Source: an uncultured Clostridia bacterium (GTDB taxonomy: Bacteria > Bacillota > Clostridia > Oscillospirales > Ruminococcaceae). From it: a stretch of 38,405 nucleotides of DNA. The stretch covers positions 1-38,405 of the forward strand of contig CANRFM010000019.1 in the NCBI GenBank assembly GCA_947629905.1. The letters are read 5' to 3'. The notes beneath the pieces were generated by a model. It was not told the DNA's origin, did no database searches, and was given only the letters and a program-made list of their open reading frames with translations. Positions 1-38,405 of this stretch are shown piece after piece (the stretch's first letter is position 1; each line of letters begins with the position of its first letter). The position numbers and the translations under genes are program-made.

Positions 1-1005
1 GGTTATGGTTTGAGTAAAATTGCTCATCATCTTGAAAGCGAGCAGATACTTTCTCCCTCGGCTTACTTTGGCAGATTCAGGGAAGGAAGTGCCGCAGCGG
101 TCAATCCTTATCACTGGTCACCGCAGACGATAGCAAATATTCTTTCCAAACCTGAATACTGCGGAGACACTGTGAATTTCAGGACAGAAAAGCCGTCTTA
201 CAAAAGCAAGCGTATTCTCAAGCATGATCCGAAGGACTACAAAATTTTCCGAAATACGCAGGATGCGATCATTGACAGAGATGTGTTTGAAAGGGCACAG
301 GAAAAACTGGCACAGCGAAAGCGAGTACCTGCAATTAAGGAAAAGCCTTTATACAGTGGTTACTTGATTTGTCATGACTGTGGCTGTAGGATGTATCTTA
401 CGAGAACAAGAACAGGAACAAACCCACATTATGTGTGCGGAGGCTATCGCAAAGCAATAAGAATTTGCACAGCACACTATATTCGTGAGGAAAGCCTGAC
501 AGAGCAAGTACTTTCAGAGATCCGGAGCATCGTTGAGGACTACAAGAAAAACCCGAAAGCATTTACAAAGAAAATACAAAATAAATTTCAGTCCGAATGT
601 TCTGTGAATGAAAAGAAGGCAGAAAAAAGACTCTCCGAAATTATGGAGAGGCTTGCGGAAATTGAGATGTTCATTCAGAAATTATATGAGGATAAAGTAA
701 AAGGGAATATCTCACAGGAAGTTTTCGCAAATCTGACAAAAAAGTACACGGACGAAAAAACAGGGTTGTTTGCGGAGCGAGAAATGCTGAAATGTGGTGA
801 AAATGAGAAAAAACAGTTTGTAAAGAAATTTAACCAATTTGTTGCGGCTGTTGAAAGCATCGGGAGTATAGTTGAGGTCACTCCGGACTTATTACGGGGG
901 TTGATTGACAAGATCGAAGTATACGAAGGTGTAAAGGAAGAAGGAAAACGCAGAGAACCGGCAAAAATTAAGGTTTATTTCATCGGTATCGGTGATTTGA
1001 GTTAG
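1..1005 (+). CDS. Large serine recombinase, C-terminal part (5' end outside window)
   Basis: The reading frame is open from base 1, so this is the distal part of a longer gene; a TTG at 10 is not a convincing start. In order it holds the end of a 'Recombinase' domain (WSPQTIANILSKPEYCGD and the D-x-FERAQEKL segment), a zinc ribbon with CHDCGC and a later C/C pair (YVCGG, ICTAH), a long Lys/Glu-rich coiled-coil stretch (about residues 195-280), and a C-terminal piece like DUF4368 (LIDKIEVYEG). This matches TnpX/TndX-type large serine recombinases that excise and integrate conjugative or mobilisable transposons with short target duplications. Such genes usually sit at the edge of their element, so the element probably lies to the left and ends just past 1005. 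The catalytic serine domain is not in the window. Confidence 0.92.
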   Translation, partial: GYGLSKIAHHLESEQILSPSAYFGRFREGSAAAVNPYHWSPQTIANILSKPEYCGDTVNFRTEKPSYKSKRILKHDPKDYKIFRNTQDAIIDRDVFERAQEKLAQRKRVPAIKEKPLYSGYLICHDCGCRMYLTRTRTGTNPHYVCGGYRKAIRICTAHYIREESLTEQVLSEIRSIVEDYKKNPKAFTKKIQNKFQSECSVNEKKAEKRLSEIMERLAEIEMFIQKLYEDKVKGNISQEVFANLTKKYTDEKTGLFAEREMLKCGENEKKQFVKKFNQFVAAVESIGSIVEVTPDLLRGLIDKIEVYEGVKEEGKRREPAKIKVYFIGIGDLS

Positions 1006-1069
1006 CTCGAAACGGTTACTTCCCTAATTCATCTAACCATCCTAATTTCGTTTTTCTTTGCTTGTTTCA

Positions 1070-1089
1070 GGACTTTTTTGACAGGCTGA
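1070..1089. repeat. 20-bp sequence, inverted copy of 38017-38036 (possible solo IS end)
   Basis: GGACTTTTTTGACAGGCTGA occurs here, and its exact reverse complement lies at 38017-38036, about 60 bp before an IS1182-type transposase start. The match stops at both ends (mismatches at 1069 and 1090). A 20-bp perfect match in 38 kb is not chance. The simplest reading is a terminal inverted repeat of that IS family left behind here; a shared terminator segment is the alternative. Confidence 0.6.
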
Positions 1090-1122
1090 GACCCGCACGA
1101 AATACCGTGCGGGTCATTTTTT
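1090..1122 (+). terminator. Rho-independent terminator
   Basis: A perfect 9-bp stem, GACCCGCAC (1090-1098) and GTGCGGGTC (1107-1115), with an 8-nt loop, is followed by A and six T on the plus strand. It would stop plus-strand transcription coming from the recombinase side. The T tract runs into the stop codon of the minus-strand lipoprotein gene; there is no T tract for the minus direction. Confidence 0.85.
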
Positions 1123-1972
1123 ATCGCAGGGGAAGTGTTTCGGTCGGTTCGGTAGGTGCAGCCGTTTCAGAGGGCAGTGTGCTGACCGGCAGGGATTCCT
1201 GCGGAACGACACCCGGCTGTGTCAGATCAATGGCTTCATGGATCCGGTTAAAGCCCTTGGCGGTATAGCGGTCTATCGTGTACCAGTCGCAGTCAAGTTT
1301 GACACCGTTCACCTCTTCATACAGCCAGATAGCGATCGTCCCGTCCTGATTGGCGATAGCAGTTGCTTCCGGTCGCATATCGTTGAGGGCTTCATAATAG
1401 GTCTGTGCCATTTCGCAGAGGGCGTTGTTGTTGTAGAACGGGAACGCCGCAGCCGGATCGCTGCGCACCCATGTGAGTTCTTCCACGCTGCCGTCCTCCC
1501 ATTTCAGGGCAGCATTCTGACTGCCTGCCCAGAAAATCTGAGCGGACATCTGCGAAGTGGTATCCCCGATATGAAATACCGCCGTATCTCCCTGCACGGC
1601 ATAGGTAAAGCCCATACCTTCCCCGTCCTGCTGCTGAATGTAGCTGCCGTTAGTCTCATCATAGAAGAGGAAGAAACGCTCCGTGTCGTCCTTCTCCATT
1701 TTTCCGAGCCAGATCGAGCCCGCAAGCCCGGAAACCTGCGGGGCAGTTTCCGTTTCCGTGGCATCCTGCGTTTCAGGCTGCACTTCCGGTGCTTCCGTGG
1801 GTCTGACAAGCTCCGGGACGGGCGGAATGCTTTCCGGGATCTGTTCCTCTGTTTCTTCTGTCGCTTCCGTGGTTTCCTCCATAAAATCGTTGTGACCGCT
1901 TTCCGTATCGCATCCTGTGCAGAGCAGTGCCGTCACACTGCAGAGCAGCAGAGCTATCCATTTACATTTCAT
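1121..1972 (-). CDS. Secreted lipoprotein of unknown function
   Basis: A 283-aa protein with a lipoprotein signal peptide: MKCKW, hydrophobic core, then the lipobox LCTGC, so the mature N-terminal Cys would be lipidated and anchored outside the membrane. Residues about 25-70 are an acidic Thr/Glu/Pro-rich linker, followed by a globular region of about 190 residues (GSIWLGKMEKDD to RIHEAIDLT) and a Ser/Thr/Pro-rich tail. I recognise no family with confidence; the globular part has the look of a small lipocalin-like or stress lipoprotein fold, but that is a guess. AGGAGG at 1980-1985 precedes the ATG. A full-consensus promoter lies at 2007-2035, so it is probably monocistronic. Confidence 0.85.
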   Translation of the reverse strand: MKCKWIALLLCSVTALLCTGCDTESGHNDFMEETTEATEETEEQIPESIPPVPELVRPTEAPEVQPETQDATETETAPQVSGLAGSIWLGKMEKDDTERFFLFYDETNGSYIQQQDGEGMGFTYAVQGDTAVFHIGDTTSQMSAQIFWAGSQNAALKWEDGSVEELTWVRSDPAAAFPFYNNNALCEMAQTYYEALNDMRPEATAIANQDGTIAIWLYEEVNGVKLDCDWYTIDRYTAKGFNRIHEAIDLTQPGVVPQESLPVSTLPSETAAPTEPTETLPLR

Positions 1973-2006
1973 AGATTTTGCCTCCTGTGATTTAGTATCC
2001 CATTCT

Positions 2007-2035
2007 ATTATAACGTATTATAAAGAATTTGTCAA
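2007..2035 (-). promoter_or_regulatory. Sigma-A promoter of the lipoprotein gene
   Basis: On the minus strand TTGACA (2035-2030) and TATAAT (2012-2007) are 17 nt apart, a full consensus pair about 35 bp upstream of the ATG. The dispersed repeat element begins right behind the -35 box. Confidence 0.85.
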
Positions 2036-2115
2036 GCGCCGGCAGGCTGCCGGCTCCGTGGTGCCTCCCAATGCCGCCTTTGGCGGCAAAGGTCGGCTTG
2101 CCCGACTGATAGTGC
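2036..2115 (-). repeat. Dispersed intergenic repeat, copy A
   Basis: Read on the minus strand this stretch matches 23018-23082 on the plus strand over about 60 bp: a TGCACTAYCAGTCG start, AGCCGACCTTTG, a short variable hairpin, then GCATTGGGAGGCACCACGG. A GC-rich inverted pair (GCCGGCAGgctGCCGGC type, 2039-2054) follows. Related shorter copies lie at 2205-2226 and 22396-22457. All are between genes, which fits a small non-autonomous palindromic repeat family. Confidence 0.75.
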
Positions 2116-2128
2116 AATAAGGGGGGCA

Positions 2129-2192
2129 GGGGGCGAAGCCCCCGCAACATAGCCCCCTTCCCCTTGGGGAAGGGGGGCGGGGGGATGGGGGA
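2129..2192. repeat. GC-rich double hairpin with G-quadruplex-like run
   Basis: Two hairpins sit side by side: GGGGGC/GCCCCC (2129-2134/2138-2143, loop GAA), and an 11-bp perfect stem CCCCCTTCCCC (2153-2163) / GGGGAAGGGGG (2166-2176). On the plus strand, four G runs (2166-2169, 2172-2177, 2179-2184, 2187-2191) separated by 1-2 bases meet the usual G-quadruplex pattern. No gene is seen here. With copies A and the partial repeat at 2205 it fills most of the 1973-2343 gap. Confidence 0.7.
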
Positions 2193-2204
2193 CAGCGAGG
2201 CGCT

Positions 2205-2226
2205 GTACCGAGCTGCCTCCCAATGC
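2205..2226 (-). repeat. Partial copy of the dispersed intergenic repeat
   Basis: GCTGCCTCCCAATGCGGC repeats the core of copy A (GTGCCTCCCAATGC at 2060-2073). Only the core is recognisable. Confidence 0.5.
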
Positions 2227-2288
2227 GGCTGCTCTCAGGAGAGTTTATGGATCTTAATAAAAAATTATTGAAAAACGATAAAAAGTAC

Positions 2289-2317
2289 TTGACAAAGGAT
2301 AATTGCTATGGTATAAT
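2289..2317 (+). promoter_or_regulatory. Consensus sigma-A promoter of the 2344-7218 operon
   Basis: TTGACA (2289-2294), 17-nt spacer, TATAAT (2312-2317), with TG one base upstream (extended -10). Expected start near 2324, a leader of about 20 nt to the first ATG. It is the only strong promoter seen for the six-gene operon. Confidence 0.9.
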
Positions 2318-2343
2318 AAAGAAAACCATAGGAGGGAATGGCT

Positions 2344-2805
2344 ATGTGGAACAAGGATAGATCCCTGTCGCTGTCAATTATTCTCGTGCGTATCCTGTTT
2401 GTGTTCATTATCGTGCTGTGCTTCTGCGTGCCGGTCATGGTGCATTGGTATGACACCACATTCACGGAACGCATGGGGCTGCTCAATGGCTCAGTATTTG
2501 TGCCGCTGTGTATCTGCCTGTATGCGGCAGCCGTGTTCGGGGAAGTCTGTCTCATTCATCTGGGCAGACTGCTGCTGAACCTGCGGAATGACAAGGTATT
2601 CACGGCTGAAAACTGTCATCATCTGCGGGTGATCTCGTGGTGCTGTCTGTTGGCAGCGATCCCGTTTTTCGTGCTTGGCTTCTGGCGGTCGTTAAGCTTT
2701 GTCGTGGCAATGGCTGCGGGCTTTTTCGGGCTGATCTTACGGGTGCTGAAAAACGTCTTTGACAAAGCGGTCGAATTGCAGGAAGAAAGCGACTACACGA
2801 TTTAA
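2344..2805 (+). CDS. DUF2975-type small membrane protein
   Basis: Hydrophobic protein of 153 aa with about four membrane segments (near residues 9-32, 48-70, 95-112, 118-135) and no enzyme motif. Size, topology and the directly following small HTH protein match the DUF2975 plus YozG/HTH_26 pairs that are widespread in Firmicutes. I chose ATG 2344 over ATG 2338: GGAGGG at 2331-2336 is 7 nt from 2344 but would touch 2338. First gene of the operon. The function is unknown; the membrane protein may sense or titrate the regulator next to it (inference). Confidence 0.8.
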   Translation: MWNKDRSLSLSIILVRILFVFIIVLCFCVPVMVHWYDTTFTERMGLLNGSVFVPLCICLYAAAVFGEVCLIHLGRLLLNLRNDKVFTAENCHHLRVISWCCLLAAIPFFVLGFWRSLSFVVAMAAGFFGLILRVLKNVFDKAVELQEESDYTI

Positions 2806-2818
2806 GGAGGAATGTGCC

Positions 2819-3061
2819 GTGCCGATCATTGTAAATCTGGACGTGATGATGGCGAAGCGCAAGATCTCCTCGAATGAACTTGCGAAGATCATCGACATCA
2901 CGCCTGCTAACCTGTCCATTCTGAAAACCGGAAAGGCGAAAGCCATTCGCTTTGCCACACTCGACAAACTCTGTGAAGCGCTGCACTGCCAGCCGGGCGA
3001 TCTCCTCGCATGGGAACCGGAAACCGATGCAGCCGAATCATCGCACAAGGAGGTGCTGTGA
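2819..3061 (+). CDS. Small Cro/C1-type HTH regulator (YozG-like)
   Basis: An 80-aa protein starting with GTG, 8 nt after AAGGAGG (2804-2810). Residues about 5-68 form an XRE-type helix-turn-helix: MMAKRKISSNELAKIID, ITPANLSILKTGKAKAIRF as recognition helix region, ATLDKLCEALHCQPGDLLAW as the closing part. This is the HTH_26/YozG group, which pairs with DUF2975 membrane proteins. The start lies 13 bp after the upstream stop; its TGA overlaps the next ATG by one base. It likely autoregulates the operon at the promoter near 2289-2317 (inference; no operator was identified). Confidence 0.88.
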   Translation: MPIIVNLDVMMAKRKISSNELAKIIDITPANLSILKTGKAKAIRFATLDKLCEALHCQPGDLLAWEPETDAAESSHKEVL

Positions 3062-3453
3062 TGCAGACAAAACAGGCTGCACTCCGGTATGCTGTGCTTG
3101 CGGGCGTGCTGCTCGGTATCGAAATTCTCATCGGGGCATTTGTGCCGCACACCATGTGGCTGCGCTCTTACGGGGGCGATGTGCTGGTCATTCCGCTGAT
3201 CTACTGCCTTGTGCGTATTTTCGTGAAGTATTTGCCCCGGACGATGCCGCTGCTGATGTGCGGCGTGGGATTTTTGGCAGAACTATCGCAGTATTTCCAC
3301 CTGAGCGACCACCTTGGTTTTGCACGGGGCAGTCTGCCGGCTATTATCATCGGAACGAGTTTCAGCCCGGCAGATCTGGCTTGCTATGCGGCAGGAATGC
3401 TGCTCATTTACGGCGTTATGCTGTTAAGAAAGGAGACACACAGAAATGAATGA
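3061..3453 (+). CDS. DUF2809-like membrane protein
   Basis: A 130-aa polytopic protein with about four to five membrane segments and the sequence YGGDVLVIPLIYCLVR, the conserved GD-VL-V-L-Y pattern of the DUF2809 family, followed by a segment like the VanZ-type FLAELSQ(Y)F. The ATG overlaps the HTH gene's TGA (TGATG) and has AAGGAGG 5 nt upstream, so it is translationally coupled. The last 8 bases overlap the next gene. Function unknown. Confidence 0.75.
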   Translation: MQTKQAALRYAVLAGVLLGIEILIGAFVPHTMWLRSYGGDVLVIPLIYCLVRIFVKYLPRTMPLLMCGVGFLAELSQYFHLSDHLGFARGSLPAIIIGTSFSPADLACYAAGMLLIYGVMLLRKETHRNE

Positions 3454-4948
3454 CTACGAGACGATCTACACCCCATCCGCTGAAGTCCTGCCGGAAGAGC
3501 AGGAAATGGAAACATTCACCCGGACGGACAGACTGACGGCATTTGCCATGCTGCTGGGCGGTTTTCTGTTCGTGCGGTTCGGGATGTACCATGTTGCCGG
3601 ACTGCTGACGACACTGGTCGTGTGGGGTATCCTGACGGTTGAACTGCTTTTCCTGAAACACAAAGGCATAACGCTTGACAAGGGCGGCTATGTCATGGCA
3701 GTAGTGCTGTATGTATTTGCGGCAGTGTATACCGTCACGGCTTCTACCCTCCTGAAAACGCTAAACACGGTCTTTCTGGTGCTGACCGGGTGCTTGTTCC
3801 TGTTCCGGGCAGCTGCACCGGGAAAGGCAGTCTTTGCCTTCCTGCCGCTGACCCTGTCAAAGGCAGTATTCACGCTCCCGTTCCTGCATTTCGGGAAAGC
3901 GTTCCGCTGCCTCATCAGCGGCAAAACAGGCAGAAACTGGAAACAGGCAGGTCTTGCCCTACTCGGCTTTCTGCTTGCCGTGCCGATGACTTTAGTCGTG
4001 GCAGGACTCCTGTGCAGCGCAGACCCCGGTGTCAACTGGATGCTAAATCAGCTGTTCCATGCACCGCAGGAGGAACTGGCGGCCTTGCTCCCGCATCTGT
4101 TGGTCGGTATCCCGATCGGGGCAGGGATGTTCAGTGTCCTGTGGTCTGCCGCAAACAAAAGCGTTTCCTTCACGGAGGAGGACGGCGAAGCTGCCGCCCG
4201 AAGCTGCCGTTTCCTGCCGTGTGCGCTGGCATATGCGGCAGTCACCCCGATCTGCCTGCTGTACGTGCTGTACATCGTGTCGCAGATGGGGTATTTCCTC
4301 GGCGGATTCACCGGGGAAACGGGGGAACTGAATTATGCCGACTACGCAAGGCAGGGCTTCTTTGAGCTGTGTGCCGTGTGCTGTATCAATCTTTCGGTCA
4401 TTGCCTGTCTGGGGCTGTTCACAAAGCGCAGCGGAGAGGAACGCCCTCTGCCCACGAAGCTCTATAACTGCTACCTGTGCGTGTGTTCGCTCTTTATTGC
4501 CGGAACAGCCATTGCAAAAATGTGCCTTTATATCCGGGTCTACGGCTTGACGGAACTGCGGGTGTATACCACATGGTTCATGGTGCTGCTCGTGATCGGG
4601 TTCGGGGTGTTGGCTGTGCGGCAATTCGTGAAACTGCCGGTCGGGAAAATTGCGGCAGTCACCTTTACCGTGATGTTTGCGCTGCTGTGCTTCTCCCGTC
4701 CGCAGAAGCTGATCGTTTCATACAATGCAAAGCAGTATCTTGCCGGGCATATTGCGGAATTTGACATTACCATTGTGGAAGATATGTCCTTGGATGCCGT
4801 TGCCGGGCTGATGACGTTTGACGAGGCAACACGCATCCGACTGGCAGAGGAGGATCATGCCACGCTGTGGCACTGCCCGGATGTCAAGGATCTGGACTTC
4901 TACGAAAGCCTGAACCTGTCCGCATGGGAGGTCATGCTCCGTGACTGA
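3446..4948 (+). CDS. Large polytopic membrane protein, DUF4153/DUF4173-like
   Basis: A 500-aa protein with a short charged N-terminus (EVLPEEQEMETFTRTDRL), then about eleven to twelve membrane segments and a cytoplasmic or external tail of about 75 residues ending LSAWEVMLRD. The 'CSADPGVNWMLNQLF' stretch after a central membrane helix resembles the DUF4153/DUF4173 family; the match is by eye. RBS AAAGGAG (about 3428-3434). Overlaps its neighbours on both sides (8 bp each), so it is part of the operon. No catalytic motif was found. Confidence 0.75.
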   Translation: MNDYETIYTPSAEVLPEEQEMETFTRTDRLTAFAMLLGGFLFVRFGMYHVAGLLTTLVVWGILTVELLFLKHKGITLDKGGYVMAVVLYVFAAVYTVTASTLLKTLNTVFLVLTGCLFLFRAAAPGKAVFAFLPLTLSKAVFTLPFLHFGKAFRCLISGKTGRNWKQAGLALLGFLLAVPMTLVVAGLLCSADPGVNWMLNQLFHAPQEELAALLPHLLVGIPIGAGMFSVLWSAANKSVSFTEEDGEAAARSCRFLPCALAYAAVTPICLLYVLYIVSQMGYFLGGFTGETGELNYADYARQGFFELCAVCCINLSVIACLGLFTKRSGEERPLPTKLYNCYLCVCSLFIAGTAIAKMCLYIRVYGLTELRVYTTWFMVLLVIGFGVLAVRQFVKLPVGKIAAVTFTVMFALLCFSRPQKLIVSYNAKQYLAGHIAEFDITIVEDMSLDAVAGLMTFDEATRIRLAEEDHATLWHCPDVKDLDFYESLNLSAWEVMLRD

Positions 4949-5876
4949 TGCTTTCCCCTATTCGCTCGACAACAAGCGCTATCATACGCTGCACTATCAC
5001 AACCGGCAGCGATTCGGGGGACGGGTGGAGAAAGCAGCCCTGAACGGCGGCTTCACCTGCCCGAATCTGGACGGCACAAAGGGCACAGGCGGCTGTGCGT
5101 TCTGTGACGGCGGGAGCGGTGCATTTACCCATGCGCTGCCCCTACAGGAACAACTTGCGGCAGAGCAGGAACGTATTGCCCGGAAATACGGCAAGCCCGT
5201 GCCGATGATCGCCTATTTTCAGGTACACACCAATACCTACGCCCCCGTGGAACAGCTCCGGGCGTTGTTTATGCAGGCGCTAACGTTTCCGGGGGTGGTG
5301 GGGCTTTCCGCTGCGACCCGTCCGGACTGCCTGCCGGAAGCGGTGCTTGCGCTTCTTGCGGAGCTTGCGCAGAAAACATACCTGACTGTGGAACTGGGCT
5401 TGCAGACGGTACACGACCGGACGGCGGAAGCGTTCGGGCGGGGGTATGCGTTTCCGGAATTTCTTGCCGCCTACCGGAAATTACAGGCACTCGGCATCCG
5501 CACCTGCATCCACCTCATCAACGGCTTGCCCGGCGAAAGCCTTGAAGATATGCTGCAAACGGCAGAAACGGTCGGCAAGCTCCGTCCGCAGGCGGTAAAA
5601 CTGCAATTGCTGCACATCCTCTCCGGGACACGCTATGCGGAGCTGTACCGCACCGGACAGATCACGCCCATGACACGGGAAAATTATATAGACACCGTTG
5701 TCCGGCAGCTTGCCCTGCTCCCGCCGGAAACAGTCATCGAACGCCTGACCGGAGACGGCGAAAAAGCAAAACTGCTTGCGCCGCTCTGGAGTGCCGACAA
5801 GCGCAAGACCCTTGTGGGGATCGACAAATTACAGGCGGCAAGGGATACATGGCAGGGAAAAGATTTCAGGGGGTGA
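4941..5876 (+). CDS. Radical SAM protein, TIGR01212 family (YtqA/YhcC-like)
   Basis: A 311-aa protein starting GTG with GGGAGG about 10 nt upstream. It has the C-x11-C-x2-C cluster motif special to this family (C40, C52, C55: CPNLDGTKGTGGCAFC) instead of the usual CxxxCxxC, then family blocks: YFQVHTNTYA, GLSAATRPDC, ELGLQTVHD and HLINGLPGES. The fold would bind a [4Fe-4S] cluster and SAM. The family is conserved across bacteria, but its reaction is not settled. The gene overlaps the membrane protein gene by 8 bp and is 4 bp from the next radical SAM gene, so the two are co-translated. Confidence 0.93.
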   Translation: MTDAFPYSLDNKRYHTLHYHNRQRFGGRVEKAALNGGFTCPNLDGTKGTGGCAFCDGGSGAFTHALPLQEQLAAEQERIARKYGKPVPMIAYFQVHTNTYAPVEQLRALFMQALTFPGVVGLSAATRPDCLPEAVLALLAELAQKTYLTVELGLQTVHDRTAEAFGRGYAFPEFLAAYRKLQALGIRTCIHLINGLPGESLEDMLQTAETVGKLRPQAVKLQLLHILSGTRYAELYRTGQITPMTRENYIDTVVRQLALLPPETVIERLTGDGEKAKLLAPLWSADKRKTLVGIDKLQAARDTWQGKDFRG

Positions 5877-5880
5877 CATC

Positions 5881-7218
5881 ATGTACATCAAACTCATTCA
5901 GCCGAAAATGCGCCGCCGTCCCATGGACACGGACATCAAGCTCCACATGGCACCGCCGCTCGGTCTGCTCACCATTGTGAATATGTTCCGGCAGGAACAT
6001 AACATTGTACTCGAAAATGAAAATATCCAGCCCATCACCTACGACAAGCCCGATCTGGTGGGCATTTCCGTTACTGTAGATACTTTGCCGGATGCCGTGA
6101 AAATTGCAGCCCGTTTCCGGAAAAAGGGTGTCAAGGTCGTTGCCGGCGGCATTCACATCACGACCGCTGCGGAGACTGTTCCGGCAGGGGCATTTGATGC
6201 GCTTTGCGTGGGGGCTGCCGAGGGCACATGGCGGGACATCGTACACGATCTTCAGCAGGGAAAGCTGAAAAAAATCTACCGCTGCAAGCCGCTCTCCGGG
6301 AAAGACATCGTGCCGCCTGCCTATGATTTCCTGAAAAAGTCCGAATACCTCTACTGCAACGTGGTGCACACAAGCCGTGGCTGTCCGTTCCGGTGTGATT
6401 TCTGCTACAACAGTGCCAAAGAACGCTGCTATGTCAACCGGGAGATCCAGGACGTGCTTGCCGATATTCAAGCTGTCGGCACAAAGCATATCATGTTCAT
6501 CGATGATAATTTCGCCGGAAACCCGAAATGGACGAAAGCCTTTCTCCGTGCCATTGAACCGCTCCACCTGCGGTGGAATGCTGCCGTTTCCCTGAATGCT
6601 GCCTACGATACGGAACTGCTTGACCTGATGGCACGCACGGGCTGTCAGAGCCTGTTCATCGGCTTTGAGAGCATCGACCCGAAATCTGTCAGCGGTGTCC
6701 ACAAGGTGCAGAACCATACCGAACGCTACGAGGAAGCCATTGCCGCTATCCACAGGCGGGGCATCATGATCAATGCCAGTTTCGTGTTTGGTCTGGACGG
6801 GGATACGCCGGAGACGTTTCCGGCAACGTTGGACTGGATCGTCCGCAACCGCATTGAGACCGTGACTTCCCACATCCTGACACCCTATCCGGGAACGGCA
6901 TTATACGACCGCATGAAGGCGCAGGGGCGCATTATTTCAAACGATCTGCGGCTGTACAATACGGCACACGTGGTCTACAAACCCCTCGGCATGACACGAA
7001 AAGAGCTGTATCAGGGGTATTTATGGATGTACCGGGAGATCTACAGCCTGAAAAACATTGCCCGCCGCCTGCCCGTCCACCCCAAGCCCCGTGCAGCCTA
7101 TCTGCTGTTCAATCTGCTCTACCGGCGGTACGGGAAATTCACGGATCACCTCTGTCAGCTTGTGACCTATGAACGCATCGGAAAACTGGCGGAACTGCTT
7201 TCCGGGCAGGTCTGGTAA
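5881..7218 (+). CDS. B12-binding-domain radical SAM protein
   Basis: A 445-aa protein. Residues about 1-140 look like a cobalamin-binding Rossmann domain (PPLGLLTIVNMF, DLVGISVTVDTLPDAVKIA, VVAGGIHITTAAETV) but lack a clear DxHxxG His, as is common in this class. Residues about 155-370 are the radical SAM barrel with C168-x3-C172-x2-C175 (GCPFRCDFC), FIDDNF, GCQSLFIGFESID and INASFVFGLDGD. The C-terminal about 80 residues (TAHVVYKPLGMTRKELYQGY) resemble the DUF4070-like tail of HpnJ/HpnR/BchE-type enzymes. Substrate unknown: methylation or rearrangement of a lipid or cofactor is the family norm. GGGGGTGA just upstream serves as RBS. Last gene of the operon. Confidence 0.9.
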   Translation: MYIKLIQPKMRRRPMDTDIKLHMAPPLGLLTIVNMFRQEHNIVLENENIQPITYDKPDLVGISVTVDTLPDAVKIAARFRKKGVKVVAGGIHITTAAETVPAGAFDALCVGAAEGTWRDIVHDLQQGKLKKIYRCKPLSGKDIVPPAYDFLKKSEYLYCNVVHTSRGCPFRCDFCYNSAKERCYVNREIQDVLADIQAVGTKHIMFIDDNFAGNPKWTKAFLRAIEPLHLRWNAAVSLNAAYDTELLDLMARTGCQSLFIGFESIDPKSVSGVHKVQNHTERYEEAIAAIHRRGIMINASFVFGLDGDTPETFPATLDWIVRNRIETVTSHILTPYPGTALYDRMKAQGRIISNDLRLYNTAHVVYKPLGMTRKELYQGYLWMYREIYSLKNIARRLPVHPKPRAAYLLFNLLYRRYGKFTDHLCQLVTYERIGKLAELLSGQVW

Positions 7219-7261
7219 ATCTTTATATTTATTTAATTCGTTTAAGAAACAGTAAATTTCC

Positions 7262-7290
7262 TTGCGGCGTTAGCGATTTCATGCTATACT
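7262..7290 (+). promoter_or_regulatory. Promoter directly before a hairpin
   Basis: TTGCGG (7262-7267), 17-nt spacer, TATACT (7285-7290), with TGC before the -10 (extended -10). The predicted start falls at the foot of the hairpin 7292-7332. It is the only promoter seen for the lipoprotein gene at 7538. Confidence 0.6.
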
Positions 7291-7291
7291 G

Positions 7292-7332
7292 AAAGCACTG
7301 CAGCCCCTTTCATTTGGGGCGCAGTGCTTTTT
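7292..7332 (+). terminator. Terminator-like hairpin
   Basis: AAAGCACTGC (7292-7301) pairs with GCAGTGCTTT (7321-7330), with an inner GCCCC/GGGGC pair, and ends in TTTTT. A-rich 5' side and T-rich 3' side. It can terminate the radical SAM operon (stop at 7218), but it also begins at the predicted start of the promoter 7262-7290, so it may act as a leader attenuator for the gene at 7538. Confidence 0.75.
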
Positions 7333-7347
7333 GCTTGCATATACTGA

Positions 7348-7520
7348 GGCAACACCGCACAAAGACCGCCTGACGGCTTTGTACGGCATCTGCTTGCATA
7401 TTTTCCGTCATCTTGCACATAAACTCCTTGAAATACACAAAGTATTCCTGCGTCGTTTCTGCACAAGCTGACGAAAAATCTGTCTGCGCATCTGCCACAC
7501 AATCTTTGTGCGGTGTTGCC
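7348..7520. mobile_element. MITE-like element, 173 bp, 17-bp perfect terminal inverted repeats
   Basis: The left end GGCAACACCGCACAAAG (7348-7364) and right end CTTTGTGCGGTGTTGCC (7504-7520) are exact inverted repeats. There is no transposase frame inside. The first 38 bases are repeated at 24925-24962, where they belong to a 46-bp compact version. Ends and size fit a non-autonomous element moved by a transposase elsewhere; no convincing target duplication is visible. The right end lies one base before the ribosome site of the lipoprotein gene, so the element forms most of that gene's leader. Confidence 0.8.
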
Positions 7521-7537
7521 TAAAAGGAGGTTTTTTC

Positions 7538-8218
7538 ATGCGAACACAGCTTCTTGCCCTGAGCCTGCTGCTCTGTTTGTGTATGCAGGGGTGTGCAGGG
7601 AAAGCAGAGAACATACCGCCGGAGCTGCTTGCCTTTGCGGAGAGCTACCCGCAGGCAGCAGAATTTGTCCGGAACTACCCGAACGAAGCCGGACGGGAAC
7701 ACGAAATTGACATTTCCGGGGAGCTTACCGGGGGCATTCCGCTGTTTTTGCAGTGGGACACACGCTGGGGCTATGTGCCATACGGGGACGGCTGGATCGG
7801 GAATAACGGCTGCGGTCCGACCTCGCTGTCTATGGTGCTTGCCGGACTAACTGGTAATCCGGCACTCCACCCGAAAGCCATTGCAGCCTATGCGGAAGCG
7901 CAGGGGTGGTACATTCCGGGAACGGGCACTTCGTGGGAACTGTTCACGACCGGGGCGGAACATTTCGGCATCCATAGTGAGGAGGGGGAACTGACGGCGG
8001 ACTACATCCGGCAGAACGCCTCACCGGAAACACCGCTGATCGCCTCCATGCGCCCGGGCGACTTCACGAACGGGGGACACCTGATCGTGCTGACGGGCAT
8101 CGACGAAAGCGGCAAGGTCACGCTCCACGACCCGAACAGCCCTGCCAACAGCGCAGCACACTGGGACATGGATATTTTACTCCCGCAGATCAAAAAACTC
8201 TGGAAATACACAAAATGA
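7538..8218 (+). CDS. Lipoprotein with C39-like cysteine peptidase domain
   Basis: A 226-aa protein with signal peptide and lipobox CMQGC, so it is anchored outside the membrane. After a linker (NIPPELLAFAESYPQAAEFV) comes a Peptidase_C39-like domain: WDTRWGYVPYG, NNGCGPTSLSMVLAGLTG with the likely nucleophile Cys, GGHLIVLTG with the likely His, and HDPNSP with the third polar residue. These resemble secreted C39-like/BtrH-type hydrolases acting on peptides or wall material; the substrate is unknown. AAAAGGAGG at 7522-7530 sets the ATG at 7538 rather than the in-frame start further up. The stop is 1 bp from the stop of the convergent gene, leaving no room for a terminator. Confidence 0.88.
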   Translation: MRTQLLALSLLLCLCMQGCAGKAENIPPELLAFAESYPQAAEFVRNYPNEAGREHEIDISGELTGGIPLFLQWDTRWGYVPYGDGWIGNNGCGPTSLSMVLAGLTGNPALHPKAIAAYAEAQGWYIPGTGTSWELFTTGAEHFGIHSEEGELTADYIRQNASPETPLIASMRPGDFTNGGHLIVLTGIDESGKVTLHDPNSPANSAAHWDMDILLPQIKKLWKYTK

Positions 8219-8219
8219 A

Positions 8220-9053
8220 TTATTCTTCCCGGGTAAGATAGCACCATTCCATTTCGATATATTCGCCGTCCCTGAGCGTGATGGCAGCCGTCTGATCCGG
8301 TTCGAGGTAGCCGCTGTCCTTGGTGATGCCGCCGCCTGCCGTCAGGGCGGAATAGATGGCATACGTTGCCGACATTTCGTCGGATGCGGGCTGTATGGTG
8401 TAAGTCCCTGCTGTCAGGTCTTTCCCGACCAGAAACATACCGCTGTCCGTAAAGGGGTCAAGGTGCAGATCAACCTTTTCCGGGTCATAGAGCTTGGCAA
8501 AGGCAAGATCGAGATACTGCCCGTCCTCTAAGATCAGGTAGACATTGCCCTGTTTCCACCCGCCGCAAAGCTGACTGTCGTTCGACATACTTTCGGAAGC
8601 ATACACACCGCAATAAAAATCCCCTTCCGCAGTGCCGTCCGACATGGCAACATACGTCCCTGCCGGAATATCCGTGCCGACCGCATATTCCCCGTCGTCG
8701 TAAATGCCCTGCTGCCGCTGCCATTCGTTTTTGGCGGCGGCATCGGCTTCGGGGTCGTAGGTGGGGGAGACGGCTTCGGGGACATTGCCGGAATAGCCCT
8801 CGTTTTCTGCCGGGGCAGGGGCTTCGTATTCGACCAGAACATCACTGCTCATTTCTTCCCTCGGAAACGGCTCAACGAGGTTGAGCATGACCATACCGAC
8901 GGTCAGCAGCAGGATCGCACCGCCGGCTGCACCGATCAGGACAAAGGGGAGCGAACTGTGGGCGGGTTCGGGTCCACGTTCCGGAACGGCAGGCGTGCCG
9001 CATTCCGGGCAGAATTTGGTGTCAAATTCGTTTCCGCATTTGGGACATTTCAT
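8220..9053 (-). CDS. Zinc-ribbon membrane protein with repeated PAGTY-type domain
   Basis: A 277-aa protein. The N-terminus is a zinc ribbon (CPKCG then CPECG, residues 3-22), followed by a membrane helix (about 35-58) and an acidic linker. The outer part has two similar segments: GEYAVGTDIPAGTYVA and GMFLVGKDLTAGTYTIQ, each followed by a beta-rich stretch ending in a 'LEDGQYLDL' or 'LRDGEYIEM' block, so it is an internal duplication. Proteins of this layout are common in gut Firmicutes without a set function. AAAGGAG (9062-9068) sets the ATG at 9053. It lies 13 bp after the CPBP gene, as the last of a three-gene minus-strand operon. Confidence 0.82.
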   Translation of the reverse strand: MKCPKCGNEFDTKFCPECGTPAVPERGPEPAHSSLPFVLIGAAGGAILLLTVGMVMLNLVEPFPREEMSSDVLVEYEAPAPAENEGYSGNVPEAVSPTYDPEADAAAKNEWQRQQGIYDDGEYAVGTDIPAGTYVAMSDGTAEGDFYCGVYASESMSNDSQLCGGWKQGNVYLILEDGQYLDLAFAKLYDPEKVDLHLDPFTDSGMFLVGKDLTAGTYTIQPASDEMSATYAIYSALTAGGGITKDSGYLEPDQTAAITLRDGEYIEMEWCYLTREE

Positions 9054-9066
9054 GGGATGACTCCTT

Positions 9067-9729
9067 TCAGGAAGCGGCGAACAGGATGAAGCCCGCCGTG
9101 TTGATGCCGAAATTGGCGAACATATGCGGCAGCCATGACGGGAGCACGGCATCGGGCTTGTTATCCAGTGCATTGAACAGCAGCCCGGCAGCGAACAGCC
9201 CGGCAAGCATCAGCAGGTAAATGCCCACATGGAACCAGCCGTTCAGCATACCGCCGTGATAGACCGCAAACAGCCCCGCAGAGAGAACGCAACAAAATTT
9301 CGGGTCAGCATAGCGGCGCAGTGTCAGGTAGGCATAGCCACGGAAGAACAGCTCTTCGAGCAGGGAATTGACAAAGGAAATATACAGCGAGACATACAGG
9401 AAATTTTCCTTGCTGACACCGATGGTCGAGGTCAGTGTTCCGGTGATGTGGGAATAGTCGATGATCTGCCGTGTCAGGAAGAAGCCGCCCACGATCAGCG
9501 CATAGATGCCCGCCGCAAGCAGGACGGTGCGTTTCAGGGAAGCACCGGATGTCCGGAAGCGGACGGGGGTTTCGTGGTACAGCCCGGCATAGGCAAGCAG
9601 ACTGCCCCCGAACACGGCGATCTTGAGCACAGATTTCAGGAAATACGGCGGCTGCCACAGCCCGTCTATGAGCATCATGCATACCGTGCAAAGAACCGCC
9701 GTGAGGAGAATGAAATTCCGCTTCTGCAT
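9067..9729 (-). CDS. CPBP-family intramembrane metalloprotease
   Basis: A 220-aa protein with about six to seven membrane segments and the Abi/CPBP motifs: EELFFRGY (motif 1, glutamates and Arg), FAVYHGG (motif 2 His) and PHMFANFG (motif 3, H-x3-N). These residues form the metal and proton-relay site in Rce1-like CAAX proteases. In bacteria such proteins act in peptide maturation, immunity to bacteriocins, or membrane protein cleavage; the target here is unknown. It starts 3 bp after the giant membrane protein gene, so it is in the same operon. Confidence 0.92.
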   Translation of the reverse strand: MQKRNFILLTAVLCTVCMMLIDGLWQPPYFLKSVLKIAVFGGSLLAYAGLYHETPVRFRTSGASLKRTVLLAAGIYALIVGGFFLTRQIIDYSHITGTLTSTIGVSKENFLYVSLYISFVNSLLEELFFRGYAYLTLRRYADPKFCCVLSAGLFAVYHGGMLNGWFHVGIYLLMLAGLFAAGLLFNALDNKPDAVLPSWLPHMFANFGINTAGFILFAAS

Positions 9730-9732
9730 GGC

Positions 9733-12528
9733 TCACCACTTCCAGTCGGCGAAAATTTTGCGCCGTTTCGGTTCGTCCGGATGTTCGGCAGCACGACGGG
9801 AAGAAAGCTCGTAAAACAGCGCAAACCCGATCAGCGCAAGCCCTGCCAAGAACAGATACACGCCCCAGTGCAGCGACCGCCAGAAATTCGCCGTCATCCG
9901 CAAAGTCATAAGCACAAGCACCGCAAACCCAAGTGTGAACCACCGCAGCCGCTTGACGGCAAAGCTCCCGGCTAAGACGGCAAAGCAGAACAGCACCATC
10001 ACAAGGGCATCATTGACCTTGCCCGAACCAAGGCTGGTGAGCATCATGCACACCATCGTCAGGCAGTACACCCCGAACCGGATCGCATGGATCTGCTTGC
10101 GGTTTTGGGGGAAAATGAACAGCTGTACAAAGACAAACAGGTGCAGCGGCAGCAGATATATCAGCGTACACAGCGCATGGAAGTCAGCTTTCCCTAACGT
10201 ATGCAGGATCTCGAACGGGTCAATGCAGTTGTGGAAAAACAGTGCCAAACACCCGAAGATCAGTGACAATTCTGTCGGGGTCGTGCGGCTTTTCACCCGT
10301 CCGAGATACAGAAGAGAATACAGCGACAGGAACAGGCAGGTCAAAATTGTCCCGTGCCAGTCGATCGTCCCCGCAGCCCCGAATACTGCCGCAGCGCCTA
10401 CCAGCAGCGGAAAATCGATCTGCTGCTTGCCGTCCTCAGCCGAGTAGAATTGCGGAAGGAAATATCTGCCCATGCCTGCAAACAGTGCCAACACCAGCAC
10501 ATAGCTCAGGAATTGCAGCAGGCAGAGCATACCGTGCGGCAGGGACAGGTCTTTCAGCGTACCGATCAGCTTGCTGCACGCTGCAAACAGCGTGATCAGC
10601 GGCAGCAGAGATGCGAAATTGACAGCTTTCCGGAGGAACACTGCCGCAAAAAACAGGAGCAGCGGTATGAGCAGCATCTGTACACCGACAAGGACATCCG
10701 GATCGACCTGATAGATCAGTGTGCAAAAGAGGATCAGCAGGGAGAGCAGTTCGAGATAACCGACCGTGCCAACCGTCCGGAGATGATACCGCAGAAAAAC
10801 GCTTTCCGTCAGGTACAGGAGTACTAAAACGCTCAACAGAATGACAGAACCGATCAGCATATTCAGCTCACATTGCAGGAATGTGGCATCGAGAGATACC
10901 ATCAGGAGTGCAATGCCGACCCATGCGCAGCATTTTTCAAACAGGGGGCGCTGTGCGATATGCGCATAGACCGTTCCGGCAAACGCCAAGACCGCACACA
11001 CCCAGAACCAGATCAGCGCACCATAGGGCATACCCGAAAGCAGCACCCCGGCACAGGCACAGACGGACAGCACCAGCATCCACGGACGTTTTGTCCGGAA
11101 TGTCCCGATGAGCAGCAGGATCGCCCCGAAGATCAGCACCAAAGTGACAAGCTCTTTGGTTTGGGCAGAGTATCTGTGTGTATCCCCATAGGCGGTATAC
11201 AGCATCGGTGACAGGAACAGCAGGATACAAAAGACACAGAACAGCGGCGTGTCCCCGGCAAGCGGATTTCTTGGGGTCTTTGTGAAGAACTGAAAGGCAA
11301 CAAACAGCAGAAAGCCTAAATACAGCAGCGAATTAAACAGGAAAAACCGGATCGATCCAAGTGCGCCGAACAGGACCGCAACGCCCCCGACGAACGATGC
11401 CGGTATCGCCGTCACCATGCCTGCCTTGCTGTAGACAGCTCCCGTTTTGTGCGGCAGCAGCCAGAAACAGCTCATCAGCAGCATCGCTGTCGCTGCACAC
11501 ACGGCAAAAGCCCCGACAATACCATTGCAGTCCGGTGCATAGCAGGTGACACAGTTTCCGAAACAGGCGATCAGGCAGACTGTCGAACCGTATACGCCGT
11601 GGTGCATCTGACCCAAGCGGAACCGTCCGTTCACGAACAGGAGTCCCAGCAGGAAGAAGAGGACTGCCGCAGCGACAGGGGGCAGTTCCCTCTGCATTCC
11701 TGCCGAAAGCAGGTCATGAAAACCGCAGCAAAAGGCGATGAACAGATACCAGAGGAGCACATACAGCACGCCCGTGCAGACTTTTGTGTTCCGGGAGTCC
11801 GGACGGCGGTGATGAATGACTTCACAGCCTGCCGTGAACAGCACTGCCCACAGCAGGAGCAGCCCGCCCCAGAGGGCGACTTTGCCGTTCCCGGGCGGAA
11901 GAATACATACTGTCTCCGTGAAAAATTGCGTCAGGAAAATGCCGATACCTGCCGTTCCGGTCAGGCTTACTCCGGCAAGCAGTGTGCTTTGGTAATGGCG
12001 CTGTCCGACCTGACAGGCGGCAGCAAGACAGGCAGCCGCACACGCCCAGACGAGCCATTTCCCGTCTCCCTGAAAGCAGAACCAGTTCCCGAGCAGGGCA
12101 AATGCCCCGATACCAATTACGGCAAGCGGCAGGAAGATGCTGCCGAGCAGGAAGAACGCAAGCCCGGTTTTCGGGAGCTTGAGGATCTTTTCAGCGAGGT
12201 AGCTTGCCCCGAAAGCGATCGCACTTGCGGAGAGCAGAAAGACAGCCCTTGCCGCATTCGGGAGCATATCCCATGTGTTGGTCAGGAAAATGATGCCCCC
12301 TAAAAACAGGAATATCACCCCTGCCGTCAGTAACAGCGGAATGGGGGAGAAAGGCTTTTTCGGCTTGGGCGGATCAGCGGGTTTCGGCGGTAATGTATGC
12401 ACCGCATAATTTGCTGCTTCTTGAATGGTTTCCGGTGTGTCCGGCGGTGTCGGGAGCGAGTTTTTTTGCTCCGGTCCGGGGGTCTTGTTGGTATTGTACA
12501 GATAACCATAATCGTCTTTCGGGTTCAT
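9733..12528 (-). CDS. Giant polytopic membrane protein (DUF2157-like N-terminus)
   Basis: A 931-aa protein with a proline-rich cytoplasmic N-terminus (about residues 1-65, PPKPADPPKPKKP) and then more than twenty hydrophobic segments almost without loops, ending in a basic tail (RRAAEHPDEPKRRK). Residues about 65-150 (FLGGIIFLTNTWDMLP, SASAIAFGASYLAEKIL) recall the DUF2157 family; the rest I do not recognise. It has no transporter signature or catalytic motif. AAGGAGG (12535-12541) precedes the ATG. First gene of a minus-strand operon with a CPBP protease and a zinc-ribbon protein. Confidence 0.8.
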   Translation of the reverse strand: MNPKDDYGYLYNTNKTPGPEQKNSLPTPPDTPETIQEAANYAVHTLPPKPADPPKPKKPFSPIPLLLTAGVIFLFLGGIIFLTNTWDMLPNAARAVFLLSASAIAFGASYLAEKILKLPKTGLAFFLLGSIFLPLAVIGIGAFALLGNWFCFQGDGKWLVWACAAACLAAACQVGQRHYQSTLLAGVSLTGTAGIGIFLTQFFTETVCILPPGNGKVALWGGLLLLWAVLFTAGCEVIHHRRPDSRNTKVCTGVLYVLLWYLFIAFCCGFHDLLSAGMQRELPPVAAAVLFFLLGLLFVNGRFRLGQMHHGVYGSTVCLIACFGNCVTCYAPDCNGIVGAFAVCAATAMLLMSCFWLLPHKTGAVYSKAGMVTAIPASFVGGVAVLFGALGSIRFFLFNSLLYLGFLLFVAFQFFTKTPRNPLAGDTPLFCVFCILLFLSPMLYTAYGDTHRYSAQTKELVTLVLIFGAILLLIGTFRTKRPWMLVLSVCACAGVLLSGMPYGALIWFWVCAVLAFAGTVYAHIAQRPLFEKCCAWVGIALLMVSLDATFLQCELNMLIGSVILLSVLVLLYLTESVFLRYHLRTVGTVGYLELLSLLILFCTLIYQVDPDVLVGVQMLLIPLLLFFAAVFLRKAVNFASLLPLITLFAACSKLIGTLKDLSLPHGMLCLLQFLSYVLVLALFAGMGRYFLPQFYSAEDGKQQIDFPLLVGAAAVFGAAGTIDWHGTILTCLFLSLYSLLYLGRVKSRTTPTELSLIFGCLALFFHNCIDPFEILHTLGKADFHALCTLIYLLPLHLFVFVQLFIFPQNRKQIHAIRFGVYCLTMVCMMLTSLGSGKVNDALVMVLFCFAVLAGSFAVKRLRWFTLGFAVLVLMTLRMTANFWRSLHWGVYLFLAGLALIGFALFYELSSRRAAEHPDEPKRRKIFADWKW

Positions 12529-12733
12529 AAGGTTTCCTCCTTCAGGGGGTTTTGTTGGTTAGTGACGGTAACAGGGGAAACTATTACACGGAAATATCAC
12601 CAAATATCCGGGAATGCTTTTGGCAGATATGTCAATGATTTTCTTTTTCCTGAAATAATACGTTTCAGAGGGGGCATTTGTATGGGAATATCTGCACAAA
12701 GATGAGGATTATCTGTGATCCTTTTTTGTAACC

Positions 12734-12749
12734 TGTACAGTTTTGTACA
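12734..12749. promoter_or_regulatory. Operator-like pair of TGTACA sites
   Basis: Two palindromic TGTACA hexamers (12734-12739 and 12744-12749) are spaced exactly 10 bp centre to centre, one helical turn, about 70 bp upstream of the phage-like gene. A small AGGGC/GCCCT hairpin (12777-12789) follows in the leader. Regulatory role inferred. Confidence 0.35.
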
Positions 12750-12815
12750 TTTTTTTTGAAATATGCCGTATCAGTGAGGGCGCAGCCCTGAATACAGAAA
12801 AGGAGCGTGAATGGT

Positions 12816-13502
12816 ATGTTAAAAGCGGTCGGAAAATATATTGATACCCTGCCCATCGGGCAGCTGATCTCGCAGGAGGAAATGGGTGCGGACACGGTGC
12901 TCATCGAGGTGGACAGATTTTACAACGGGAGAGATCTGAAAGATTTCACCTTTCTGATGCGGGGTGTGACGAAATCGGGCGGGGAGACGGAGGCACTGCT
13001 CGAAAAGGAAGTGCAGGATCAGGTGATACGCCTGCGCTGGACGGTCGGCGGGGATTTCACGAAAGAAAAAGGGGAATTGCAGCTTGATATGGTTGCGTGC
13101 AGTTATGCAGAGGGGAGCGACCCGGAAACCGATGCACCGGAGTGTATTCTGCGCTATCAGATGCCGCCTGTTCAGGTGCGGGGACTGCCGGATGATGAGG
13201 AAATACTGGACACGAAAAGCTATACGATTTTCCTTCTGCAAGTCCGTGAAACAGCAGAACAGGCAATTACGCAGGTCAATCAGCTCATTGAGAATTTCAA
13301 GACAGAGGTGCTGAAAGGATACGATGTGCGCATTTCAACGTTGGATGCGAAAATAGAAGATTTACGGTCAAGTATGCTTTCCATCCGGAACAGTGTGGAG
13401 GAACTGAAAGCGCAGACAAAGCTCCTTGCTGTGACACGTGCAGAATATGAAGCCCTTGATCCGCCGGATGCGGATACGGTCTATGTCATCAAAGACGAAT
13501 AA
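12816..13502 (+). CDS. Phage tail/baseplate-like protein, isolated
   Basis: A 228-aa protein. The N-terminal about 140 residues are beta-rich (ADTVLIEVDRFYNGRDLKDFTFLMRGVTKSGG, VIRLRWTVGGDFTKEKGELQLDMVA), resembling upper-baseplate (BppU) or minor tail proteins. Then comes a helical, likely trimeric coiled coil (about 150-205, QAITQVNQLIENFKTEVL, ISTLDAKIEDLRSSML) and the end LTRAEYEAL-type segment with DADTVYVIKDE, a module common in phage tail fibres. No other phage gene is nearby. ATG 12816 fits AAAAGGAG (12798-12805) better than the in-frame GTG at 12807. Could be a domesticated tail-fibre or surface protein. Confidence 0.65.
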   Translation: MLKAVGKYIDTLPIGQLISQEEMGADTVLIEVDRFYNGRDLKDFTFLMRGVTKSGGETEALLEKEVQDQVIRLRWTVGGDFTKEKGELQLDMVACSYAEGSDPETDAPECILRYQMPPVQVRGLPDDEEILDTKSYTIFLLQVRETAEQAITQVNQLIENFKTEVLKGYDVRISTLDAKIEDLRSSMLSIRNSVEELKAQTKLLAVTRAEYEALDPPDADTVYVIKDE

Positions 13503-13543
13503 ATAAAAAACACGCTGGAGCACCCTTTCGGATGCTCCGGCGT
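13503..13543 (-). terminator. glgA: Terminator of glgA
   Basis: CACGCTGGAGCA (13510-13521) and TGCTCCGGCGTG (13532-13543) form a 12-bp stem with one G-T pair. On the minus strand it is followed by a run of T (complement of A at 13504-13509), so it ends glgA transcription 43 bp past the glgA stop. It may also protect the 3' end of the convergent phage-like transcript. Confidence 0.85.
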
Positions 13544-13585
13544 GCGAAATAATAAGGAGTGATTGGAAATTTCAGAATAGGGAAA

Positions 13586-15034
13586 TTATTTTCCTAAAAG
13601 CCATTCGTACATACCTTCATACTGCCGTGCGGAACTGCTCCACGAAAAATCCTGTTCCATGCCCCGGCGTACCATGGCATTCCAGTTGTCACGGTAATTA
13701 AAGAATACAGATTTTGCATAATTGACCGTATTCAGAAAATCTTCGGAATAGAAACGGCTGAACGTAAAGCCTGTACCTGTCAGCTCAAATTCATTGTAGG
13801 GCTGCACGGTATCTTTCAGACCGCCGGTTTCCCGTACCAGCGGAACAGAGCCATACCGGAGCGCCATGAGCTGCGTCAGTCCGCACGGTTCAAACCGGGA
13901 CGGCACAAGCATCATATCCGCAGCCGCATACAGGCGGTGTGCGAGTTCATCATTATAGCAGATATTTGCAGAAACTCTGTCTGGATACCGTCCGGCAAAA
14001 TAGCGGAACATATTTTCATAACCGGGGTCGCCCGTGCCGATGACAACGAATTGTGTATTTTCATCCAGAAAACGTTCAAATACATCGCCAAGCAAATTCA
14101 GACCTTTCTGGTCGGTCAGGCGGGAAATAATACCGATGAGCATAATACGCCCGTCCTGCGGCAGACCTAATTCTTCCTGCAAACGGCGTTTATTTTCTGC
14201 CTTGCCGTCTAAAAATGTGTCGGCATTATAATTAAAGTACAGTTTTTTATCCTGCATGGGGTCAAAAATACTGTAATCAATGCCGTTGACGATGCCCCGC
14301 AGGGAAGCAGAACGTGCCGACAGCAAGCCGTTGAGGTGTTCGCCGTATTCAGGGGTTTTAATTTCCTCCGCATAGGTTTCGGAAACGGTGGTGATATAAT
14401 CGGCATAAACCAGACCGCCTTTGAGCATATTGGCATCCCGGTGAAATTCGAGCTTGTCGGGGGTGAACATATAATCCGGCAATTCCGTATTGCGCTGAAA
14501 TTCTTCAATATCCCACACGCCCTGAAAACGCAGGTTGTGAATGGTCATAATAGATTTTACGCCCTGATAAAATGGGTGGGTCGCAAAAGTCGAATGCAGC
14601 AGCACGGGAATTAAACCCGTCTGCCAGTCGTGGCAGTGAATAATTTCCGGGTGGAAACCGATCACAGGCATCATCGCAAGGACAGCTTTACAGAAAAATG
14701 TAAAGCGTTCAATATCCCAGCGCAGATCGCTGCTGTAGGGCGATTCACCGTTGAAATAAAATTCATTGTCCACGAAATAGAATTTAATTCCGTCAAATTC
14801 GTATTCCATAATTCCCACGTGTTCCTGCCGTCCGGCATAGTCCATATAGAAATGATGACGGTAGTGGAAGAAATTACGGTATCTTCCCGGAATACAGGTA
14901 TAATACGGAATAATGACACGCACATCAAAACGGTTTTTATCCAGATTTTTCGGCAGAGCACCGACCACATCGGCAAGACCGCCGGTTTTGACGAACGGTA
15001 CGCATTCGGATGCGGCAAATAATATATTGGTCAA
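13586..15034 (-). CDS. glgA: Glycogen synthase
   Basis: A 482-aa GT5 glycosyltransferase that adds glucose from ADP-glucose to the growing alpha-1,4-glucan. The N-terminal domain carries the ADP-glucose motif KTGGLADVVGALP (K16), then HCHDWQT and TIHNL(R)FQG. The C-terminal GT-B half has GIISRLTDQKGL, PSRFEPCGLTQLMALRYG and the ETGGLKDTV end motif. Length is normal for the family. The start is TTG at 15034, 7 nt after AAGGAGGG; the frame continues up to another TTG inside the ribosome site, which cannot be the start. It has its own promoter at 15070-15098 and terminator at 13503-13543. glgB is 8 kb away, so the glycogen genes are not in one operon here. Confidence 0.96.
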   Translation of the reverse strand: MTNILFAASECVPFVKTGGLADVVGALPKNLDKNRFDVRVIIPYYTCIPGRYRNFFHYRHHFYMDYAGRQEHVGIMEYEFDGIKFYFVDNEFYFNGESPYSSDLRWDIERFTFFCKAVLAMMPVIGFHPEIIHCHDWQTGLIPVLLHSTFATHPFYQGVKSIMTIHNLRFQGVWDIEEFQRNTELPDYMFTPDKLEFHRDANMLKGGLVYADYITTVSETYAEEIKTPEYGEHLNGLLSARSASLRGIVNGIDYSIFDPMQDKKLYFNYNADTFLDGKAENKRRLQEELGLPQDGRIMLIGIISRLTDQKGLNLLGDVFERFLDENTQFVVIGTGDPGYENMFRYFAGRYPDRVSANICYNDELAHRLYAAADMMLVPSRFEPCGLTQLMALRYGSVPLVRETGGLKDTVQPYNEFELTGTGFTFSRFYSEDFLNTVNYAKSVFFNYRDNWNAMVRRGMEQDFSWSSSARQYEGMYEWLLGK

Positions 15035-15069
15035 GGGAAATCCCTCCTTCAAAAAAACTTCTTGCTTTT

Positions 15070-15098
15070 ATTATACTCCATTTGCAAGCATTAGTCAA
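15070..15098 (-). promoter_or_regulatory. Sigma-A promoter of glgA
   Basis: On the minus strand TTGACT (15098-15093), 17-nt spacer, TATAAT (15075-15070); the expected start is about 30 nt upstream of the TTG start codon. Confidence 0.85.
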
Positions 15099-15376
15099 GG
15101 GATTTTTCACAATTTTTTTTAATCTTTGTTAAAATTAAACAAGTTGCTATAGGCGGATTGATTGACATTGCATTGTGCGCAAACAGAAAAAGAACAATTT
15201 GAAAAATAAATCCAAAATAAATGCCGGGCGTGCATAAAAAAATATTTTTTGCCGATACTGATGCTGTACAAAAAAATAAATTTGCTTTTTGCGGTATTTT
15301 TTTGCATTGTTTTGATAAAAATTACCAAAACCGGGGGGCGTGTATTGTGTGAAATGCAGAAATTGTTTTGGAAACA
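15099..15376. other. AT-rich spacer between glgA and the SCP2-AT-hook gene
   Basis: Very A/T-rich, with many A and T runs. Short open frames on the minus strand have no ribosome site and look like composition artefacts. I see no gene or clear hairpin. A/T runs of this kind are the expected targets of AT-hook proteins such as the one encoded just downstream (inference). Confidence 0.5.
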
Positions 15377-15405
15377 TTGACGAATAGTCTTATTTCTTGT
15401 ATAAT
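15377..15405 (+). promoter_or_regulatory. Promoter of the SCP2-AT-hook gene
   Basis: TTGACG (15377-15382), 17-nt spacer, TATAAT (15400-15405); predicted start about 60 nt upstream of the ATG. Confidence 0.85.
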
Positions 15406-15471
15406 GTACCTAAGAAGAATAATGCAAAAATGGCGCTTTTTTGTGCCGTGCAGGAAAGGTGATAAGTGATT

Positions 15472-16308
15472 ATGACATATCATGAACTCGTAAAAAAAGT
15501 ACAGACCGCTCTTGCCAAAGCAGATGCATCTAAAGTGGAGGAGCACATTGCCGTTCAGGTCAATGTGACCGGTGAAGCTGAGGGCGCATTCTATATGGAA
15601 ATTTCCGGCGGCGTACTGTATGTTGCACCTTACGACTACAACGACAGAGATGCACTCCTGACTGGTGACGGTGCGGATGTACTTGCTGTTGCACAGGGTA
15701 AGGTATCCCTCGAAGCTGCCATTGCCGATGGCAAGCTTGCACATGAAGGGGATTACGAAAAGGCTCTCGTTCTTGGTGCAACAATTCCGGCAAGGAAAAC
15801 ACCCGGCAGAAAGCCGGCTGCTAAGGCGGAGGAAAATGCTCCGGCAGCAGCACCGAAGAAGAGAGGCAGAAAGCCAAAGAATGCTGTGACAGAAACAGCT
15901 GCTCCGGCAGATGCACCAGCTCCGAAGAAGCGTGGCAGAAAGCCGAAGAACGCTGTGGCAGAAGTGGCTGCTCCTGCTCCTGTGGTTGAGGAAGTCGCTC
16001 CGGTCGTTGCTGAGGTGGAAGCTCCGGCTCCCGTTGTGGAGGAGGCTGCTCCGGCTCCGGTCGTTGAGGAAGTTGCTGCTCCCGCTCCCGTTGTGGAGGA
16101 GGCTGCTCCCGCTCCGGTTGCGGAGGAAGCTGCTCCGGCAGAAGCACCCGCACCGAAGAAGCGTGGCAGAAAGCCCGGCAGCAAGAAGGCTGCTGACAAG
16201 GCTGTTCCGGCAGAAGCACCGAAGAAGCGTGGCAGAAAACCCGGCGCAAAGAAGGCTGCTTCGACAGAAGCACCGAAGAAGCGTGGCAGAAAGCCTACTA
16301 AGAAGTAA
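15472..16308 (+). CDS. SCP2-domain protein with multiple AT-hook motifs
   Basis: A 278-aa protein in three parts. Residues about 5-100 read as an SCP2/sterol-carrier-like fold (IAVQVNVTGEAEGAFYMEIS, GVLYVAPYDYNDRDALLTGD, VLAVAQGKVSLEAAIADGKL). The rest is low complexity: one degenerate hook (TPGRKP, 110-115) and five exact KKRGRKP hooks (129-135, 142-148, 209-215, 231-237, 249-255). Between hooks two and three lies an acidic spacer of about 50 residues built of APAPVVEE units. KKRGRKP is close to the HMGA AT-hook core (PRGRP), which binds the minor groove of A/T runs. The layout resembles histone H1 or HMGA, so a nucleoid protein is likely; the ligand of the SCP2 part is unknown. Own promoter and terminator, so it is a single-gene unit. 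Start: ATG after AAAGGTGAT. Confidence 0.85.
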   Translation: MTYHELVKKVQTALAKADASKVEEHIAVQVNVTGEAEGAFYMEISGGVLYVAPYDYNDRDALLTGDGADVLAVAQGKVSLEAAIADGKLAHEGDYEKALVLGATIPARKTPGRKPAAKAEENAPAAAPKKRGRKPKNAVTETAAPADAPAPKKRGRKPKNAVAEVAAPAPVVEEVAPVVAEVEAPAPVVEEAAPAPVVEEVAAPAPVVEEAAPAPVAEEAAPAEAPAPKKRGRKPGSKKAADKAVPAEAPKKRGRKPGAKKAASTEAPKKRGRKPTKK

Positions 16309-16320
16309 GCAAAAGAAAAT

Positions 16321-16351
16321 GGACATTCCCTGTTCGGGGATGTCCTTTTTT
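16321..16351 (+). terminator. Terminator of the SCP2-AT-hook gene
   Basis: GGACATTCCC (16321-16330) pairs with GGGGATGTCC (16336-16345, one G-T pair) around a 5-nt loop, followed by six T. It starts 12 bp after the stop codon. Confidence 0.9.
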
Positions 16352-16369
16352 GTGAATGGCAAAAGGAGG

Positions 16370-16480
16370 AGGGCAGCATAGATTTCTCCGTGCTGCCCTG
16401 TGGAAAGAGAAAGAGGTTAGAAATAATCCATAAAAATGCTGCCCCGATGACTCCGATTTTGTACATACACTTCATGGGGC
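16370..16480. other. Set of competing hairpins, no gene
   Basis: AGGGCAGCA (16370-16378) can pair with TGCTGCCCT (16391-16399) or, more distantly, with TGCTGCCC (16438-16445). The same downstream arm continues into GCCCCGATGA, which can pair with TCATGGGGC (16472-16480). So one arm has two possible partners. No T run follows. It could be a small RNA or repeat remnant; I see no open frame. This sits in the 16309-16817 gap together with a terminator and the SRP RNA. Confidence 0.4.
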
Positions 16481-16617
16481 TATAGTAATATTATACAATG
16501 TTTCCCTAAAAAATACAAGGGATTTTTGGAAAAAAATAAATTTTGTATAGATTTACAAAAAATGCGTGGAGTTTTTGGATGGGTTGCCTAAAAATCCGGG
16601 AAAAGGTGGGCAGATAC

Positions 16618-16646
16618 TTGCAATTGTGAAAAAAATGTGGTATAAT
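16618..16646 (+). promoter_or_regulatory. Promoter of SRP RNA
   Basis: TTGCAA (16618-16623), 17-nt spacer, TATAAT (16641-16646) with TGG before it (extended -10). A strong promoter is expected for a stable RNA gene. Confidence 0.85.
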
Positions 16647-16666
16647 AAGCTTATTCGGGCAGTCTG

Positions 16667-16790
16667 TTCGGAATATAGGTGTGCGGGCCCTGTGCAATGG
16701 AGCACTGTGAACCATGTCAGGCGGGGAACCGAGCAGCATTAAGCGGATCGTTTCATGTGCCGCAGCAAGCCTGCACACCTATGTTCCGAA
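16667..16790 (+). ncRNA. ffs: Signal recognition particle RNA, small bacterial type
   Basis: It contains the SRP hairpin signature: GTGAACCATGTCAGG on the 5' side, the GGAA tetraloop region, and GAGCAGCATTAAG on the 3' side, which bind Ffh. The ends pair as a long stem: TTCGGAATATAGGTGTGC (from 16667) with GCACACCTATGTTCCGAA (to 16790). About 124 nt, with no room for an Alu domain, so this is the short form. It lies directly upstream of dnaX, as in many Firmicutes. The exact 5' end may be 16652-16667. Confidence 0.92.
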
Positions 16791-16817
16791 TTTCATTTTA
16801 CGAAACGGAGGAACGGT

Positions 16818-18371
16818 ATGTATCAGGCATTGTACCGCAAGTGGAGACCTATGACGTTTGCGGATGTGCTTTCGCAGCCGCAGGTGACGACCACACTGCA
16901 AAATCAGATCCGGCACGGCACTACGGCGCACGCATACCTGTTTACCGGTTCGAGGGGGACGGGAAAGACCACCTGCGCCCGTATTCTGGCAAAGGCGGTC
17001 AACTGTGAGCACCCTCGCCCGGACGGCAACCCCTGTCTGGAATGCGCCGTCTGCCGGGATGCGGAACAGGCTGTGCTGTCCGACCTGATCGAGATCGATG
17101 CGGCTTCCAATAACAGCGTTGAGGATATCCGTGATCTGCGGGATGCAACGGTGTATACCCCGGAGCGGTGCAGATACCGGGTGTACATCATTGACGAGGT
17201 GCATATGCTTTCGCCGAGTGCGTTCAATGCGCTGCTGAAAATCATGGAAGAACCGCCGGACTATGTGAAATTCATTCTGGCAACGACCGAGATACACAAA
17301 GTCCCGGCTACGATCATTTCCCGGTGTCAGCGGTTTGATTTCCGGCGTATCCGGCAGGAAGATCTGGTCAGCCGGCTGCAATATATTGCGCAGGAAGAAC
17401 ACATTCCCCTCCAGTCCGAAGCTGCCGAGCTGATGGCAAGGCTTTCGGACGGCGGTATGCGGGATGCGATCTCGCTGCTGGACAGGTGTTCTGCGTTCGG
17501 GGAGGAGATCACCGCTCAGACCGTTGCGGAAGCGGCAGGTGCTGCCGGACGGGAACAGGTGCTGTCCCTTTTGGAGGCGGTCTACGCCAAGGATGCCCCG
17601 CAGGCACTGGCGCTGATCGAAGAGCTGCACAATGGCTCTAAGGATATGCAGCGGCTGTGTGAGGAGCTGATCCTGATGCTCCGGGACATGATGCTGCTCA
17701 AGGCGGCGGGTGATGTGAAACTGGTTCACTGCATGGTTGCGGAACTTCCCGTGCTGCAAAAGCTTGCGGAAGAGCATAGCATGGAACAGATCATGGCGGC
17801 ACTGGATACGATGCAGAGCTGCCGGGAACGCATGGGACGTGCCATTGACCGCCGTGTGGAAATGGAAATGACGGTGATACGGCTCTGTCAGGAGAGTGCT
17901 CCGGCAGCTTCAGCCGATGTACAGGCGCTTGCAGAACGTATCCGGGAACTGGAAAACAGACCCGCCGGGGAAGTCCCCAAACCCCAGAAGCCGGTCGCTC
18001 CCCCCGTGGCAGAACCTGCGCCGGAAGTAGACCTGAAAAAGGTCAGCATGGCGGATTTCAAGCCTGTGATGCAGTGGGCTGAAATTTTAGAGGAGTGCAG
18101 CAAGCTGAATCCGGCTGTGCGGGGAACGCTCGAGGGTGCAAAGGCGGTTTCCTATGCGAATGTCATGCTGATCGAGGCGGAGAATCCGTTCTTCCTCACC
18201 ATGTTCCGGGATAAGGACAATGCCAGAATGCTGAGCGATGCCATTCAGACCGTCATGGGCAAGCGGTATGCTATCCGTGCGAAGTGTACGGCGACTGCCA
18301 AGCCGAAGCCGGTCGAGGAAATGCTGAGTAATGCAAAGAACAGCGGGATCAAAACCACCGCTGTCACATAA
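16818..18371 (+). CDS. dnaX: DNA polymerase III subunit gamma/tau
   Basis: A 517-aa clamp-loader ATPase. MYQALYRKWRP is the classic start; the longer frame from 16755 lies in SRP RNA and is rejected. Walker A GSRGTGKT (44-51), zinc site C63-x9-C73-x2-C76-x2-C79, Walker B DEVHML, sensor 1 LATTEIHKVP with the SRC finger (IISRCQRFDF). The tail (about 370-517) contains a proline-rich linker (PKPQKPVAPPVAEPAPEV) and a tau-like C-terminal domain. ACGGAGGAAC sets the start. Together with ybaB and recR it forms the usual replication-repair block. Confidence 0.96.
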   Translation: MYQALYRKWRPMTFADVLSQPQVTTTLQNQIRHGTTAHAYLFTGSRGTGKTTCARILAKAVNCEHPRPDGNPCLECAVCRDAEQAVLSDLIEIDAASNNSVEDIRDLRDATVYTPERCRYRVYIIDEVHMLSPSAFNALLKIMEEPPDYVKFILATTEIHKVPATIISRCQRFDFRRIRQEDLVSRLQYIAQEEHIPLQSEAAELMARLSDGGMRDAISLLDRCSAFGEEITAQTVAEAAGAAGREQVLSLLEAVYAKDAPQALALIEELHNGSKDMQRLCEELILMLRDMMLLKAAGDVKLVHCMVAELPVLQKLAEEHSMEQIMAALDTMQSCRERMGRAIDRRVEMEMTVIRLCQESAPAASADVQALAERIRELENRPAGEVPKPQKPVAPPVAEPAPEVDLKKVSMADFKPVMQWAEILEECSKLNPAVRGTLEGAKAVSYANVMLIEAENPFFLTMFRDKDNARMLSDAIQTVMGKRYAIRAKCTATAKPKPVEEMLSNAKNSGIKTTAVT

Positions 18372-18395
18372 CAAATTTCAAAAGGAGAAAACGCT

Positions 18396-18743
18396 ATGAG
18401 AGCAAGAGTACCGAAGGGTGTGGGAGGAAATCCCCAGAATATGAATTCCATGATCCGTCAGGCACAGAAGATGCAGGATCAGATCACGGACTTGCAGGAG
18501 GATATTGAGGCACGGGAGTTCTCCACCACTGCCGGAGGCGGTGCTGTGGAACTGGTTATGACCGGAAAAAAGACCATCACCTCCCTGAAGCTGAAGCCGG
18601 AAGTCGTTGACCCGGATGACATCGAGATGCTGCAAGACCTCATCATCAGTGCTGTCAATGAGGCAGTTGCCCAGATCGAGCAGACCACGGAGGACGAGAT
18701 GAGCAAGATCACTGGCGGTGTTTCGCTGCCCGGTCTGTTTTAA
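18396..18743 (+). CDS. ybaB: YbaB/EbfC nucleoid-associated protein
   Basis: A 115-aa protein of the YbaB family: an N-terminal helix with [26 protein letters not shown], a central [20 protein letters not shown] beta part, and a C-terminal helix [15 protein letters not shown]. It binds DNA as a dimer, with mild sequence preference. It lies 24 bp after dnaX with AAAGGAG, and 2 bp before recR. The dnaX-ybaB-recR order is conserved in bacteria. Confidence 0.95.
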
Positions 18744-18745
18744 GC

Positions 18746-19348
18746 ATGGCAAATCATGATGCACTGCCGCTGGTCGTTCTGACAGAACAATTTGCAAGAC
18801 TGCCGGGTATCGGGATGAAATCCGCTGCCCGGCTTGCGTATCATGTCATGTCCATGCCGGCGGAGGATGTGGAGGAATTTGCACAGGCACTGCTCAACGC
18901 CAAAAAAACGGTGCATTACTGCAAACAGTGTGAAAATCTGACCGATCAGCCGCTTTGCCCGATTTGTGACGACCCGTCACGGGAGCAGGGTGTGATCTGC
19001 GTGGTGGAAAGCCCGAAAGACATCTCCGCCTTTGAACGGTCGGGGGAGTATCACGGGGTCTACCATGTGCTGCATGGGCTGATTTCCCCGATGCAGGGCG
19101 TGCTGCCGGATGACCTGAAAATTCGCTCCCTGCTGGCACGGGTGCAGAATGGGGGCGTTTCCGAAGTCATCATGGCGACCAACCCTACCGTGGAGGGCGA
19201 TGCGACAGCGGCGTATATTTCGCAGCTGCTCAAGCCGCTTGGCGTGACGGTGACACGGCTTGCGTTCGGGCTGCCGATTGGCGGTATGCTCGAATATGCG
19301 GACGAAGTTACTTTGAATATGGCACTGGAAAACCGGAATGAAATGTAA
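18746..19348 (+). CDS. recR: Recombination mediator RecR
   Basis: A 200-aa protein with the helix-hairpin-helix near the start ([18 protein letters not shown]), a four-Cys zinc finger ([16 protein letters not shown], about residues 57-72) and a Toprim domain ([29 protein letters not shown]). With RecF/RecO it loads RecA on gaps. Length is usual for the family. It is followed by a perfect terminator. Confidence 0.97.
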
Positions 19349-19355
19349 AAACAAA

Positions 19356-19384
19356 CCCCTTCTTGCGCAAGAAGGGGCTTTTTA
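19356..19384. terminator. Bidirectional terminator
   Basis: CCCCTTCTTG (19356-19365) and CAAGAAGGGG (19368-19377) form a perfect stem. It is followed by CTTTTTA on the plus strand and by TTTGTTTTTA on the minus strand, so it serves both recR and the convergent minus-strand operon galK-galE-(19395). Confidence 0.92.
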
Positions 19385-19394
19385 TGTAACAGGT

Positions 19395-19934
19395 TTATCT
19401 CTGGGTGGGGGAATACTCGTCCGAGATCAGTCCGCCGTTGTATTTGAACTTGATGAACATACCGTGCTTGTAGGTCAGAGCGCCTTCCTGATTGAAGGGC
19501 ACTTCCTTGAACGCAGCCCGGGAAGCTTCCAATCGTATCGTGCCGCCCTTGCGGTTCTCGAATACCAGCTCGAAATATTCATCGTACAGCGTAGAATGTC
19601 CGCTGCTGTCCACAACACGGCGGCGGTCGTCAATTTTCTGCATGAGAATTGCCATTTCCGTGTATGCCTGATGCGGATTCCGGCGGGTAGGTGTACCCGT
19701 GGGTGCGGCAGGGGCTTTCTGCTGTGCGTGGGGGCGGGAGTGGGACGGGGCTTTCCTGCGGTTGCCGGAAAAGGGATTCGGCAGGTGCACCGGGTCGGTG
19801 GGTACGCCGTTCTCGTCCAGTTCCTCCACGAAGAAACCTACGATTTTACGCCATTTCTGCCGTTTGCCGCCCAACAGGATGAGCAAAATCAGGACGACGA
19901 CAATGGCAGCGGTGACGATCAGAAAATTATTCAT
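19395..19934 (-). CDS. Small membrane-anchored protein, DUF2500-like
   Basis: A 179-aa protein with one N-terminal membrane helix (FLIVTAAIVVVLILLILLGG), a basic linker, a Ser/Pro/Lys-rich stretch (RRKAPSHSRPHAQQKAPAAPTG) and a C-terminal beta domain containing HSTLYDEYFELVFENRKGGTIRLEASR and GALTYKHGMFIKFK. The last part recalls DUF2500 proteins (FEFENGERLEF, GDKGTLTYQG); the match is by eye. ATG 19934 is chosen because the frame further upstream lies in galE. It has only a weak ribosome site (AGGGGG) and starts 14 bp after the galE stop. Confidence 0.7.
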   Translation of the reverse strand: MNNFLIVTAAIVVVLILLILLGGKRQKWRKIVGFFVEELDENGVPTDPVHLPNPFSGNRRKAPSHSRPHAQQKAPAAPTGTPTRRNPHQAYTEMAILMQKIDDRRRVVDSSGHSTLYDEYFELVFENRKGGTIRLEASRAAFKEVPFNQEGALTYKHGMFIKFKYNGGLISDEYSPTQR

Positions 19935-19948
19935 GAAGCGCCCCCTGA

Positions 19949-20959
19949 TCAAAGCCCGTTCGGGTTCTGCTGCATGAAGCGCCAACTGTCCTCACACATG
20001 GTTTCGAGCGTTTCCTTTGCCTCCCAGCCGAGCAGTTCTTTCGCACGGGCAGCGTTGGCATAGGAAGAAGCAATATCTCCCGGTCGGCGGTCTGTGATGC
20101 GGTAGGGAATGTCATGCCCGCAAGCCTTGCTGTAAGCCTGTACCATTTCGAGCACGCTCACGCCGTTGCCCGTGCCGAGGTTGATCGGCAGGAAGCCCTT
20201 GTGCGCCATGGCGTAGTCGATCGCACACACGTGCCCTTTGGCAAGGTCGACAACGTGGATATAGTCCCGCACGCCCGTGCCGTCCGGGGTGTCGTAGTCG
20301 TTGCCGTAGACGGAGAGCTGTTTCAGCTTGCCGATGGCTACTTGTCCGATGTAGGGGAGCAGGTTGTTCGGGATGCCGTTCGGGTCTTCCCCAATCAGAC
20401 CGCTTTTGTGCGCACCGATGGGGTTGAAGTAGCGCAGCGCAACCACGGAGAAGTCCGGTTCAGCCGTGCAGATGTCATGCAGAATCTGTTCGATCATGAC
20501 CTTCGTGTAGCCGTAGGGGTTGGTTGCTGAAGTGGGCATATCCTCCACGTAGGGAACGGGATTGTGCATCCCGTAAACCGTTGCGGACGAGGAGAACACG
20601 ATAACTTTGCAGCCAAATTCTTTCATGACTTTCAAAAGCACGAACGTGCCGTTCAGGTTGTTTTCGTAGTAGGCAAGGGGTTTGGCAACGGATTCGCCGA
20701 CCGCTTTCAGCCCGGCAAAGTGTACCACGGCATCTATCTGCTGTTCGCTGAAAATGCGCCGTACAGCCGTTTCGTCCCGCATATCTGCCTTGTAAAATGT
20801 CACGGACTTGCCGGTAATTTGTTCAATTCTGCGGATGCTCTCTTCCTTGGCATTGCTCAGGTTGTCGAGAACCACGACCTCCTTGCCCGCCTCCAAAAAT
20901 TCCACGCAGGTGTGGCTTCCGATAAAGCCCGCACCGCCGGTTACAAGAATCTTACCCAT
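19949..20959 (-). CDS. galE: UDP-glucose 4-epimerase
   Basis: A 336-aa short-chain dehydrogenase-type enzyme that interconverts UDP-galactose and UDP-glucose with bound NAD. GGAGFIGSH (8-16) is the NAD loop, HFAGLKAVGES the family block, FSSSATVYG gives the catalytic Ser, and YGYTK the YxxxK pair; also ALRYFNPIGAH and LGTGNGVSV. It follows galK by 21 bp with AGGAGG, so the two make the end of the Leloir pathway. No galT is in the window. Confidence 0.97.
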   Translation of the reverse strand: MGKILVTGGAGFIGSHTCVEFLEAGKEVVVLDNLSNAKEESIRRIEQITGKSVTFYKADMRDETAVRRIFSEQQIDAVVHFAGLKAVGESVAKPLAYYENNLNGTFVLLKVMKEFGCKVIVFSSSATVYGMHNPVPYVEDMPTSATNPYGYTKVMIEQILHDICTAEPDFSVVALRYFNPIGAHKSGLIGEDPNGIPNNLLPYIGQVAIGKLKQLSVYGNDYDTPDGTGVRDYIHVVDLAKGHVCAIDYAMAHKGFLPINLGTGNGVSVLEMVQAYSKACGHDIPYRITDRRPGDIASSYANAARAKELLGWEAKETLETMCEDSWRFMQQNPNGL

Positions 20960-20980
20960 GAAATAACCTCCTGATTTAAT

Positions 20981-22261
20981 TTAACAGAGCCGCATACCGC
21001 CCACGCTCCGGAGCTGCATGACCTGACAGCAGCCCTTGCCGAGGGCATCTTCAATGCGTTTCTGAAAGCTTTCTAACATATCGAGCGGTACATATGCCTG
21101 TACCGTTCCCGCAAATCCGCCGCCATGCACCCGTACTGCGCCACGGTCGGCAAGCAGCAGTTCGCAGAGAGCGATCGTGACGGCAACGCCCTCATGCCGG
21201 GGGTCGTCATAAACGGCAGCGTTCTGGAGATACTGGAACGAGGAGCGCCCCGATGCCCGTATTTCTTCCAGATACTGCGAAAAATAGCCGTTCTGTAAGG
21301 AGCGCACCGCTTTGGTGACACGCTCATCATCGGCAAAATAATGCAGTGCCCGCAAAAATGCCCTGTCCCCGCAGGTCTTGCGGACTTGTGCTACAGAGGA
21401 CAGCAGTTCATAGCGGCTTGCCTGTGAAAGCACCGTATGCCCGAGGACTTTTGCGACCGAGCGCATTTCTGCCGGTATGGCTGCATAGGCATCTGTCATA
21501 TCGGAATGGTTGTCGCCGCTGTCTAAAATGCACAGCGCATAGCCCTCAGCGGCAAGGCTGATGTCCATTTGCGTGACGGCAGGTTCGGCATTGCGGAAAT
21601 CGATCGCAACAACACCGCCGAGCGCACTTGCCATCTGATCCATTAAACCGCAGGGCTTGCCGAGGTAGACGTTTTCGGCATACTGTCCGATGCGGGCGAT
21701 CTCCACGGGGCTGACGGGTTCTTTGGCGAAAAAGGCAGCGCAGATGTTCCCGATCAGCACCTCAAAGGCTGCCGAAGAGGAAAGCCCCGACCCGCCCGGC
21801 ACGTCCGACACGGTATAGGCATTAAAGCCCGTCACCGGGTAGCCGAGCGCTGCAAACCGGGCAGAAATACCCCGCAGCAGGGCAGCCGCCGTGCCTTTTT
21901 CTTCCGGGACAGGGGCGAGGGAGGTGATGTCCACAAATTCCGGTTTATGTTCTTGAGAGTGGATGCAGATATGACCGTCCGTGCGGATAGCGGAAACGCC
22001 GATAATGTCACGGTTGACCGCACCGCAGAGGACGTGACCGCCTTGGTGGTCGGTGTGGTTGCCGCAGAGTTCTGTTCTGCCGGGTGCGGAGAAGAGTGCA
22101 ATATCCGCCTCCGTGCCGAATTCTGCCCCGAAGCTTTTAACGGCATCGAGAAAGCGTTCCCGGTAGTGGGGAAGCTGATCGGCGGGGCAGGCATACATAC
22201 GTTTCAGGGAATCATCCAGTGCGCCGTTTTGCAGCGCATCCATGACAGCATTCTGTTTCAT
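20981..22261 (-). CDS. galK: Galactokinase
   Basis: A 426-aa GHMP kinase phosphorylating galactose at C1. Motifs: APGRTELCGNHTDHQGG (galactokinase signature), GGSGLSSSAAFEVLIGN (ATP loop), KPCGLMDQMASALGG, and VHGGGFAGTVQAYVP (motif 3). It is longer than the usual 390 residues because of an N-terminal stretch of about 30 residues before the FGTEADIALFSAPGR start, a form seen in clostridial enzymes. Its own promoter is at 22306-22334. Confidence 0.95.
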   Translation of the reverse strand: MKQNAVMDALQNGALDDSLKRMYACPADQLPHYRERFLDAVKSFGAEFGTEADIALFSAPGRTELCGNHTDHQGGHVLCGAVNRDIIGVSAIRTDGHICIHSQEHKPEFVDITSLAPVPEEKGTAAALLRGISARFAALGYPVTGFNAYTVSDVPGGSGLSSSAAFEVLIGNICAAFFAKEPVSPVEIARIGQYAENVYLGKPCGLMDQMASALGGVVAIDFRNAEPAVTQMDISLAAEGYALCILDSGDNHSDMTDAYAAIPAEMRSVAKVLGHTVLSQASRYELLSSVAQVRKTCGDRAFLRALHYFADDERVTKAVRSLQNGYFSQYLEEIRASGRSSFQYLQNAAVYDDPRHEGVAVTIALCELLLADRGAVRVHGGGFAGTVQAYVPLDMLESFQKRIEDALGKGCCQVMQLRSVGGMRLC

Positions 22262-22305
22262 AGCAGTCTCCTGTTTCAGATGTTGATGTATGGTTTACTT
22301 ATTTA

Positions 22306-22334
22306 AGTATATAATACTCTGCGTTTTTTTTCAA
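22306..22334 (-). promoter_or_regulatory. Promoter of galK-galE operon
   Basis: On the minus strand TTGAAA (22334-22329), 17-nt spacer, TATACT (22311-22306), about 45 bp upstream of the galK ATG. Confidence 0.8.
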
Positions 22335-22395
22335 GGGTTTTTCAGGATTTTCTGAAATTTCTGCATTGTTACCAAAAAAACGATACTTCAAAGCC

Positions 22396-22457
22396 CGATT
22401 TTGCACCAGACGCAGTGCCTGCGCTCCCGATTTGCCTCCCACCGGCAGCCTGCCGGT
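22396..22457 (-). repeat. Dispersed intergenic repeat, copy B (partial)
   Basis: On the minus strand this reads GGGAGGCAAATCGGGAGCGCAGG and a small GCAGGCACTGC hairpin, matching GGGAGGCACCACGGGAGCGCAGG at 23067-23089 with few changes. It is preceded by an ACCGGCA/TGCCGGT hairpin (22441-22457), as in copy A. Copies B and C flank the hairpin array in opposite orientation. Confidence 0.65.
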
Positions 22458-22989
22458 CAAATAGTAGGTGTGCGTGACAGGTGGCTGGCATTTAGAGCCA
22501 CCTGTTACGTACACATTGACTGCGACATTTTTTCTATATATATATAGCCAGTTGTCGCAAACTTTGCCGCAATTTTTTCTCTTGACAGGGACAACTATTT
22601 TCTATATATTATATAGCCAGTTGTCCCTCATTTTGTCCCTCAGTAGCTTTTTGCTACTAACTATTTGTGCACTCGAGTGCACAAAATCTGCTGTCAAATT
22701 TTGTCAAATGTAACATCGACGTTACAAAATCTTTCGTTTTCTATATTTTGTTGAGTCGAGTCACCAAAATCTGCTGTGAGATTCTCCGCAGTTGCCGCAA
22801 GGCAGCTCAGAGAATTTTGTGTCATCATGACACAAAATCGGTGTAGTAAAATATGACATTTAACGAAATGTGCCATAATGGCACATTTTATATTCCGCAA
22901 AGGGTGTCCATCAGGGTTACACCCTTTCAGGTATTGCAAAACTGTCATTTTGGTAGTTTTATATTTCCGTCGTGAAATGCGACGGAATT
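22441..22989. repeat. Array of a dozen different hairpins/palindromes, no gene
   Basis: Successive inverted repeats: 22441-22457; 22468-22514 (19-bp stem with two G-T pairs); 22521-22559 with an inner CTATATA/TATATAG; 22587-22628 with the same inner palindrome; 22642-22658; 22664-22685 (perfect, 22 bp); 22709-22726; 22745-22770; 22781-22815 (with GTTGCC-GCAA-GGCAGC); 22814-22838 (perfect, 25 nt); 22866-22888 (perfect, 23 nt); 22899-22927; 22938-22960; 22965-22987. Stems differ in sequence, but several share the frame ATTTTG...CAAAAT. Short open frames here have no ribosome site. Either a nest of small palindromic elements or one long structured RNA. Confidence 0.85.
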
Positions 22990-22998
22990 AAAAGTAAC

Positions 22999-23098
22999 AG
23001 TCAAGCAAGCCGACTTAAACTGCACTACCAGTCGAGTCAGCCGACCTTTGCGCCGTCAGGCGCATTGGGAGGCACCACGGGAGCGCAGGCTCTGCGCC
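22999..23098 (+). repeat. Dispersed intergenic repeat, copy C
   Basis: It matches the reverse complement of 2036-2115 from TGCACTACCAGTCG through AGCCGACCTTTG to GCATTGGGAGGCACCACGG, and ends in a GCGCAGGCTCTGCGC hairpin (23083-23097) that touches the glgB stop codon. CAGTCAAGCAAGCCGACTT (22999-23017) and CAGTCGAGTCAGCCGACCTT (23031 onward) are an imperfect direct repeat inside it. Confidence 0.75.
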
Positions 23099-24898
23099 TT
23101 ACTCTACTTGCAGCAACATCCCACAAAACGGCGGCAGGTCGAGGACAAAGCACCCGTCCTCCCTCTCGATGACCGTACCGGCAGTGTCGGGGCGTGTGCC
23201 GTTGTAAATGTCCGCACTCGAATCGAGCAGCACCGTGAGCCGCTTTGCATCGCAGTGCAGAACATAATGCACCTGCGGCGCTCCCGCAAAATTAAACACC
23301 CCCACCACCGATTCTGTGGAAGAGTAGCGCTGCATCGCATAACAGCAGGGGTAATTCTGGTCGCTGTCACGCCACTGGAAACCACCCTCCGCATAGTCCC
23401 GCTCGTAGAGGGCAGAGTGCTTCAGGTAGAGGTGATTCAGTTCCCGGATGAAACGGCAGAACGCATCGTGGATCGGATAGCGCAGCAAAAACCAGTCCTG
23501 CTCCCGCTGTTCATCCCATTCCCGAAGCTGCCCCAGTTCACTGCCCATGAAGTCGAGCATCTTGCCCGGATGTACCGCATTATACAGGTAAAAAGCCCTT
23601 GCCTGCGGGAATTTTTCTTCATACTGCCCATGCATTTTCTGGAGCACAGTTGCCTTGCCGTGGACATTTTCATCATGGGAGAACGGCAGGATGTAGCACT
23701 CACTATGATAGTACAGCATGGAAAAGGTCAGCTTGTGGTAGTCGTTATACCGGAACAGCGGGTCGGTCTGAAAATAGTGCAGCGTGTCGTTCATGTACCC
23801 CATATCCCACTTGTAATCAAACCCAAGCCCCCCTGCCCAGACGGGGGCGGAGACTTTCGGGTAGTCGGTCGAATCCTCTGCGCAGAGCATGACCCCCGGA
23901 AAGCGCTTCTTCAAGCCCGCATTCATATTCCGGATAAAGCCGAGGGCACTGTTGTTCACGCCGCATTCCGGTCTGCCACGCCAGTAAATCATGCGGCTGA
24001 TGGCATCCATACGCAGCCCGTCAAAGTGGTACTCCTCCAGCCAATAGGCAGCACTCGATTGCAGGAAACTCTGCACCTCGCCTTTGGAGTGGATGAAGTT
24101 GAGGCTGCCCCATTCGCTGACGGCAATATCTTCACTGGGGTATTCGTAAAGCGCTGCGCCGTCAAAATTTGCCAGACCGTAACTGTCCCTTGCAAAATGC
24201 ACCGGCACGAAATCCAACAGCACGCCAATGCTATTCCGGTGGCAGAGGTCTATCATCTCCTTGAGCTGCGCAGCCGTCCCGTAACGGGATGTCGGGGCAA
24301 AGAAGCCTGTATTCTGATAGCCCCAGCTCTCGTCCGCCGGGTGTTCGGCAATGGGCATCAGCTCTATGTAGTTGTAGCCCATCTTCTTTATATAAGGTAT
24401 CAGCTTGTCCGCAAGTTCCGTGTAGGTGAGCCATGCACCGGCTTCATCTTCCGGGTCGTCCTTTTTCTGCATCCACGAGCCGCAGTGCAGTTCGTAGATG
24501 TGCAGGGGTCTGTCCTTACAGTCGCTCCGCTGCGCCATCCACGCTTCATCCTGAAACTGATACTCGCTCAGGTCGCAAATTACGGAACAGAATGCCGGGC
24601 GCACATCCATCCCGAAACCGTAGGGGTCGCAGTGCTCCGTATAATTCCCGTCCTCGTGCCAGATGCGGTAGAGATAGCGCTGTCCGGCTTTTGCCTGTGG
24701 GACGTTGACTTCCCAGAAGTGTTCGCTGTAGCTGCGGTGCAGTTCCCAGTCCTGCCAGTTATTGAAATCGCCGATTAACGTAATGCGCTCCGTGTGGGGC
24801 GCATATACCCGGAATGTGTAGCCCTCCCTCGCCCGGTGTGCGCCGAGGTACTTGTGTGCGTCAAACATATCACCCGTATAGAATTTATAAATGTCCAT
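23099..24898 (-). CDS. glgB: 1,4-alpha-glucan branching enzyme
   Basis: A 599-aa GH13 enzyme that makes alpha-1,6 branches in glycogen. An N-terminal CBM48 (YLGAHRAREGYTFRVYAPHTERITLIGDFNNWQ) is followed by the catalytic barrel: YNYIELMPIAEHPADESWGYQNTGFFAPTSRYGT, nucleophile D298 in GLRMDAIS, acid/base E341 in LCAEDST, third Asp D409 in SHDENVHGK, and the GH13 C-terminal beta domain. It lacks the extra N-terminal domain of the longer enterobacterial enzymes, as usual in Firmicutes. AAAGGAG precedes the ATG. Its leader holds a 46-bp hairpin element; its promoter overlaps that of the TetR gene. Confidence 0.95.
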   Translation of the reverse strand: MDIYKFYTGDMFDAHKYLGAHRAREGYTFRVYAPHTERITLIGDFNNWQDWELHRSYSEHFWEVNVPQAKAGQRYLYRIWHEDGNYTEHCDPYGFGMDVRPAFCSVICDLSEYQFQDEAWMAQRSDCKDRPLHIYELHCGSWMQKKDDPEDEAGAWLTYTELADKLIPYIKKMGYNYIELMPIAEHPADESWGYQNTGFFAPTSRYGTAAQLKEMIDLCHRNSIGVLLDFVPVHFARDSYGLANFDGAALYEYPSEDIAVSEWGSLNFIHSKGEVQSFLQSSAAYWLEEYHFDGLRMDAISRMIYWRGRPECGVNNSALGFIRNMNAGLKKRFPGVMLCAEDSTDYPKVSAPVWAGGLGFDYKWDMGYMNDTLHYFQTDPLFRYNDYHKLTFSMLYYHSECYILPFSHDENVHGKATVLQKMHGQYEEKFPQARAFYLYNAVHPGKMLDFMGSELGQLREWDEQREQDWFLLRYPIHDAFCRFIRELNHLYLKHSALYERDYAEGGFQWRDSDQNYPCCYAMQRYSSTESVVGVFNFAGAPQVHYVLHCDAKRLTVLLDSSADIYNGTRPDTAGTVIEREDGCFVLDLPPFCGMLLQVE

Positions 24899-24924
24899 GC
24901 TCTTTCTCCTTTACAAAATGCTTG

Positions 24925-24970
24925 GGCAACACCGCACAAAGACCGCCTGACGGCTTTGTACGGTGTTGCC
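24925..24970. mobile_element. Compact 46-bp form of the 173-bp MITE
   Basis: The first 38 bases equal 7348-7385, then the element closes with CGGTGTTGCC instead of continuing. The whole unit folds as one hairpin: GGCAACACCG/CGGTGTTGCC outside, CAAAG/CTTTG inside, with few mismatches. CTTG occurs on both sides (24921-24924 and 24971-24974), a likely 4-bp target duplication. It lies in the glgB leader, 26 bp before the ATG, and its right flank is the -35 box of the TetR promoter. Confidence 0.75.
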
Positions 24971-24971
24971 C

Positions 24972-25000
24972 TTGAAATATGCTGCGAAATGTGGTATAAT
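24972..25000 (+). promoter_or_regulatory. Promoter of the TetR-family gene
   Basis: TTGAAA (24972-24977), 17-nt spacer, TATAAT (24995-25000) with TGG before it. The -35 box begins inside the CTTG that flanks the compact MITE. Confidence 0.8.
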
Positions 25001-25003
25001 TTC

Positions 25004-25033
25004 ATTATACGCTACAGAATGCAGGAAACGCAA
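25004..25033 (-). promoter_or_regulatory. Possible promoter of glgB
   Basis: On the minus strand TTGCGT (25033-25028), 18-nt spacer, TATAAT (25009-25004). Its -10 box faces the TetR -10 box across 3 bp, forming the palindrome TATAATTTCATTATA (24995-25009), so the two promoters overlap and cannot easily be occupied at once. Confidence 0.6.
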
Positions 25034-25097
25034 TCTTCATTTTGCGAGTAACGTCGCTTATGCGACACATGACGAAAAATGCCGATAAGGAGGAGCT

Positions 25098-25682
25098 ATG
25101 GACAGGAGACAGGAACGCACCCGGCGCAGCATTATTAACGCCTTTCTGACACTGCGCAGTGAAAAGCCTTTGGAAAAAATCACCGTGCGGGAGCTGTCCG
25201 AACGGGCAGAGATCCACAAGGCGACCTTTTATCTGCACTACCATGATATTTATGAGCTTTCGGAAAGTCTGGAGTGGGAAGTCATCGAACGTGTGCTTGC
25301 CGGGCTGACCGACCCGACCATGCTTGTGACCGAGCCGGAACGCTTTAACGAGGAGCTGTACTGTCTGCTGATGGCGTATGAGAGCCTGTTGGGCATTCTC
25401 TTTTCCGGCAGCCGGGCAGGAATGCTTGCTGAACGGTTGGAAGTGCGGCTGAAAGAGTATATTTTCCGCCTGCACCCGGACTTGCGGGAGGATTTAGAGT
25501 ACAATGTCGTCCTGACCTACCTGATACAGGGCGGCTATCATGCCTATATGCAGTACCGGAGCGGCAATGCCAAGCGCAGTCTGCTTGCGGTGAACCGCCT
25601 TGCCTCCGCCGTGCTGCGGATGTACACGGGACAGGAAAAAAATCCGCCCGAAACGGACAGCAAACCGCAGACAGATGCATAA
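25098..25682 (+). CDS. TetR/AcrR-family transcriptional regulator
   Basis: A 194-aa protein with an N-terminal TetR helix-turn-helix (RRSIINAFLTLRSEKPLEKITVRELSERAEIHKATFYLHYHDIYEL, residues about 9-53) and a helical C-terminal ligand/dimer domain, of the type with TetR_C_33/DUF-like tails in Firmicutes (ILFSGSRAGMLAERLE, FRLHPDLREDLEYNVVLTYLIQGGYHAYMQYRSG). AAGGAGGAG precedes the ATG. It is divergent from glgB with overlapping promoters, so it may control glgB and itself; no other target is adjacent. A hairpin at 25705-25736 downstream may serve as a weak terminator. Confidence 0.92.
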   Translation: MDRRQERTRRSIINAFLTLRSEKPLEKITVRELSERAEIHKATFYLHYHDIYELSESLEWEVIERVLAGLTDPTMLVTEPERFNEELYCLLMAYESLLGILFSGSRAGMLAERLEVRLKEYIFRLHPDLREDLEYNVVLTYLIQGGYHAYMQYRSGNAKRSLLAVNRLASAVLRMYTGQEKNPPETDSKPQTDA

Positions 25683-26037
25683 TCTGAGAGTAAGGAGCGG
25701 GAAATTTGTTGCAAAAAAACTATGTTTTGCAGCAAATGTTTTCCACATCGGGAAATGCTTTTGCACAATGTGCACAAAGTGCGCCGGGTGCGGTTACAGA
25801 CATTTAGTTAAATAATTTAACGTGGATAATGAATTGACCGTTAATTTTGGCAAAAAATCGCTCAATTATTACAAATAGTAATATATGGGGTCGGTTTTCG
25901 TGAAAATTTCTAAAAAATTTTTTCGGATTTATGAAAAAATACGGTTGCATTTTTGACGGAGGAATGGTATAATTAAGATACTGGAGTATTATGCTGAAAT
26001 ATACTCACCAATCAAATTAACCATTGGAGGTGGTTGA
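25683..26037. other. AT-rich intergenic leader region of the pilus operon
   Basis: It contains a hairpin, TTTGTTGCAAAA (25705-25716) / TTTTGCAGCAAA (25725-25736), a perfect 15-nt palindrome GTTAAATAATTTAAC (25807-25821), long A/T runs upstream of the pilC promoter (possible UP element), and in the leader GAGTAT/ATACTC (25985-26005). No coding frame with a ribosome site is present. Confidence 0.55.
25945..25973 (+). promoter_or_regulatory. Promoter of the pilC-led pilus operon
   Basis: TTGCAT (25945-25950), 17-nt spacer, TATAAT (25968-25973) with TGG before it (extended -10). The expected start near 25980 gives a leader of about 58 nt. Confidence 0.8.
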
Positions 26038-27234
26038 ATGAAGAGCTTTTCCTACACCGGTACGACCCCTGCCGGAAAACAGGTCAAGGGTACGATCAAT
26101 GCCGAGGACGAAAGAGATTTTATGGCACAGGTCAGCCAGAAAGGTCTGACAAATCTCAAGTATGAGGAAAAGGACGTCAAAAGTTCAAAGACGATCAAGA
26201 AGTTCAACACAAAGGATCTGGCATTCATGTGCCGTCAGCTTGCAGCAATGCTGACATCTGGTCTGACGCTTGTCAAAGCGCTGGACATCCTCAGCAAGGA
26301 AATGCCGACCGAGCAGGCGAAGGAAGTATGGCAGAGCATCTACGAGAACGTGCAGAAAGGTGAAGCTTTCTCCACAGCACTGGAACAGTACCGGGGCGTG
26401 TTCCCGGAGTTCCTGATCTCCATGGTCGCTGCCGGTGAATCCTCCGGTTCGCTCGACACCATCATGCAGCGTATGTCCGACCATTATCAGAAGGAAAACA
26501 AGATGAACAATACGATCAAGGGCGCTATGACCTACCCGATCATTTTGGGTGTGCTCTGTATCGTCATCATCATTGCGATGTTCACCTTCATCATGCCGAC
26601 CTTCGCCGGTCTGTATGAAAGCCCGGACGATATGCCTGCCTTTACCAAGATCATGATGGCATTCTCTGATTCACTGGTACACTTCTGGTACATCTACATC
26701 GCCGTCATTGCCGGCATCATCTTTGCAGTCACATATGTCATGAAGATCCCGGCTACACGGCTGAAATGGGATAAGCTGATCATCAAGGGACCCGGCTGGG
26801 GACCTCTGGTCGTCAAGATCTATACAGCACGTTTTGCACGTACCCTTTCTTCGCTGTATTCTTCCGGTATCCCGATGGTAGAATGTCTCCAGCGTTCTTC
26901 GTCGATCTTAGGCAACCGCTATATCGACGAACTGTTCGAGAATGTCGTGGATGAGGTAAAGCAGGGCGAAACGCTTTCCGCCTCCATTCAGAGAACAGAG
27001 ATCTTCGACTCCATGTTCTGCTCGATCATCTTCGTCGGTGAGGAATCCGGTGCGCTGGATACCATCCTTGCCAAGACGGCAGAGTATTACGATGAAGAAG
27101 CAGACTCCGCAGTAGCACGTCTGGTAGGTATGCTGGAGCCTGTCATGATCATCGTCATGGGTGTTGCAGTATGTATGCTGCTGCTGGCAGTATTCCCGGC
27201 ACTGTATGGCTCTTTCGATGCTATCGCAGCTTAA
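26038..27234 (+). CDS. pilC: Type IV pilus platform protein PilC (GspF family)
   Basis: A 398-aa inner-membrane protein with two T2SF repeats: residues about 60-185 (FMCRQLAAMLTSGLTLVKALDIL, MVAAGESSGSLDTIMQRMSDHY) and about 265-390 (FARTLSSLYSSGIPMVECLQ, FVGEESGALDTILAKTAEYYDEE), each followed by a membrane helix, plus a third helix near 215-235. The N-terminal FSYTGTTPAGKQVKGTINAED is the usual lead-in. PilC is the rotor that the PilB and PilT ATPases turn to add or remove pilin. First gene of the operon; TTGGAGGTGG before the ATG. Confidence 0.95.
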   Translation: MKSFSYTGTTPAGKQVKGTINAEDERDFMAQVSQKGLTNLKYEEKDVKSSKTIKKFNTKDLAFMCRQLAAMLTSGLTLVKALDILSKEMPTEQAKEVWQSIYENVQKGEAFSTALEQYRGVFPEFLISMVAAGESSGSLDTIMQRMSDHYQKENKMNNTIKGAMTYPIILGVLCIVIIIAMFTFIMPTFAGLYESPDDMPAFTKIMMAFSDSLVHFWYIYIAVIAGIIFAVTYVMKIPATRLKWDKLIIKGPGWGPLVVKIYTARFARTLSSLYSSGIPMVECLQRSSSILGNRYIDELFENVVDEVKQGETLSASIQRTEIFDSMFCSIIFVGEESGALDTILAKTAEYYDEEADSAVARLVGMLEPVMIIVMGVAVCMLLLAVFPALYGSFDAIAA

Positions 27235-27265
27235 ACCAAAATCAAACAGAGAGGTGGAAAACTAA

Positions 27266-28951
27266 ATGCTTTCATTTGATATTACCGACAGAAAGATACG
27301 TATCATCAAGGGTACTGAGAGCAACGGCAAGATCAAGATCAGCGCCGCTGCCGAGATCGAGCTGGAGGAGGCGGTCATCGTCAACGGGCGTGTCAATGAC
27401 ATCAACCGTGTGGCAGTTATGATCAACCAAGTCCTCAAGCGCAACAATATGCCCGACAAGGAAGCGATCATTGCGATCTCTTCCAACCAGACCGTCTTTA
27501 AGGAACTGCTGATCCCCCCGAACCCGAAGGAAGCCGAGTTCATGAAGGAGATCCGTACCCAGCTGAAAGTACAGATCAATGTCGATGACTCCTACTCCGT
27601 TGCCTATGTTATCGTAGGTGAGCCGGAGGACGGCGAGAACGGTGAGAAATTGCAGAAGGTACTCGTTACCGCCTGTCCGGGCGAAGTAGTCGAGTGCTAC
27701 AGAAGCATCTTCCGGATGCTCGGCATCACGCTGAAAACCGTCATGATCGGCTGTAACGCCATCACAAAGGTGCTGCTTGCCGATGCGAAGATCAAGTCCA
27801 AGATGCCGCTGTTGGCGGTACAGATCGACAAGGGCTTCATCTCCCTGAACCTGTACGAGGACAATCAGCTTTCGTTCTCCCGTTTTGCATCTATCGACCC
27901 GGACGACTACGACAACCCGGACGACTACGTATTCGAGGCAGTCAACGAGAACATCTTCCGTATGCTCCAGTTCGCAAGAAGCCGCGGCACGGAGAACATC
28001 AACAATGTGGTATTCTACGGTGATGTGAATGCTTCGCAGGGCTTGTACAACCGGCTGATCGACGAGATGAGCAACAACGAGATCAGCGTCAGCCAGCTCA
28101 ACGTGCCGCCGCAGATCCACGGGTATCAGAACCTTGAATTTGCCCTGTATGCGAACGCCATCGGTGCTATGTTCAAGCGTAACAAGCTCACCGAGCACAT
28201 CAACCTCCTCGAACTGGAGAGCGCCGGTGCAGCTGCTGGTAAGGTAAAGGGCGACAACAACTTCATGGCAATTGCCATCGCCAGCCTTGCGGTCACGGTC
28301 GTTGCTGTCGGCGGTGTTTGGGCAGGTCTGGGCATCTGGGACAAAAGCATCAAGGATGATACCGCAAAACTTCAGGCAGACATCGATTCTCCGGAAACCG
28401 CTGCCAAGCTTGCACAGTATGATATGCTGCTCGAAAAGCGTGACGTGGTGAACAACACCAAGACACTCATTCAGAATACCAGCGACGCCTACAAGACACA
28501 GCCTGTCGTAACAGAGGACTATTATCTGGCAATCGAAGACGGCTTGGCTGCCGTGCAGGAAAATCTGTCAGGGGCTGCGGCTGCACCGGAAGGTGCTGCT
28601 CCGGCAACTCCGCTCGAAGCGCCCGTTCCGGCAAGTATCAACTACAGCAACGGTGTGTTTGATGTTCCGGTATCGGTAACTGTGAACGACCCGTATTCTC
28701 AGCAGTATCCGGCTGCGCTTGTACAGTATTATTATGATGAATATGCAGACCTGTTCTCCAATGTGACCTACAGCGGCTATACCGTTTCTGAGGAAGCCAA
28801 CGAGGAGACCGAAGAAGTTCGCAAGGTTGCAACATTCAGCTTGCAGTTCACAATCAATACAAGCGACACGCTGCCCGATCTGACGGTTGAGGAAGAGACC
28901 ACAGCGGAAGACGGCGGCGACAGCACCGGCGGCGAAGCGGCTGCGGAATAA
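27266..28951 (+). CDS. PilM-PilN fusion, type IV pilus alignment protein
   Basis: A 561-aa protein. Residues 1 to about 310 form an actin-like PilM domain (MLSFDITDRKIRIIKG, IIAISSNQTVFKELLIPPNP, LLAVQIDKGFISLNLYEDNQ, VFYGDVNASQG). Then comes the PilN start motif HINLLELES, normally the cytoplasmic N-terminus of PilN that docks in PilM, one membrane helix (FMAIAIASLAVTVVAVGGVWAGLG, about 330-355), a coiled-coil part and an outside domain of about 150 residues with an acidic tail (EEETTAEDGGDSTGG). Domain order is what a pilM-pilN gene fusion gives. In other bacteria the two are separate adjacent genes. RBS GAGAGGTGG; pilO-like follows 15 bp downstream. Confidence 0.85.
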   Translation: MLSFDITDRKIRIIKGTESNGKIKISAAAEIELEEAVIVNGRVNDINRVAVMINQVLKRNNMPDKEAIIAISSNQTVFKELLIPPNPKEAEFMKEIRTQLKVQINVDDSYSVAYVIVGEPEDGENGEKLQKVLVTACPGEVVECYRSIFRMLGITLKTVMIGCNAITKVLLADAKIKSKMPLLAVQIDKGFISLNLYEDNQLSFSRFASIDPDDYDNPDDYVFEAVNENIFRMLQFARSRGTENINNVVFYGDVNASQGLYNRLIDEMSNNEISVSQLNVPPQIHGYQNLEFALYANAIGAMFKRNKLTEHINLLELESAGAAAGKVKGDNNFMAIAIASLAVTVVAVGGVWAGLGIWDKSIKDDTAKLQADIDSPETAAKLAQYDMLLEKRDVVNNTKTLIQNTSDAYKTQPVVTEDYYLAIEDGLAAVQENLSGAAAAPEGAAPATPLEAPVPASINYSNGVFDVPVSVTVNDPYSQQYPAALVQYYYDEYADLFSNVTYSGYTVSEEANEETEEVRKVATFSLQFTINTSDTLPDLTVEEETTAEDGGDSTGGEAAAE

Positions 28952-28966
28952 AGGAGGTCGATGACA

Positions 28967-29872
28967 ATGAGAGAAATGAGCTACAGAGATAAGATGATAT
29001 GTCTTATCATTTTGATCATCATTATTTTGGCATTAGGTATCTTTTTAGGGATCAAGCCGACCTACGATAATATCGTGGCAGATCAGGCTACCTACGAAAC
29101 AACCAAGACCGAGTGGGACGGCATTCAGCAGAAACTCGATGCGATCCCCGGACTGCAGGAGCAGATCAGCTCCACGGCAAAGGAAGCCAAGGACATTGGC
29201 AAGATCTTTGTCAACGAAGTATTCAAGGACATCAACGACAACTACAGTGTCGATGAGGCAAACTACACGGTTGACCAGTACATTCAGACAGCGATCAACG
29301 ACAGTCAGCTGGAAGTTTCTTCCCTGAATCTGGGCGGCATCAGCACCGAGCAGATCTCCTACTACTATTATACCCCGAACGTAGTGACCTATTCCCTGCT
29401 CGAAGCTGCTGACATCAACGGCAATTATGCAGCAGATGTCGCAGAGCTGATGAACGTGCAGACCGTTCTGAGCGAGCGCCAGACAGCAGATATTCAGGCT
29501 GCCAACGTTGACCTGAATGTGACCGGCACCAAGGAAGGCATCATGAAGTTCCTCGCTGCGATCAAGGACGACCCGAACGCTGTCCTCGTAAAGGCTGTCA
29601 GCATCAGCGACTATAAATTTGAGGGCGGTCTGGAGGTTGACGAGGAGGGCACACCTGTTGCTCCCGAAACCCCCGCAACGCCTGAAACCCCCGCAGAAGG
29701 CGAAGAACCCCCCGCAGAGGGCGAACAGCCCGCAACCGAAGCTCCCGCACCCCCCGAGACCCCCGCAGAGGGCGGCACGGAGATCCCTGCAGGCTATTCG
29801 ACAATGACCATCAACGTTACGTTCTACAATGCAAAGGCAATCGACGACCCCGACCTTGGCGACACAGAGTAA
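28967..29872 (+). CDS. PilO-like type IV pilus assembly protein
   Basis: A 301-aa protein: short cytoplasmic N-terminus (MREMSYRDK), one membrane helix (MICLIILIIIILALGIFLG), a coiled coil (about 45-75) and an outside ferredoxin-like domain containing VSSLNLGGISTEQ and VNLNVTGTKEGIMKFLAAIKDD-type segments, the 'f-x-G-x2-G-I-M-x-F' pattern of PilO. Between that and the end is an insert rich in Pro/Glu/Thr (PETPATPETPAEGEEPPAEG, about 230-275). I chose ATG 28967, 9 nt after AAAGGAGG; ATG 28961 is too near. Role: inner-membrane alignment complex with PilMN. Confidence 0.82.
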   Translation: MREMSYRDKMICLIILIIIILALGIFLGIKPTYDNIVADQATYETTKTEWDGIQQKLDAIPGLQEQISSTAKEAKDIGKIFVNEVFKDINDNYSVDEANYTVDQYIQTAINDSQLEVSSLNLGGISTEQISYYYYTPNVVTYSLLEAADINGNYAADVAELMNVQTVLSERQTADIQAANVDLNVTGTKEGIMKFLAAIKDDPNAVLVKAVSISDYKFEGGLEVDEEGTPVAPETPATPETPAEGEEPPAEGEQPATEAPAPPETPAEGGTEIPAGYSTMTINVTFYNAKAIDDPDLGDTE

Positions 29873-29897
29873 AGGACTCTGATGAAAGGTGGTTAGG

Positions 29898-32687
29898 ATG
29901 ATGAAGGAGAAAGCAAACCCGAAACGATTAAAGGGTACCGTCCTGTTCACCGTCGTATCCGTCATGATGGTGCTCATCGTGTTCCTGATGGGCACACTGG
30001 CGCTTGCTGCGACGGCGAATAACCGGGCGCAAAGCAATTATCAGAAGATACAGACCGAAGCGACCGCCAGAGCCGTTCTGGATGCCGTGTCCCAGTCGAT
30101 CCGGGAGGACACGGCTGGCACGGGCATCCGTATGGCGATCTACAACGGTCAGCCGATCAGCGTGCAGATGAGCGACACGGACAACGTTTATGATGTCACG
30201 GTAAAAGAGATGCCGGGACAGAAGCGCAGCATCTATGATGACGGCGTGTGGAAAGAGTCCCCCGTGTACGAGCTGAGTGTCATGGTCGACAAGACCAAGG
30301 CTGAAACGACCTATAGTGCCTATGTGACAGTTAATTTGACGGAAGACGAGGAAGACCCGCCAACAGGCGGCGGCGGCGGCGGTGCGTTCGTCTCCTTGGG
30401 CGGATCAAGTTCCATTGCTACCGGTGGTTATATCACTGGCGGCACATATGTGGGTATTGATAAGGATCGTGTAACCGGTGAAGAACACGTGATCAATAAT
30501 AATGACGGTTTGATAAATGCACCGCTTTTTGTCAACATGAGTGCAACCATTGCAAATGGTGATAAATCTGGTGTTCATTTTACTGCACCCGGTGATTACT
30601 TTGTAGTAATGGGTGACTTAAAAGAAACCAAAACGGATGGATTTGTTATTGATTACACAGATTTTCAGTGGGGAACTGAACCGGCAACAGGGTATGATTA
30701 TGCAACAAAAACGCCATATGTCTATGTTGATGGAAGATTAACATTTGATGGTGGCTCAAATAAGATCTCATATGGAGTGAATACGGCAGATGCAAAAGTT
30801 CCAACCAATTTCTATCTTGGTTCTATTGATGCAAAACATTTGACATTGTATGGTGACTTGTTTTTGAAAGATCCTACTGCGGAAAACTTGCTTTTCAATG
30901 TAAATGCAACTTCTAATCCGGAATCAGCTTTGTTTAATTGGACAGAAAAAAATATTGTCAACAAAACGTTTTCAGATGCACTTTATGGAAATATTTACTC
31001 CAAGGGAAAAATGACACTTGGTGAAGACAATCCTGCAACTATAGTTGTGGAAGGAGACCTACGGTGCGATAATGATGTTACAATAAAAAAAGGCAGTATT
31101 AAACTTGCTGTTGCGAGCGATGTGGTTTGTAATGGTACATTAACAATTGAGAACGGTGCAACATTAATAGCAAAAAATGTCTATGCAAAGAAAATTCTAA
31201 ATTATGGAACATTGCAATCAACAGGTAACGTTTATTCAGTTGAACCCCTTGAAGGAAATATACCTTTAGTTGACGGTAATGTAACGACAAAAACGTGGTA
31301 CACCAATATTGGATGGGACATTCAAATGGATCAAAATTCGAGGGAAACTGAAGAGGGTGTTACTACAATAATTTATAATGTCAAGTATAAATATAAAGAA
31401 AATAAAAGGGTTACTGAAAATGGTGTAACAACAAACGCTGATGCAGAGATAGAACTTCAGGAGAGCATCAGACTTTCCGAAAATGCAAGTCAAGAGGAAA
31501 AGGAAAATGCATTCAAGGCTTTACATCAGGATCTATTTGATAAGATGGCATTATATGATTCAGAAGCAAATGCACTTGTATCCAATTCCGTAGATCTGTA
31601 TACACCGATCACAAGTGTGGAGACAGCATATACTAAGGATATTTACCCATCTGATTATAGTGAAGCAAATATCAAATCAACAATAGGCTTGACAACACCG
31701 GCTCCTGCTGATTATAGTAGTTATGAAAGATCGGTAAGCGATATTAGTTCTTCATGGACGGTAATCGATTCTACAAGTGATTTTAACGACCCCGGAAATT
31801 TTTATGTAGGCGGTGTGGATGATGATGATGCAGAAGGTGCATACATCGTCAAGAATTCCTGCTATATTAAAGGTGCAAGTACTACGAATCAGCTAAGTAT
31901 TGATAAACCGTTGTATGTAGAGGCGAGTGGTCCATTAACTGTTGTTCTTGAAAATGTTTCATTTAGCAGTTCCAATTGTCCATTAGTTGTTGATGAACAC
32001 GCAGCTACCGTGCAAATTTATATTAAAGGTACTGTAACATTTAATGGCGGAGGAATTTATACAAAATATTATTGGAACAAATTGGTGGGCGGAAAATACA
32101 AGGATATAACACAAAGTGGTCCCAATGGAATGGCACTTAAGAATGTCACAGTTCATATTGATGAAGAGTATGCCAATCTGCAAGCTTCGCTTGAAAATCC
32201 AGCAGATTCAACCACAAACAGATACCCGAATCTGGAGATTTATGGTATCCCTGTCAACAAGCATACTGTAACAGATACTGAGGGCAATACGAAAGTAGTT
32301 TATGATGAGCAGCCAGTCTTAAAGCTTACAAATAGCAATAATATTGTAACAGCTTTGGTGCGTGCGCCTGATCTTTACTATGATCAGGGCTTGGCAAATC
32401 CGCTTGGACAATGCACGATCGAGTATGAAACTGCAAATGGCTCTATATTCAAATACGGAAATGATGTTTCAGATACAACACATTTTACAGCTACATCAAA
32501 GCTAAAGAAAATTGGCTTGATCGGACAGCTGATCGCAGGGGAGATCAAAATTGATTCTAATGCAGACTGGGGCATGATCTATGTGACGATTCCGTCTGAT
32601 CCGCCCGCTGCTGATCCGGACACACCTGAAACACCCGACAGCCCGATGGCTGGCGATTCAGAAGTGCTGTACTACAACTACTACTAA
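29898..32687 (+). CDS. Large PilX-like pilus-associated surface protein
   Basis: A 929-aa protein. The N-terminus (KGTVLFTVVSVMMVLIVFLMGTLALAATANNRAQSNYQKIQTEA) is PilX-like: a membrane helix followed by a long helix, without the GFTLIE cleavage motif. After a Gly linker (GGGGGGAF, about residue 158) comes about 730 residues of beta-rich sequence with repeated short strands (ATIVVEGDLRCDNDVTIKKG, GTLTIENGATLIAKN, GPLTVVLENVSF), which looks like a beta-helix or adhesin. The tail is Pro/Asp-rich. From about 30400 to 32560 base use is clearly more A/T-rich than the flanking pil genes, so this part is probably an exchanged cassette. Likely a pilus-tip or pilus-bound adhesin. Confidence 0.75.
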   Translation: MMKEKANPKRLKGTVLFTVVSVMMVLIVFLMGTLALAATANNRAQSNYQKIQTEATARAVLDAVSQSIREDTAGTGIRMAIYNGQPISVQMSDTDNVYDVTVKEMPGQKRSIYDDGVWKESPVYELSVMVDKTKAETTYSAYVTVNLTEDEEDPPTGGGGGGAFVSLGGSSSIATGGYITGGTYVGIDKDRVTGEEHVINNNDGLINAPLFVNMSATIANGDKSGVHFTAPGDYFVVMGDLKETKTDGFVIDYTDFQWGTEPATGYDYATKTPYVYVDGRLTFDGGSNKISYGVNTADAKVPTNFYLGSIDAKHLTLYGDLFLKDPTAENLLFNVNATSNPESALFNWTEKNIVNKTFSDALYGNIYSKGKMTLGEDNPATIVVEGDLRCDNDVTIKKGSIKLAVASDVVCNGTLTIENGATLIAKNVYAKKILNYGTLQSTGNVYSVEPLEGNIPLVDGNVTTKTWYTNIGWDIQMDQNSRETEEGVTTIIYNVKYKYKENKRVTENGVTTNADAEIELQESIRLSENASQEEKENAFKALHQDLFDKMALYDSEANALVSNSVDLYTPITSVETAYTKDIYPSDYSEANIKSTIGLTTPAPADYSSYERSVSDISSSWTVIDSTSDFNDPGNFYVGGVDDDDAEGAYIVKNSCYIKGASTTNQLSIDKPLYVEASGPLTVVLENVSFSSSNCPLVVDEHAATVQIYIKGTVTFNGGGIYTKYYWNKLVGGKYKDITQSGPNGMALKNVTVHIDEEYANLQASLENPADSTTNRYPNLEIYGIPVNKHTVTDTEGNTKVVYDEQPVLKLTNSNNIVTALVRAPDLYYDQGLANPLGQCTIEYETANGSIFKYGNDVSDTTHFTATSKLKKIGLIGQLIAGEIKIDSNADWGMIYVTIPSDPPAADPDTPETPDSPMAGDSEVLYYNYY

Positions 32688-32699
32688 GGAGGTGCTGTT

Positions 32700-33179
32700 A
32701 TGCGTAACAAAGGCAAAAAGCTCCGGGGCATGACCCTGATCGAAGTCATTATTGCGATGTTCGTGCTGACAGTTATCTCACTGCTCATGGTGCAGATGGG
32801 TTCTGTCACAAAGTCCATCATGTTCCAGACCAACCACCTCAACAACAAGACGGATGCCGAAGCGCCGATCGTGAACGTGCGTGACGAGAGCGCACTGAAA
32901 GATGCGACAACAGGCGATTTCAAGGAAGTAACGCAGAAAGACGCTCAGGGCAATGAAGTTCTGGATGCAGATGGTAACCCTGTCAAAATCGCAGTGGAGC
33001 AGGATCTCACATTTACAGTCGGCGAAAAACAGGCGGACGGCAGTGTTTCGGATAAATATGGCGAATTTAACGGAAAGTGCTACAACGCAGCTGCCGCCGC
33101 TGATGAGTCCGACCTGAACACCAACACAAACATGAACGGCAACCTCGAATTCTACAAGGTCAGCCCTTCGACCCCGTGA
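32700..33179 (+). CDS. Prepilin-like protein (minor pilin, PilV-like)
   Basis: A 159-aa protein with a type IV prepilin leader: basic MRNKGKKLRG, cut site G/MTLIEV with Glu at +5, then the hydrophobic helix IIAMFVLTVISLLMVQMG. The cut would be made by the peptidase encoded at 34199-35074. The remainder is hydrophilic, ending ...NLEFYKVSPSTP, without the disulphide loop of classical pilins. AAGGAGG precedes the ATG. It starts 12 bp after the large PilX-like gene and precedes another prepilin gene. Confidence 0.88.
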   Translation: MRNKGKKLRGMTLIEVIIAMFVLTVISLLMVQMGSVTKSIMFQTNHLNNKTDAEAPIVNVRDESALKDATTGDFKEVTQKDAQGNEVLDADGNPVKIAVEQDLTFTVGEKQADGSVSDKYGEFNGKCYNAAAAADESDLNTNTNMNGNLEFYKVSPSTP

Positions 33180-33195
33180 CGTGAGAGGTGAGAAC

Positions 33196-34152
33196 ATGAG
33201 AGAAAAATTAAAGGGGTTCACGCTCATTGAGCTGATCGTGGTAATGGCAACATTTTCCATTATCATGGCGGGCGCAATGCAGCTCGTGAATCCGGTTACG
33301 AAAATGATGGTGCAGGCAGATGTGCACGAGGGCGGTAATGCGGCGACAAGCGACATTGCCAACTATATCAAGAACGAGCTGTCCCCGGTGGAATATATGT
33401 TCGTGTATAACAATATACCCAGAACAAGCACCGGGGAGGTGGATGAGTCTGCCATTCAAGCACGGGCGTATCAATTTGCAGCCGATCACTACAGCGGTAT
33501 CATCAAGTCAGGCGGTTCGCCGACAAGCTTTGAATATGCCGACGGAACGATTCATGTCATGTTGATTGATAATACCAACAATACGATCAAAAGCATGGCA
33601 TATGATTACAAATTTGATTATCCGACACCGACATTGATTTCATCCGATACTGATGTGTATGAGATCAACCGTGCTTACTATGACGATTATCAAATTCAAG
33701 TGAGATTTGCGAACGCCACAAAGGATGACTTCAAAAACAATACAGTTTCAGATACAGATTATGCAGACCTTTCTCATTCGATCAATGCCAAGACTACGGT
33801 ATTCAGCATTCTGGCTACAACAGTGCGGAATCATACGGAATATTCTTTCCTGACACACGCAAGTTTGTCTATGGTGAATATTGTAGAAAGGCAGAGCTAC
33901 GGACATAGTGGACTTCCTGTCAGAACTTACTACACCATTGGTGAAGTACCTGTGTTTGATGCTCATCATCAGCCTGTATATGATCCCCCCGGTAGTTCGG
34001 TGCAGAAGAGAGAACCCGGCATCGTAGATATGGTGGACAGCAGTTTGCCTGCTGCTGCCAAAATGCCGATCGATGTAAACACAACATCTGCACCGGCTGA
34101 CGGCAACTACTGCATCATCTACAGCTACACCACAGAGATCAATAATAGCTGA
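33196..34152 (+). CDS. Prepilin-like protein, large (PilW/pseudopilin-like)
   Basis: A 318-aa protein with leader MREKLKG/FTLIELIVVMATFSIIMAGAMQL: cut site G/F and Glu at +5. The long C-terminal globular domain (about 290 residues) is bigger than in a major pilin, as in PilW/GspJ-type pseudopilins that start the fibre. ATG 33196 with GAGAGGTGAG is preferred to the in-frame GTG at 33181. Bases about 33480-33950 are more A/T-rich than the pilB region, as in the PilX-like gene. No clear major pilin PilA is in the window. Confidence 0.85.
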   Translation: MREKLKGFTLIELIVVMATFSIIMAGAMQLVNPVTKMMVQADVHEGGNAATSDIANYIKNELSPVEYMFVYNNIPRTSTGEVDESAIQARAYQFAADHYSGIIKSGGSPTSFEYADGTIHVMLIDNTNNTIKSMAYDYKFDYPTPTLISSDTDVYEINRAYYDDYQIQVRFANATKDDFKNNTVSDTDYADLSHSINAKTTVFSILATTVRNHTEYSFLTHASLSMVNIVERQSYGHSGLPVRTYYTIGEVPVFDAHHQPVYDPPGSSVQKREPGIVDMVDSSLPAAAKMPIDVNTTSAPADGNYCIIYSYTTEINNS

Positions 34153-34154
34153 CA

Positions 34155-34192
34155 AAAAAGCGGCAGTCGGAAGATTGCTCTCCCGGCTGCCG
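34155..34192 (-). terminator. Terminator of the prepilin peptidase gene
   Basis: CGGCAGTC (34161-34168) pairs with GGCTGCCG (34185-34192) with one G-T pair. On the minus strand it is followed by CTTTTTTGTC, so it ends pilD transcription. No T tract exists on the plus strand, so the stop of the upstream pil operon is not explained by it. Confidence 0.75.
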
Positions 34193-34198
34193 AACCCT

Positions 34199-35074
34199 TT
34201 ATGCGTAGGGGTTGTAGGTGAGGATGCCGATGTACCAGTTCAGGAGCGGTTCGCCCCACAGCGCCCCGAAGAACAGTCCGATCGAAAGCGCCGGCCCGAA
34301 GGCGAATTTTGACTCGCCGCTGATCAATTTCCCGATCAGCCCCCACCCGGCAGCAATGAGGATCCCGAAGAATGCGGAAGCGAGGACGGCTTTCCACCCG
34401 AGGAGCAGCCCGGCAGCCCCCATGAGCAGCGTATCGCCAAGCTCGATGCCCCGCCGCAGGTCCTTTTTGTAGACCTTGCGTGCGATCAGCCCGGTGATCT
34501 CCCCGATGAGGAAGAACGGAACGCTGACGCAAACCAGACCGATCAGATGTGACAGAAGCGAATCTCCCTCAAGCTGTACAAATTCGGGGAGGGAAGCCTG
34601 CGTCTCTGCCGGAAGAGCAGAGATCACGCACAGCGGAAGCCCCAGTGCAGCGATCATGCCGATCATGATGGGATCCATTTCGAGGGTGTCCCAGTCAATG
34701 AACCCGATGCAGATCAGGATGGAGAAACAGAAACAGCAGAGCAGGGATTTCAGGTTGAAATCCATGACGGTAAATGTTACCACATAAATGATCCCGTTGA
34801 GCGCCTCGACAATTGGATAGCGTGGGGAGATCTTTTCGCCGCAGCTGCGGCATTTTCCACGCAGCATCAGCCAGCTCAGGATTGGGATAATATCGATCAC
34901 CCGAATCTTTGCGCCGCAGGTCGTGCAGTGCGAGGAACGCTTGATGAGGGATTCATTACGGGGCAGCCGGTAGATGACAACATTCAGAAAGCTGCCGATA
35001 CAGATCCCATAGAAAAAAACGATTGGGTAGAACATGATGTAAAACCCGGTGTCCATAAATTCACTGTGAAGCAT
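34199..35074 (-). CDS. pilD: Prepilin peptidase / N-methyltransferase PilD
   Basis: A 291-aa membrane protein with about eight membrane segments. It has the N-terminal SFLNVVIYRLPRNES block and a four-Cys zinc-like loop (CTTCG and CRSCGEK), features of the bifunctional PilD that cuts and then N-methylates prepilins. The aspartates are in GFIDWDTLEMD and in GIELGDTLLMGAAG (GxxxGD-x-L), the two aspartyl protease sites. Likely substrates are the two GxTLIE proteins next door. AAGGAGGGC sets the ATG; the gene runs opposite to the rest of the pil genes and has its own promoter at 35109-35137. Confidence 0.95.
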   Translation of the reverse strand: MLHSEFMDTGFYIMFYPIVFFYGICIGSFLNVVIYRLPRNESLIKRSSHCTTCGAKIRVIDIIPILSWLMLRGKCRSCGEKISPRYPIVEALNGIIYVVTFTVMDFNLKSLLCCFCFSILICIGFIDWDTLEMDPIMIGMIAALGLPLCVISALPAETQASLPEFVQLEGDSLLSHLIGLVCVSVPFFLIGEITGLIARKVYKKDLRRGIELGDTLLMGAAGLLLGWKAVLASAFFGILIAAGWGLIGKLISGESKFAFGPALSIGLFFGALWGEPLLNWYIGILTYNPYA

Positions 35075-35108
35075 GATGTATGCCCTCCTTAAAATCGATT
35101 ATACATAT

Positions 35109-35137
35109 ATTATATCACATACAGGCACTTTTGACAA
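35109..35137 (-). promoter_or_regulatory. Promoter of pilD
   Basis: On the minus strand TTGTCA (35137-35132), 17-nt spacer, TATAAT (35114-35109) with TGA before it. It lies in the 94-bp gap to pilB. No equally clear plus-strand promoter for pilB was found there, although TTGACA sits at 35131-35136 on the plus strand. Confidence 0.8.
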
Positions 35138-35168
35138 GTAGAAAATAAAAATACATGGAGGTTATTGT

Positions 35169-36848
35169 ATGAGAAACATTCGTATTGGTGATTACCTTGT
35201 TGAACAGAAGCTGATCACGGAAGACCAGCTCCAAAAGGTACTTGCTGCGCAGAAGGAAGCTCAGGGTTCCAAGCGTTTTGGTGAAATGGTCGTGGAACTG
35301 GGCTTCATCTCCGATGTCAGTCTTGCCAAGGCACTCGCCGCAAAGCTGCGTGTTCCCTATGTAGATCTCGGCAATATCGAGGTGGACGAGGAGGCAGTCC
35401 GCAAAATTCCGGAAAGCCTTGCCAAGAAGCACACCGTTATTGCGATCAACATTCAGGGGCGCAGACTGACCGTTGCGACTGATGACCCGATCAACTTCAA
35501 CATCTTGGAAGACATCAAGATGCAGACCGGTATGGATACCATCCCGGTACTGGCAACCAAGGCAGCCATCAACAAGGCGATCGGTCAGCATTACTCCATG
35601 GAGAACGTGGACAGCGTACTGGAAAGCGTACAGCAGTTCCGGGATGCCGAAATAGAGGACGAGGAGTCCAAGGACAGAGTAGAGAGTGCGCCTATCGTAA
35701 AATTGGCAACGACGATCGTCGAGAACTCCTACCGTGCCGATGCGACCGATATTCACATCGAGCCGTTCAAGACCTATACGAGGATCCGTATCCGTGTCAA
35801 CGGCGATCTTGTAGAACTGATGAATGTTTCCAATGTCGTGCATAATGCCCTGACGACCCGTCTGAAGCTGATCTCCGGCATGAACATCGCCGAGAAGCGT
35901 ATCCCGCAGGACGGACGTTTCACACAGACCGTTGACGGCACGGTGCTTGACGTGCGTGTATCCTCTCTGCCGACCGTAAACGGTGAGAAGATCGTTATCA
36001 GAATCCTGTCTACCGGTCAGATCGCGCTCCGTAAGATCACCGACCTTGGTATGTCGGATTACAACTATAATCTGTTTGAGTCCATGATCAAGTGCCCGCA
36101 CGGCGTTATTCTGGTAACAGGACCTACTGGTTCCGGTAAGACTACGACCCTGTATGCCGCACTTGGCGAACTCGCAAAGCCGAATGTTAACGTTATTACC
36201 GTTGAGGACCCAGTCGAAAAGGCGATCGACGGTATCAATCAGGTACAGGTAAATGCCAAGGCAGGTATGACCTTTGCGGCTGCCCTGCGTTCTATCCTCC
36301 GTCAGGACCCGGATATTGTCATGATCGGTGAGATGCGTGACTCCGAGACAGCGGACATCGGTATCCGTGCCGCTATCACAGGTCACTTGGTACTGTCTAC
36401 GCTGCATACAAACGATGCGGCTTCCACCATCGTCCGTCTGGTCGATATGGGCGTAGCGCCTTACATGGTAGCAACCTCCCTGATCGGTGTTATTGCACAG
36501 CGTCTGGTTAAGGTACTCTGCCCGAAGTGCAAGAGACAGCGTATGTCCGATGAGGAAGAGAACAAGCTGATGAAGCTGGACGATGTGACAACACCCATTC
36601 CGGTGTTTGAGTCTGTCGGCTGCCCGGAGTGCAACAACACCGGCTACCGTGGACGTACTGCAATTCATGAGATCATCCACTGCACGGCAGGTATTTCTAC
36701 GATCGTTGCCCGCAACGGCAGCAAGGAGGAAATCGAGGAAGCCGCAAAGAAAAACGGCACCAAGCTGCTTCGTGATAACGTTTCCGAGCTGGTACAGCAG
36801 GGCGTTACCTCTATGGATGAGCTGGTACGTGTAACTTACACTGTATAA
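35169..36848 (+). CDS. pilB: Type IV pilus assembly ATPase PilB
   Basis: A 559-aa hexameric ATPase that drives pilus extension. The N-terminal GSPII_E domain (MRNIRIGDYLVEQKLITEDQLQKVLAAQ, residues 1-145) is followed by the motor: Walker A GPTGSGKTT (318-326), Asp box (VITVEDPVE), Walker B (MIGEMRDSETA), His box (GHLVLSTLHTNDA), and four zinc Cys (C451/C454, C485/C488) typical of PilB/GspE, absent in PilT. Length is normal. GGAGG precedes the ATG by 7 nt. pilT is 70 bp downstream. Confidence 0.96.
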   Translation: MRNIRIGDYLVEQKLITEDQLQKVLAAQKEAQGSKRFGEMVVELGFISDVSLAKALAAKLRVPYVDLGNIEVDEEAVRKIPESLAKKHTVIAINIQGRRLTVATDDPINFNILEDIKMQTGMDTIPVLATKAAINKAIGQHYSMENVDSVLESVQQFRDAEIEDEESKDRVESAPIVKLATTIVENSYRADATDIHIEPFKTYTRIRIRVNGDLVELMNVSNVVHNALTTRLKLISGMNIAEKRIPQDGRFTQTVDGTVLDVRVSSLPTVNGEKIVIRILSTGQIALRKITDLGMSDYNYNLFESMIKCPHGVILVTGPTGSGKTTTLYAALGELAKPNVNVITVEDPVEKAIDGINQVQVNAKAGMTFAAALRSILRQDPDIVMIGEMRDSETADIGIRAAITGHLVLSTLHTNDAASTIVRLVDMGVAPYMVATSLIGVIAQRLVKVLCPKCKRQRMSDEEENKLMKLDDVTTPIPVFESVGCPECNNTGYRGRTAIHEIIHCTAGISTIVARNGSKEEIEEAAKKNGTKLLRDNVSELVQQGVTSMDELVRVTYTV

Positions 36849-36849
36849 A

Positions 36850-36882
36850 TCCCGGAAGCAGCCATCCGGGAGATTCCGGATG
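36850..36882 (+). promoter_or_regulatory. Mutually exclusive hairpins between pilB and pilT
   Basis: TCCCGGA (36850-36856) pairs with TCCGGGA (36865-36871), while CATCCGG (36863-36869) pairs with CCGGATG (36876-36882). The two stems share bases and exclude each other. No T tract follows. It could modulate read-through or mRNA processing between pilB and pilT. Confidence 0.45.
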
Positions 36883-36918
36883 ACGATCCTATGAAATAAT
36901 CGTTTGGAGGAAACTAAA

Positions 36919-37989
36919 ATGGCTATTGAAATTAACCGCATTCTGAATGAAGCCCGTGCGATCGGCTGTTCCGACTTGCACTTTACCTATGGCATCAACC
37001 CCATTGTACGTCTGAACGGTGCACTGCGCAAAATGACAAAGTATGCCGAACTGGATGAAGAGGAGATCATGGACATCGCCAACCAGATGACCAATGAGAC
37101 CCAGATGGCAAGCATCCGTGCGCACAGGGATACGGACTTTTCGTTCCAGACGACAGCCGGCTATCGTCACCGTGTCAATGTGTATTTCCAGAGAGGCAAG
37201 ACGGCGATCGCTATCCGTCTGCTGCGCAATGACATCCCGACACTGGATGATCTGCAGCTTCCGCCCGTTCTGGCTGATTTTGCCATGCGTCCCCGTGGGC
37301 TTGTTCTGGTAACAGGTCCTACCGGTTCCGGTAAGTCCACCACCCTTGCCGGCATGATCGACTACATCAACGTCCACAGAAGTGCGCACGTTATCACCGT
37401 CGAGGACCCGATCGAGTATGTACATACACATAAACTCTGTATGGTGAACCAGAGAGAAGTCGGCGACGATGTGCCGGATTTCGCCTCTGCACTCCGTGCC
37501 GCACTCCGTGAAGACCCGGACGTTATCCTCGTAGGTGAGATGCGTGACTTCGAGACGATCACCGCAGCCGTAACCGCAGCCGAGACCGGACACCTTGTGC
37601 TGTCCACGCTGCATACCACCTCTGCGGCAGATACCATCAACCGTATCATTGACGTATACCCAGAGCATCAGCAGGGGCAGATCAGAACCCAGCTTGCTAA
37701 CAACCTTGTCGGTGTTATTTCGCAGACACTGCTGCCCAGACTGGACGGCAAGGGACGTGTTGCCTGCATGGAGATCCTGAACGTGACCGACGCCTGCGCT
37801 GCCATGATCCGTGACGACAAGGTTCACCTGCTGCTGTCGGCAATTCAGTCCGGTAAGCAGTACGGCATGATGTGCCTTGACCAAGAGCTTGCCCGCTTTG
37901 TCAAGCGTGGTGTCGTTTCCGAGACAGCTGCACTGGAAAAGTGCCAGAGCAAGTCGGAATTCTATCGTTACCTGAACGGAAATGGCTGA
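36919..37989 (+). CDS. pilT: Type IV pilus retraction ATPase PilT
   Basis: A 356-aa ATPase for pilus retraction. The N-terminal PAS-like part (SDLHFTYGINPIVRLNGALRKM) is followed by the motor: Walker A GPTGSGKST (133-141), Asp box (VITVEDPIEY), Walker B (LVGEMRDFETI), His box (GHLVLSTLHTTSAADTINRIID), and the end motif with LLPRLDGKGRVACMEIL. It lacks the PilB zinc Cys and has the usual PilT length. ATG 36919 fits GGAGGAAAC; an in-frame TTG upstream lies in the ribosome site. The gene is followed by a hairpin pair. Confidence 0.95.
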   Translation: MAIEINRILNEARAIGCSDLHFTYGINPIVRLNGALRKMTKYAELDEEEIMDIANQMTNETQMASIRAHRDTDFSFQTTAGYRHRVNVYFQRGKTAIAIRLLRNDIPTLDDLQLPPVLADFAMRPRGLVLVTGPTGSGKSTTLAGMIDYINVHRSAHVITVEDPIEYVHTHKLCMVNQREVGDDVPDFASALRAALREDPDVILVGEMRDFETITAAVTAAETGHLVLSTLHTTSAADTINRIIDVYPEHQQGQIRTQLANNLVGVISQTLLPRLDGKGRVACMEILNVTDACAAMIRDDKVHLLLSAIQSGKQYGMMCLDQELARFVKRGVVSETAALEKCQSKSEFYRYLNGNG

Positions 37990-37994
37990 TACGA

Positions 37995-38056
37995 GATCCC
38001 TCCCGTATGGGAGGGATCAGCCTGTCAAAAAAGTCCAGCCGAACGCTGGACTTTTT
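37995..38056 (+). terminator. Two terminators after pilT
   Basis: First hairpin: GATCCCTCCC (37995-38004) and GGGAGGGATC (38009-38018), perfect, loop GTAT, without a T run. Second hairpin: AAAAAGTCCAGC (38028-38039) and GCTGGACTTTTT (38045-38056), perfect, ending in T; it could also work in the minus direction. The second may belong to the IS end rather than to pilT. Confidence 0.8.
38017..38036. repeat. 20-bp sequence, inverted copy of 1070-1089 (candidate left end of IS)
   Basis: TCAGCCTGTCAAAAAAGTCC is the exact reverse complement of 1070-1089. It lies about 60 bp upstream of the transposase ATG, where the left terminal inverted repeat of an IS1182-type element would be. Confidence 0.55.
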
Positions 38057-38097
38057 CATATATAAGTGATATAATAGAGAAAAAGGCGGTGAAGCAG

Positions 38098-38405
38098 ATG
38101 CTTAGGCAAGAAATAGAAAACAGAAGTCAGATGGAATTTTTCTGCGTGGACGAATTTGTCCCACAGGATCATCTGCTGAGAAAAATAGAGAAATTGGCAG
38201 ACTTTAGCCATATTTATGGTCTGGTGGAGGAACTGTATTGCCCGGATAACGGGCGACCGAGCTGCGACCCTGTGGTGCTGTTCAAAATGGTCATCATCCA
38301 GCATTTGTACGGCATTCCATCGCTGCGCCGGACAGTGGAAGAAATCAGGATGAATGTAGCATATCGGTGGTTTTTAGGGTATACGATGGCGGATAAGATT
38401 CCCCA
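38098..38405 (+). CDS. IS1182-family transposase, N-terminal part (runs off window)
   Basis: The frame is open from ATG 38098 to the window end (102 residues seen). The start MLRQEIENRSQMEFFCVDEF-VPQDHLLRKIEK and the block PVVLFKMVIIQHLYGIPSLRRTVEEI...NVAYRWFLGY match the N-terminal DUF772/InsH-type domain of IS1182/IS5-like transposases. The DDE catalytic part lies outside the window. A TATAAT (38070-38075) with TGA before it and AAGGCGGTG before the ATG supply expression signals. With the 20-bp repeat at 38017-38036 this should be the left end of an insertion sequence. Confidence 0.88.
   Translation, partial: MLRQEIENRSQMEFFCVDEFVPQDHLLRKIEKLADFSHIYGLVEELYCPDNGRPSCDPVVLFKMVIIQHLYGIPSLRRTVEEIRMNVAYRWFLGYTMADKIP

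Follow-up and report, generated by a model that had tools for sequence, protein, structure and literature searches.

In BIME/REP mosaics, palindromic units occupy intergenic DNA in both orientations and are dispersed through the genome, and in ParB-parS and Noc-type systems palindromic sites are bound by a helix-turn-helix (HTH) protein. SaPI-type replication origins, according to the accessible part of their description, carry iterons directly downstream of rep that are recognised by the C-terminus of Rep (PMC7581432). Per, a 302-bp non-coding element of the Streptococcus thermophilus phage Sfi21, gives copy-number-dependent resistance and can shield its host by serving as an origin that attracts phage proteins (accessible text of PMC6356513); in the accessible portion of PMC3445015, the Per work appears only among the references.

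Here we describe an 837-bp gap full of inverted repeats in a window of 38,405 nucleotides (the whole stretch of DNA that was analysed) from the genome of a Ruminococcaceae bacterium, G000. The gap runs from the start of a galK-like gene (22261, minus strand) to the stop of glgB (23099, minus strand) and contains no genes. No title or opening of an abstract in the literature searched, which lay mostly outside subscription journals and bioRxiv, dealt with chromosomal arrays of this kind.

The hairpin array and its insertion

The hairpin array is real. A strict scan of 22420–23100 returned 7 near-perfect hairpins, as compared with a mean of 0.27 and a maximum of 2 in 60 dinucleotide shuffles, and the single-stranded DNA fold of 22400–23110 reached −157 kcal/mol versus −81 ± 4.5 (z = −17), a value equalled by 0 of 20 shuffles. 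The roughly fourteen hairpins that the initial annotation had reported in a gap of about 840 bp are accounted for by the strict seven, the two iteron hairpins, those at 22707–22732 and 22745–22770, and weaker stems at 22642–22658, 22774–22813 and 22934–22960 (the last two read by eye). We could also recover its three palindromes of 22–25 nt, with perfect arms at 22664–22685 (22 nt), 22814–22838 (25 nt) and 22866–22888 (23 nt), the common ATTTTG...CAAAAT frame, of which 22745–22770 is an imperfect member, the GCAA loop at 22791–22806, whose stem by eye has one G-T pair, and the inverted flanking repeats (22408–22441 versus 23066–23099, 85% complementary). The names proposed for the neighbouring genes hold as well: GlgB exceeds its NCBIfam cut-off, and the other product, although below cut-offs, has galactokinase as its best matches.

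That no riboswitch, tRNA or CRISPR layout fits was borne out. At the gathering score, Rfam had no match in the array or in 15 related loci; a CRISPR array was rejected because there are no identical direct repeats with equal spacers, only short repeats in two or three copies. The sole Rfam match of the window lies elsewhere, a small bacterial SRP RNA (RF00169) at 16681–16779. Searches of the array against a plasmid collection and of a related G000 element against a phage collection gave no match.

Table 1. Features of the array between the galK-like gene and glgB (window coordinates)
Feature	Position	Strand	Remarks
Left flanking REP-like repeat (copy B)	22408..22441	-	Inverted relative to right repeat; dispersed in G000
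GC-rich hairpin ACCGGCAG-CCTGCCGGT joined to left repeat	22441..22457		Strict hairpin scan; similar hairpins adjoin REP-like units at other G000 loci
P2 hairpin (GGTGGCTGGC...GAGCCACC)	22468..22514	+	Strict hairpin scan
Iteron unit 1, core GCGACA (TGCGACA / TTGTCGCAA / TTGCCGCAA) around CTATATATATATAG	22517..22575	+	45.4 bits with model R1 (cmsearch), from whose build it was absent; one mismatch in third copy
Iteron unit 2, core GGGACA (AGGGACAAC / GTTGTCCCT / TTGTCCCT) around CTATATATTATATAG	22583..22643	+	One of the two R1 source sequences
Hairpin AGTAGCTTTTTGCTACT	22642..22658		By eye resembles one in L155 and G023 that starts at the stop codon of repA; tail of the G016:C9 solo unit resembles it
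Palindrome, core TGTGCACTCGAGTGCACA	22664..22685		Strict scan; one of nine R2 seeds; the 18-mer is identical to a site within the phage gene of G028:C185
Palindrome TGTAACATCGACGTTACA, 8/9 pairs	22707..22732		R2 seed
Imperfect palindrome ATTTTGTTGAGTCGAGTCACCAAAAT, same class as 22707–22732	22745..22770		R2 seed; outside stricter palindrome count
Hairpin with GCAA loop, contains the TTGCCGCAA word	22774..22813		Read from letters
Palindrome TGTGTCATCATGACACA, odd centre	22814..22838		Strict scan
Dispersed host repeat core, includes palindrome 22866–22888	22848..22966	+	22886–22966, whole or in part, recurs at 12 of 15 further G000 loci retrieved
Hairpin TTCCGTCGTGAAATGCGACGGAA	22965..22987		Strict scan; parts recur at other G000 loci
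Right flanking REP-like repeat (copy C), ends at glgB stop	23016..23099	+	Dispersed repeat

When 22300–23110 was compared with the whole G000 genome by BLAST, 69 matches were obtained, which besides the locus itself fell only at the block ends and from 22848 onward. In a search for the units elsewhere, as suggested by the initial annotation, the flanks and the right third (22408–22456, 22848–22987 and 23016–23099) are dispersed in the host genome, whereas 22468–22847 had no other G000 match at E ≤ 0.001. Its idea of a nest of mobile palindromic elements likewise suits the right third (22848–22987), the REP-like flanks and the lineage-specific insertion of the block, but not units 1 and 2 or the TCGA palindromes, which are phage-type sites. 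The query 22860–23100 was matched in 18 of the 38 genus genomes, chiefly through the right REP-like repeat; the family of this repeat, with core GACCTTTGCGCCGTCAGGCGCATTGGGAGG, comprises window 23016–23099 and loci of G000, G035, G036 and G037.

GlgB is present in 34 of the 38 genus genomes (E ≤ 1e-100). In the sister species G035 (GlgB identity 97%), glgB and the galK-like gene are 219 bp apart, versus 837 bp, and the gap holds a single REP-like unit plus the region before the galK-like gene, aligned at 87% to G000. Ten more genomes with a galK-like start after glgB (23 loci read by eye) have gaps of 110–269 bp. Given these short gaps, the array is, judging from sequence comparison, an insertion of this lineage, with ends in or at REP-like sequence.

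Phage counterparts of the iteron units and palindromes

Five weak matches to the array body were found in other genomes of the family, and one of them (G010) is a phage unit. It keeps the frame of window 22583–22643 with a wholly different arm, TTACCGCAA replacing AGGGACAAC in all three copies. Covariance model R1, built from these two sequences, had matches (E ≤ 1) in 14 of the 38 genus genomes, G016 alone having 15. A unit consists of three short iteron copies around CTATATA-TATATAG; in units 1 and 2 of the window the direct pair is spaced by 12 nt, and both have repeated iterons flanking the AT-rich element.

At several loci (G010, G031, G020, G023, G018, G025, G009, G016:C25 and G004:C236) the unit lies at most 23 nt from a gene's 3′ end, and the protein encoded there has a helix-turn-helix-like motif at its C-terminus. 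The G010 protein, in which PriCT_2 and AAA_25 domains were recognised, aligns with phrog_2597 along its full length, and the next gene encodes RusA. The C-terminus of this phrog_2597-type RepA, a primase-helicase, is modelled as a winged helix; Foldseek alone gave no match for it at E ≤ 0.001. phrog_2597 occurs in 10 of the 38 genus genomes, and in 9 of these 10 a unit adjoins the gene. A search of the G000 assembly (89.65% complete) at E ≤ 1e-30 did not find it, and the window units, unlike phage or SaPI-type origins, do not lie beside an initiator gene.

The P2 hairpin is found in prophages between the iteron unit and rusA, and by eye a hairpin of this type adjoins the unit in G010, G016, G020, G023, G003, G004 and G017. 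In G016 the combination of origin unit and P2 hairpin is present in many similar copies (L128, L142, L145–L152), several of them near contig ends and so probably repeated; some copies mix two iteron types. Of the 17 contigs in the GTDB collection that contain the exact 20-nt core, 15 bear Ruminococcus or Oscillospiraceae in their titles; two are from other bacteria, and there the surroundings contain no unit. The core also occurs in three viral contigs: the two that were read have a winged-helix end adjoining, and the third is the contig of L153. Origin-type units were also seen within apparent spoIIIA sporulation operons of three species (L124, L126, L128, L143); we take the unit-bearing loci of G003, G004 and G016:C108 to be such operons.

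Viral loci with a phrog_2597-type protein (L153–L232) were the best 80 of 112 relatives. Among these best 80, the iteron signal after the stop codon exceeded all shuffles in 57 of 77, as against 1 of 77 inside the gene, three loci having been left out for a truncated protein or short downstream DNA. For the comparison of helix and iteron we used 80 loci, 72 viral (from the best 80 of 112) and 8 prophage, after dropping 5 of 85 with identical downstream DNA. By helix residues 6–7, RN was accompanied by GGGAAA (13/16), RR by GGGACA (9/11), RD by GGGGAA (7/10), RS by GGGAAA (3/4) and ER by GCGACA or CCGCAA (5/5), the classes and words having been picked after viewing the same loci and the words tried in a fixed order. 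The rest of the RN, RR, RD and RS classes had no assigned iteron, and over all classes 32 of the 80 loci stayed unassigned; GGGACA was also found with KK helices (3/5).

A class-free test of helix versus iteron gave a partial correlation of 0.27 (0 of 2000 permutations). The plain correlation was weak, 0.14 in 1633 RepA pairs with body identity < 0.70, with no rise in the bin that holds the most similar helices (34 pairs); the k-mer Mantel test is noisy. In phage and prophage loci, these correlations suggest, the iteron tends to track the recognition helix, and by the same code unit 1 of the window would be of the ER/GCGACA type and unit 2 of the RR/GGGACA type. The winged helix of the phage primase-helicase and the iterons downstream of it may be linked by a specificity code that can be tested.

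Across 35 distinct unit sequences, 62 cells had changed on both sides of a pair, versus 21.7 in shuffles and 2–15 in slid controls. Two of five covariation measures were not above shuffles (81/500 and 109/500 as high), and the structure had guided the fitting of the alignment. When one mismatch was allowed, the three iteron copies agreed in every unit that adjoins repA or rusA (13/13) and in every remaining unit outside G016, the two window units included (12/12). Of the distinct solo units of G016, 5 of 10 showed such agreement. A unit common to a G009 prophage and a G017 solo locus was counted once, as solo. One incoherent G016 solo unit is a chimera of two iterons.

Two orthologous arrays, L463 (RGIG5975) and L465 (UBA4350), were compared over a stretch of 323 columns that opens just ahead of unit A and closes with the second P2 hairpin, and 19 columns differ. 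Fourteen of the 19 differences are in unit B, where all three copies read GGGACA in one array and GCGACA in the other; beyond this stretch there are indels and palindrome differences. Both arrays are upstream of ORFs that by eye resemble serine recombinases, so the arrays there may sit on a mobile element. Further gene-free clusters exist elsewhere in the genus.

About a dozen large G000 elements (L060–L067, L069, L071–L073) share a core, mostly with inverted arms, and in their arm units several GGCGTRY-like words surround TATATAGCC. The word, as read by eye, shifts coherently per unit (GCGTAT, GTGTAC, GTGTGC), and the arm units recur in G171 and G056 (L105–L108), another genus of the family. 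These elements are perhaps iteron arrays of another replicon.

As for the palindromes, model R2 was built from nine of them, from the window and from clusters of G003, G004 and G017. It had matches in 18 of the 38 genomes at E ≤ 0.5, where E-values are rough and the weaker matches may be chance. Many matches fall inside one phage gene, related to phrog_15609 and with DUF3102 below its cut-off. A protein-only search (E ≤ 1e-8) returned 26 homologues in 19 of the 38 genomes and none in the G000 assembly. When the best palindrome within 30 nt was taken, one with at least 7 of 9 pairs was present at one codon position in 24 of 24 alignable homologues (21 exactly, 3 within 1 nt; two of the 26, without an alignable site, were left out). 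The arms have many different sequences (L424–L448), a single stretch attains the embedded palindrome's score in 22 of the 24 genes, and arms and HTH gave a partial correlation of 0.39 (0 of 5000 permutations). A viral scan with this protein found no relative, and the embedded palindrome was consequently examined in genus genomes only. In G010, a neighbour of the gene gives a match to phrog_1499 and a weaker one to an SbcC-like family. The data suggest that this phage gene carries, within its coding sequence, a palindrome correlated with its own HTH.

Outside the phage gene, clusters of palindromes with differing arms were found in the window (4), G028:C48 (4), G003:C84 (3) and G017:C24 (3). 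As background, 600 kb of viral loci yielded 15 and the remainder of the window 2. A recount over 15 other G000 loci (37.5 kb) gave 8, of which one dispersed hairpin makes up four; the first count of 30 palindromes in 130,365 bases had included overlapping loci and the window array. Among the four counted window palindromes, one equals a phage-gene palindrome, and two have an odd centre, a feature absent from the phage-gene palindromes. A loose palindrome pattern applied to viral contigs, with a spacing of five N instead of four, gave at least 4 of 5 inner pairs in one locus among the 80 listed and was uninformative.

A putative decoy and its rivals

In the reading that we prefer, the left two thirds of the array (22468–22888) would be a gene-free set of differing phage-type sites, made up of two origin-type iteron units of the phage primase-helicase and four or five palindromes of, or resembling, the HTH-gene type. 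Dispersed host repeats would form the mosaic around these sites and make up the right third, and the sites would have entered the gap in this lineage. Phage proteins would bind the sites and, on infection, the array would draw the phage initiator and the palindrome-binding protein off the phage's own sites. Such a decoy would resemble the 'Per' effect known from phage origins and would combine several specificities in one array. We see about an even chance that the array comprises phage-protein sites and acts as such a decoy, the identity of the sites being much surer than the decoy role. The model match, the phage context, the coherent copies, the helix correlation, the lack of a hit to either phage gene in the G000 assembly and the short sister gap support this as the best explanation. 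Its chief weakness is copy number, on which Per, in the accessible account, depends: a cell with one chromosomal array has few copies of it, and these may fall short unless binding is tight or occurs early in infection.

The main rival, which we regard as possible though somewhat doubtful, holds that the sites are inert captured fragments, pieces of phage origins recombined into intergenic repeats and copied as harmless relics with REP-like or dispersed repeats. Several solo units resemble, by eye, the whole repA-rusA intergenic region, including the repA tail and the RBS-like stretch of rusA; across the 58 nt aligned to the model, a G017 solo unit shows no difference from the unit of the G009 prophage, and the window block is this lineage's insertion between repeats. 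The G016 units, too, are multicopy and partly incoherent: five of ten solo units incoherent, one of them chimeric, is what relics would be expected to show and speaks against a decoy. On the other hand, relics fit poorly with clusters of several different palindromes (four in G028:C48, three in G003:C84), given one per gene in 22 of 24 phage genes, with the coherence of solo units outside G016 (12/12) and with the coherent switch between L463 and L465. A minimal satellite or hijacker, whose cis-sites (origin, partition-like) let several helper phages replicate or carry a non-autonomous element, appears improbable. Unit 1 with the P2 hairpin is indeed arranged like the repA-rusA intergenic module of phages, the flanking repeats are inverted and the L463/L465 arrays are upstream of serine-recombinase-like ORFs, but the window array has no gene and its neighbours are galK-like and glgB.

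It is very improbable that the locus is a REP/BIME-like host palindrome mosaic without phage link, its hairpins acting on transcription ends, supercoiling or mRNA: what holds for the flanks and 22848–22987, dispersed in G000, does not extend to 22468–22847, unmatched elsewhere in G000 (E ≤ 0.001), and the units match phage modules. A long structured non-coding RNA or RNA switch, another option of the initial annotation, seems to us extremely improbable, despite the strong folding (with DNA parameters), the compensatory changes in the unit stems and a promoter-like TTGACA-17-TATATT at 22582 that overlaps iteron unit 2. Rfam had no match in the array or the 15 related loci; the direct third iteron copy, needless for pairing, changes along with the stem; the iterons correlate with the winged-helix protein; and in phages the palindrome class lies inside coding sequence. 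The array is best read as DNA sites rather than RNA, and of the three options originally offered a protein-binding array fares best, in that site sequence appears to correlate with the DNA-binding helix of the phage proteins.

Extending the decoy reading beyond this locus, we can only tentatively propose, with more doubt than belief, that bacteria and rival mobile elements keep gene-free site libraries, one variant per phage specificity, which titrate initiators and palindrome-binding proteins and whose variants are swapped in step with the phage. If true, this would be a defence consisting of DNA sites alone, unseen by gene-based defence searches and with a repertoire readable from sequence.

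Comparison with known systems

The likeness to BIME/REP mosaics concerns only the flanks and the right third; units 1 and 2 and the TCGA palindromes are phage-type sites. With ParB-parS and Noc-type systems the array shares palindromic sites with a presumed HTH binder, and the phage site lies in the presumed binder's own gene; unlike those systems, the phrog_15609-like protein has no ParB among its Pfam matches (DUF3102 is below cut-off). As in SaPI-type origins, as far as the accessible part of their description goes, there are short repeated iterons, which in phages adjoin an initiator-like gene with a modelled winged-helix C-terminus. Here, however, the protein is phrog_2597 with PriCT_2 and AAA_25, and the window has two specificities side by side and no such gene. 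The window may resemble Per, as partly accessible to us, in that its origin-type units (putative origins) lie apart from the phage gene; whereas Per is the element of one phage, the window holds a chromosomal array that mixes origin units with palindromes and whose resistance is putative.
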